Shown here in pieces: positions 1-32,496 of a stretch of 32,496 nt of DNA. Numbering within the stretch: position 1 is the stretch's first letter; each line of letters begins with the position of its first letter. The notes beneath the pieces were generated by a model. It searched no databases. It worked only from the letters and a program-made list of their open reading frames with translations, and had not been told where the DNA came from. The DNA comes from Propionicimonas sp. (GTDB taxonomy: Bacteria; Actinomycetota; Actinomycetes; Propionibacteriales; Propionibacteriaceae). Made by a program: the position numbers and the translations under genes. The DNA is taken from assembly GCA_030158185.1 (NCBI GenBank), contig JAOATP010000223.1:1-32496 (forward strand). Reading direction: 5' to 3'.

Positions 1-1157
1 TCAGTCGAGTCGAGACCATCGTGGTCAACGCGCGGATGCGCAACTGGGTGTTCGTCAAGGTCACGACAGATCAGGCGGGGTTGGTCGGCTGGGGCGAAGC
101 CACTCTCGAGTGGAAGACGCGCGCCGTGGTCGGCGCCGTGGCGGATCTGGCGGCCATTGTCGTCGGACAGGACCCGCGCCGCATCGAGTACCTCCACCAG
201 GCGATGTACCGAGACCAGTTCTTCCAGGGTGGCGCTGTGACGATGAGCGCACTGTCGGGGATCGACATGGCGCTGTGGGACATCAACGCCCGGATCCACG
301 ACGTTCCGGCCTACCAACTCCTCGGTGGCGCAGTTCGGGACACCCTGCGGATGTATGACCACCTTGGCGGCGGAGACAGCGCCGCCGTCTACGGCAGCAG
401 TGCCTCGGGCGACTTCGGAGCAGCAGCCACGCGGGCGGTAGCCGACGGCTTCACTGCCCTCAAGATCCTCGCCGTGCCCACCGGGTCGGGCCTCGCCGGT
501 CACGCAGCCCTGGAGGTGGCCGAGAGTCGGATGCGTGCCGTGCGCGAAGCCGTCGGCGCCGGCGTCGACATCATGGTCGACCTGCACGGGCGGACCACCG
601 CAGCGGCGGCCATCCAGTTCGCCGAGGTCCTCGCCCCCTACCGGCCGTGGTTCATCGAGGAACCCTGCCAGCCGGGCAACCCCGCGGCGCTCGCCCAGGT
701 GGCCCGCCACACCAACATCCCCGTCGCGACAGGTGAGCGCCTCTTCAGCCTGGTGGAGTTCCGCGACCTCCTGGCCCTCGACGCGGTGGCGGTCCTGCAA
801 CCGGACATCTGCCACGTGGGTGGCCCGACGGCGATGCGCAAGATCGCGGCCCTCGCCGAGAGCCACCACGTCCCCCTGGCGCCGCACAATCCCCTCGGCC
901 CGTTGGCGACGGCGGTCAACCAGCACGTCGCATTCGCCACCCCCGGGGTCATCATCCAAGAGGTCATGCGGTCAGACGTCCCTTGGCGCGACGACGTCGT
1001 GTCCCAGACCTTCCCCATCAACGGGGGTGTCATCACTGCGCCGGACGGACCAGGATGGGGTGTAACCGTCAACGAGGAAGCAGCCCTGGAGCACCCCTAC
1101 GTGCCCGAGCCGATCCTCACTCCGCGCGCCGCCGACGGGGCGGTCACCGACTGGTGA
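1..1157 (+). CDS. dgoD: D-galactonate dehydratase-like enolase (MR/MLE family), 5' end cut by window
   Basis: This is a mandelate racemase/muconate lactonizing enzyme, most like galactonate dehydratases, which convert D-galactonate to 2-keto-3-deoxygalactonate in the cytoplasm. Numbering from the GTG at 21, the C-terminal barrel shows D187-L-H189 (DLHGR), E213 (IEEP) and E239 (GER), the three Mg-binding positions, then H289 (APHNPLGP) as catalytic base; GGDxxxVYG-type and QPD motifs also fit. The reading frame is open to the left edge and the codons before 21 still match the family N-terminus, so the true start lies upstream and the GTG at 21 is probably internal. The family is usually about 380 residues, so little is missing. 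It is followed by an AraC regulator and belongs to the galactose cluster. A neighbouring sugar-acid dehydratase specificity cannot be excluded. Confidence 0.85.
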   Translation, partial: SRVETIVVNARMRNWVFVKVTTDQAGLVGWGEATLEWKTRAVVGAVADLAAIVVGQDPRRIEYLHQAMYRDQFFQGGAVTMSALSGIDMALWDINARIHDVPAYQLLGGAVRDTLRMYDHLGGGDSAAVYGSSASGDFGAAATRAVADGFTALKILAVPTGSGLAGHAALEVAESRMRAVREAVGAGVDIMVDLHGRTTAAAAIQFAEVLAPYRPWFIEEPCQPGNPAALAQVARHTNIPVATGERLFSLVEFRDLLALDAVAVLQPDICHVGGPTAMRKIAALAESHHVPLAPHNPLGPLATAVNQHVAFATPGVIIQEVMRSDVPWRDDVVSQTFPINGGVITAPDGPGWGVTVNEEAALEHPYVPEPILTPRAADGAVTDW

Positions 1158-1169
1158 ACGCCAGACGCC

Positions 1170-1198
1170 CTGACACCAACACCCGCCGGGCTTACCCT
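1170..1198 (+). promoter_or_regulatory. Predicted promoter of the AraC gene, leaderless transcript
   Basis: A -35 box CTGACA (1170-1175) and a -10 box TACCCT (1193-1198) are separated by 17 bases. The ATG at 1205 starts seven bases after the -10 box, where transcription would begin, so the mRNA would be leaderless. This also supports the ATG at 1205 over longer upstream readings. Confidence 0.55.
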
Positions 1199-1204
1199 GC
1201 ACAC

Positions 1205-2122
1205 ATGTACCTACGGGACGGATTCCCGGGACAAAGACTTCGCGTGCTCCCCCGCCCCCTGGTGTATGCCGCGCTCAACCAACCCGTCCTGGGTCGCCTG
1301 CTCGTCACCGACGCCGGCTACTTCCCCCGGGCGAGCGCGCACGGCCGCAGCCGACCCCAAGGCGCCCCCGAGGCCGTCGTCATCCTCTGTGTCAGTGGCG
1401 CCGGTGTCGTCGATCTCGGCGACACCACCGTTCGCGTCGACAAGGGGTCCGCGGTGGTCCTTCCACCGGGCGTCAGGCACCGCTATCGCGCCGAGGCGCG
1501 CGACCCGTGGACCATCTGGTGGGCCCACGTCATGGGTGCCGACGTCCCCGAGTTCATGACCGCGATCCTCGGCGACCCGGCCAACCCGCTCATCCAGGTC
1601 CGCAACATCTTCCGCAGCGCCCTGGCACTGGAAGACACCGTCCAAGCGCTTGAGACCGACGAGACCGACGCGTCCCTGCTTCGGGCCTCGGCGGCCATGT
1701 GGAGCCTGCTCGCGTCCTTCGCGAGCGACCGGCTTCGAGGTCCGGCCGGCAACGCGGACCGGATCGGCCTCGTCCAGGACTACCTGCGGGCCAACCTGCA
1801 GACCAAGGACACGGTCACAGGGTTGGCGCGGATGGCCAACCTCAGCACGTCGCACTTCTCTGCACTCTTCAAGAGCACCACCGGCGTCTCCGTCATGGAA
1901 TACCTCCAGCGGTTGCGCAGCGCGCGCGCCCGTGAGTTGCTGACGACGACGGATGCGCCGATCGGCGAGATCGCGGCCAGCGTCGGTTACGAGGACCCGC
2001 TCTATTTCTCCCGCCTCTTCCGCCGGCTCAACGGGATGAGTGCCAGCGAGTTCCGCAGGGCGCAGCGGGGAGCCGACGTTGACCCGGTCGACGACGAGCC
2101 AGAACACCGTCGCTGGTCATGA
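1205..2122 (+). CDS. AraC/XylS family transcriptional regulator
   Basis: This 305-residue protein has an N-terminal cupin-type sugar-sensing domain (about residues 15-150, with a GAGVVDLGD turn and a PPGVRHRY strand) and a C-terminal double helix-turn-helix AraC DNA-binding domain (about 185-288, with DTVTGLARMANLSTSHF and IGEIAASVGYEDPLYFSRLF). The ATG at 1205 was chosen because the longer frame upstream overlaps the dehydratase, lacks domain homology, and the ATG sits right after a good promoter. It lies between the dehydratase and the convergent transporter/beta-galactosidase operon and probably senses a galactoside or galactose-derived inducer. The ligand and sites are inferred, not seen. 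Confidence 0.9.
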   Translation: MYLRDGFPGQRLRVLPRPLVYAALNQPVLGRLLVTDAGYFPRASAHGRSRPQGAPEAVVILCVSGAGVVDLGDTTVRVDKGSAVVLPPGVRHRYRAEARDPWTIWWAHVMGADVPEFMTAILGDPANPLIQVRNIFRSALALEDTVQALETDETDASLLRASAAMWSLLASFASDRLRGPAGNADRIGLVQDYLRANLQTKDTVTGLARMANLSTSHFSALFKSTTGVSVMEYLQRLRSARARELLTTTDAPIGEIAASVGYEDPLYFSRLFRRLNGMSASEFRRAQRGADVDPVDDEPEHRRWS

Positions 2123-2131
2123 GCCGTTCCC

Positions 2132-2159
2132 TGGTGGTGCCGGTCTACCCGAACCACCA
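2132..2159. terminator. Hairpin between convergent AraC and aldose epimerase genes
   Basis: Seven-base arms TGGTGGT (2132-2138) and ACCACCA (2153-2159) flank a loop that itself contains CGG/CCG. The structure spans the 22-base gap and runs into the end of the epimerase gene. There is no T-run, so it would be a weak or Rho-assisted bidirectional terminator. Confidence 0.4.
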
Positions 2160-3149
2160 CGTCGTCACCGACGAATAGAGCTCTCCTGGGCGGAGCACCG
2201 GCGACGGAAGGCCCGGCTGGTTGGGTGCGTCCGGGGGAATCTGGGCCTCCAGGGCGACCCCGCCGTGCGCCCTGGCACGACGACCGTCGCGCAGCGCGGG
2301 AACCCCCGTCACGTCGTTGAGCGTGTAGACGTGCAGGGCGGGCTGGTTGGTGTGCACCTCGACGAAACGACCGCTGGCCGGGTGCTCGAGCCGAGCGGCG
2401 AGGCGCATTCCCCGACCTCCGGGCAGGAACGACAGACCCCCCAGTAGGAAGGACAGATCCAGCCCCCCGGACCTGGCCAGGTCCGGGTGCGAGTCGTCCA
2501 GGAGGTCGAGACACCGACCCTCGCGCAGGTCCAAGGGGGTCCCCTCGACCATCTGGGTGTAGCCCAGCGGGATGCCCGCCAGGTCGACGGGGAGGTAGGT
2601 GACCGCCGGAACCTGCAGGACGTGATCGGCCACGCTGTCGCCGTGGTCGCCCAGGTGGACGTAGAGGTGGTTCGTGAGGTTGACCACCGTCAGGGCGTCG
2701 GTCGTTGCGGTGAGCAGGACGGTGAGGCGGTCGCCGGTCACGGCATACCGGGCCCGGGCCGTCAGGCGCCCCGGGAACCCCTGGTCACCGTCGGGGCTGA
2801 CCAGCTCGAACGTCACCGACGACGTGTCAACGTCGATGCACTCCCAGGTCTTCGTGTGGAAACCGCCCGCGCCTCCGTGCAGGCAGGCGCCAGGCTCGTT
2901 GCGGTCGAGCCGGTATGCCGTCCCGTCCAGCACGACGCGAGCCCCCGCGATCCGGTTGGCGTAGCGACCGACCGTCGCCCCGAGGTAGGGATTTCCGGCG
3001 TCGAGGTAGGTCGCCTCGTTGTCGAACCCGAGGGCGACGTCCCGCCACCCGCCGGCCGGGTCAGGGACGCGCACCCGGGTGATCGTCGCTCCGAGGTCGG
3101 CCACGGTCACCTCGAGCGACCCGTCATCGACGAGTCGGTATGCCGTCAT
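2145..3149 (-). CDS. galM: Aldose 1-epimerase (mutarotase)
   Basis: Interconverts alpha and beta anomers of aldoses such as galactose. The 334-residue protein has the family signatures in order: GRYANRI (61-67), H91 in LHGG, the catalytic acid H161 in NLTNHLYVHL, D231 before a FLLGG turn, and the catalytic base E301 in GVALEAQIPPDAPNQP. The ATG at 3149 overlaps the stop of the beta-galactosidase by four bases (ATGA), which implies translational coupling and decides the start over the longer open frame. It is the last gene of the minus-strand transporter operon. Its natural job is to convert the beta-galactose released by the GH35 enzyme for the next dehydrogenase step. Length and motifs look complete. 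Confidence 0.93.
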   Translation of the reverse strand: MTAYRLVDDGSLEVTVADLGATITRVRVPDPAGGWRDVALGFDNEATYLDAGNPYLGATVGRYANRIAGARVVLDGTAYRLDRNEPGACLHGGAGGFHTKTWECIDVDTSSVTFELVSPDGDQGFPGRLTARARYAVTGDRLTVLLTATTDALTVVNLTNHLYVHLGDHGDSVADHVLQVPAVTYLPVDLAGIPLGYTQMVEGTPLDLREGRCLDLLDDSHPDLARSGGLDLSFLLGGLSFLPGGRGMRLAARLEHPASGRFVEVHTNQPALHVYTLNDVTGVPALRDGRRARAHGGVALEAQIPPDAPNQPGLPSPVLRPGELYSSVTTWWFG

Positions 3150-5377
3150 GCCGGCTCTCGGTCGATCCGGACCGGCGAGGCGAGGACGAGTGAGGCACTG
3201 CGGACGACGGCCACCCCGGGCACCCGGCGGTGCCGGACCCGCGGGTCGACGAAGTAGTCGGACACCCCGTTCCACGGCAGGATCTCGAGCCGCAGGGGCT
3301 GCTCGGCCAGGTCATGACGCCACGTGTCGACGTCGAGCTCCCAGGGTCGCCCGGCCCAGAACTGGTCGCTCACCAGCCGGTCACCGACATAGGCGCGAGC
3401 CACGTCGCCGTCCCACTGGACCTGCAGGACCGCGTTGGGTTCGTCGTCGGGGATGGGCACGTCGATCTCGATGACCGCCGCCATCGTGAAGTCATCGTCG
3501 ATGGGCGCCGAGAGCCGCTGCTGCGAGCCGCCGCGCCGCGTCGGTGCCGCTCCCGTGGCCTCGGCGACCGTCCGCACCGTGACGGCCCGGCTCGGCTCGT
3601 GATCGGCGAACACCTGCCGGGCGAACGGCCCGATGGCGTCGGGCGTCGCTCCACCCAGCGCGGGGAGGCTGAGCACCTCGGTGGCGTCGGTCCAGCGTTC
3701 GAGCACGACCTGGTCGTCGGCGACGAACAGTCCGCCCTCCCAGAGGAGCACGTGCTCCCGGCCGTCGACCCGCACCTGCCATAACCGGTTGGCGCAGGCG
3801 TCGTCGAGGATGACTAGGCGAGTCGAACCCACGGTGACCACGCAATCCGGGCCGGGCGGCAGGTCGGGCATCCACCGGGTCCCGGCCGGCGTCTCGTGAG
3901 CGCTCGCGCCCACCACCCGCTGGTCGTCCGCGAGCTCGAGGTCGAGCTCGACGTCGATGCCGGGCGTCTCGGCGAAGATGGCCACCGGTCCGTCCGGCGT
4001 GTCGATCTCGGTCATCGGCTGGATCGTGCCGGTGAGGGCGCCGACCTCCCCGTAGGTGCACCGCAGCGGCCAGATGAAGTAGGTGCCGGATCCGACTCTC
4101 ACAGGGGCGCTCGGGACGACGACCCGGTGGCCGTCGAGGTCGAGGTCGAGTTGGACTCCTTCGGAGGCAGGTAGGGCCCGCACCGCCGGTTGGTGGTTGT
4201 TGACGAAGAGGTAGCCTCGCCCGTCTCTCGACCGGACCGCCGAGCGCGCCGTCGTGATCGGCCCGATCGTGGCCGGCATCGGCGCCAGCTCGTGGCCCCA
4301 GCGCGCCAGGAGCAGGTGCTGGCGGCGCAGCAGGTGGTAGTGCGGACGCAGGGTCCCCGCCGGGCCGATCGGGCTGAAGTAGTCGTAGTCAAGGAGCGGC
4401 ATGTCGTTGGGGTAGCCGCTCTCGTGGCTCTCGTGCAGCCCGAGGACCTGGCTGCCACCGCAGTAGATGTACCAGCCCTGCCACACCGAGCCGCTGCCGA
4501 GCTTTGCGACAGAGATGGCGGCCACGTCCGCCGGGTCGACATGGGGGCGCCGGTGGTAAGAAACGTTCATCCCGGCGCCGAGCTCGCAGGTGAGGAACGG
4601 GTGGCGCCGGTCCTCCGTCACGGCGGGCGCCAGGACCTCGCCAGCCCGAAGGTCGGCACCCACCGAGAGGTCGTCGCGGACCTCGCTGAAGCGGAAGTGC
4701 ATCTCTCCAAACTCCGGCCACTCGACCTCTGCGGGCTCCCAGAACCCCTCGGGATATCCGGCGTAGACCGGGACGAGGACGTCCAACGGCAATTGCGCGC
4801 CACCCCAGCCGGTCGCCGTCCACACCCCACTCGACAGCCCGTGCTTCTCGGCCATGGCCCGCAGCGTCGCCAGGTGGTCCGGCTGGTCATAGAGCTCGTT
4901 CTCGACCTGGAAGGAGACGACCGGGGCATCCGGGTGGTCCGCGTCGCGGACCAGCCCGTCGAGCTGACGCGCCACATCGGCATACCAGTCGTCGACGATC
5001 TCCAGGTATGCCGGGTCGTTGGTCCGCAGCCCGAGCGGCAGTTCCTGGAGCCAGTCCGGGAAGCCGCCGAAGCGAGCCTCGGCGTGGGCCCAGGGCCCGA
5101 TCCGGGCGACCACGTCGAGCCCGACGTCCCCAGCGACCTGGACGAAACGACGGAAGTCGCATTCCCCATCCCAGCGGCGACGACCGCGCACGGGCTCGTG
5201 GATGTTCCAGATGAGGTAGGACGCGACCAGGCCGAGGCCGCCCGCCTTCATCCTGCGCAGTTCGCGCTCCCAACTCTCGGGACGACCTCGGGAGAAGTGA
5301 TATTCCCCGCTGACGGGGAACCAGGGTGCTCCGCCCCGCCGCAGGGAGACGGAGTCGATAGTGACAAGACCAGACAT
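3146..5377 (-). CDS. Glycoside hydrolase family 35 beta-galactosidase
   Basis: Releases terminal beta-galactose from galactosides. The 743-residue protein starts with the GH35 barrel (about 1-320): FPVSGEYHFSR, a WNIHEP motif near 57, FGGFPDWL near 103, the acid/base E161 in FQVENELYD and a nucleophile candidate E265 in FLTCELGAGMN. The C-terminal half (about 350-743) looks like beta-sandwich accessory domains; a jelly-roll stretch with an IEIDVPIPDDEP strand is near 620. No signal peptide is visible, so it should act in the cytoplasm on imported oligosaccharides. The start is 17 bases after the upstream permease gene and the stop overlaps galM. The substrate (lactose, pectic galactan or host glycans) cannot be read from the sequence. 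Confidence 0.92.
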   Translation of the reverse strand: MSGLVTIDSVSLRRGGAPWFPVSGEYHFSRGRPESWERELRRMKAGGLGLVASYLIWNIHEPVRGRRRWDGECDFRRFVQVAGDVGLDVVARIGPWAHAEARFGGFPDWLQELPLGLRTNDPAYLEIVDDWYADVARQLDGLVRDADHPDAPVVSFQVENELYDQPDHLATLRAMAEKHGLSSGVWTATGWGGAQLPLDVLVPVYAGYPEGFWEPAEVEWPEFGEMHFRFSEVRDDLSVGADLRAGEVLAPAVTEDRRHPFLTCELGAGMNVSYHRRPHVDPADVAAISVAKLGSGSVWQGWYIYCGGSQVLGLHESHESGYPNDMPLLDYDYFSPIGPAGTLRPHYHLLRRQHLLLARWGHELAPMPATIGPITTARSAVRSRDGRGYLFVNNHQPAVRALPASEGVQLDLDLDGHRVVVPSAPVRVGSGTYFIWPLRCTYGEVGALTGTIQPMTEIDTPDGPVAIFAETPGIDVELDLELADDQRVVGASAHETPAGTRWMPDLPPGPDCVVTVGSTRLVILDDACANRLWQVRVDGREHVLLWEGGLFVADDQVVLERWTDATEVLSLPALGGATPDAIGPFARQVFADHEPSRAVTVRTVAEATGAAPTRRGGSQQRLSAPIDDDFTMAAVIEIDVPIPDDEPNAVLQVQWDGDVARAYVGDRLVSDQFWAGRPWELDVDTWRHDLAEQPLRLEILPWNGVSDYFVDPRVRHRRVPGVAVVRSASLVLASPVRIDREPA

Positions 5378-5394
5378 GGTGATGACGCGTATTC

Positions 5395-6249
5395 CTAACC
5401 CTTGACGCCCGACCCGATGGACGAGCCCATGAAGTAGCGCTGTGCGTACAAGAAGATGACGACCACCGGGAGCATGTAGAGCAGGGCTCCGGCCGCTTGG
5501 ACGGTGAGCAGCCCGTTTCCGCGGGGGTCGAGATAGCCCGTGGCGGTCGCCACGGCGAGGGTCGTGTTGTCCAGGTTGAGTAGCAGCGCTGGGGCGAGAT
5601 AGTCACCCCAGGTCATCGTGAAGGACAGCAGGAACGACGTGAGCAGCACCGGCCGCGAGAGTGGAAGGAAGATCAGCAGGTAGATCCGCCACCAGCCACA
5701 GCCGTCGATGATCGCCGCGTCCTCGAGCTCGACCGGGATGGCCGCGAAGAACTGCCTGAACAAGAAGATGAGGTACGGAAACCCGGAGAGCCCCCAGAAC
5801 ACCCATGGCCAGTACGTCCCGACCAGCCCGAGGCGAGAAAAGAGGACGTAGGACGGGATGAGGAGGGCGACATTCGGGATCATCATCGTCGCGACCACGA
5901 CCGAGAACAGCGGCTTGCGGCCTCGAGCGTCCAGACGGGCGAAGCCGAAACCCACCGTCGCGCTGGAGATCGTCGAGAGGGTCGCCACGAGCGTGGAGAG
6001 GAAGAGGGAATTCCCGGCATACGCGGTGAAGTCGATCATCGTGACCGCGTCGACGAAGTTCTGCCACCGCGGGTGAATGTCGAGCAGCCCCGCCGTCCCT
6101 TCCGAGATCTGTGAGGGGCTGGCGAGCGCGGTGAGGATCAGCCAGATGACCGGGATGCCGAACGCGGTCAGCGCCACGATGGCACCGATGTAGCTCCAGG
6201 CCGACGCCTTGTGACTCGACCCGACGTCGGTCTGAGACACCGTGGCCAC
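5395..6249 (-). CDS. CUT1 sugar ABC transporter permease (MalG type)
   Basis: Inner membrane subunit of a carbohydrate importer. From the GTG at 6249 the protein has 284 residues with six predicted membrane segments, the first about GAIVALTAFGIPVIWLILTA, and a cytoplasmic EAA loop near its middle (ELEDAAIIDGCGWWRIYLLIF) that docks on the ATPase. The GTG at 6249 is preferred because GGAGG lies eight bases before it and it starts one base after the stop of the upstream permease. The longer frame would start with a TTG at 6279 without a clear ribosome site. It works with the permease at 6251-7243 and the lipoprotein at 7243-8601. No ATPase is encoded nearby, so a shared MsiK/UgpC-type ATPase is likely. 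Confidence 0.9.
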   Translation of the reverse strand: MATVSQTDVGSSHKASAWSYIGAIVALTAFGIPVIWLILTALASPSQISEGTAGLLDIHPRWQNFVDAVTMIDFTAYAGNSLFLSTLVATLSTISSATVGFGFARLDARGRKPLFSVVVATMMIPNVALLIPSYVLFSRLGLVGTYWPWVFWGLSGFPYLIFLFRQFFAAIPVELEDAAIIDGCGWWRIYLLIFLPLSRPVLLTSFLLSFTMTWGDYLAPALLLNLDNTTLAVATATGYLDPRGNGLLTVQAAGALLYMLPVVVIFLYAQRYFMGSSIGSGVKG

Positions 6250-6250
6250 C

Positions 6251-7243
6251 TCAGTCACCTCCGACCTGGTAGAAGACAAAACGGCGGCTGAGCCGCTGGA
6301 GCAGCAGCGTCAGGATGAGAATGACGAGGAAGAAGATCCACAACATGGCCGAGCCATAGCCGAACCGGTTGCTGATGAAGAACTCGTTGTAGACCTTGAC
6401 CATGAACAGGGTCGAGCTGGTCGGGACCTGGGCCGAGGACGCGATCCGGTTGGTCTCGGCGAGAAGCAGCGGCTGCACGAGCATCTGCAGGGCGGCGATG
6501 ATGCCGGTGACGACCTGGAAGTAGAGCACCGGCGAGATCAACGGGACGAGGATGCTGCGGATGTAGCGCCAGCGGCTCGCACCGTCGAGGCGAGCCGCCT
6601 CCTCAAGCTCTGAGGGCACGTCCTGCAGGGCTGCCAGCGAGATGATCATCCCGCCGCCGAGACCCCACAGGGTCATGACGACGAGGGCGTAGAAGGCCCA
6701 CGGGTCCGAGAGCCACGTCACGTCATGGACGCCGAACAACCCCATCAGTCCGCTGAAGAGCCCGGCGTCCCGATTGAAGATCAGTCGGAAGGTGATGGCG
6801 GTGGCCACGACGGGCACGACCGACGGCAGGAAGAACAGCGCCCGCAACGCACCACGTGCCCGGATCCGCTGGTTGACGAGGATTGCCAGGGCCAGGCCGC
6901 CGGCCACGCTGAGCGGGACGACGATCGCGGCATACCCGAGGGTCCGCAGAAGGCTCGCCCACCCGTCGGTGTCCTTGGTGAAGAACTCGACGTAGTTGCG
7001 GAAACCGATGAAACGCCAGAACGAGGACGAACCGTCGTAGTTGGTCAGACTGACCCCGAACGCGTAGATGATCGGGGCGAGGGTCAGGATGACGAACCCG
7101 ATGACCCACGGGGCAACGAAGACGTAGAAGGTGCGCCCCTGACGGCGCTGCCAACGACGCGGACCCTTCGCCACCCGCAGGCGGCGGCCCCGGTCGCGGG
7201 GCGAGTGCCCCGCGACCGTGGCCAGCCGACGGAGTCGGCTCAT
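6251..7243 (-). CDS. CUT1 sugar ABC transporter permease (MalF type)
   Basis: Second inner membrane subunit of the carbohydrate importer. The 330-residue protein has a basic N-terminus of about 40 residues, a first membrane segment near TFYVFVAPWVIGFVILTLAP, five more segments, and an EAA loop (ELEEAARLDGASRWRYIRSI). The ATG at 7243 shares one base with the stop of the binding-protein gene (TGATG), which decides the start. It pairs with the MalG-type permease downstream. Sequence alone does not identify the sugar; the operon context points to galactosides. Confidence 0.92.
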   Translation of the reverse strand: MSRLRRLATVAGHSPRDRGRRLRVAKGPRRWQRRQGRTFYVFVAPWVIGFVILTLAPIIYAFGVSLTNYDGSSSFWRFIGFRNYVEFFTKDTDGWASLLRTLGYAAIVVPLSVAGGLALAILVNQRIRARGALRALFFLPSVVPVVATAITFRLIFNRDAGLFSGLMGLFGVHDVTWLSDPWAFYALVVMTLWGLGGGMIISLAALQDVPSELEEAARLDGASRWRYIRSILVPLISPVLYFQVVTGIIAALQMLVQPLLLAETNRIASSAQVPTSSTLFMVKVYNEFFISNRFGYGSAMLWIFFLVILILTLLLQRLSRRFVFYQVGGD

Positions 7244-8601
7244 CACCCGAGTTGGTCCTTGCCCTTGGCCAACGCGTCGTTGACCTTGGCCTCGATGGTC
7301 TTGACTGCCTCGGCGGGCGTGCTCGACCCGTTGATCGTGGCCTTGAGCGCCTCGTCGACGATCTTGTTCCACTCGTCACCCGAGATGAAGGGCGAGTCCG
7401 GCAGGAGCGTGACGTAGGGCAACTCGGCCTTGGCGGCCTCGATCGCCTGCTTCTGGTAGGGAGCAGCGGCCGGGAGTTGAGCCCAGAGGGACTTCATCGC
7501 CGGCAGGCCCCAGCCGCTCTTCGCGCGCTCGACGGCCGGCGGCCCGGCCATGAGGTACTCCATGACCTTCCAAGCTGCTTCCTTGTGCTTGGCCTTCTCG
7601 GGGATCCACGCCCCGACGCCACCGATGACGGTGCTGATCCGCTTCCCCCATGAGGGAGCCGGGACAAGGGAGGCTCCCGCTGCAACGGCGGCGGCTTCCT
7701 GGGCCTGCAGGCCTCCACCGAACCAGTAGCCGTCCATGGACATGGCCATGTCCCCCTTGGCGAAGACGGGCAGGTTCATCCCATCGGCCAGCGGCGCCAG
7801 CGAGGTTGGGCCGACGCCCGCCTTGCCGTAGTCGGTGAGGAACTGGATGCTCTTGATCGCCTCAGGGGTCTGCAGGTTCACGCTGGTGAGGTCGGCGTTG
7901 TAGTAGGTGCCGCCCTGCTGAAGGATCTGGGTCTGCAGGAGGGAGGCGACACCCCACTGCCACTCGATGCCGAAGGAATTCTTGACGCCCTTGTCCTTGA
8001 GGGCCTTGCCCGCCGCGAGGACGTCTTCCCAGGTCGAGGGAGTCGTCGTGCTGAGCGGCTTCACGCCGGCCTTGTCGAAGACCCCCTGGTTCTGCCAGAT
8101 GGTCAGGTCGGGCGACCAGTCCTTGACGATGCCGTACAGCTTGCCCTGACCGCGGACCTTGCCGTCGTAGCGCCAGGCGTCGTTGACGGACTCCAGGTCG
8201 TCGGCCTTGATGACGGTGCTGTTCTTGACGAAGTCGTCCAACGGGGTGGCCAGGCCACGGGCGAAGAGGTTCGCCGAGGGATTCCCACGCACGAGGTCGG
8301 GGGGATCCCCGGCAGTCAGCATCGCGTTGAGGCGGGTCTGGTCGAACTCGATGAAGTTGACCTTGATGGTGGGGTTGGCCTGCTCGAAGGCCGCAATGTC
8401 CTTCTTGCTGAACTCGTTGCCGGCATACATGACCGTCACCGTTGTCGCCTCTTTCGAGGCCGCCGACTGGGTCGCGTTCGAGGCCGAGGTCGAGGTCGTG
8501 CTGTTGGCGCTACACCCCGTCATAAGGAGGCCGCCGATAGTGAGCGCGGCGACGAACGTGCGCCGGTTGGCCACGGCGTGACGCACCGAGACTGCGGACA
8601 T
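7243..8601 (-). CDS. Sugar-binding lipoprotein of a CUT1 ABC transporter
   Basis: Extracytoplasmic solute-binding protein of 452 residues, first gene of the minus-strand operon. The N-terminus is a lipoprotein signal: a basic start (RHAVANRR), a hydrophobic stretch and lipobox LMTGC with C30 as the lipidated cysteine. A Ser/Thr/Ala linker (31-50) precedes a family 1 binding fold (VTVMYAGNEFSKKDIAAFEQANPTIKV). The C-terminal half has the usual GGVGAWIPEKAKHKEAAWKVMEYL helix pair. The ATG at 8601 follows an AAGGG-like ribosome site. Next to a GH35 enzyme and epimerase it probably binds a galactose-containing oligosaccharide, which is inference. Confidence 0.93.
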   Translation of the reverse strand: MSAVSVRHAVANRRTFVAALTIGGLLMTGCSANSTTSTSASNATQSAASKEATTVTVMYAGNEFSKKDIAAFEQANPTIKVNFIEFDQTRLNAMLTAGDPPDLVRGNPSANLFARGLATPLDDFVKNSTVIKADDLESVNDAWRYDGKVRGQGKLYGIVKDWSPDLTIWQNQGVFDKAGVKPLSTTTPSTWEDVLAAGKALKDKGVKNSFGIEWQWGVASLLQTQILQQGGTYYNADLTSVNLQTPEAIKSIQFLTDYGKAGVGPTSLAPLADGMNLPVFAKGDMAMSMDGYWFGGGLQAQEAAAVAAGASLVPAPSWGKRISTVIGGVGAWIPEKAKHKEAAWKVMEYLMAGPPAVERAKSGWGLPAMKSLWAQLPAAAPYQKQAIEAAKAELPYVTLLPDSPFISGDEWNKIVDEALKATINGSSTPAEAVKTIEAKVNDALAKGKDQLG

Positions 8602-9088
8602 GGGGATCCCTTCACTCTTCCGCCGAGGCGGAGGAACCGATGAAGCCTGCCACCTATCTGGTTGGAGGCCGTGCAGCTCGAGGAGGCTGCCGCGACCGGG
8701 CCCCGAACGCCGGCTGCGTGAGACACGACGCTAGGCGGCGGCAAAGCCGTGGCGAATAGATGACTCTCGGGTCGTCATGGACGAATCCATGATCTGACGT
8801 GGATGTGGCGTCCCACCGCCTCAGGTGGCACCGGCAGGAATGGTCCCGCGCGAGCCTGGGGACGATGCTGCCGCCCCAATGTTCAGCATGTGGAGGACGT
8901 CTGCACCGTCGTGTCGAGTCGCCGGGTCAGGGAATCGTCCATACGTTCCGCACTCTGATGCCTATGTCCGTCCACGTGCGACACCCATTCTATAGCGAGG
9001 GAGATGGCAGACCACTGAGGTTGACGGACCCCACCACCCGGCCCGACGGGCGCGGACACACGATGATCACCGCGGGAGAACTGACACC
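8602..9088. promoter_or_regulatory. Divergent control region between transporter operon and galactose-oxidation operon
   Basis: This 487-base stretch has no gene I can support and should hold both divergent promoters and sugar-regulator sites. It contains a perfect inverted repeat at 8775-8792 (listed separately), a TCCGCC/GGCGGA inverted repeat at 8619-8632 just before the binding-protein ribosome site, a CCACC/GGTGG pair at 8813-8828, and ATGCTG/CAGCAT arms at 8865-8889. TANNNT-like boxes are present, but none has a convincing -35 partner. Confidence 0.6.
8775..8792. promoter_or_regulatory. Operator-like palindrome in the divergent region
   Basis: TCATGGA, a CGAA spacer and TCCATGA form a perfect 7+4+7 inverted repeat. 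It is the best palindrome in the divergent region. A dimeric regulator such as the FadR-type protein at 12318-13019, or a LacI-type protein encoded elsewhere, could bind it. It does not match the usual FadR-family TNGTNNNACNA pattern, so the regulator is unknown. Confidence 0.45.
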
Positions 9089-9844
9089 TTGAAGAACACA
9101 GCGCGGCTCCCCGTTGCACTGGTCACGGGCGGCGGTCGGGGCATCGGCGCAGCCACCAGCGGGCTACTCGCGCAGCAGGGCTGGGCCGTCCTCGTGACCG
9201 ACGTCGACGCAGCGGCGGCCGCCCAAGTGGCGGATGAGATCATCGCTGCCGGAGGCACTGCCGTCGCCGTTCAGGGCGACGTGGCCAGTCCCGCCGACTG
9301 GCAGCGACTGGTGTCCACAGCACACCTGCACCTCGGACCGATCAGTGGGTTGGTCGCCAATGCGGCGCACAACGACACCGCTGCCGTCGACGAGTTGCCG
9401 GAGAGTTCCTGGAACACCATCATCCGGGTGAATCTCTCCGGGACCTTCAACGGAATCCAGGCCTGCCTGCCGGACTTGCGGGCCACCTCGGGCAGCATCG
9501 TCGTCGTCTCCTCGGTCCACGCCAGGTTCGGCATCCCGATGCACGCGGCCTACGCAGCAACCAAGTCCGGGCTCGAAGGCCTGACCCGACAACTCGCCGT
9601 CGAGCTCGGGCCGAACATCCGCGTCAACGCCGTGCGTCCGGGGCCGGTGTTCACCGCCGCATGGAGCGAGTTGTCGGAATTCGACCGACAACGGACCGTC
9701 AACGCGACTGTCATTGGCCGGATGGGGACGCCGATCGAGATTGCCCGCCCGCTCGCCTTTCTTCTGAGCAACGACAGCAGTTTCATCACCGGCGCCGTGC
9801 TCACCGTCGACGGCGGTTGGAGCGTCGCGAAGGACTCGGCATGA
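9089..9844 (+). CDS. SDR-family dehydrogenase, probable NAD-dependent galactose 1-dehydrogenase
   Basis: Classical short-chain dehydrogenase of 251 residues. It shows TGGGRGIG (13-20), D38 after the second strand (NAD rather than NADP preference), NAA at 91-93, S141/S142, and the catalytic pair Y155-x3-K159 in YAATK. A conserved C-terminal NDSSFITGAVLTVDGGW closes the fold. The start is TTG at 9089, about ten bases after GGGAG; no ATG or GTG in frame is better placed. The stop overlaps the aldolase ATG by four bases. As first gene of a run with lactonase, kinase and aldolase it fits the galactose to galactonolactone step. SDR specificity is not readable from motifs, so this is context inference. 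Confidence 0.85.
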   Translation: MKNTARLPVALVTGGGRGIGAATSGLLAQQGWAVLVTDVDAAAAAQVADEIIAAGGTAVAVQGDVASPADWQRLVSTAHLHLGPISGLVANAAHNDTAAVDELPESSWNTIIRVNLSGTFNGIQACLPDLRATSGSIVVVSSVHARFGIPMHAAYAATKSGLEGLTRQLAVELGPNIRVNAVRPGPVFTAAWSELSEFDRQRTVNATVIGRMGTPIEIARPLAFLLSNDSSFITGAVLTVDGGWSVAKDSA

Positions 9845-10491
9845 TCAACCTGACGCCCGCCGAGTTCAGGGATGCGCTGCGCCAAGAGCGCCTCGTCGCC
9901 ATCCTGCGCGGGCCTGACCCGCGCGCGGTGGCGCACGCGGGCCGCGTCCTGGTGGAGTGCGGGGTGCGCATTCTGGAGGTCTCGCTCAGCTCGGCCGACG
10001 CGCTGGCATCCCTCGAGGAACTCGCCCAAGCCTTCGCGGACAGCGATGCCCTCCTTGGCGCCGGGACCGTCATCGCCCCGGGCGATGCTGCCCGGTGCCG
10101 CGACGCTGGCGCGGTGTTCGCGGTGACGCCCGCCCTCGGACCGGGTCTGCAGGAATCGGTCGACCTGGGCCTTCCCGTCCTGGCCGGTGCGCTAACACCC
10201 ACCGAGGTGCTCGCGGCATACCGTGCGGGCGCGAGCGCGGTGAAGGTCTTCCCGGCCTCGGTCTTCGGCCCCGGCTACCTCACAGCCCTGGCCGCCCCCT
10301 TCCCCGACGTGCCGCTGGTCGCGGTCGGGGGCGTCGCGGCAGCAGATGTCCGGGCCTATCTCGACGCCGGAGCCCTCGCCGTCGGGGTGGCCTCGCCGCT
10401 GCTCGGTGATGCACCGGCAGGGGGCGATCTGGACGCGCTGCGGTCGCGCGCCTCGGCGTTCCTGTCCCACGTGCGGGTCTGCCGTGGCTGA
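9841..10491 (+). CDS. dgoA: 2-dehydro-3-deoxy-6-phosphogalactonate aldolase (KDPG/KDPGal aldolase family)
   Basis: Class I aldolase of 216 residues that cleaves KDPGal (or KDPG) to pyruvate and glyceraldehyde 3-phosphate. Visible residues are R23 in AILRG, the base E46 in ILEVSL, GAGTV at 73-77, and the Schiff-base lysine K135 in AVKVFPAS, followed by a phosphate-binding VAVGGV loop. The ATG at 9841 overlaps the dehydrogenase stop (ATGA), and the kinase gene begins inside its last codons. Neighbouring galactonate dehydratase and beta-galactosidase favour the galacto-epimer; the sequence motif itself does not separate KDPG from KDPGal. Confidence 0.92.
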   Translation: MINLTPAEFRDALRQERLVAILRGPDPRAVAHAGRVLVECGVRILEVSLSSADALASLEELAQAFADSDALLGAGTVIAPGDAARCRDAGAVFAVTPALGPGLQESVDLGLPVLAGALTPTEVLAAYRAGASAVKVFPASVFGPGYLTALAAPFPDVPLVAVGGVAAADVRAYLDAGALAVGVASPLLGDAPAGGDLDALRSRASAFLSHVRVCRG

Positions 10492-11443
10492 CCAGGTCGA
10501 TGCCCTCTGCATCGGCGAGACGATGGTGGCCCTGCGTTCGAGGGGACTCCTCTCCCTCGGCGCGCCGCTCACTCCGGCCATCGCCGGCGCCGAGAGCAAC
10601 GTGGCCATCGCGCTGAGTCGCCTGGGGCACCACGCCGCCTGGTGTGGGGTTGTCGGTGCCGATCAAGCGGGCGCCCTCGTCCTGCGGACGCTGCGGGCCG
10701 AGGGGGTTGACCTGCGCTGTGTCCGACGCGAGCCGGCCGCGGCGACCGGGCTCATGGTCCGTGAGGAACGCCTGCCCGGAGTGGTCCGCGTCGACTACCA
10801 CCGGCGCGGATCCGCCGGGTCGCGGCTCGACCTCACCGACGTCGACCGGGCCCTGCGCACCCTCCAACCGCGTGTCGTCCATGTCACCGGAATCAGCCTG
10901 GCCATCTCGCAACAGGCCCGAGCCGCCGTGATCGGGGCCGTGCGTGCTGCGCGCGAGCTCGGCGCCACGGTCAGCCTCGACGTCAACCATCGCCGACGGC
11001 TCTGGACCGACGGCGAGGCCTCGGCTGCCCTGGCGCCCTTGCTGCCCGACATCGACATCCTCGTCGGCTCCGTTGACGAGTTGGCCCTCCTGGCGCCCTC
11101 CACCCTGGAGGACGGCTCGGATGCCGCAGCCGAGCTGCTCACGCTCGGACCAGCCGAGGTGGTCGTCAAGCGCGGCGCCCACGGGGCGAGCGCCTTCACC
11201 CTGGGCGAGAGCCACCACCTGCCGGCCCACCAGATCACGCTGGTCGACCCGGTCGGTGCCGGTGATGCGTTCACCGCTGGGTATCTCTCCGGCCGACTGG
11301 ACGGCCTGCCAGTCCGCGAGGCGCTCGCCCGAGCCAACTTGCTGGGTGGGTTCGCGGCAGCGTCCGACGGCGACTGGGAGGGGTTACCGACGCGCGAGGA
11401 GTTCGCGCTACTCGCGCTGGCAGACGGCGAGGCGGTGCGATGA
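10484..11443 (+). CDS. PfkB-family sugar kinase, probable 2-keto-3-deoxygalactonate/gluconate kinase
   Basis: Ribokinase-like enzyme of 319 residues, expected to phosphorylate KDGal before aldol cleavage. It opens with ALCIGETMVAL and AGAESNVAIALSRLG, contains SLDVNHR near 165 and ends with the PfkB signature DPVGAGDAF (255-263), in which D261 is the catalytic base. The GTG at 10484 overlaps the aldolase by eight bases and gives the family N-terminus; the longer frame has no homology. The classical enterobacterial DgoK belongs to another family, so this is a non-homologous replacement of the KdgK type. Its stop overlaps the lactonase start (ATGA). Confidence 0.9.
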   Translation: MADQVDALCIGETMVALRSRGLLSLGAPLTPAIAGAESNVAIALSRLGHHAAWCGVVGADQAGALVLRTLRAEGVDLRCVRREPAAATGLMVREERLPGVVRVDYHRRGSAGSRLDLTDVDRALRTLQPRVVHVTGISLAISQQARAAVIGAVRAARELGATVSLDVNHRRRLWTDGEASAALAPLLPDIDILVGSVDELALLAPSTLEDGSDAAAELLTLGPAEVVVKRGAHGASAFTLGESHHLPAHQITLVDPVGAGDAFTAGYLSGRLDGLPVREALARANLLGGFAAASDGDWEGLPTREEFALLALADGEAVR

Positions 11444-12309
11444 GAGGCGGGAGCGTCATGGCCGGCCCATGGGAGGCCTTCGGACCCGACCGGCTGGAGT
11501 TGGGCGAAGGAGCCCGGATCTTCTCCGGGCGCCTGCACTACGTCGACCTGCTCCAGGGGCGGGTCTTCGCCACCGACGCACGCCCCGGAGCGGCGATCGA
11601 GGTCCTCGCCGACCTTGCATGGCCCGTCGGGGCGGTTGCGCCCGACCGGGACGGCCACCTCATCGCCGCAGTGGACCGCGGCGTGGCTCGGCTGACCGAC
11701 GGCGGCGTCTCAGCCTGGCTCGGTATGCCGTTCGAGAGTGCCGCGCACCGGCTGCGCGTCAACGATGCCGTGACCGATCCCCACCACCGGTTTTGGGTCG
11801 GCGCCATGGCCTGGGACGCCACCCCGGGCGCCGGGCGACTGGTCACCGTCCACCCCGACGGCACGATCACCGCCGCGGTCGACGGGCTCACCATCCCGAA
11901 CGGTCCTGCCTTCTCCGACGACGGACGCACCATGTACCTCGCGGACTCCGCGAAGGTGACCCTGTTCGTCTTCGACGTGGACCACCGCAGCGGCGAGCTC
12001 TCCCGCAGGCGCGTCTTTGCGACGCTGACCGACGGGAGCCCGGACGGGATGACCGTCGACAGCGAGGGCCATCTCTGGGTCGCCGTGTGGGGCGCGGCCT
12101 GCCTGCACCGCTACCGTCCGGACGGCAGCCTCGCCGAGAGAATCCCGGTTCCGGCGCGCCAGCCGACGAGCGTTGCGCTCACGTCCGAGCCACCGTATGC
12201 CGCCGTGGTGACCACAGCCACCTATGGGCTCGACCCACGCGACGAGGACGGTCGCACCCTCGTCGCCCCGGTGCGCGTCGGCGGCCGACCGACACCGCAC
12301 TTCGGCTGA
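11440..12309 (+). CDS. SMP-30/gluconolactonase-family lactonase, probable galactonolactonase
   Basis: Six-bladed beta-propeller of 289 residues that hydrolyses sugar lactones to acids. Metal ligands are visible as E23 (LELGEGARI), N154 (IPNGPAFSDDG) and D202 (PDGMTVDSEGHLWVAVWG), with the substrate-site pair R106/N108 in RLRVNDAV. The ATG at 11440 overlaps the kinase stop by four bases. A second ATG at 11458 has GGGAG four bases before it and could be used instead, shortening the protein by six residues. It would turn galactonolactone, made by the dehydrogenase, into galactonate for the dehydratase at the left edge. It is the last gene of the plus-strand run. Confidence 0.9.
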   Translation: MRGGSVMAGPWEAFGPDRLELGEGARIFSGRLHYVDLLQGRVFATDARPGAAIEVLADLAWPVGAVAPDRDGHLIAAVDRGVARLTDGGVSAWLGMPFESAAHRLRVNDAVTDPHHRFWVGAMAWDATPGAGRLVTVHPDGTITAAVDGLTIPNGPAFSDDGRTMYLADSAKVTLFVFDVDHRSGELSRRRVFATLTDGSPDGMTVDSEGHLWVAVWGAACLHRYRPDGSLAERIPVPARQPTSVALTSEPPYAAVVTTATYGLDPRDEDGRTLVAPVRVGGRPTPHFG

Positions 12310-12321
12310 CCTACCCGTCAG
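12306..12321. terminator. Short hairpin covering both stop codons of convergent genes
   Basis: CTGAC (12306-12310) and GTCAG (12317-12321) flank a six-base loop. The TGA of the lactonase and the TGA of the convergent FadR-type gene both lie in the arms. The stem is only five pairs, so it is a weak terminator at best. Confidence 0.3.
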
Positions 12322-13019
12322 ACCTGCTCGCCTGCCACGCTCGTCATCGCCCGGGTCACGTCCGCCGCCGAGCGGCTCAGCAGAGCACGCATCGCCGCCT
12401 CGGCTGCGGCCCCGTCACGACGTCCGATCGCCGCAACCACGGCCGCGTGCTCCTGCACCGCGTCGGCGGTGATCGCCGCGTGAACGAGGCGGTCACGCTC
12501 CCGCAGCCCGCCCTCGACCAGTGGCGCCAGCGACTCGAGCAGTTCGTTGTGCGCCGCCCTGAGCACCGCCCGGTGGAACGACAGGTCCGCCGCGATGTGC
12601 TCCTCCGGACTCGCAGCCGACCGCATGGCCCGCAACGCCTCGGTCAACCCGGCCAGGTCTGCCTCGACGTGTTCCGTGGCCGCCCGGCGCGCTGCCAGCG
12701 GCTCCACCGCCAGACGGAGATCGAAGACCTGATCAAGGAACCGCACGTCGGCCCCGTGGCTGAACCGCCAACGGAGCACATCACCATCCAGCATCTGCCA
12801 CCGGGAGCGCGCTGACACGGTGGTCCCCCGTCGGGGCCGCGCGTCCACCAGTCCTTTGGATCCCAGCGCGCGGAACACCTCTCGGACGACCGTCCGGCTC
12901 ACCCCGAACTGCTCCCCTAGCGCGATCGGGTCCAGGGCGGTCCCGGGCTCAACAGTGCCGAGGACGATGTTGCGTCCGAGCGAATGGAGCATTCGATCGA
13001 ACGCGCCGCCTTCAAGCAT
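12318..13019 (-). CDS. GntR/FadR-subfamily regulator (DgoR-like)
   Basis: Transcription factor of 233 residues. The N-terminal winged helix (about 5-75) contains PIALGEQFGVSRTVVREVFRALGSKGLV and RPRRGTTV; the C-terminal all-helical FCD ligand domain (about 95-220) has D145-x3-H149 and H191. The usual last metal histidine (RAHL in many members) reads RALL here, with L213, so metal or ligand binding may be altered. Overall form matches galactonate repressors of the DgoR type, which sit beside galactonate genes. The gene is convergent with the lactonase. The ATG at 13019 has a TAAGTT -10 box six bases upstream, suggesting a leaderless mRNA. Confidence 0.88.
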   Translation of the reverse strand: MLEGGAFDRMLHSLGRNIVLGTVEPGTALDPIALGEQFGVSRTVVREVFRALGSKGLVDARPRRGTTVSARSRWQMLDGDVLRWRFSHGADVRFLDQVFDLRLAVEPLAARRAATEHVEADLAGLTEALRAMRSAASPEEHIAADLSFHRAVLRAAHNELLESLAPLVEGGLRERDRLVHAAITADAVQEHAAVVAAIGRRDGAAAEAAMRALLSRSAADVTRAMTSVAGEQV

Positions 13020-13025
13020 GAGCCC

Positions 13026-13031
13026 AACTTA
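13026..13031 (-). promoter_or_regulatory. -10 box of the FadR-type gene (leaderless)
   Basis: TAAGTT on the minus strand lies six bases before the ATG at 13019, so transcription would start at the ATG. No good -35 box is visible. Confidence 0.4.
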
Positions 13032-13083
13032 ACCTGCCTGGCCGACGCGACCACGGTGGATCAGGCTGTGGTTGTATGAATCG

Positions 13084-14274
13084 GTGCCCACTACTGCCGC
13101 CGATCGCATTGCCCGCTTGCTGCACGAGCACCCCCTCATCGACGGCCACAACGACCTCCCGTGGGCGGCCCGCGAGCTCGCGGCATACGACCTGGACGTC
13201 CTGGACCTGACCCACCCGGTGGCGACGACCTGCACAGACCTGCCGCGGTTGCGCGCCGGCGGTCTCGGCGGCCAGTTCTGGTCGGTCTTCGTGCCCGGCA
13301 CCCTGCCCGATGACGAGGCCGTCGCCGCGACCCTCGAACAGATCGCCTTCGTGCAGGCCATGACCAGCAGGTATGCCGCGCACCTCACCCTCGCGCGCAC
13401 CGCGGACGAGGTCGAGCGCGCTCATGCGCAGGGTCAGGTGGCCTCACTCATGGGGGCCGAGGGCGGGCAGTCAATCGGCTGCTCGCTCGACACCCTGCGG
13501 CACCTAGCCGATCTCGGCGTCGGCTACCTCACCCTCACCCACAACCAGCACGTCCCTTGGGCCGATTCAGCCACCGAGCCGCCGCGGCTCGGTGGGCTGT
13601 CGGCCTTCGGTCGGGAGGTGGTTCGCGAGTGCAATCGGCTCGGCGTGCTCGTCGACCTCTCGCACGTCTCCCCCGGCACGATGCGCGACGCGCTGGCGAC
13701 GACGGCCGCGCCGGTGATCTTCAGCCACTCCAGCGCCTTTGCGCAGACCGCCCACGTGCGCAACGTGCCCGACGACGTCCTGGGCCTACTCCCAGGCAAC
13801 GGCGGCGTGTGCATGGTGACCTTTGTGCCGGAGTTCGTCAATGACTCGGTCCGCCAGTGGACCGACGCGGCGGGTGAAGACGCGAGCGCAGAGGGCGTGG
13901 ACCGGCTCGACTACGCCGCGTTCACGGCATACCTCAAGGAACGCGTCCGGCACGACCCCAAACCGGACGCGACGATCGACGACGTGGTGCGGCACATCGA
14001 GCACGTCCGCGAGGTGGCCGGGATCGACCACGTCGGCTTGGGCGGAGACTTCGACGGGACTGACACCTATCCGGTGGGGCTGGCCGACGTGGCGGGCTAC
14101 CCGGCGCTGCTCGCGACGCTGGCCGACCGCGGGTGGTCGGACGGGGAGTTGCGCGCCCTGACCGGGGGGAACGTCCTGCGGGTGATGCGGGCCGGCGAAG
14201 GCGTGGCCCGACAGGCGCAGCGAGAGCGCGGCCCGTCGCAGGCGACCTTCGACGACCTCGATCGCCCGGTCTGA
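13084..14274 (+). CDS. Membrane dipeptidase-like enzyme (peptidase M19)
   Basis: Zinc dipeptidase of the renal dipeptidase family, 396 residues. It has D20-G-H22-N-D24 (DGHNDLPWA), the bridging E126 in LMGAEGGQSIG, H194 in LVDLSHVSPG, H215 in VIFSHSSA, and the late GIDHVGLGGDFDG motif with its aspartates: the complete active site. No signal peptide is present, so it is probably cytoplasmic. The GTG at 13084 is the chosen start; a TTG at 13072 in the same frame is possible and neither has a clear ribosome site. It is divergent from the FadR-type gene. Substrate is unknown; family members cleave dipeptides, often with D-residues at the C-terminal position. Confidence 0.9.
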   Translation: MPTTAADRIARLLHEHPLIDGHNDLPWAARELAAYDLDVLDLTHPVATTCTDLPRLRAGGLGGQFWSVFVPGTLPDDEAVAATLEQIAFVQAMTSRYAAHLTLARTADEVERAHAQGQVASLMGAEGGQSIGCSLDTLRHLADLGVGYLTLTHNQHVPWADSATEPPRLGGLSAFGREVVRECNRLGVLVDLSHVSPGTMRDALATTAAPVIFSHSSAFAQTAHVRNVPDDVLGLLPGNGGVCMVTFVPEFVNDSVRQWTDAAGEDASAEGVDRLDYAAFTAYLKERVRHDPKPDATIDDVVRHIEHVREVAGIDHVGLGGDFDGTDTYPVGLADVAGYPALLATLADRGWSDGELRALTGGNVLRVMRAGEGVARQAQRERGPSQATFDDLDRPV

Positions 14275-14322
14275 GTTCGTTGACCGCTTTGCCTCAGGTT
14301 CCTGCGGCTGACCGAGACGAGT

Positions 14323-14350
14323 GGGGCCCCGGCCACATGGCCGGGGCCCC
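14323..14350 (+). terminator. Strong GC-rich hairpin after the M19 dipeptidase gene
   Basis: A perfect 12-base-pair stem (14323-14334 with 14339-14350, GGGGCCCCGGCC) closes a four-base ACAT loop and is followed by TCTTCGTT. It lies 49 bases after the dipeptidase stop. Because it is symmetric it could also stop ftsK transcripts coming from the other side. Confidence 0.75.
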
Positions 14351-14382
14351 TCTTCGTTGCACCGACCACGCCGAGTGCGCGA

Positions 14383-14426
14383 CGGAGTGCGTTCAAGGGG
14401 GTGATCACCCCACCCATCGCACTCCG
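14383..14426 (-). terminator. Nested inverted repeats after ftsK
   Basis: Outer nine-base arms CGGAGTGCG (14383-14391) and CGCACTCCG (14418-14426) enclose a perfect 14-base palindrome GGGGTGATCACCCC (14398-14411). It begins 15 bases past the ftsK stop on the minus strand. With the hairpin at 14323-14350 it forms a double terminator between the convergent genes. The inner palindrome could alternatively be a protein-binding site. Confidence 0.5.
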
Positions 14427-14440
14427 TGCCGCGCTCAGAG

Positions 14441-17206
14441 TCAGCCGCGGCCGGTGAGTTCCCAGGCGTCGCCGCCCTCGTCCTCATCCCAGCCGGGCAC
14501 GTCCTCGGAGCCGGCCAGCGGGTCGCTCGGATAGCGTCCGCCCGCCTGCGCCTTGGTGTGGGCGTCGCCGTCCAGCACGTATGCCGTGTCGCCGCTGTCG
14601 CCGTCCACCACGCCCGGCACGCCTTCGGGCACCCAGGCCTCGGCCGGGACATCCTCACCGCGCAGGAGCGCGAGGGTCGTGGGCAGGTCATCGGGCTTGA
14701 CGAGGACCTCGCGCGCCTTGGAGCCCTCCGACGGCCCGACGATGCCGCGGGACTCCAGCAGATCCATGAGCCGACCGGCCTTGGCGAAGCCGACCCGCAA
14801 CTTGCGCTGCAGCATCGACGTCGACCCGAACTGCGTCGTCACGACGAGCTCGGCCGCCTGCAGCAGCACCTCGAGGTCATCCCCGATGTCGTCCTCGACC
14901 TGACGGCTGGCGGCCACCGGAACAACGACGTCCTCGCGGTACTGCGGCTGCAGTTGCAGCGTGACGGCCTTGACCACACCGTGGATCTCCGACTCGGTCA
15001 CCCAGGCACCCTGGACACGCATCGGTTTGGAGGTCCCCATCGGCAGGAACAGTGCGTCGCCCTGACCCACCAGCTTCTCGGCGCCGGGCTGGTCGAGCAC
15101 GACCCGGCTATCGGCCAGGGACGAGGTGGCGAACGCCATCCGGGAGGGCACGTTGGCCTTGATGAGGCCCGTGACGACATCGACGCTGGGGCGCTGGGTA
15201 GCCAGGACCAGGTGGATGCCGGCTGCCCGCGCCAATTGGGTGATCCGGACGATCGACTCTTCGACGTCCCGAGGCGCGACCATCATGAGGTCGGCCAACT
15301 CGTCGACGATGATCAGCAGGTAGGGGTAGGGCGTGATGACCCGCTCACTGCCGGGCAGCGGGGTCACCTTGCCGGTGCGCACCGCCTTGTTGAAGTCGTC
15401 GATGTGCTTGAACCCGAAGCTGGCCAGGTCGTCATAGCGCTGGTCCATCTCGCGCACGACCCATTGCAGCGCCTCGGCCGCCTTCTTGGGGTTGGTGATG
15501 ATCGGCGTGATGAGGTGCGGAATCCCCTCATAGGCGGTCAACTCCACGCGCTTGGGGTCCACGAGGATCATCCGGACCTCCTCAGGCGTGGCCCGCATGA
15601 GGATCGAGGTGATCATCGAGTTGACGAAGCTGCTCTTGCCCGAACCGGTCGCACCGGCGACGAGCAGGTGCGGCATCTTGGCGAGGTTGGCGATGACGTA
15701 CCCGCCCTCGACGTCCTTGCCGACCCCCATGACCATCGGGTGGTCGTTGGCCCGGGCGGTCTGGCTGCGCAGCACATCGCCCAGCGACACGGTCTCGCGG
15801 TCGGTGTTGGGGATCTCGATGCCGATCGCGGACTTGCCGGGGATCGGCGAGAGGATCCGCACGTCGGCCGACGCGACGGCATACGCGATGTTCTTGGACA
15901 ACGCGGTGACGCGCTCGACCTTGGTGGCCAGACCCAGCTCGACCTCGTAGCGCGTGACCGTCGGCCCACGGCTGAACCCGGTGACGGAGGCGTCGATCTC
16001 GAACTGCTCGAACACCTGGGTGAGCGACTCCACGACCCGATCGTTGGCCGCCGAACGCGCCTTGTGGGGTGCGCCAGGGGCCAACAGCGCGTTGTCGGGC
16101 AACACGTAGGCGATATCCCCGGCGAGCGACAACTGCTCCCCGCGCAGCGGCAGGGTACTGGTCGGCGGCGCGATGAGTTCCGCCTTGCGCTTGCCCGCGC
16201 CCGCTCCCCCACCCGCGCGGGTGGCCGGCTCGACCGGCGGTGCGTCGTGGGCGGTGGGATCGGTCGACTCGATGGCCGGCTCGGGCTCGGGACGTCGTTG
16301 CCCGGGCCGCAGCCCCTTGCGCCCGGCGCCCTCGCCCGGCGCCTCGGCGGCCTGCTCGAAGGCGTCATCGCCATCGCGCTTGGCAGCCAGGTCAATGACG
16401 GGCCGGCGCGAGCGCTTGGCCGCCCCCGTCGCGGCACCGTCGTCGGTTTCGGTCGGCGCCGGGGCCCGCCCGAGGATCCGGTCACGCACCTCACGCAACC
16501 GCTGCGGGATCATCCGCACCGGGGTCGCGGTGATGACAAGCAGCCCGAAAAGGCCGAGCATGAGCAGCAGAACGAGCGCCCCGACGGGCGAGACGGCGGC
16601 GGCCAGCGGGCTGGAGGCGAGGAAGCCGAAGATGCCTCCGGCTGCGCGCATTCCGTCGGCACCGGCCGGCGGCGTCGGTATGCCGTCCGCGAGGTGGGCG
16701 ATCCCGCAGGCGGCGAAGGTCAGGGTGAGAGTTCCGACGACGACCCGGTTGGTCGTCGCGTCGTCATCGGGAGCGCGAAGCAGCCGCAGGCCGAACACGA
16801 GCAGCACCAGCGGCAGGGCGTAGGCGATCCGTCCGAACGTCCCGGCGGCGACAGCGTGGACGACGTCGCCGATGACCCCCTGGAAGCCCCACCACTCACG
16901 CGCCGCAACGACGATCGCGACCGCGATGAGCAGGAAGCCGACACCGTCACGACGGTGCTCCGGCTCGAGTTCGGCGGCGGAGTGGCCAACCTTGCGGACG
17001 GCGCTGCCGGCGACGTGCGACACCCCGAGCCAGGCTCCGCGCACGGCCCGCAGCGGGAACGGCATACCGCCGCCCTTGGGCCGCCGCGAGGACCGGGGGG
17101 CGCGCCGGGGTGTGCCGGTGCGCGACCGGGGGTTTGCGGAGCGCGCGGACGTGCTCCGGGTGGTGGTCTGTGGGCGTGCGGACGCTCCAGACGGTCGTGT
17201 CGCCAT
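14441..17206 (-). CDS. ftsK: DNA translocase FtsK/SpoIIIE
   Basis: Septum-located ATPase that pumps chromosomal DNA during division. The 921-residue protein has a basic, Ser/Arg-rich N-tail (1-50), four membrane segments (about 85-250), an acidic/Pro linker (about 270-360), the alpha/beta RecA-like motor with Walker A GATGSGKSS (K524) and Walker B LLIIVDELADLMM (about 630-640), and the DNA-reading gamma winged helix (about 795-865, SMLQRKLRVGFAKAGRLMDLLESRGIVG). The start is the ATG at 17206: the frame extends upstream, but family proteins begin with this MATRPS-like tail, and a TAACCT -10 box sits seven bases before it. The linker is short, as in many actinobacteria. Confidence 0.96.
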   Translation of the reverse strand: MATRPSGASARPQTTTRSTSARSANPRSRTGTPRRAPRSSRRPKGGGMPFPLRAVRGAWLGVSHVAGSAVRKVGHSAAELEPEHRRDGVGFLLIAVAIVVAAREWWGFQGVIGDVVHAVAAGTFGRIAYALPLVLLVFGLRLLRAPDDDATTNRVVVGTLTLTFAACGIAHLADGIPTPPAGADGMRAAGGIFGFLASSPLAAAVSPVGALVLLLMLGLFGLLVITATPVRMIPQRLREVRDRILGRAPAPTETDDGAATGAAKRSRRPVIDLAAKRDGDDAFEQAAEAPGEGAGRKGLRPGQRRPEPEPAIESTDPTAHDAPPVEPATRAGGGAGAGKRKAELIAPPTSTLPLRGEQLSLAGDIAYVLPDNALLAPGAPHKARSAANDRVVESLTQVFEQFEIDASVTGFSRGPTVTRYEVELGLATKVERVTALSKNIAYAVASADVRILSPIPGKSAIGIEIPNTDRETVSLGDVLRSQTARANDHPMVMGVGKDVEGGYVIANLAKMPHLLVAGATGSGKSSFVNSMITSILMRATPEEVRMILVDPKRVELTAYEGIPHLITPIITNPKKAAEALQWVVREMDQRYDDLASFGFKHIDDFNKAVRTGKVTPLPGSERVITPYPYLLIIVDELADLMMVAPRDVEESIVRITQLARAAGIHLVLATQRPSVDVVTGLIKANVPSRMAFATSSLADSRVVLDQPGAEKLVGQGDALFLPMGTSKPMRVQGAWVTESEIHGVVKAVTLQLQPQYREDVVVPVAASRQVEDDIGDDLEVLLQAAELVVTTQFGSTSMLQRKLRVGFAKAGRLMDLLESRGIVGPSEGSKAREVLVKPDDLPTTLALLRGEDVPAEAWVPEGVPGVVDGDSGDTAYVLDGDAHTKAQAGGRYPSDPLAGSEDVPGWDEDEGGDAWELTGRG

Positions 17207-17213
17207 GATCCGG

Positions 17214-17219
17214 AGGTTA
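17214..17219 (-). promoter_or_regulatory. -10 box of ftsK (leaderless)
   Basis: TAACCT on the minus strand lies seven bases before the ATG at 17206. There is no purine-rich ribosome site before that ATG, in keeping with a leaderless mRNA. No clear -35 box. Confidence 0.4.
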
Positions 17220-17294
17220 CGCCACCAGCCACGCCAACCCCATGCGCCACACGCGTCACAGCCGCGAAATTCCGTCTCAGAACCCGGACCAGGC

Positions 17295-17324
17295 TTCACA
17301 GGCCGCATCACGTGCCGTTATCTT
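17295..17324 (+). promoter_or_regulatory. Promoter of the riboswitch-aminotransferase transcript
   Basis: A -35 box TTCACA (17295-17300) and a -10 box TATCTT (17319-17324) are 18 bases apart. The predicted start, A17331, is two bases before the first base of riboswitch stem P1, so the RNA would begin at the aptamer. Confidence 0.6.
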
Positions 17325-17332
17325 CTACCCAA

Positions 17333-17460
17333 GGTCATGAGTGTCAGCGCACAGCCCCGGCTTGCTGATCGGCAACCCTCCTCTGCGGCGGGGTGCTCCG
17401 GGTGACGACCGGGCTTGTCAGCGGACCTCGCTGACCGGCAAGCGCGGACCCGTCACCCGG
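17333..17460 (+). ncRNA. SAM-IV-like riboswitch with expression platform
   Basis: The leader matches the actinobacterial SAM-IV riboswitch as I know it. P1 pairs GGTC (17333-17336) with GACC (17407-17410). P2 pairs CAGC (17345-17348) with GCTG (17364-17367). The SAM-core word CGGCAACC follows, then a P3-type GC stem and GGGTGA. The P2 loop CCCGG (17356-17360) can form the pseudoknot with CCGGG (17398-17402). Downstream, GTCAGCG/CGCTGAC (17417-17423 with 17429-17435) makes a hairpin. GTCACCCGG (17452-17460) is a perfect nine-base complement of 17398-17406 and would disrupt both the pseudoknot and P1, so it looks like the switching strand. The ribosome site AGGAG (17475-17479) follows. Assignment is by eye; a covariance-model search was not possible. 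Confidence 0.82.
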
Positions 17461-17486
17461 GCCCACGGACCCGCAGGAGACCTCCG

Positions 17487-18881
17487 ATGTATGCCGCATC
17501 GCTCGCCACCGCAGAGCCGCTGACCACCACGCCGCTCACCCGCCGTCCGCAGGGCGACTTCAGCGCCGCGTGTACGCAGCGGCTGCCTGGGACGACGGCC
17601 GACGGCCTGGTCGTCCCCACCTCCCGAGGCCCGCGCGACTACGCCAACCTCGACCACGCCGCGTCGACCCCGGCCCTCACCGTGGTTGCGGAGGCCGTCG
17701 AGCGCACCCTGCGCACCTACGCCTCGGTCCACCGCGGCAACGGCTTCGCCAGCCGCGTGACCAGCGAGTGGTACGAGCAGGCCCGCGAGGAGGTCGCCCG
17801 CTTCATCGGCGCCCGCGAGGACGACTTGGTGGTCTTCACCCGCACGACGACCGATTCGTGGAACCTGCTGGCCCGCACCCTTCCGGCCGACACGACCGTA
17901 GTCGTCTTCGCCTCCGAGCACCACTCGACCCTGCTCCCCTGGGGCACGCGCACCTCGGGCGCGACCGTGACCCTCCCGGTGCCGCGCACCGTCGAGGACG
18001 GGTTGGCCTGGCTCGACAGCGCCCTCGCCGAGTCGACCGGGGCGCACACCCTCGTTGTCGTCTCCGGCGCCTCGAACGTCACCGGCGAGGTCTGGCCGGT
18101 CGAGCAGATCGTCGCCGTGGCCCACCGGCACGGCGCCCGGGTCGCCCTCGACGCCGCGCAGCTTGCCCCGCACCGGGCGGTCGACCTCGCCGCCTCCGGC
18201 GTCGACTACGTCGCGTTCTCCGGCCACAAGCTCTACGCCCCCTACGGCGCAGGCGTCCTCGCCGGTCGGGCCGACTGGCTCGACGCCGCCGAGCCCTACC
18301 TCGTCGGCGGTGGCGCGACGGCTCGCGTCGGCCAGTGCGGGATCACCTGGGCCACCGGTGCGGCGCGTCACGAGGGCGGCAGCCCCAACGTCGTCGGCGC
18401 CGTCGCCCTCGCCGCTGCGTGCGCCGTCCTGAAGGAGCGCCGGGAGGACCTCGCGCGCTACGAGCACACCCTCGCCGAGCGCCTGCGCCGCGGCCTGGAG
18501 CAGATCCCCGGCGTGCACACCCACTCACTCTTCGGCGCCGGCTCCGACCGGGTCGGCGTGGTCGCCTTCACAATCGACGGTCTGGACTCCTCCCTCGTGT
18601 CGACCGCTCTGTCGGTCGAGCACGGGATCGGCGTCCGCGACGGCAAGTTCTGCGCCCACCCGCTCGTCGACGCGCTCCTCGCCGACGGCGACGAGGGCAC
18701 CCCCACGACGGCCGTCCGGGCCAGCCTGGGCCTGGCCTCCCGCCCCGAGCACGTCGAGCGGCTCGTCTCAGCGGTCACCGAACTCGCGGCCTCTGGCCCG
18801 GGCCTGACCTACACCCGTGGGCCGCAGGGCTGGGCGCCCGAGTCCGACCCGCGCGTCGTCGACCTCCCCCGCCCCTGGTAG
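17487..18881 (+). CDS. Class V PLP aminotransferase, cysteine desulfurase-like
   Basis: Fold-type I PLP enzyme of 464 residues. It shows NLDHAASTPA (54-63), H146 in SEHHS (ring stacking), D222 and Q225 in LDAAQLAPHR, the PLP lysine K248 in FSGHKLYAPYGAGVL, and C389 in GVRDGKFCAHPL, the position of the SufS-type catalytic cysteine. About 40 extra N-terminal residues precede the fold. The ATG at 17487 has AGGAG seven bases upstream. A SAM-IV-like riboswitch precedes it, so it should be expressed when S-adenosylmethionine is low, which ties it to sulfur amino acid metabolism. Reaction and substrate are unproven; a cysteine desulfurase or lyase role is the best guess. No suf genes lie beside it. 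Confidence 0.88.
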   Translation: MYAASLATAEPLTTTPLTRRPQGDFSAACTQRLPGTTADGLVVPTSRGPRDYANLDHAASTPALTVVAEAVERTLRTYASVHRGNGFASRVTSEWYEQAREEVARFIGAREDDLVVFTRTTTDSWNLLARTLPADTTVVVFASEHHSTLLPWGTRTSGATVTLPVPRTVEDGLAWLDSALAESTGAHTLVVVSGASNVTGEVWPVEQIVAVAHRHGARVALDAAQLAPHRAVDLAASGVDYVAFSGHKLYAPYGAGVLAGRADWLDAAEPYLVGGGATARVGQCGITWATGAARHEGGSPNVVGAVALAAACAVLKERREDLARYEHTLAERLRRGLEQIPGVHTHSLFGAGSDRVGVVAFTIDGLDSSLVSTALSVEHGIGVRDGKFCAHPLVDALLADGDEGTPTTAVRASLGLASRPEHVERLVSAVTELAASGPGLTYTRGPQGWAPESDPRVVDLPRPW

Positions 18882-18889
18882 TCGGGTCG

Positions 18890-18953
18890 GTTAGTCCGGC
18901 CGGTTCGTTCGGCCGTTAGTCCGGCCGGTTCGTTCGGCCGTTAGTCCGGCCGG
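18890..18953. repeat. 25-base tandem repeat, 2.6 copies, hairpin-forming
   Basis: The unit GTTAGTCCGGCCGGTTCGTTCGGCC occurs without mismatch at 18890-18914 and 18915-18939, followed by a 14-base partial copy at 18940-18953. Each unit can fold (GGCCG with CGGCC around GTTCGTT). It fills the gap between the convergent aminotransferase and endonuclease-like genes and probably acts as a bidirectional terminator. Confidence 0.85.
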
Positions 18954-18956
18954 CGC

Positions 18957-19865
18957 TCAGCGCCAACTCGCCCAGACGAGGGCGTGATCAGTGCCGGCGA
19001 TGACCTCCGAGCCGGCGCCGGTGACCGTTAGTCCCCGAGCCAGGATGTGGTCGATCTGGACGAACGGCGGCAGCCATCGCCGCCCCAGCGGCCAGGTGCG
19101 GACCCACCCGGCGCCGACGGCCCGGTGGGCATCGACGAGGCCGTCAGCAACTTGGCGATAGCCCGGATGGTCGGCAGAGGCGTTGAAGTCCCCCGCCAAC
19201 ACCAGGGGTATGCCGTCCGGCTGGCTATGCGCCCACGTCGCCAGTCCGTCGAGTGCTGAGCGCCAGAACCCGAGGTTCGGATCGGTCGGGGGCATCGGGT
19301 GGACGGCCCTGATCAACATCGGGCGCCCGGCAGGGGCCGAGCTCGTGCCGGGGAGATCCACCCGAGCGACCGGCTGGCTGAGGTTGACCTCACCGGGGAA
19401 GGTCGGCGTGGGCAGTTCCGTGAGGGGGAATCGGCTACGGATCATCGTCCCGTCAGCGCCCGCACGGGGATGCCCCGAGACAAAGGGCAGCATGGCCTCC
19501 AACCCTGCGGCGCGCAGCAGGTCGACGGCGGACGGAGTCACCTCCAGCAGGACGAGGATGTCGACGTCCAACGCCCGAACCCGCTCGGTGAGGGCAACCG
19601 CGTCGGCCCGTCCGTATTGCAGATTGCTCGACATGACGACGACGTCGTCCGGCCCCGGCTCAGCCCGGCCCGAGGGGATGACGAACGGCGCGGCACCGAC
19701 GAGGACGACCACCGACGCGATGGCCCCGACCAGGGCGGTCCGCCGCCGCCGCGACACGGCGGCCAGCAGCGTGGTCGCCACGATGACGATCCCCGCGACA
19801 GGGACGACGGCCTGGACGACGGCGACAAGGAAGGTCGCCTGGTCAAGCCAGCGCACGGCATACAT
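18957..19865 (-). CDS. Membrane-anchored endonuclease/exonuclease/phosphatase (EEP) family protein
   Basis: The 302-residue protein has two N-terminal membrane segments (about 12-38 and 43-65), then an EEP hydrolase domain (about 75-302) facing outward by prediction. Motifs are MSSNLQYGRAD, LVLLEVTPSA (metal glutamate), VLAGDFNAS, QIDHIL and a final GTDHALV with the catalytic aspartate-histidine pair. The ATG at 19865 is used; the frame is open a little further upstream but offers no ATG, GTG or TTG before the stop. Many relatives have three membrane segments. Possible substrates are nucleic acids, phospholipids or inositol phosphates; the sequence does not decide. Confidence 0.88.
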   Translation of the reverse strand: MYAVRWLDQATFLVAVVQAVVPVAGIVIVATTLLAAVSRRRRTALVGAIASVVVLVGAAPFVIPSGRAEPGPDDVVVMSSNLQYGRADAVALTERVRALDVDILVLLEVTPSAVDLLRAAGLEAMLPFVSGHPRAGADGTMIRSRFPLTELPTPTFPGEVNLSQPVARVDLPGTSSAPAGRPMLIRAVHPMPPTDPNLGFWRSALDGLATWAHSQPDGIPLVLAGDFNASADHPGYRQVADGLVDAHRAVGAGWVRTWPLGRRWLPPFVQIDHILARGLTVTGAGSEVIAGTDHALVWASWR

Positions 19866-19926
19866 CGTGGCGGCGCCGGCCAGCGCCGCGGCGAGCAGCC
19901 CGCTGCCGAGCCGGTGGCGCGCCAGG

Positions 19927-21612
19927 TCAGGCCTCGATGACGATCGGGATGATCATCGGACGGCGCCGGATCTTGCCGCCCGCCCAGCCACCGACGGTGC
20001 GCCGGATCACCTGCTGGAGTTGATGTTCGTCGGTGATGCCCCCCTCGGTGGCCGCGATGATCGCAGCCTCGACCTTGGGGATGACCTGATCGAAGATCTG
20101 CTCGTCCTCGGCGAAGCCGCGGGCGGTGATCTCGGGGCCGGCCGCGATCTTGCCGGTCGCCGCGTCGATGACGACGATGCAGGTGATGAAGCCTTCGTCG
20201 CGCAGGATCCGCCGGTCCTTGAGCAGAGCCTCATCCGTGCCGCCGACGGACGAGCCGTCGACGTAGATGTAGCCACACGGGACGGCACCGACGATCTTGG
20301 CCACGCCGTTCTGCAGGTCGACGACGACGCCGTCCTCGGCCAGCAGCACCCGCTCGCGCGGGACACCGGTTGCGACGGCCAACTCACCGTTGGCGAACAT
20401 GTGCCGCCACTCCCCGTGAACGGGAAGGACGTTGCGCGGCCGAACGATGTTGTAGCAGTAGGTGAGCTCGCCCGCTGCGGCGTGACCCGACACATGGACC
20501 TTGGCGTTGCCCTTGTGCACGACGTGGGCACCCAAGCGCATGAGCCCGTTGATCACCCGATAGACGGCGTTCTCGTTGCCGGGGATGAGCGAACTGGCCA
20601 GCAGCACGGTGTCGCCTGGACCGACGACGATCCGGTGGTCGCGGTTGGCCATCCTCGCCAGGGCCGCCATGGGCTCACCCTGGCTGCCGGTGCTCACCAA
20701 CACGATCTGGTCGTCGGGCAGGTCGTCGACTCTCTTGAGGTCGATGAGGACCCCCGGTGGCACATGGAGGTAGCCCAGGTCGGCGGCGATGGTCATGTTG
20801 CGCACCATCGAGCGGCCGACGAGAGCCACCTTGCGCCCGGCCTTGTCGGCGGCATCGAGGACCTGCTGCACCCGGTGCACGTGGGAGGAGAAGCAGGCGA
20901 CGATGATCCGCCGCTGCGCGTGGCGGAAGACCTTGTCGATGGCCGAGGAGATGTCGCGCTCGGGTGCGGTGAAGCCCGGCACGTCGGCGTTGGTCGAGTC
21001 AGTGAGGAAGAGGTCCACGCCCTCCTCGCCCAGGCGGGCAAAGGCCCGCAGGTCGGTGATCCGGCCGTCGAGGGGCAACTGGTCCATCTTGAAGTCGCCG
21101 GTGTGCAGCAGCGAACCGGCCGCTGTGCGGACCATGACGGCCAGCGCGTCGGGGATCGAGTGGTTGACCGCGACGAACTCGAGGTCGAAGGCGCCGAGCT
21201 TCTCGCGCTGGCCCTCCTTGACGGTCAGCGTGTACGGCTTGATCCGGTGTTCCTTGAGTTTGGCCTCGACGAGGGCGAGGGTGAGCTGCGAGCCGATGAG
21301 CGGGATGTCCCGCTTGCGAGCCAGCAGGAACGGGACGGCCCCGATGTGGTCCTCGTGGCCGTGGGTGAGCACGACCGCCTCGATGTCGTCCAGGCGACCG
21401 TCGAGGTAGGAGAAGTCCGGGAGGATGAGGTCGACGCCGGGGTGGTGGTCCTCGGGGAAGAGGACGCCGCAGTCGATGACGAGCAGGCGACCGCCGGTCT
21501 CAAGGACGGTCATGTTGCGACCGATCTCCCCGAGCCCACCGAGGGCGATGATGCGCAGCGCTCCCGGAGCGAGCGGCTGCGGGAGGGTCAGCTCGGGATG
21601 AGGATGGCTCAA
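19927..21612 (-). CDS. rnj: Ribonuclease J
   Basis: Metallo-beta-lactamase/beta-CASP ribonuclease with 5'-3' exo- and endonuclease activity in mRNA decay and rRNA maturation, 561 residues. The zinc motif is LTHGHEDH with H84, H86, D88 and H89. LLHTGDFKMD and DSTNAD follow, then the beta-CASP region (about 215-345) and VSGHAAAGEL near 375. The start is a TTG at 21612 with AGGA four bases upstream; it overlaps the dapA stop by four bases (TTGA), so the two are translationally coupled. dapA-rnj adjacency is common in actinobacteria. No copy of the dispersed octamer occurs in this gene. Confidence 0.95.
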   Translation of the reverse strand: MSHPHPELTLPQPLAPGALRIIALGGLGEIGRNMTVLETGGRLLVIDCGVLFPEDHHPGVDLILPDFSYLDGRLDDIEAVVLTHGHEDHIGAVPFLLARKRDIPLIGSQLTLALVEAKLKEHRIKPYTLTVKEGQREKLGAFDLEFVAVNHSIPDALAVMVRTAAGSLLHTGDFKMDQLPLDGRITDLRAFARLGEEGVDLFLTDSTNADVPGFTAPERDISSAIDKVFRHAQRRIIVACFSSHVHRVQQVLDAADKAGRKVALVGRSMVRNMTIAADLGYLHVPPGVLIDLKRVDDLPDDQIVLVSTGSQGEPMAALARMANRDHRIVVGPGDTVLLASSLIPGNENAVYRVINGLMRLGAHVVHKGNAKVHVSGHAAAGELTYCYNIVRPRNVLPVHGEWRHMFANGELAVATGVPRERVLLAEDGVVVDLQNGVAKIVGAVPCGYIYVDGSSVGGTDEALLKDRRILRDEGFITCIVVIDAATGKIAAGPEITARGFAEDEQIFDQVIPKVEAAIIAATEGGITDEHQLQQVIRRTVGGWAGGKIRRRPMIIPIVIEA

Positions 21613-22496
21613 AGGATTCCTGACTGGGAGAGGCCCTCGCGCAACATCGCGAGGTGCTCGGGTGGCGACTCCACGAGCGGGAGCCGGACGAACGCGCTGG
21701 GGATGACGCCGAGTTCGGCGAGGGCGGCCTTGGCCATGATGGCGCCCTGGCTGGGCGACATGATCGCCTGCACGACGGGGATGAGGCGGCGGTGGATCTC
21801 CCGGGCCGTCGCCAGGGCGCCGTCCGCAACCGCGCGGACCATCGCGGCATACTCATCGCCGGCGACGTGACCCACGACGGAGACGACGCCGACCGCTCCC
21901 TGAGCGAGGTGCGCCAGGTTGAGCACGTCGTCACCGGAGTACCACTGCAGGTCGGTGGCCGCCATGACCTGGCTCGCGGCCCAAAGGTCGCCCTTGGCGT
22001 CCTTGACCGCGACGATGCGAGGGTGCTCGGCCAGGCGGATGAGGGTCTCGGTCTGGATGGGTATGCCGGTGCGACCGGGGATGTCGTAGACGAGGACCGG
22101 GAGGTCGGTGGCGTCCGCGACGGCCCCGAAGTGCGCCACGAGACCGGGCTGGGTCGGCTTGTTGTAGTAGGGCGTGACGACGAGCAGACCTCGGGCGCCC
22201 ACGGCAGCGGCCCGGCGGGCCATGTCGATGCTGTGCGCCGTGTCGTTGGAGCCGACCCCCGCGACGACGACCGCCCGATCGCCCACGTGGGCGGCGACGA
22301 GCTCGATAACCCGGATGCTCTCGTCGGAGGTGAGGGTCGCGGACTCCCCCGTCGTGCCGTTGACGACGATGCCATCGTGGGAGTGGGCCAGCAGGTGGTC
22401 GGCGACGGCGAGGACGGCATCCTCGTCGACGTCTCCGGCGGGCGTCATCGGGGTGACCATCGCCGTGAGCACGCGGCCGAAGATGGGGCTCGTCAT
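21609..22496 (-). CDS. dapA: 4-hydroxy-tetrahydrodipicolinate synthase
   Basis: Condenses pyruvate with aspartate semialdehyde in the lysine/diaminopimelate pathway, in the cytoplasm. The 295-residue protein has GTTGES (47-52), Y111 in VTPYYNKP, Y137 in LVYDIPGRTG with R142, and the Schiff-base lysine K165 in IVAVKDAKGD, all expected catalytic residues. The ATG at 22496 lies six bases after a TAGCCT -10 box, so a leaderless message is likely. The stop overlaps the rnj start. The pathway partner dapB is 8 kb away at 30483-31247. Confidence 0.96.
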   Translation of the reverse strand: MTSPIFGRVLTAMVTPMTPAGDVDEDAVLAVADHLLAHSHDGIVVNGTTGESATLTSDESIRVIELVAAHVGDRAVVVAGVGSNDTAHSIDMARRAAAVGARGLLVVTPYYNKPTQPGLVAHFGAVADATDLPVLVYDIPGRTGIPIQTETLIRLAEHPRIVAVKDAKGDLWAASQVMAATDLQWYSGDDVLNLAHLAQGAVGVVSVVGHVAGDEYAAMVRAVADGALATAREIHRRLIPVVQAIMSPSQGAIMAKAALAELGVIPSAFVRLPLVESPPEHLAMLREGLSQSGIL

Positions 22497-22502
22497 GGGC
22501 TC

Positions 22503-22508
22503 AGGCTA
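22503..22508 (-). promoter_or_regulatory. -10 box of dapA (leaderless)
   Basis: TAGCCT on the minus strand lies six bases before the dapA ATG at 22496. No convincing -35 box and no ribosome site are visible. Confidence 0.4.
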
Positions 22509-22577
22509 TCGCGCACGAGTTCCGGGGCCGGACACTGCACACGCGCTGCAGTCGGCCGCTGCGGGATCTGGGGCAAG

Positions 22578-22629
22578 AAACAGAAAGGTCGAGGCGCTAC
22601 CCGCTCGGGGGTCCGGGTAGCGCCTCGAC
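22578..22629 (-). terminator. Strong hairpin with T-rich tail upstream of dapA
   Basis: A perfect 16-base-pair stem (22588-22603 with 22614-22629) closes a ten-base loop. Read on the minus strand it is followed by CTTTCTGTTTCTT, the form of an intrinsic terminator. It lies about 90 bases upstream of dapA and downstream of no known gene. It could end a small RNA begun near the CRP-type site, attenuate a longer dapA leader, or insulate dapA from the thyA side. Confidence 0.75.
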
Positions 22630-22682
22630 AACACCTACATCGCTGGGGCCGGGTGGTTCGTTACGGCGCTACACCTCAGTTA

Positions 22683-22702
22683 AGTGTGATCTAGGTCACA
22701 CT
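22683..22702. promoter_or_regulatory. CRP/GlxR-type binding site upstream of thyA
   Basis: TGTGA-N6-TCACA (22685-22700), extended to AGTGTGA/TCACACT, matches the cAMP-receptor-type consensus known for CRP and actinobacterial GlxR/Cmr-like proteins. Its centre is about 47 bases before the proposed thyA start. Confidence 0.7.
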
Positions 22703-22726
22703 GTCTGGGCTGTCCCCGCCGGGTGT

Positions 22727-22732
22727 TACGGT
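22727..22732 (+). promoter_or_regulatory. -10 box of thyA (leaderless)
   Basis: TACGGT ends seven bases before the GTG at 22740, where transcription could start. The -35 region does not match consensus, as is usual for an activator-dependent promoter, and the CRP-type site lies just upstream. Confidence 0.4.
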
Positions 22733-22739
22733 GCCGAAC

Positions 22740-23588
22740 GTGCGCCAGTACCTCGACCTCCTCGACCGTGTCCTCGCCGACGGTGTGACCAAGTCCGACC
22801 GGACCGGCACCGGGACGATGAGTGTGTTCGGCCACCAGATGCGTTTCGACCTGGCCGAGGGCTTCCCGGTGCTGACCACCAAGCGGCTGCACCTGCGCTC
22901 CATCATCGGCGAGTTGCTGTGGTTCTTGCGCGGCGACACCAACGTGCGCTGGCTCCAAGAGCGCGGCATCACCATCTGGGACGAGTGGGCCGACGAGCAC
23001 GGCGACCTTGGGCCGGTCTATGGCTACCAGTGGCGCTCCTGGCCCACCCCCGACGGCCGCCAGGTCGACCAGATCGCCCACGTCGTCGAGGCAATCCGGC
23101 GCAACCCCGACTCCCGGCGACACATCGTCTCGGCCTGGAACGTCGCCGACGTCGAGTCGATGGCGCTGCCCCCGTGCCACGCCCTCTTCCAGTTCTACGT
23201 CCGCCCCGACGTCTCCCCCGCGGCACTCGAGGCAGCCGCGCGAGGTGAGCACACGGCATACCCCGCGTTCTTGGATTGCCAGCTCTATCAGCGCTCGGCC
23301 GACATCTTCCTGGGCGTGCCGTTCAACATCGCCTCCTACGCACTGCTCACGGCCATGGTCGCCCAGGTGACCGGGCTGCGGCCGGGGCACTTCGTCCACA
23401 CCCTCGGTGACGCCCACCTCTACCTCAACCACCTCGACCAGGCCCGCCTGCAGCTGACCCGCGAGCCGCGGCCCCTGCCGACTCTGCGGCTGACCCCGGG
23501 CCTCGGCCTGGACGAGTTCGACCTCGCTGACGTCGAGCTCGTGGGATATGACCCGCACCCAGGCATCAAGGCCCCCATCGCGGTCTGA
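22740..23588 (+). CDS. thyA: Thymidylate synthase
   Basis: Makes dTMP from dUMP with methylene-tetrahydrofolate, producing dihydrofolate for the DHFR encoded next. From GTG 22740 the 282-residue protein starts VRQYLDLL and has SDRTGTGT (folate/phosphate loop), [21 protein letters not shown], the catalytic C146 in [32 protein letters not shown] and a C-terminal [14 protein letters not shown]. This start puts the cysteine at residue 146 exactly as in the E. coli enzyme; a GTG at 22731 would add three residues. A short insertion after FYVRP ([20 protein letters not shown]) is an extra compared with E. coli. folA follows 24 bases downstream. Confidence 0.96.
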
Positions 23589-23612
23589 CCGGCGCCAGAG
23601 GAGACTGGTCCT

Positions 23613-24077
23613 ATGACGGTTGGCATGATCGCGGCGGTGTCTCGCAACGGTGTCATCGGCGACGGCGTCCGGATGCCCTGGCACCTGCCTGAGGACCTCG
23701 CTCACTTCAAGCACACGACGATGGGCCATACGTTGCTCATGGGGCGGCGGACCTTCGACTCGATCGGCCGAGCGCTGCCGGGGCGGCGCAGCATCGTCCT
23801 CACCCGCAACACCCGCTGGTCGCACGCCGACGTCGAGGTCGCCCACACGTTCGCCGAGGGGCTCGCCCTCGCCGGCCCCACTGAGTTGTGGGTCGTCGGC
23901 GGCGGCGAGGTCTATCGGCTCGCGATGCCGTATGCCGCCCGTCTGGTCATCACCGAAGTCGACCAGGACGCCGAGGGCTCGGTGACCTTCCCCGCGATCG
24001 ACGCGCGGGTCTGGGTCGAGACCTCACGTATGCCGCACGAGGGCTTCGCGTTCGTCGGTTACGAGCGCCGCGCCTGA
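23613..24077 (+). CDS. folA: Dihydrofolate reductase
   Basis: Reduces dihydrofolate to tetrahydrofolate with NADPH, 154 residues. It shows AAVSRNGVIG, MPWHLPEDLAHFK with the catalytic acidic D28, MGRRTFDSIGRALPGR (NADPH phosphate loop) and WVVGGGEVYRLAMPYA. GGAG lies nine bases before the ATG at 23613. It forms an operon with thyA, whose reaction yields its substrate. The gene end runs into three CGCCTGA heptamers; the stop TGA lies in the first. Confidence 0.96.
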   Translation: MTVGMIAAVSRNGVIGDGVRMPWHLPEDLAHFKHTTMGHTLLMGRRTFDSIGRALPGRRSIVLTRNTRWSHADVEVAHTFAEGLALAGPTELWVVGGGEVYRLAMPYAARLVITEVDQDAEGSVTFPAIDARVWVETSRMPHEGFAFVGYERRA

Positions 24078-24104
24078 CGCCTGACGCCTGACTCCTCAGG
24101 CGTC
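24071..24104. terminator. Heptamer repeats forming a hairpin between folA and paaE
   Basis: CGCCTGA is repeated three times in tandem (24071-24091). The last copy, within GACGCCTGA (24083-24091), pairs perfectly with TCAGGCGTC (24096-24104) around a four-base CTCC loop. The folA stop codon is in the first copy and the paaE stop codon is in the right arm. It probably works as a terminator for both convergent genes. Confidence 0.65.
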
Positions 24105-25220
24105 GTAGTCGAGCTCGACTGTGTCGCTTACCGGGTGCGCCTGGCAGGCCAGGACGATCCCCGCGGCGACCTCGTCGGGCTCAAGGGCGTAGTTGCGGTC
24201 CATCCGCACCTCACCGGACACCACGCGCGCGCGACAGGTGCCGCAGACGCCGCCGGTGCACGAATAGGGCGCGTCGGGCCGGGCCCGTAGCGTCGCATCG
24301 AGGATGCTCTCCTCGCGGGTCGGCATGGGGATGACCGTCGTGCGTCCGTCGAGCGCCACGGTGACGACCGCCGCCGGCGGGGCCGAGGTGTCGACGATGA
24401 CCGGCGCCGGCTTGGGCGCCCCGTCCTCGTCGACGTGGAAGATCTCGTGGTGGACGTGCTCCTTGCCGAAACCACGCTCGGACAGCAGCGCCTGCGCGTC
24501 CTGGACCATCCCGAACGGCCCGCAGAGATAGACCTCGTCGATGCCTTCGACCGGCACCAGCGCGTCGAGGATCCGGGTGAGTCGCTCCTTGTCGATCCGC
24601 CCGTGGAACAACTCGACGTCAGGAGCCTCGCGTGAAAGCACGTGGATGAGGTGCAGCCGGGCGCCGTAACGGTCCTTGAGGTCCTCGAGCTCCTCGAGGA
24701 ACATCACCGTCGAGGTCCGCCTGTTGCCGAACAGCAGGGTGACCCGGGAGCCGGGCTCCTCCTCCAGCGCCGTGGAGACGAGCGCGAGGATCGGAGTGAT
24801 CCCCGAGCCAGCGGCGATCGCGACGTGGTGGCGGGCTGCGTCGGGTTGGACCGGGCAGGTGAAGTTCCCCAGCGGGGTCATGACATCGACGACGTCGCCC
24901 GCGGCAAGTTCGTCGACCAGCCACGGCGACATGCGACCGCCGGGCACCTTGGCCGCCGCCACCCGCAGGGTCCCTGGGCGGCCACCGTGGGCCGACTGGC
25001 AGATCGAGTAGGAGTTGCGGACCTCGGCGCCATCGACCGTGCGGCGCAGCGTGAGGTGCTGGCCCGGGGCGAAGCGATAGGCGTCGGCGAGGTCGTCGGG
25101 GACGGCGAAGGTGATCGCCGTCGCCTCCGGCGTGAGCCGCTCGACCTTGGCCACGGTCAAGGGGTGGAAGGTGGCTCGCCGCGTCGTCGTGCCGGCGGTG
25201 GGGCTAAGCAGTCCGGTCAT
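24096..25220 (-). CDS. paaE: Phenylacetyl-CoA 1,2-epoxidase reductase subunit PaaE
   Basis: Passes electrons from NADPH through FAD and a [2Fe-2S] cluster to the PaaABC oxygenase, 374 residues. The FAD domain has R68-N-S-Y-S, the nucleotide domain GSGITP (138-143) and CGPFGM (233-238), and the C-terminal plant-type ferredoxin domain C321, C326, C329 and C359. The ATG at 25220 directly follows the paaD stop codon. It is the last gene of the paaABCDE operon, and its stop lies in a hairpin shared with folA. Confidence 0.95.
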   Translation of the reverse strand: MTGLLSPTAGTTTRRATFHPLTVAKVERLTPEATAITFAVPDDLADAYRFAPGQHLTLRRTVDGAEVRNSYSICQSAHGGRPGTLRVAAAKVPGGRMSPWLVDELAAGDVVDVMTPLGNFTCPVQPDAARHHVAIAAGSGITPILALVSTALEEEPGSRVTLLFGNRRTSTVMFLEELEDLKDRYGARLHLIHVLSREAPDVELFHGRIDKERLTRILDALVPVEGIDEVYLCGPFGMVQDAQALLSERGFGKEHVHHEIFHVDEDGAPKPAPVIVDTSAPPAAVVTVALDGRTTVIPMPTREESILDATLRARPDAPYSCTGGVCGTCRARVVSGEVRMDRNYALEPDEVAAGIVLACQAHPVSDTVELDYDA

Positions 25221-25745
25221 CTAGAGCGCCTTGAACTCGTCGAAGGGATCGCCGCAACTGTCGCAACGGCGCAGGGCTTTACAGGCGGTGGAGCCGAATT
25301 GGGAGATCACCGAGGTCGCCTCGCTGCCGCAGCGCGGGCACGCGACGGTATGCCGTCCGCCCCCGATCATCACCGACACCGGGCGGGGCGCCCGCTCACC
25401 GGCACCGGCGTCGGCATCGGCCGGCCCGGGTGGGGCGATCCCGAACCGACGCAGGGCCTCGCGGGCATCCGGCGAGATCCAGTCGGTCGTCCACGCCGGG
25501 GACAGCTGGGAGGTGACGACGGCCCGCAGGCCGTGGGCACGGCATACCCGGGCGATCTGGTCTTCGATGGCACGCATCGCGGGACAACCCGAATAGGTGG
25601 GCGTGATGACCACATGGACCACCCCGGCCGCCTCGTCGAGCCGGCACTCCCGCAGGATGCCCAGCCCCTCGATGGTGATGACGGGGATCTCCGGGTCGGG
25701 GATCGCCCGCACCGCTTCCAGGACGTCGGTGGCCGTGGCCATCAT
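25221..25745 (-). CDS. paaD: Phenylacetate-CoA oxygenase assembly protein PaaD
   Basis: Member of the MIP18/SufT-like family needed for function of the phenylacetyl-CoA epoxidase, 174 residues. The N-terminal DUF59-type domain shows IPDPEIPVITIEGLGIL and TPTYSGCPAM; the C-terminus has a zinc or iron ribbon made of CPRCGSE and CDSCG (with the FGSTACKALRRC stretch). The ATG at 25745 (followed by a second ATG) starts two bases after the paaC stop; the longer open frame runs back into paaC and has no homology. Confidence 0.93.
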   Translation of the reverse strand: MMATATDVLEAVRAIPDPEIPVITIEGLGILRECRLDEAAGVVHVVITPTYSGCPAMRAIEDQIARVCRAHGLRAVVTSQLSPAWTTDWISPDAREALRRFGIAPPGPADADAGAGERAPRPVSVMIGGGRHTVACPRCGSEATSVISQFGSTACKALRRCDSCGDPFDEFKAL

Positions 25746-25747
25746 CG

Positions 25748-26521
25748 TCACCAGCGGGCTCCGGGCACCGAGCGCGGGAGATATTGCATCTCGGCGAGCA
25801 GGAAGCCCAACGGCTCGGAGTGCACACCTTCGCGCCCGCCTCGCGAGTGCCACTTGGGCGTTGCCGGCATGGTCAACGTGGCTTCGGCGACGACCGCCTC
25901 GACGGACGCCTGTGCCGGGCTGCGCAGCGACGAGGGCAGCGCGCCGACGCCCGCGGTGACCGCGGCCGCGACCGCGGCCCCAGAGTCGTCGAACAACTCA
26001 TCGACGAAGGGAGCCACCCAGGTGAGCGCGGCCTGCATGCGCTCGTGGGACTCCTGGGTGCCGTCGCCGAGCCGCACGACCCACTGGGCCGCGTGGTCGT
26101 GGTGGTAACGGACCTCCTTGTGCGCCTTGGCGGCGATGGCCCGCAGCTGCTCGTCGGCGGAGTCGGCGAGCGCGGCATACAGGGCCTTCTGGTAGGCCGA
26201 GAACCACAGCATCCGGGCCATCTCCTGGCCGAAGTCGCCGCGGCGCTGTTCCACGAGGTGGACGTTGCGGAAGTCGCGTTCGTCGCGCAGGTAGGCCAGG
26301 TCGTCCTCGGAGCGCCCGGTGCCGTCCAGGCTCCCGACGTGGGTCAGCAGCGAGCGCGCCTGACCGATGAGGTCGAGGGAGACGTTGGCCAGGGCCATGT
26401 CCTCCTCGAGCGCCGGCGCCCAGGTGAGCCACTCCCCCAGCCGGTGGGAGTAGATGAGGGCATCGTCAGCGAGGCCCAGGACATAGGCGCTGTATGCCGC
26501 GCCGGTTTCCTTCTCGCTCAC
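25748..26521 (-). CDS. paaC: Phenylacetyl-CoA 1,2-epoxidase subunit PaaC
   Basis: Structural ferritin-like partner of the catalytic PaaA subunit, 257 residues. Characteristic stretches are YVLGLADDALIYSHRLGEW, LANVSLDLIGQARSLL, DFRNVHLVEQRRGDF and KAHKEVRYHHDHAAQWVVRLGDGT, with PKWHSRGGREGVHSE near the end. It starts at GTG 26521, overlapping the paaB stop by four bases (GTGA), and its stop is two bases before paaD. Confidence 0.95.
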   Translation of the reverse strand: MSEKETGAAYSAYVLGLADDALIYSHRLGEWLTWAPALEEDMALANVSLDLIGQARSLLTHVGSLDGTGRSEDDLAYLRDERDFRNVHLVEQRRGDFGQEMARMLWFSAYQKALYAALADSADEQLRAIAAKAHKEVRYHHDHAAQWVVRLGDGTQESHERMQAALTWVAPFVDELFDDSGAAVAAAVTAGVGALPSSLRSPAQASVEAVVAEATLTMPATPKWHSRGGREGVHSEPLGFLLAEMQYLPRSVPGARW

Positions 26522-26805
26522 AGGTATTCGACATCCTCGGGAACTTCGTAGAACGTCGGGTGGCGGTAGATCTTGTCGCCCGCCGGGTCGAAGAAGGAGT
26601 CCTTCTCGTCGGGGCTGCTGGCGACGATGTCGCTGGCCGCCACGACCCAGATCGAGACACCCTCTTGGCGGCGGGTGTAGAGGTCACGGGCGTTGCGCAC
26701 GGCCATCGCGGCATCGGAGGCATGCACCGACCCCACGTGGACGTGTGACAGGCCCCGCTTGGCCCGCACGAAGACCTCGAACAGCGGGAGGGTTCCCTCG
26801 CTCAT
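26518..26805 (-). CDS. paaB: Phenylacetyl-CoA 1,2-epoxidase subunit PaaB
   Basis: Small bridging subunit of the epoxidase complex, 95 residues, the usual family length. It contains [34 protein letters not shown] and [36 protein letters not shown] in order. The ATG at 26805 overlaps the paaA stop by four bases (ATGA), and its own stop overlaps paaC. Confidence 0.95.
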
Positions 26806-27884
26806 GCCGCGCTCCCTTCACCCGCGCCGACGGCGCCGTCGGCACGCTCACGTTGTTTGGCGGCATACGCCGTCGCTGCCTCGCGCACCCACGCGCCTTG
26901 CTCGTGCGAGGAGACCCGGCGCTCGATCCGGGCGGCGTTGCAGGCGCCGTCCCCCTTGATGACCCGCCAGAACTCGTCCCAGTCGATCTCGCCGAAGTCG
27001 TAGTGCCCGCGCTCCTCGTTCCATAACAGGTCAGGGTCGGGCAGCGTCACGCCGAGCCGGGCGGCCTGCGGGACGGTCATGTCGACGAACTTCTGACGCA
27101 GGTCGTCGTTGCTGAACCGCTTGATGCCCCACGCCATCGACTGCTCCGTGTGGCCGCCGGTGACGGCGTGCTCACCCGTGTCGCGCGGCCCGAACATCGC
27201 CAGCGCCGGCCACCACCACCGGTTCGTCGCGTCCTGGGCCATCGCCTGCTGCTCGGGGGTGCCCCGCATGAGCTCCCACAGCAACTCGAAGCCCTGCCGC
27301 TGGTGGAAGGACTCCTCCTTGCAGGTGCGGATCATCGCCCGGGCGTAAGGACCATAGGAGCACCGACACAGCGGCACCTGATTCATGATCGCCGCGCCGT
27401 CGACGAGCCAGCCGATGGCGCCACAGTCGGCCCAGGTGAGCGTCGGATAGTTGAAGATCGAGGAGTACTTCTGCTTGCCGGTGTGCAGCCGGTCGAGCAG
27501 TTCCTCCCGAGTGATGCCGAGGGTCTCCGCCGCGGAGTAGAGGTAGAGCCCGTGGCCGGCCTCGTCCTGGACCTTGGCGATGAGGATCGCCTTGCGCCGC
27601 AGCGAGGGTGCCCGGGTGATCCAGTTGCCCTCCGGCTGCATCCCGATGATCTCGGAGTGCGCGTGCTGGGCGATCTGGCGGATGAGGGTCTGGCGATATT
27701 CCTCGGGCATCGCGTCGCGCGGCTCGATCCGTTGATCGGCGGCGATGATCGCATCGAAGCTCGCCAGGCCTTCACGGGCCTTGGTGTCAACGTGGGCCGC
27801 CGCGGCTTCGACCGCTCCTCCGTCCGCCGCGTTGAGGGGGCCTGCCCCCGGGTCGTCGGGCTCGGCGAAGTCGTTGCCGTACAT
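26802..27884 (-). CDS. paaA: Phenylacetyl-CoA 1,2-epoxidase catalytic subunit PaaA
   Basis: Di-iron oxygenase subunit that forms ring-1,2-epoxyphenylacetyl-CoA, the first committed step of aerobic phenylacetate breakdown. The 360-residue protein carries [40 protein letters not shown], the iron motif [35 protein letters not shown] and [17 protein letters not shown]. About 50 N-terminal residues precede the conserved region. The ATG at 27884 was chosen because a TACTGT -10-like box lies four bases upstream; an in-frame GTG at 27941 is possible. It is the first gene of the operon. The pathway genes paaK, paaG, paaZ and a paa regulator are not in this window. Confidence 0.95.
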
Positions 27885-27917
27885 GAGCACAGTATGGCCG
27901 GGCCGGGATCGCCGCGC

Positions 27918-27931
27918 CCCCTCTGGAGGGG
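27918..27931. promoter_or_regulatory. Operator-like palindrome upstream of paaA
   Basis: CCCCTC, a TG spacer and GAGGGG form a perfect 6+2+6 inverted repeat that begins 34 bases upstream of the paaA ATG, in the promoter region. GTGA/TCAC arms flank it at 27932-27942. A regulator of the phenylacetate genes could bind here, but no known consensus is matched. Confidence 0.35.
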
Positions 27932-27960
27932 TGAACATCACAACAGCCGTCAGACCAAGG

Positions 27961-28437
27961 TCAGAGCGGGCTTTCGATGTACCAGCGTCCGCCCACGCGC
28001 ACGAGGTTCACGTCCTCCCGGTATGCCGCGGGCACGCCGGTCATCTGGTCGGCTGTGACCGTTGCCTGGTCGCCGTCGACCGCGGCACCCGTGACGGACG
28101 CCGAGGTGAGAGCAGCCAACTCCTCGGGTGTTGCCACGTCCGTGATGATCGTGTCGAAGCCCGATCGGCACAGCAGGACGTCATCGCCGGCCAGGGGCTT
28201 GCCGTCGTAGGCGACCAACGCGCACGCGGCGGCCGAGTCCTTGGCGCCCAGCGCGCGATAGAACCCCGCGACCGTCGATTCCGGCGTCTCGCCGACGGGT
28301 GCTGACGAGCACGCCGTCAACCCGGCCAGCGCCACGACGACCGCCACGACGACCGCCAAGGCGACGGCTCTGGCGGTGGCAGCGGCGTCGGCTTTGGCGC
28401 CCACAAGGGCCCGAACACGCGGTAGACGATCACCCAC
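27961..28437 (-). CDS. Small lipoprotein of unknown function
   Basis: From GTG 28437 the protein has 158 residues: a long hydrophobic signal with lipobox GLTAC (C43), then about 115 residues resembling an NTF2-like fold ([23 protein letters not shown], a middle [15 protein letters not shown] strand, and a C-terminal [14 protein letters not shown]). It would be a membrane-anchored extracellular protein. The start is uncertain: GTG at 28461 or 28404 are alternatives, and the last would give a more typical 32-residue signal. It is divergent from azlC. Two cysteines in the mature part (ACALV and LLCRSG) could form a disulfide. I cannot assign a function. Confidence 0.7.
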
Positions 28438-28483
28438 CGGACCATCCAAACATGCGCACACGGCCCTCTGTCACCATCGGCGG

Positions 28484-29248
28484 ATGCGCGAGGAGGCGGG
28501 CAAGGAGGGCGCGGAGGCGAGCGGGCAGCGGCCAGGCGACCTCGATCCCGCGACGCGCACGTCGGTTCTGCGCCAGGCCTGGTCGGTGGGGATCGCGACG
28601 GGGGCCTACGGGATCTCGTTCGGAGCCTTGGGCGTGGCGTCGGGGCTGAGCGTGGCGCAGACCTGCGCCCTGTCCCTGCTGATGTTCACGGGAGGGTCGC
28701 AGTTCGCCTTCGTCGGCGTCATCGGCGCCGGTGGCACGGGGGTCGCGGCCATCGCCACGGCGACCCTGCTCGGGATCCGTAACGGGCTCTACGGCCTGCA
28801 GGTGTCGGAGTTCCTCCACGACCGCGGCTGGCGACGTGGGGTCGCCGCCCACCTGACGATCGACGAGTCGACGGCCGTCGGGATCGCTCAGCCCACGGTT
28901 CGGGCGTCCCAGCTGGGCTTCTGGCAGACGGGGATCGCCGTCTTCGTCTTCTGGAACCTGTTCACCCTCCTCGGGGCGTGGCTCGGCAATGCCCTGGGCG
29001 ACCCACGCCGATGGGGCCTGGACGCAGCCGCCGCCGCTGCCTTCGTCGCCCTGCTCTGGCCGAGGCTGCACTCTCGGGATGCGGCCGCCACCGCCGTGGT
29101 GGCGGTCGTGCTCACTGTGGCCGTCGCGCCGTGGGCGCCGGCCGGCATACCCGTGCTCATCGCCGCGTTCGCGGCCGTGGCCGTCGGGCTGTGGCCGCGC
29201 GCTGCTGCCCGCGACGACGACAGCACCGGTGGGGAGGTCGCGCCGTGA
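28484..29248 (+). CDS. azlC: AzlC-family branched-chain amino acid exporter, large subunit
   Basis: Membrane protein of 254 residues that works with AzlD to export branched-chain amino acids or related compounds. A charged N-tail (about 30 residues) precedes membrane segments starting at RQAWSVGIATGAYGISFGALG. The family stretches ALSLLMFTGGSQFAFVGV, IATATLLGIRNGLYGLQVSEFL and the DESTAVGIAQ motif are present. The ATG at 28484 agrees with the family N-terminus; the longer frame overlaps the divergent lipoprotein. Its stop overlaps azlD by four bases. Confidence 0.93.
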   Translation: MREEAGKEGAEASGQRPGDLDPATRTSVLRQAWSVGIATGAYGISFGALGVASGLSVAQTCALSLLMFTGGSQFAFVGVIGAGGTGVAAIATATLLGIRNGLYGLQVSEFLHDRGWRRGVAAHLTIDESTAVGIAQPTVRASQLGFWQTGIAVFVFWNLFTLLGAWLGNALGDPRRWGLDAAAAAAFVALLWPRLHSRDAAATAVVAVVLTVAVAPWAPAGIPVLIAAFAAVAVGLWPRAAARDDDSTGGEVAP

Positions 29249-29559
29249 GCCTCTGGTTCACCGTCCTCGCGGCCTGCGCGCTCGCGTTCCTCACCAAACT
29301 CGCCGGGCACTACGTGCCGTCGGCCAAGCTCGAGGGCCGGCGGATGCGCCGGGTCACGGCCCTGCTGCCCGTGGCGCTGCTCACGTCGTTGGTCGTCATC
29401 CAGACCTTCGCCGCCTCCGGTGGCGGCTTCACCGTCGATGCCCGAATCGTCGGCCTGGCCGCCGCCGTGATCGCGCTGTTGCTGCGCGCGCCGTTCATCG
29501 TCGTCGTCATCATCGGCGCTGCCGTCGCCGCCGGACTTCGCGCGTTGGGCTGGAACTAA
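29245..29559 (+). CDS. azlD: AzlD-family branched-chain amino acid exporter, small subunit
   Basis: Small partner of AzlC, 104 residues with about four membrane segments (from LWFTVLAACALAFLTKLAG to PFIVVVIIGAAVAAGLRALGW). The GTG at 29245 overlaps the azlC stop (GTGA) and has a very good ribosome site, GGGGAGG, seven bases upstream. The last 18 coding bases and the stop are duplicated in tandem right after the gene. Confidence 0.92.
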   Translation: MSLWFTVLAACALAFLTKLAGHYVPSAKLEGRRMRRVTALLPVALLTSLVVIQTFAASGGGFTVDARIVGLAAAVIALLLRAPFIVVVIIGAAVAAGLRALGWN

Positions 29560-29610
29560 CGCGCGTTGGGCTGGAACTGACCGGTCCAACCGGCCACCTC
29601 CAGCCCAACG
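29540..29610 (+). terminator. Duplicated azlD tail with inverted repeat
   Basis: A 21-base unit that ends azlD (29540-29560, ending in TAA) is repeated at 29561-29581 with one change, A to G, which turns TAA into TGA. TCCAGCCCAACG (29599-29610) is a perfect 12-base complement of CGTTGGGCTGGA in both copies (29543-29554 and 29564-29575). An inner CCGGT/ACCGG stem (29581-29593) nests inside. This forms a hairpin terminator with two alternative left arms. Confidence 0.7.
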
Positions 29611-29634
29611 TCCTGCTCATCACACCACTCGACG

Positions 29635-30345
29635 TCAGTGCCGCACGAACCCCAACTCGGCCATCTGCGGCTCGGTGAGGAAGCCGCCGGCCTTCACTGC
29701 CGCCTCGAACAGGGGCAAGTGGGCGTCGAGCGAGGAACGGCGCAGGTTGGTGAAGACCCTGGTCACCCCGGCATCGCCGGTCGCGGCCGCCGCGAGCCGG
29801 TCATAGAGCGCGACGTTCTTGCGCTCCCCGTCGACCCACGCCTGGGCCGCGGTGACCAGGTCGGCTGGGGCCGCGATCGTGCCGGCATAGGGGTTGGCCG
29901 GCGGGACGAAGCCGAACCGACTCAGTTGCCGGGTCAGCGCCTGGATGTGGTTCTGCTCCATCGCTTCGATGCTGACGTAGGGCTCGACGTCTCCGAACTT
30001 CGCGATGACCGCCTGATAGGAGGCTGCGGCGGCATACTCCCCTTCCGGGCTCATGAGCGCCTCCCAGGCTGCCGCGGCGACGGTGCCGGCGGGTGGGGCG
30101 GCGGTGACCGCGCCGCTCGTGGCGCGGGCAGGGCCGTTTCCGTTGCCCATCCCGCCTCCGACACCGTTTCCGGGGCCACGGTCGGACGGCGGGCCGCCGG
30201 AGCCCATCCGCCCAGCGGTCGGGGCCGCCGAGGCAGTCGCCGGCGTTGCGGCGGGAGTGGTGCTGGTGGTCGTCGCGGTGCTGGAACACCCACCGATCGC
30301 GGCCACGGCGATGGCTGAGGCGAGGACGATGGCTGCGCGCTTCAT
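29635..30345 (-). CDS. DUF2202 ferritin-like lipoprotein
   Basis: The 236-residue protein has a lipoprotein signal with lipobox AIGGC (C20), a Thr/Ala and Gly/Asn/Pro-rich linker (21-88), and a ferritin-like four-helix domain (about 90-236) of the DUF2202 type. Possible metal ligands follow the ferritin pattern: E103 in EGEYAAAASY, E130-x2-H133 in EAMEQNHIQAL, E174 in WVDGERKN and H209 in SLDAHLPLF. The ATG at 30345 has AGGA about eight bases upstream. It would be anchored outside the membrane and bind iron or other metals. The role is unknown; redox or metal stress is only a guess. Confidence 0.85.
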   Translation of the reverse strand: MKRAAIVLASAIAVAAIGGCSSTATTTSTTPAATPATASAAPTAGRMGSGGPPSDRGPGNGVGGGMGNGNGPARATSGAVTAAPPAGTVAAAAWEALMSPEGEYAAAASYQAVIAKFGDVEPYVSIEAMEQNHIQALTRQLSRFGFVPPANPYAGTIAAPADLVTAAQAWVDGERKNVALYDRLAAAATGDAGVTRVFTNLRRSSLDAHLPLFEAAVKAGGFLTEPQMAELGFVRH

Positions 30346-30482
30346 GACGGGTTCCTTTGCTCGGAGCTGGGATCGACCTCAGTCTCCGAGGCATTCATGA
30401 AGCCACTGTGAAGCGCGCGTGGGCGTTGCGAGAGATCTCGCCGAGGGGCGAGCGACCGCAGCGGCGCCGCGGGCCGCCCCCG
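30346..30482. other. Intergenic stretch with two inverted repeats
   Basis: Between dapB and the DUF2202 gene lie CTCGGAG (30360-30366) with CTCCGAG (30384-30390), close to the DUF2202 ribosome site, and GCGAGA (30428-30433) with TCTCGC (30436-30441), which could be part of the dapB terminator. No T-run follows either and no gene is visible. Confidence 0.4.
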
Positions 30483-31247
30483 TCAGCCGAGGCCGAGGTA
30501 GTGCTCCAGGCCGACCGTGACGCCCGGATGCCCGGCGACGCCTCGCACGCCGGCGAGCACGCCCGCCATGAACGACTCGCGGTCCAGCGAGTCGTGCCGG
30601 ATCGTCAGCGTCTCCCCCACGTTGCCGAGGATGACCTCCTGGTGCGCCACCAGCCCGCGCACTCGCAGCGAGTGCACCGGTATGCCGTGCACGCGCGCGC
30701 CGCGGGCACCGTCCGGATCGGTCGTGGTGGCGTCGGGAACCGGCCCGACTCCGGCTGCGTCCCGCGCGGCCCCGATGAGCTCGGCGGTGCGCGCGGCGGT
30801 GCCCGAGGGTGCATCGACCTTGTTGGGGTGGTGCAGTTCGACGACCTCGACCGACTCGAAGAACCTCGCCGCTTGAGCGGCGAACGACATCATGAGGATG
30901 GCGCCGAGGGCGAAGTTGGGGGCGATGAGCACCCCGACCGGTCCGCCGGCGCGCGCCTCGGGCGCCGCGAGCAATTGTTGGCGCAACTCGTCGAGTTTGG
31001 CGTCGTCCCACCCGGTCGTCCCCACAACGACGTGCACACCCCGGCTGACGCAGGCGACAACATTGGCCAGCGACGCTGAGGGCACCGAGAATTCGACGAC
31101 GACGTCAGCTCCGCCGAGATCGCCCAGCTCGTCGCCCATGTCGAAACCACCGACGAACTCCAGATCGGACGCGGCCTCGACGGCGCGGCATACCGTCGCT
31201 CCCATCCGACCGCGGGATCCGATGACGGCGACCTTCGGCTGGCTCAT
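30483..31247 (-). CDS. dapB: 4-hydroxy-tetrahydrodipicolinate reductase
   Basis: Second enzyme of the diaminopimelate branch, reducing the DapA product with NAD(P)H, 254 residues. It has the nucleotide loop VIGSRGRMG (G10, G13, G16), GTTGW (76-80), APNFALG (109-115) and the active-site motif H139-H140-P-N-K143 in ELHHPNKVDAPSGTA. The ATG at 31247 follows a TACCCT -10 box by seven bases, suggesting a leaderless mRNA; the longer open frame upstream overlaps the divergent gene. It is not adjacent to dapA. Confidence 0.96.
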   Translation of the reverse strand: MSQPKVAVIGSRGRMGATVCRAVEAASDLEFVGGFDMGDELGDLGGADVVVEFSVPSASLANVVACVSRGVHVVVGTTGWDDAKLDELRQQLLAAPEARAGGPVGVLIAPNFALGAILMMSFAAQAARFFESVEVVELHHPNKVDAPSGTAARTAELIGAARDAAGVGPVPDATTTDPDGARGARVHGIPVHSLRVRGLVAHQEVILGNVGETLTIRHDSLDRESFMAGVLAGVRGVAGHPGVTVGLEHYLGLG

Positions 31248-31254
31248 GAGCGCA

Positions 31255-31260
31255 AGGGTA
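31255..31260 (-). promoter_or_regulatory. -10 box of dapB (leaderless)
   Basis: TACCCT on the minus strand, the same hexamer as in the AraC promoter, lies seven bases before the dapB ATG at 31247. No clear -35 box or ribosome site. Confidence 0.4.
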
Positions 31261-31280
31261 GCCGTGGGACGATTCCGCCC

Positions 31281-32177
31281 ATGGACGCCGACCCGAGCGT
31301 GGACGCCCGCCTCGACGAGGCGGTCGACGAGCTCTACGGGTTGACCGGCGACGCGTTCCTGCCGCGCCGAGGTCAGTTGGCGGCGGCCGCCCGGGCTGGT
31401 GGTGACACGGAGCTCGCCAAGGCGATCACGGCGCTGCGCAAGCCCACCCAGTCGGCCTGGGCGATCAACCTGCTCTCCCGCGAGTGTGCCGACGATCTGC
31501 ATCGGCTGGCGGATCTCGCAGCGCGGCTGCGCACGGCTCAGGAGCGCCTCGACGGCGCCGCGCTGCTCACCCTCGGCCGCGAACGCACCGCGCTCGTCGA
31601 CGAGTTGGTGGCGCAGGCCCACGTGGTCGTCACCCAGGCGGGGGCCAAGTTCAGCCCGGCGATGGCGCGCGATATCGGCACCACCTTTGTCGCGGCCCTT
31701 GCCTCCACCGAGGCCACGGCGGCCGTCACCTCCGGTCGGCTCACCCGAGCCCTGGAGTATGCCGGTTTCGGCGAGATCGACCTCACCGAAGCCACCGCTC
31801 GCCCGCTTCGTCTCGTGCGATCCGACGAGCGCGCCTCGCTGATGTCGTCGGGCGTCCGTGCCGACGCCCACCGGGGCGCCTCGTCACCGGATGGGGCACT
31901 CGCGGACGACGCCGATCCCGAGGTGTCGGCGGCCGAGGCCGACCTGCACGACGCCATGGCCACCGCCACAGCGGCGGCATCCCGTCACGGAGTCCTCAGC
32001 GCCGAGCTCGAGCTCGCCGAGAACCGCGTTGCTCAACTCCAGGCCGAGCTCGCCCGGGCCCGAGCGCACCGGGACAAGACCGCGGACGCGCTCGGCGAGG
32101 CTGACAGCGCGCAGGCTGCAGCCCAACGCGAGTTGCGCCGGGCCCGCACGGCACTTGAGGACCTGCGCAACGGCTGA
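31281..32177 (+). CDS. Hypothetical protein with C-terminal coiled coil
   Basis: The 298-residue soluble protein has no signal or membrane segment. The N-terminal two thirds (about 1-185) is helical and contains FLPRRGQLAAAARAGGDTELA and a KPTQSAWAINLL stretch with a conserved look. A polar linker (about 190-212) leads to a long heptad-rich coiled coil (about 213-295, AENRVAQLQAELARARAHRDK). I do not recognise a characterised family; similar proteins occur as hypotheticals in actinobacteria. The start is ATG 31281, divergent from dapB 33 bases away. A scaffolding or DNA-associated role is possible but unsupported. Confidence 0.8.
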   Translation: MDADPSVDARLDEAVDELYGLTGDAFLPRRGQLAAAARAGGDTELAKAITALRKPTQSAWAINLLSRECADDLHRLADLAARLRTAQERLDGAALLTLGRERTALVDELVAQAHVVVTQAGAKFSPAMARDIGTTFVAALASTEATAAVTSGRLTRALEYAGFGEIDLTEATARPLRLVRSDERASLMSSGVRADAHRGASSPDGALADDADPEVSAAEADLHDAMATATAAASRHGVLSAELELAENRVAQLQAELARARAHRDKTADALGEADSAQAAAQRELRRARTALEDLRNG

Positions 32178-32259
32178 GTGTCAACCGGCTGTGCACTCCC
32201 CGGGCACTGGCCAAGCCCCGGCCGACCGCCTGCTCACGGCCCCCGTCATCCTGCAGTGG
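32178..32259. other. Short convergent intergenic gap
   Basis: This GC-rich 82-base gap lies between the coiled-coil gene and the convergent membrane gene. I see no strong hairpin or other signal in it. Confidence 0.3.
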
Positions 32260-32496
32260 TCACCCGCTGGCCCGGCTCCGGCGCAAGGCGGCAGCCACCC
32301 ACCAGGCGCTCAGCCCCACTGCCAGCGCCACCGCGAGGTTCACCAACGCTCCCAGCACGCCGGCCGCGATGGCGAAGCCCCACTCGGTGCGACCCCGCAG
32401 ATCGCGCAGAAGTTGGATGTGCAGCACCCCGGCGACTCCGAGCAGCGCGGCGAGGATCCACACGGGGAAACCCGCGAGCGCACCCCCGGTGACTTG
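32260..32496 (-). CDS. Small membrane protein, probably cut by the right edge
   Basis: The frame is open to the window edge. From GTG 32463 there are 67 residues with two membrane segments (WILAALLGVAGVLHIQL and WGFAIAAGVLGALVNLAVALAVGLSAWW), a basic loop (LLRDLRGRTE) between them and a basic tail (AALRRSRASG). The codons before 32463 (LAGFP) continue a hydrophobic segment, so the real start is probably beyond the window. No function can be assigned. Confidence 0.6.
   Translation of the reverse strand, partial: QVTGGALAGFPVWILAALLGVAGVLHIQLLRDLRGRTEWGFAIAAGVLGALVNLAVALAVGLSAWWVAAALRRSRASG

Follow-up and report, generated by a model that had tools for sequence, protein, structure and literature searches.

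The cysteine-desulfurase-like gene at 17487-18881 of the window (the whole stretch of 32,496 nucleotides analyzed here) is preceded by a SAM-IV riboswitch aptamer. Comparison of related leaders suggests that this riboswitch probably lowers expression of the gene when SAM is plentiful, by an exchange between the pseudoknot PK-2 and two alternative hairpins, A and B. Without SAM, the strand s1, whose first two bases are the terminal GG of the PK-2 3' strand, would pair with strand s2 to form hairpin A, and strand s3 and the adjoining Shine-Dalgarno (SD) sequence would be free. With SAM, the aptamer, including PK-2, would keep that GG and weaken hairpin A; the released s2 would then pair with s3 to form hairpin B, which would cover the ribosome site and turn translation off. 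The order of events and the OFF direction given here are those that we infer.

The aptamer and its promoter

The sole Rfam match in the whole window is SAM-IV (RF00634) at 17333-17450 on the forward strand. It spans the full model (positions 1-116) and scores 104.3 bits (E 2.1e-18) in the covariance search, against a gathering score of 38. A sequence-only reading of this DNA had proposed the SAM-IV class, with RF00634 as the expected top hit, and its coordinates within 17295-17486 are correct; this segment contains the promoter, the entire aptamer and a short platform that reaches to the start codon. The score confirms 17333-17450 as a SAM-IV aptamer by class, and this copy would presumably bind SAM. 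The P1 and P2 helices and the P2-loop pseudoknot drawn in the same reading can be assigned from the Rfam alignment and from the cryo-EM topology given in excerpts of PMC6890682. P1 consists of GGUC (17333-17336) and GACC (17407-17410). The P2-loop pseudoknot PK-1 has 5 bp, as judged from sequence, between CCCGG in the P2 loop (17356-17360) and CCGGG (17398-17402), in the strand before the P1 3' strand. The PK-1 3' strand, the joining region and the P1 3' strand together occupy 17398-17410. The P5 hairpin lies at about 17413-17439.

The second pseudoknot, PK-2, connects CUGCG in the P3 loop (17383-17387) with CGCGG (17443-17447), whose final GG doubles as the start of s1. Its pairing is supported in 259 distinct SAM-IV RNAs (11 others were skipped), with CCGCG:CGCGG in 192 and compensated variants such as TCGCG:CGCGA in 4. 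In the window, PK-2 has four Watson-Crick pairs and one U-G pair that occurs in no other of the 259 RNAs compared.

Within 17100-17700, the one promoter-like site found is TTCACA-18-TATCTT (17295-17324, forward strand; TTCACA at 17295-17300 and TATCTT at 17319-17324); shuffled sequences give a mean of 0.0. The aptamer match begins 8 nt after the -10 element, so the RNA is expected to start at about 17331-17333. Footprinting of the -10 element in relatives agrees with this position: among 187 non-redundant leaders of this gene (taken from 230), 109 have a TANNNT hexamer whose end lies 6-9 nt upstream of the aptamer, compared with a mean of 4.1 and a maximum of 12 in 200 shuffles. This supports a transcription start at the aptamer, where the sequence-only reading had placed it. 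An RNA start was observed 2 nt before the SAM-IV match of Corynebacterium glutamicum cg1478, according to Table 2 of PMC3890552.

The downstream gene and its placement

The gene on the forward strand at 17487-18881 encodes a class V aminotransferase of 464 aa. Its product matches PF00266 with 268.4 bits (gathering cut-off 21.5) and PDB entry 5j8q with 184.6 bits. The best NCBIfam model is SufS (TIGR01979), for which the score of 267 bits lies below the curated cut-off of 475.1. Residues K248 and C389 do not vary among the nine relatives aligned; as in SufS, they would be the PLP lysine and the catalytic cysteine, respectively. Five related genomes each encode a separate protein above the SufS cut-off, which sets the gene at 17487 apart from the housekeeping SufS. 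The SD sequence AGGAG lies at 17475-17479 on the forward strand. On the reverse strand, a gene for an endonuclease/exonuclease/phosphatase-family protein (18957-19865) is located between the aminotransferase and RNase J genes, and related proteins occupy the same position in L140 and L141.

The pairing of riboswitch and gene is widespread. Of 394 genomes sampled from the class, 262 contain SAM-IV, and the same gene lies 3' of the riboswitch in 64 of 128 oriented SAM-IV loci; a further 11 of 139 loci, with ambiguous orientation, were left out of this count and restored later for the leader comparison. Searching from the protein, we found SAM-IV upstream in 76 of the best 80 named loci. In the nearest family, both the aptamer and the PK-2 strand are present in 88 of 90 loci. 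Two published studies report SAM-IV leaders in front of Streptomyces lividans SLIV_26975, annotated as a cysteine desulfurase (PMC8079986), and of Streptomyces clavuligerus CRV15_21540, a class V aminotransferase gene (PMC8269248). Thus, SAM-IV before genes of this kind is already published for Streptomyces, and the riboswitch itself is ordinary: it belongs to an established class and precedes a gene for which such a leader has been described.

The bin to which the window (contig C223) is assigned is 80% complete and carries a second RNase J on contig C162. The RNase J of the window shares 59-66% identity with the RNase J proteins of its nominal genus; with the proteins from Humibacillus, Janibacter, and Phycicoccus genomes it shares 82%, 78%, and 78%, respectively. 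The aminotransferase was found in no other genome of the bin's genus. The gene order with rnj and ftsK is common to the window, Janibacter, Humibacillus, and Leekyejoonella; NCBI taxonomy places Humibacillus and Janibacter in Intrasporangiaceae and Leekyejoonella in Dermacoccaceae. Most likely, judging from these sequence comparisons, the contig is mis-binned and belongs in the Humibacillus/Janibacter/Leekyejoonella neighborhood. Because the contig looks mis-binned, the bin's own family was rejected as the source of relatives.

A conserved three-strand platform in relatives

In the relatives, the PK-2 3' strand CGCGG is followed by s1 (mostly GGACCC), s2 (mostly GGGTCC), and a GACC-like s3 that lies against the SD. 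Hairpin A is formed by s1 and s2, and hairpin B, beside the SD, by s2 and s3, so that s2 is common to both. We scanned non-redundant leaders of the same gene for these hairpins. The 80% identity filter reduced 230 leaders to 167, of which 150 were scored; 12 of the other 17 had no recognized SD, and in five the SD was called too early. In addition, 12 of 215 leaders without a PK-2 strand had been left out of the leader comparison, as had two of 90 in the nearest family.

Hairpin A, anchored on the GG of PK-2 and with at least 6 contiguous base pairs, is found in 134 of 150 leaders, compared with 37.2 in shuffles (maximum 51). Hairpin B with at least 6 bp is found in 89 leaders (shuffles 43.0, maximum 57); at a threshold of at least 5 bp, 121 leaders contain it, only modestly above the shuffles (89.6, maximum 100). 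Mutually exclusive hairpins A and B that share at least 3 nt occur in 118 of 150 leaders, compared with 24.2 in shuffles (maximum 38). In the 145 scored leaders with a hairpin B of at least 4 bp, its end falls between 4 nt before the SD and 3 nt inside it, a range that reflects the scan's own limits.

The strands also covary. The score is 6.41 for a leader with its own s1 and 5.36 with s1 dealt from other leaders (s.d. 0.07, maximum 5.57 of 500 permutations). For s3 the values are 5.09 and 4.40 (s.d. 0.09, maximum 4.67 of 200), based on 119 of the 150 leaders, as those with the SD nearer than 30 nt were left out. Covarying s1/s2 pairs include GGACCA/TGGTCC (L165, L318), GGGTCC/GGACCC (L008), GGGCCT/AGGCCC (L157), and GGATCG/CGATCC (L332). 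Both the permutations and the shuffles keep shared ancestry, and the 80% identity filter reduces relatedness rather than removing it. A MAFFT alignment of 55 leaders (four of 59 references were left out) misaligned s2 in several rows, e.g., L318-L333, and therefore pair counts were taken from anchored helices, shuffles, and permutations.

Since hairpin A needs the GG that is used by PK-2, hairpin A and PK-2 compete. Seven leaders are too short to accommodate A and B, and the SD or the start codon comes immediately after PK-2; these are the truly short platforms among the 17 leaders dropped from the scan. In four of the seven, the PK-2 strand ends with GA rather than GG. Very short platforms of this kind, in which PK-2 is followed at once by the SD or the start, were noted in L142, L144, L145, L147-L149 (Kribbella), L091, L194, L316, L327, and L329. 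Their structure suggests direct blocking of the ribosome site by PK-2.

A different arrangement was observed in 28 of the 142 leaders examined for this gene, where a conserved short open reading frame, M-x-x-R-M-R-stop, comes after the SAM-IV platform and the SD of that platform. Among other SAM-IV leaders, a related frame with R-M occurs in 8 of 61, and seven of these eight contain cysteine codons (e.g., MCCCRMN, MTCRMRR). The leaders in which such frames were noted include L045, L050, L180, L189, L203 and others, of the Streptomyces type, and also L031, L034, L047, L100, L114, L117, and L123. Such frames may encode a leader peptide whose translation the riboswitch controls. Leader peptides with cysteine codons are known before cys operons, as stated in excerpts of PMC1262725.

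A wider model can be drawn from these leaders, tentatively and with a likelihood that we place a little below even. SAM-IV before this gene would signal via PK-2, whose 3' strand is the first strand of the anti-sequestor A, and PK-2 stabilized by SAM would hand s2 over to the sequestor B. The short leaders, in Kribbella and others, would have dropped this relay, the SD right behind PK-2 being blocked directly. In the window, part of the relay would have disappeared and a long anti-aptamer helix would have been acquired. The gating of PK-2 by SAM is a conjectural step of this model. In cryo-EM structures, the fold of SAM-IV, including PK-2, does not differ between the SAM-bound and the SAM-free RNA (PMC6890682), and a 2024 review states that the two structures look alike and that the conformational change is unknown (PMC11477058). 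With a conserved strand exchange that has two bases in common with PK-2, the conformational change of SAM-IV can be addressed directly by a few paired mutations. We found no description of the three-strand platform in the literature searched, which did not extend to the founding paper (Weinberg 2008).

The platform of the window and the anti-aptamer strand

In the window, s1 is GGACCCG (17446-17452), homologous in position to the conserved s1 of the relatives; s2 is CGGGCCC (17458-17464), and s3 is GGACCCG (17467-17473), all on the forward strand. Most relatives have T where the window has C17462, which faces A17448 in hairpin A and A17469 in hairpin B. Because of the A17448-C17462 mismatch, the window has only 2 contiguous base pairs in hairpin A, fewer than the 6 used in the scan; with the mismatch allowed, six of seven pairs form. 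Hairpin B has 4 bp, between CGGG (17458-17461) and CCCG (17470-17473). Thus, the window is not among the 118 leaders with mutually exclusive A and B. Hairpin A with the mismatch is predicted at -7.1 kcal/mol, compared with a family median of -10.0, and hairpin B at -4.6 kcal/mol (-6.5 as its own minimum), compared with a median of -7.8.

One could ask whether the resemblance is due to chance or whether the copy is a dead relic, its platform inactivated by drift. The mismatch present in both A and B and the unique U-G pair of PK-2 (one of 259) would fit such decay; however, the score of the aptamer greatly exceeds the threshold, its conserved core is preserved, and the promoter, the SD, and the open gene are all intact, which makes this explanation highly improbable.

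The sequence-only reading had proposed another switch, based on the exact complementarity of GTCACCCGG (17452-17460) to CCGGGTGAC (17398-17406). The strand exists, and it extends to 11 bp, including one G-U pair, between 17451-17461 on the forward strand and 17397-17407; the duplex is predicted at -22.7 kcal/mol. In relatives, such a strand is not enriched. Helices of 7 bp or more with the P1/PK-1 strand are found in 37 of 115 non-redundant leaders, compared with 34.2 in shuffles (maximum 43), and in 14 of 62 leaders of the closest family, compared with 19.8; at least 8 bp are found in nine of the 62, compared with 8.5 (the 80% identity filter had reduced these sets from 142 and 89 leaders, respectively). 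The anti-aptamer strand was therefore rejected as a conserved switch on both leader sets.

A local version would be a rewiring specific to this lineage, in which 17451-17461 pairs with 17397-17407 in the absence of SAM and destroys P1 and PK-1, while SAM prevents this pairing. Relative to the aptamer-constrained, pseudoknot-free fold, the window gains 16.8 kcal/mol when folded freely, more than any other of 148 leaders (median 7.3; two of 150 had no value), and its hairpins A and B are weakened. In L140/L251, the nearest relative (75-76% protein identity; both have the same leader), GTCACC stands at the corresponding place, but CGGG does not follow it directly, and 6 extra nt precede GGGTCC; because of these extra nucleotides the long complement of the window looks recent. 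The evidence from the window itself is mixed, since 33 of 500 shuffles of its own platform equal the folding gain. When the window's platform is shuffled, a complement of 9 bp or more to the P1/PK-1 strand arises in 1.5% of 5000 cases, and one to any part of the aptamer in 21% of 2000. The anti-aptamer fold is the computed minimum-energy fold of the window, although 20 of 200 shuffles reach an equally good energy; in this fold the SD is paired with P3, which leaves no simple ON state. Taken together with the shuffle-level counts in relatives, this makes the local rewiring distinctly unlikely as the explanation, while it is a serious rival in the window. From the leader comparison, the three-strand exchange beside the SD appears the likelier switch than the anti-aptamer strand, and by homology the relay is the likeliest mechanism in the window too, where it would work as in the relatives.

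A second exchange proposed in the same reading was not borne out. It relied on a hairpin at 17417-17435 that repeats GTCAGCG of P2 (17343-17349) at 17417-17423. In the Rfam alignment this hairpin is the core of the canonical P5, and it was rejected as an exchange partner.

Translation or transcription

Control of translation is plausible, given the conserved hairpin at the SD and the lack of a U-tract. The sequence-only reading had seen no T-run terminator, and this held: we found no terminator-like site in 17100-17700, and an intrinsic terminator was rejected. Transcription attenuation would instead require that, with SAM bound, RNA polymerase be stopped by hairpin A or B, or by Rho acting on the untranslated leader. 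Excerpts of PMC8269248 describe terminator classes without U-tracts in the GC-rich S. clavuligerus genome and, for CRV15_21540, a premature transcription unit with a drop into the gene among the strongest. However, the hairpin of the window sits against the SD of the gene, no terminator-like site accompanies it, and the Streptomyces leaders differ from the window in having an extra short ORF before the gene. We consider attenuation unlikely and translational control by the PK-2/A/B exchange the preferred reading.

Comparison with known systems

Compared with SufS (TIGR01979), the gene product keeps the Lys and Cys positions that are catalytic in SufS, whereas its score of 267 lies below the cut-off of 475.1. 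Compared with SAM-IV as modeled in RF00634, all model positions are matched, and P1, P2, P3, P5, PK-1, and PK-2 are assignable on the cryo-EM topology; the window differs by its unique PK-2 U-G pair and by a platform weaker than those of its relatives. The leaders of SLIV_26975 and CRV15_21540 have the same riboswitch class and the same kind of gene as the window. In Streptomyces leaders, a conserved short ORF of the form M-x-x-R-M-R separates the platform from the gene, whereas the SD in the window serves the gene directly.
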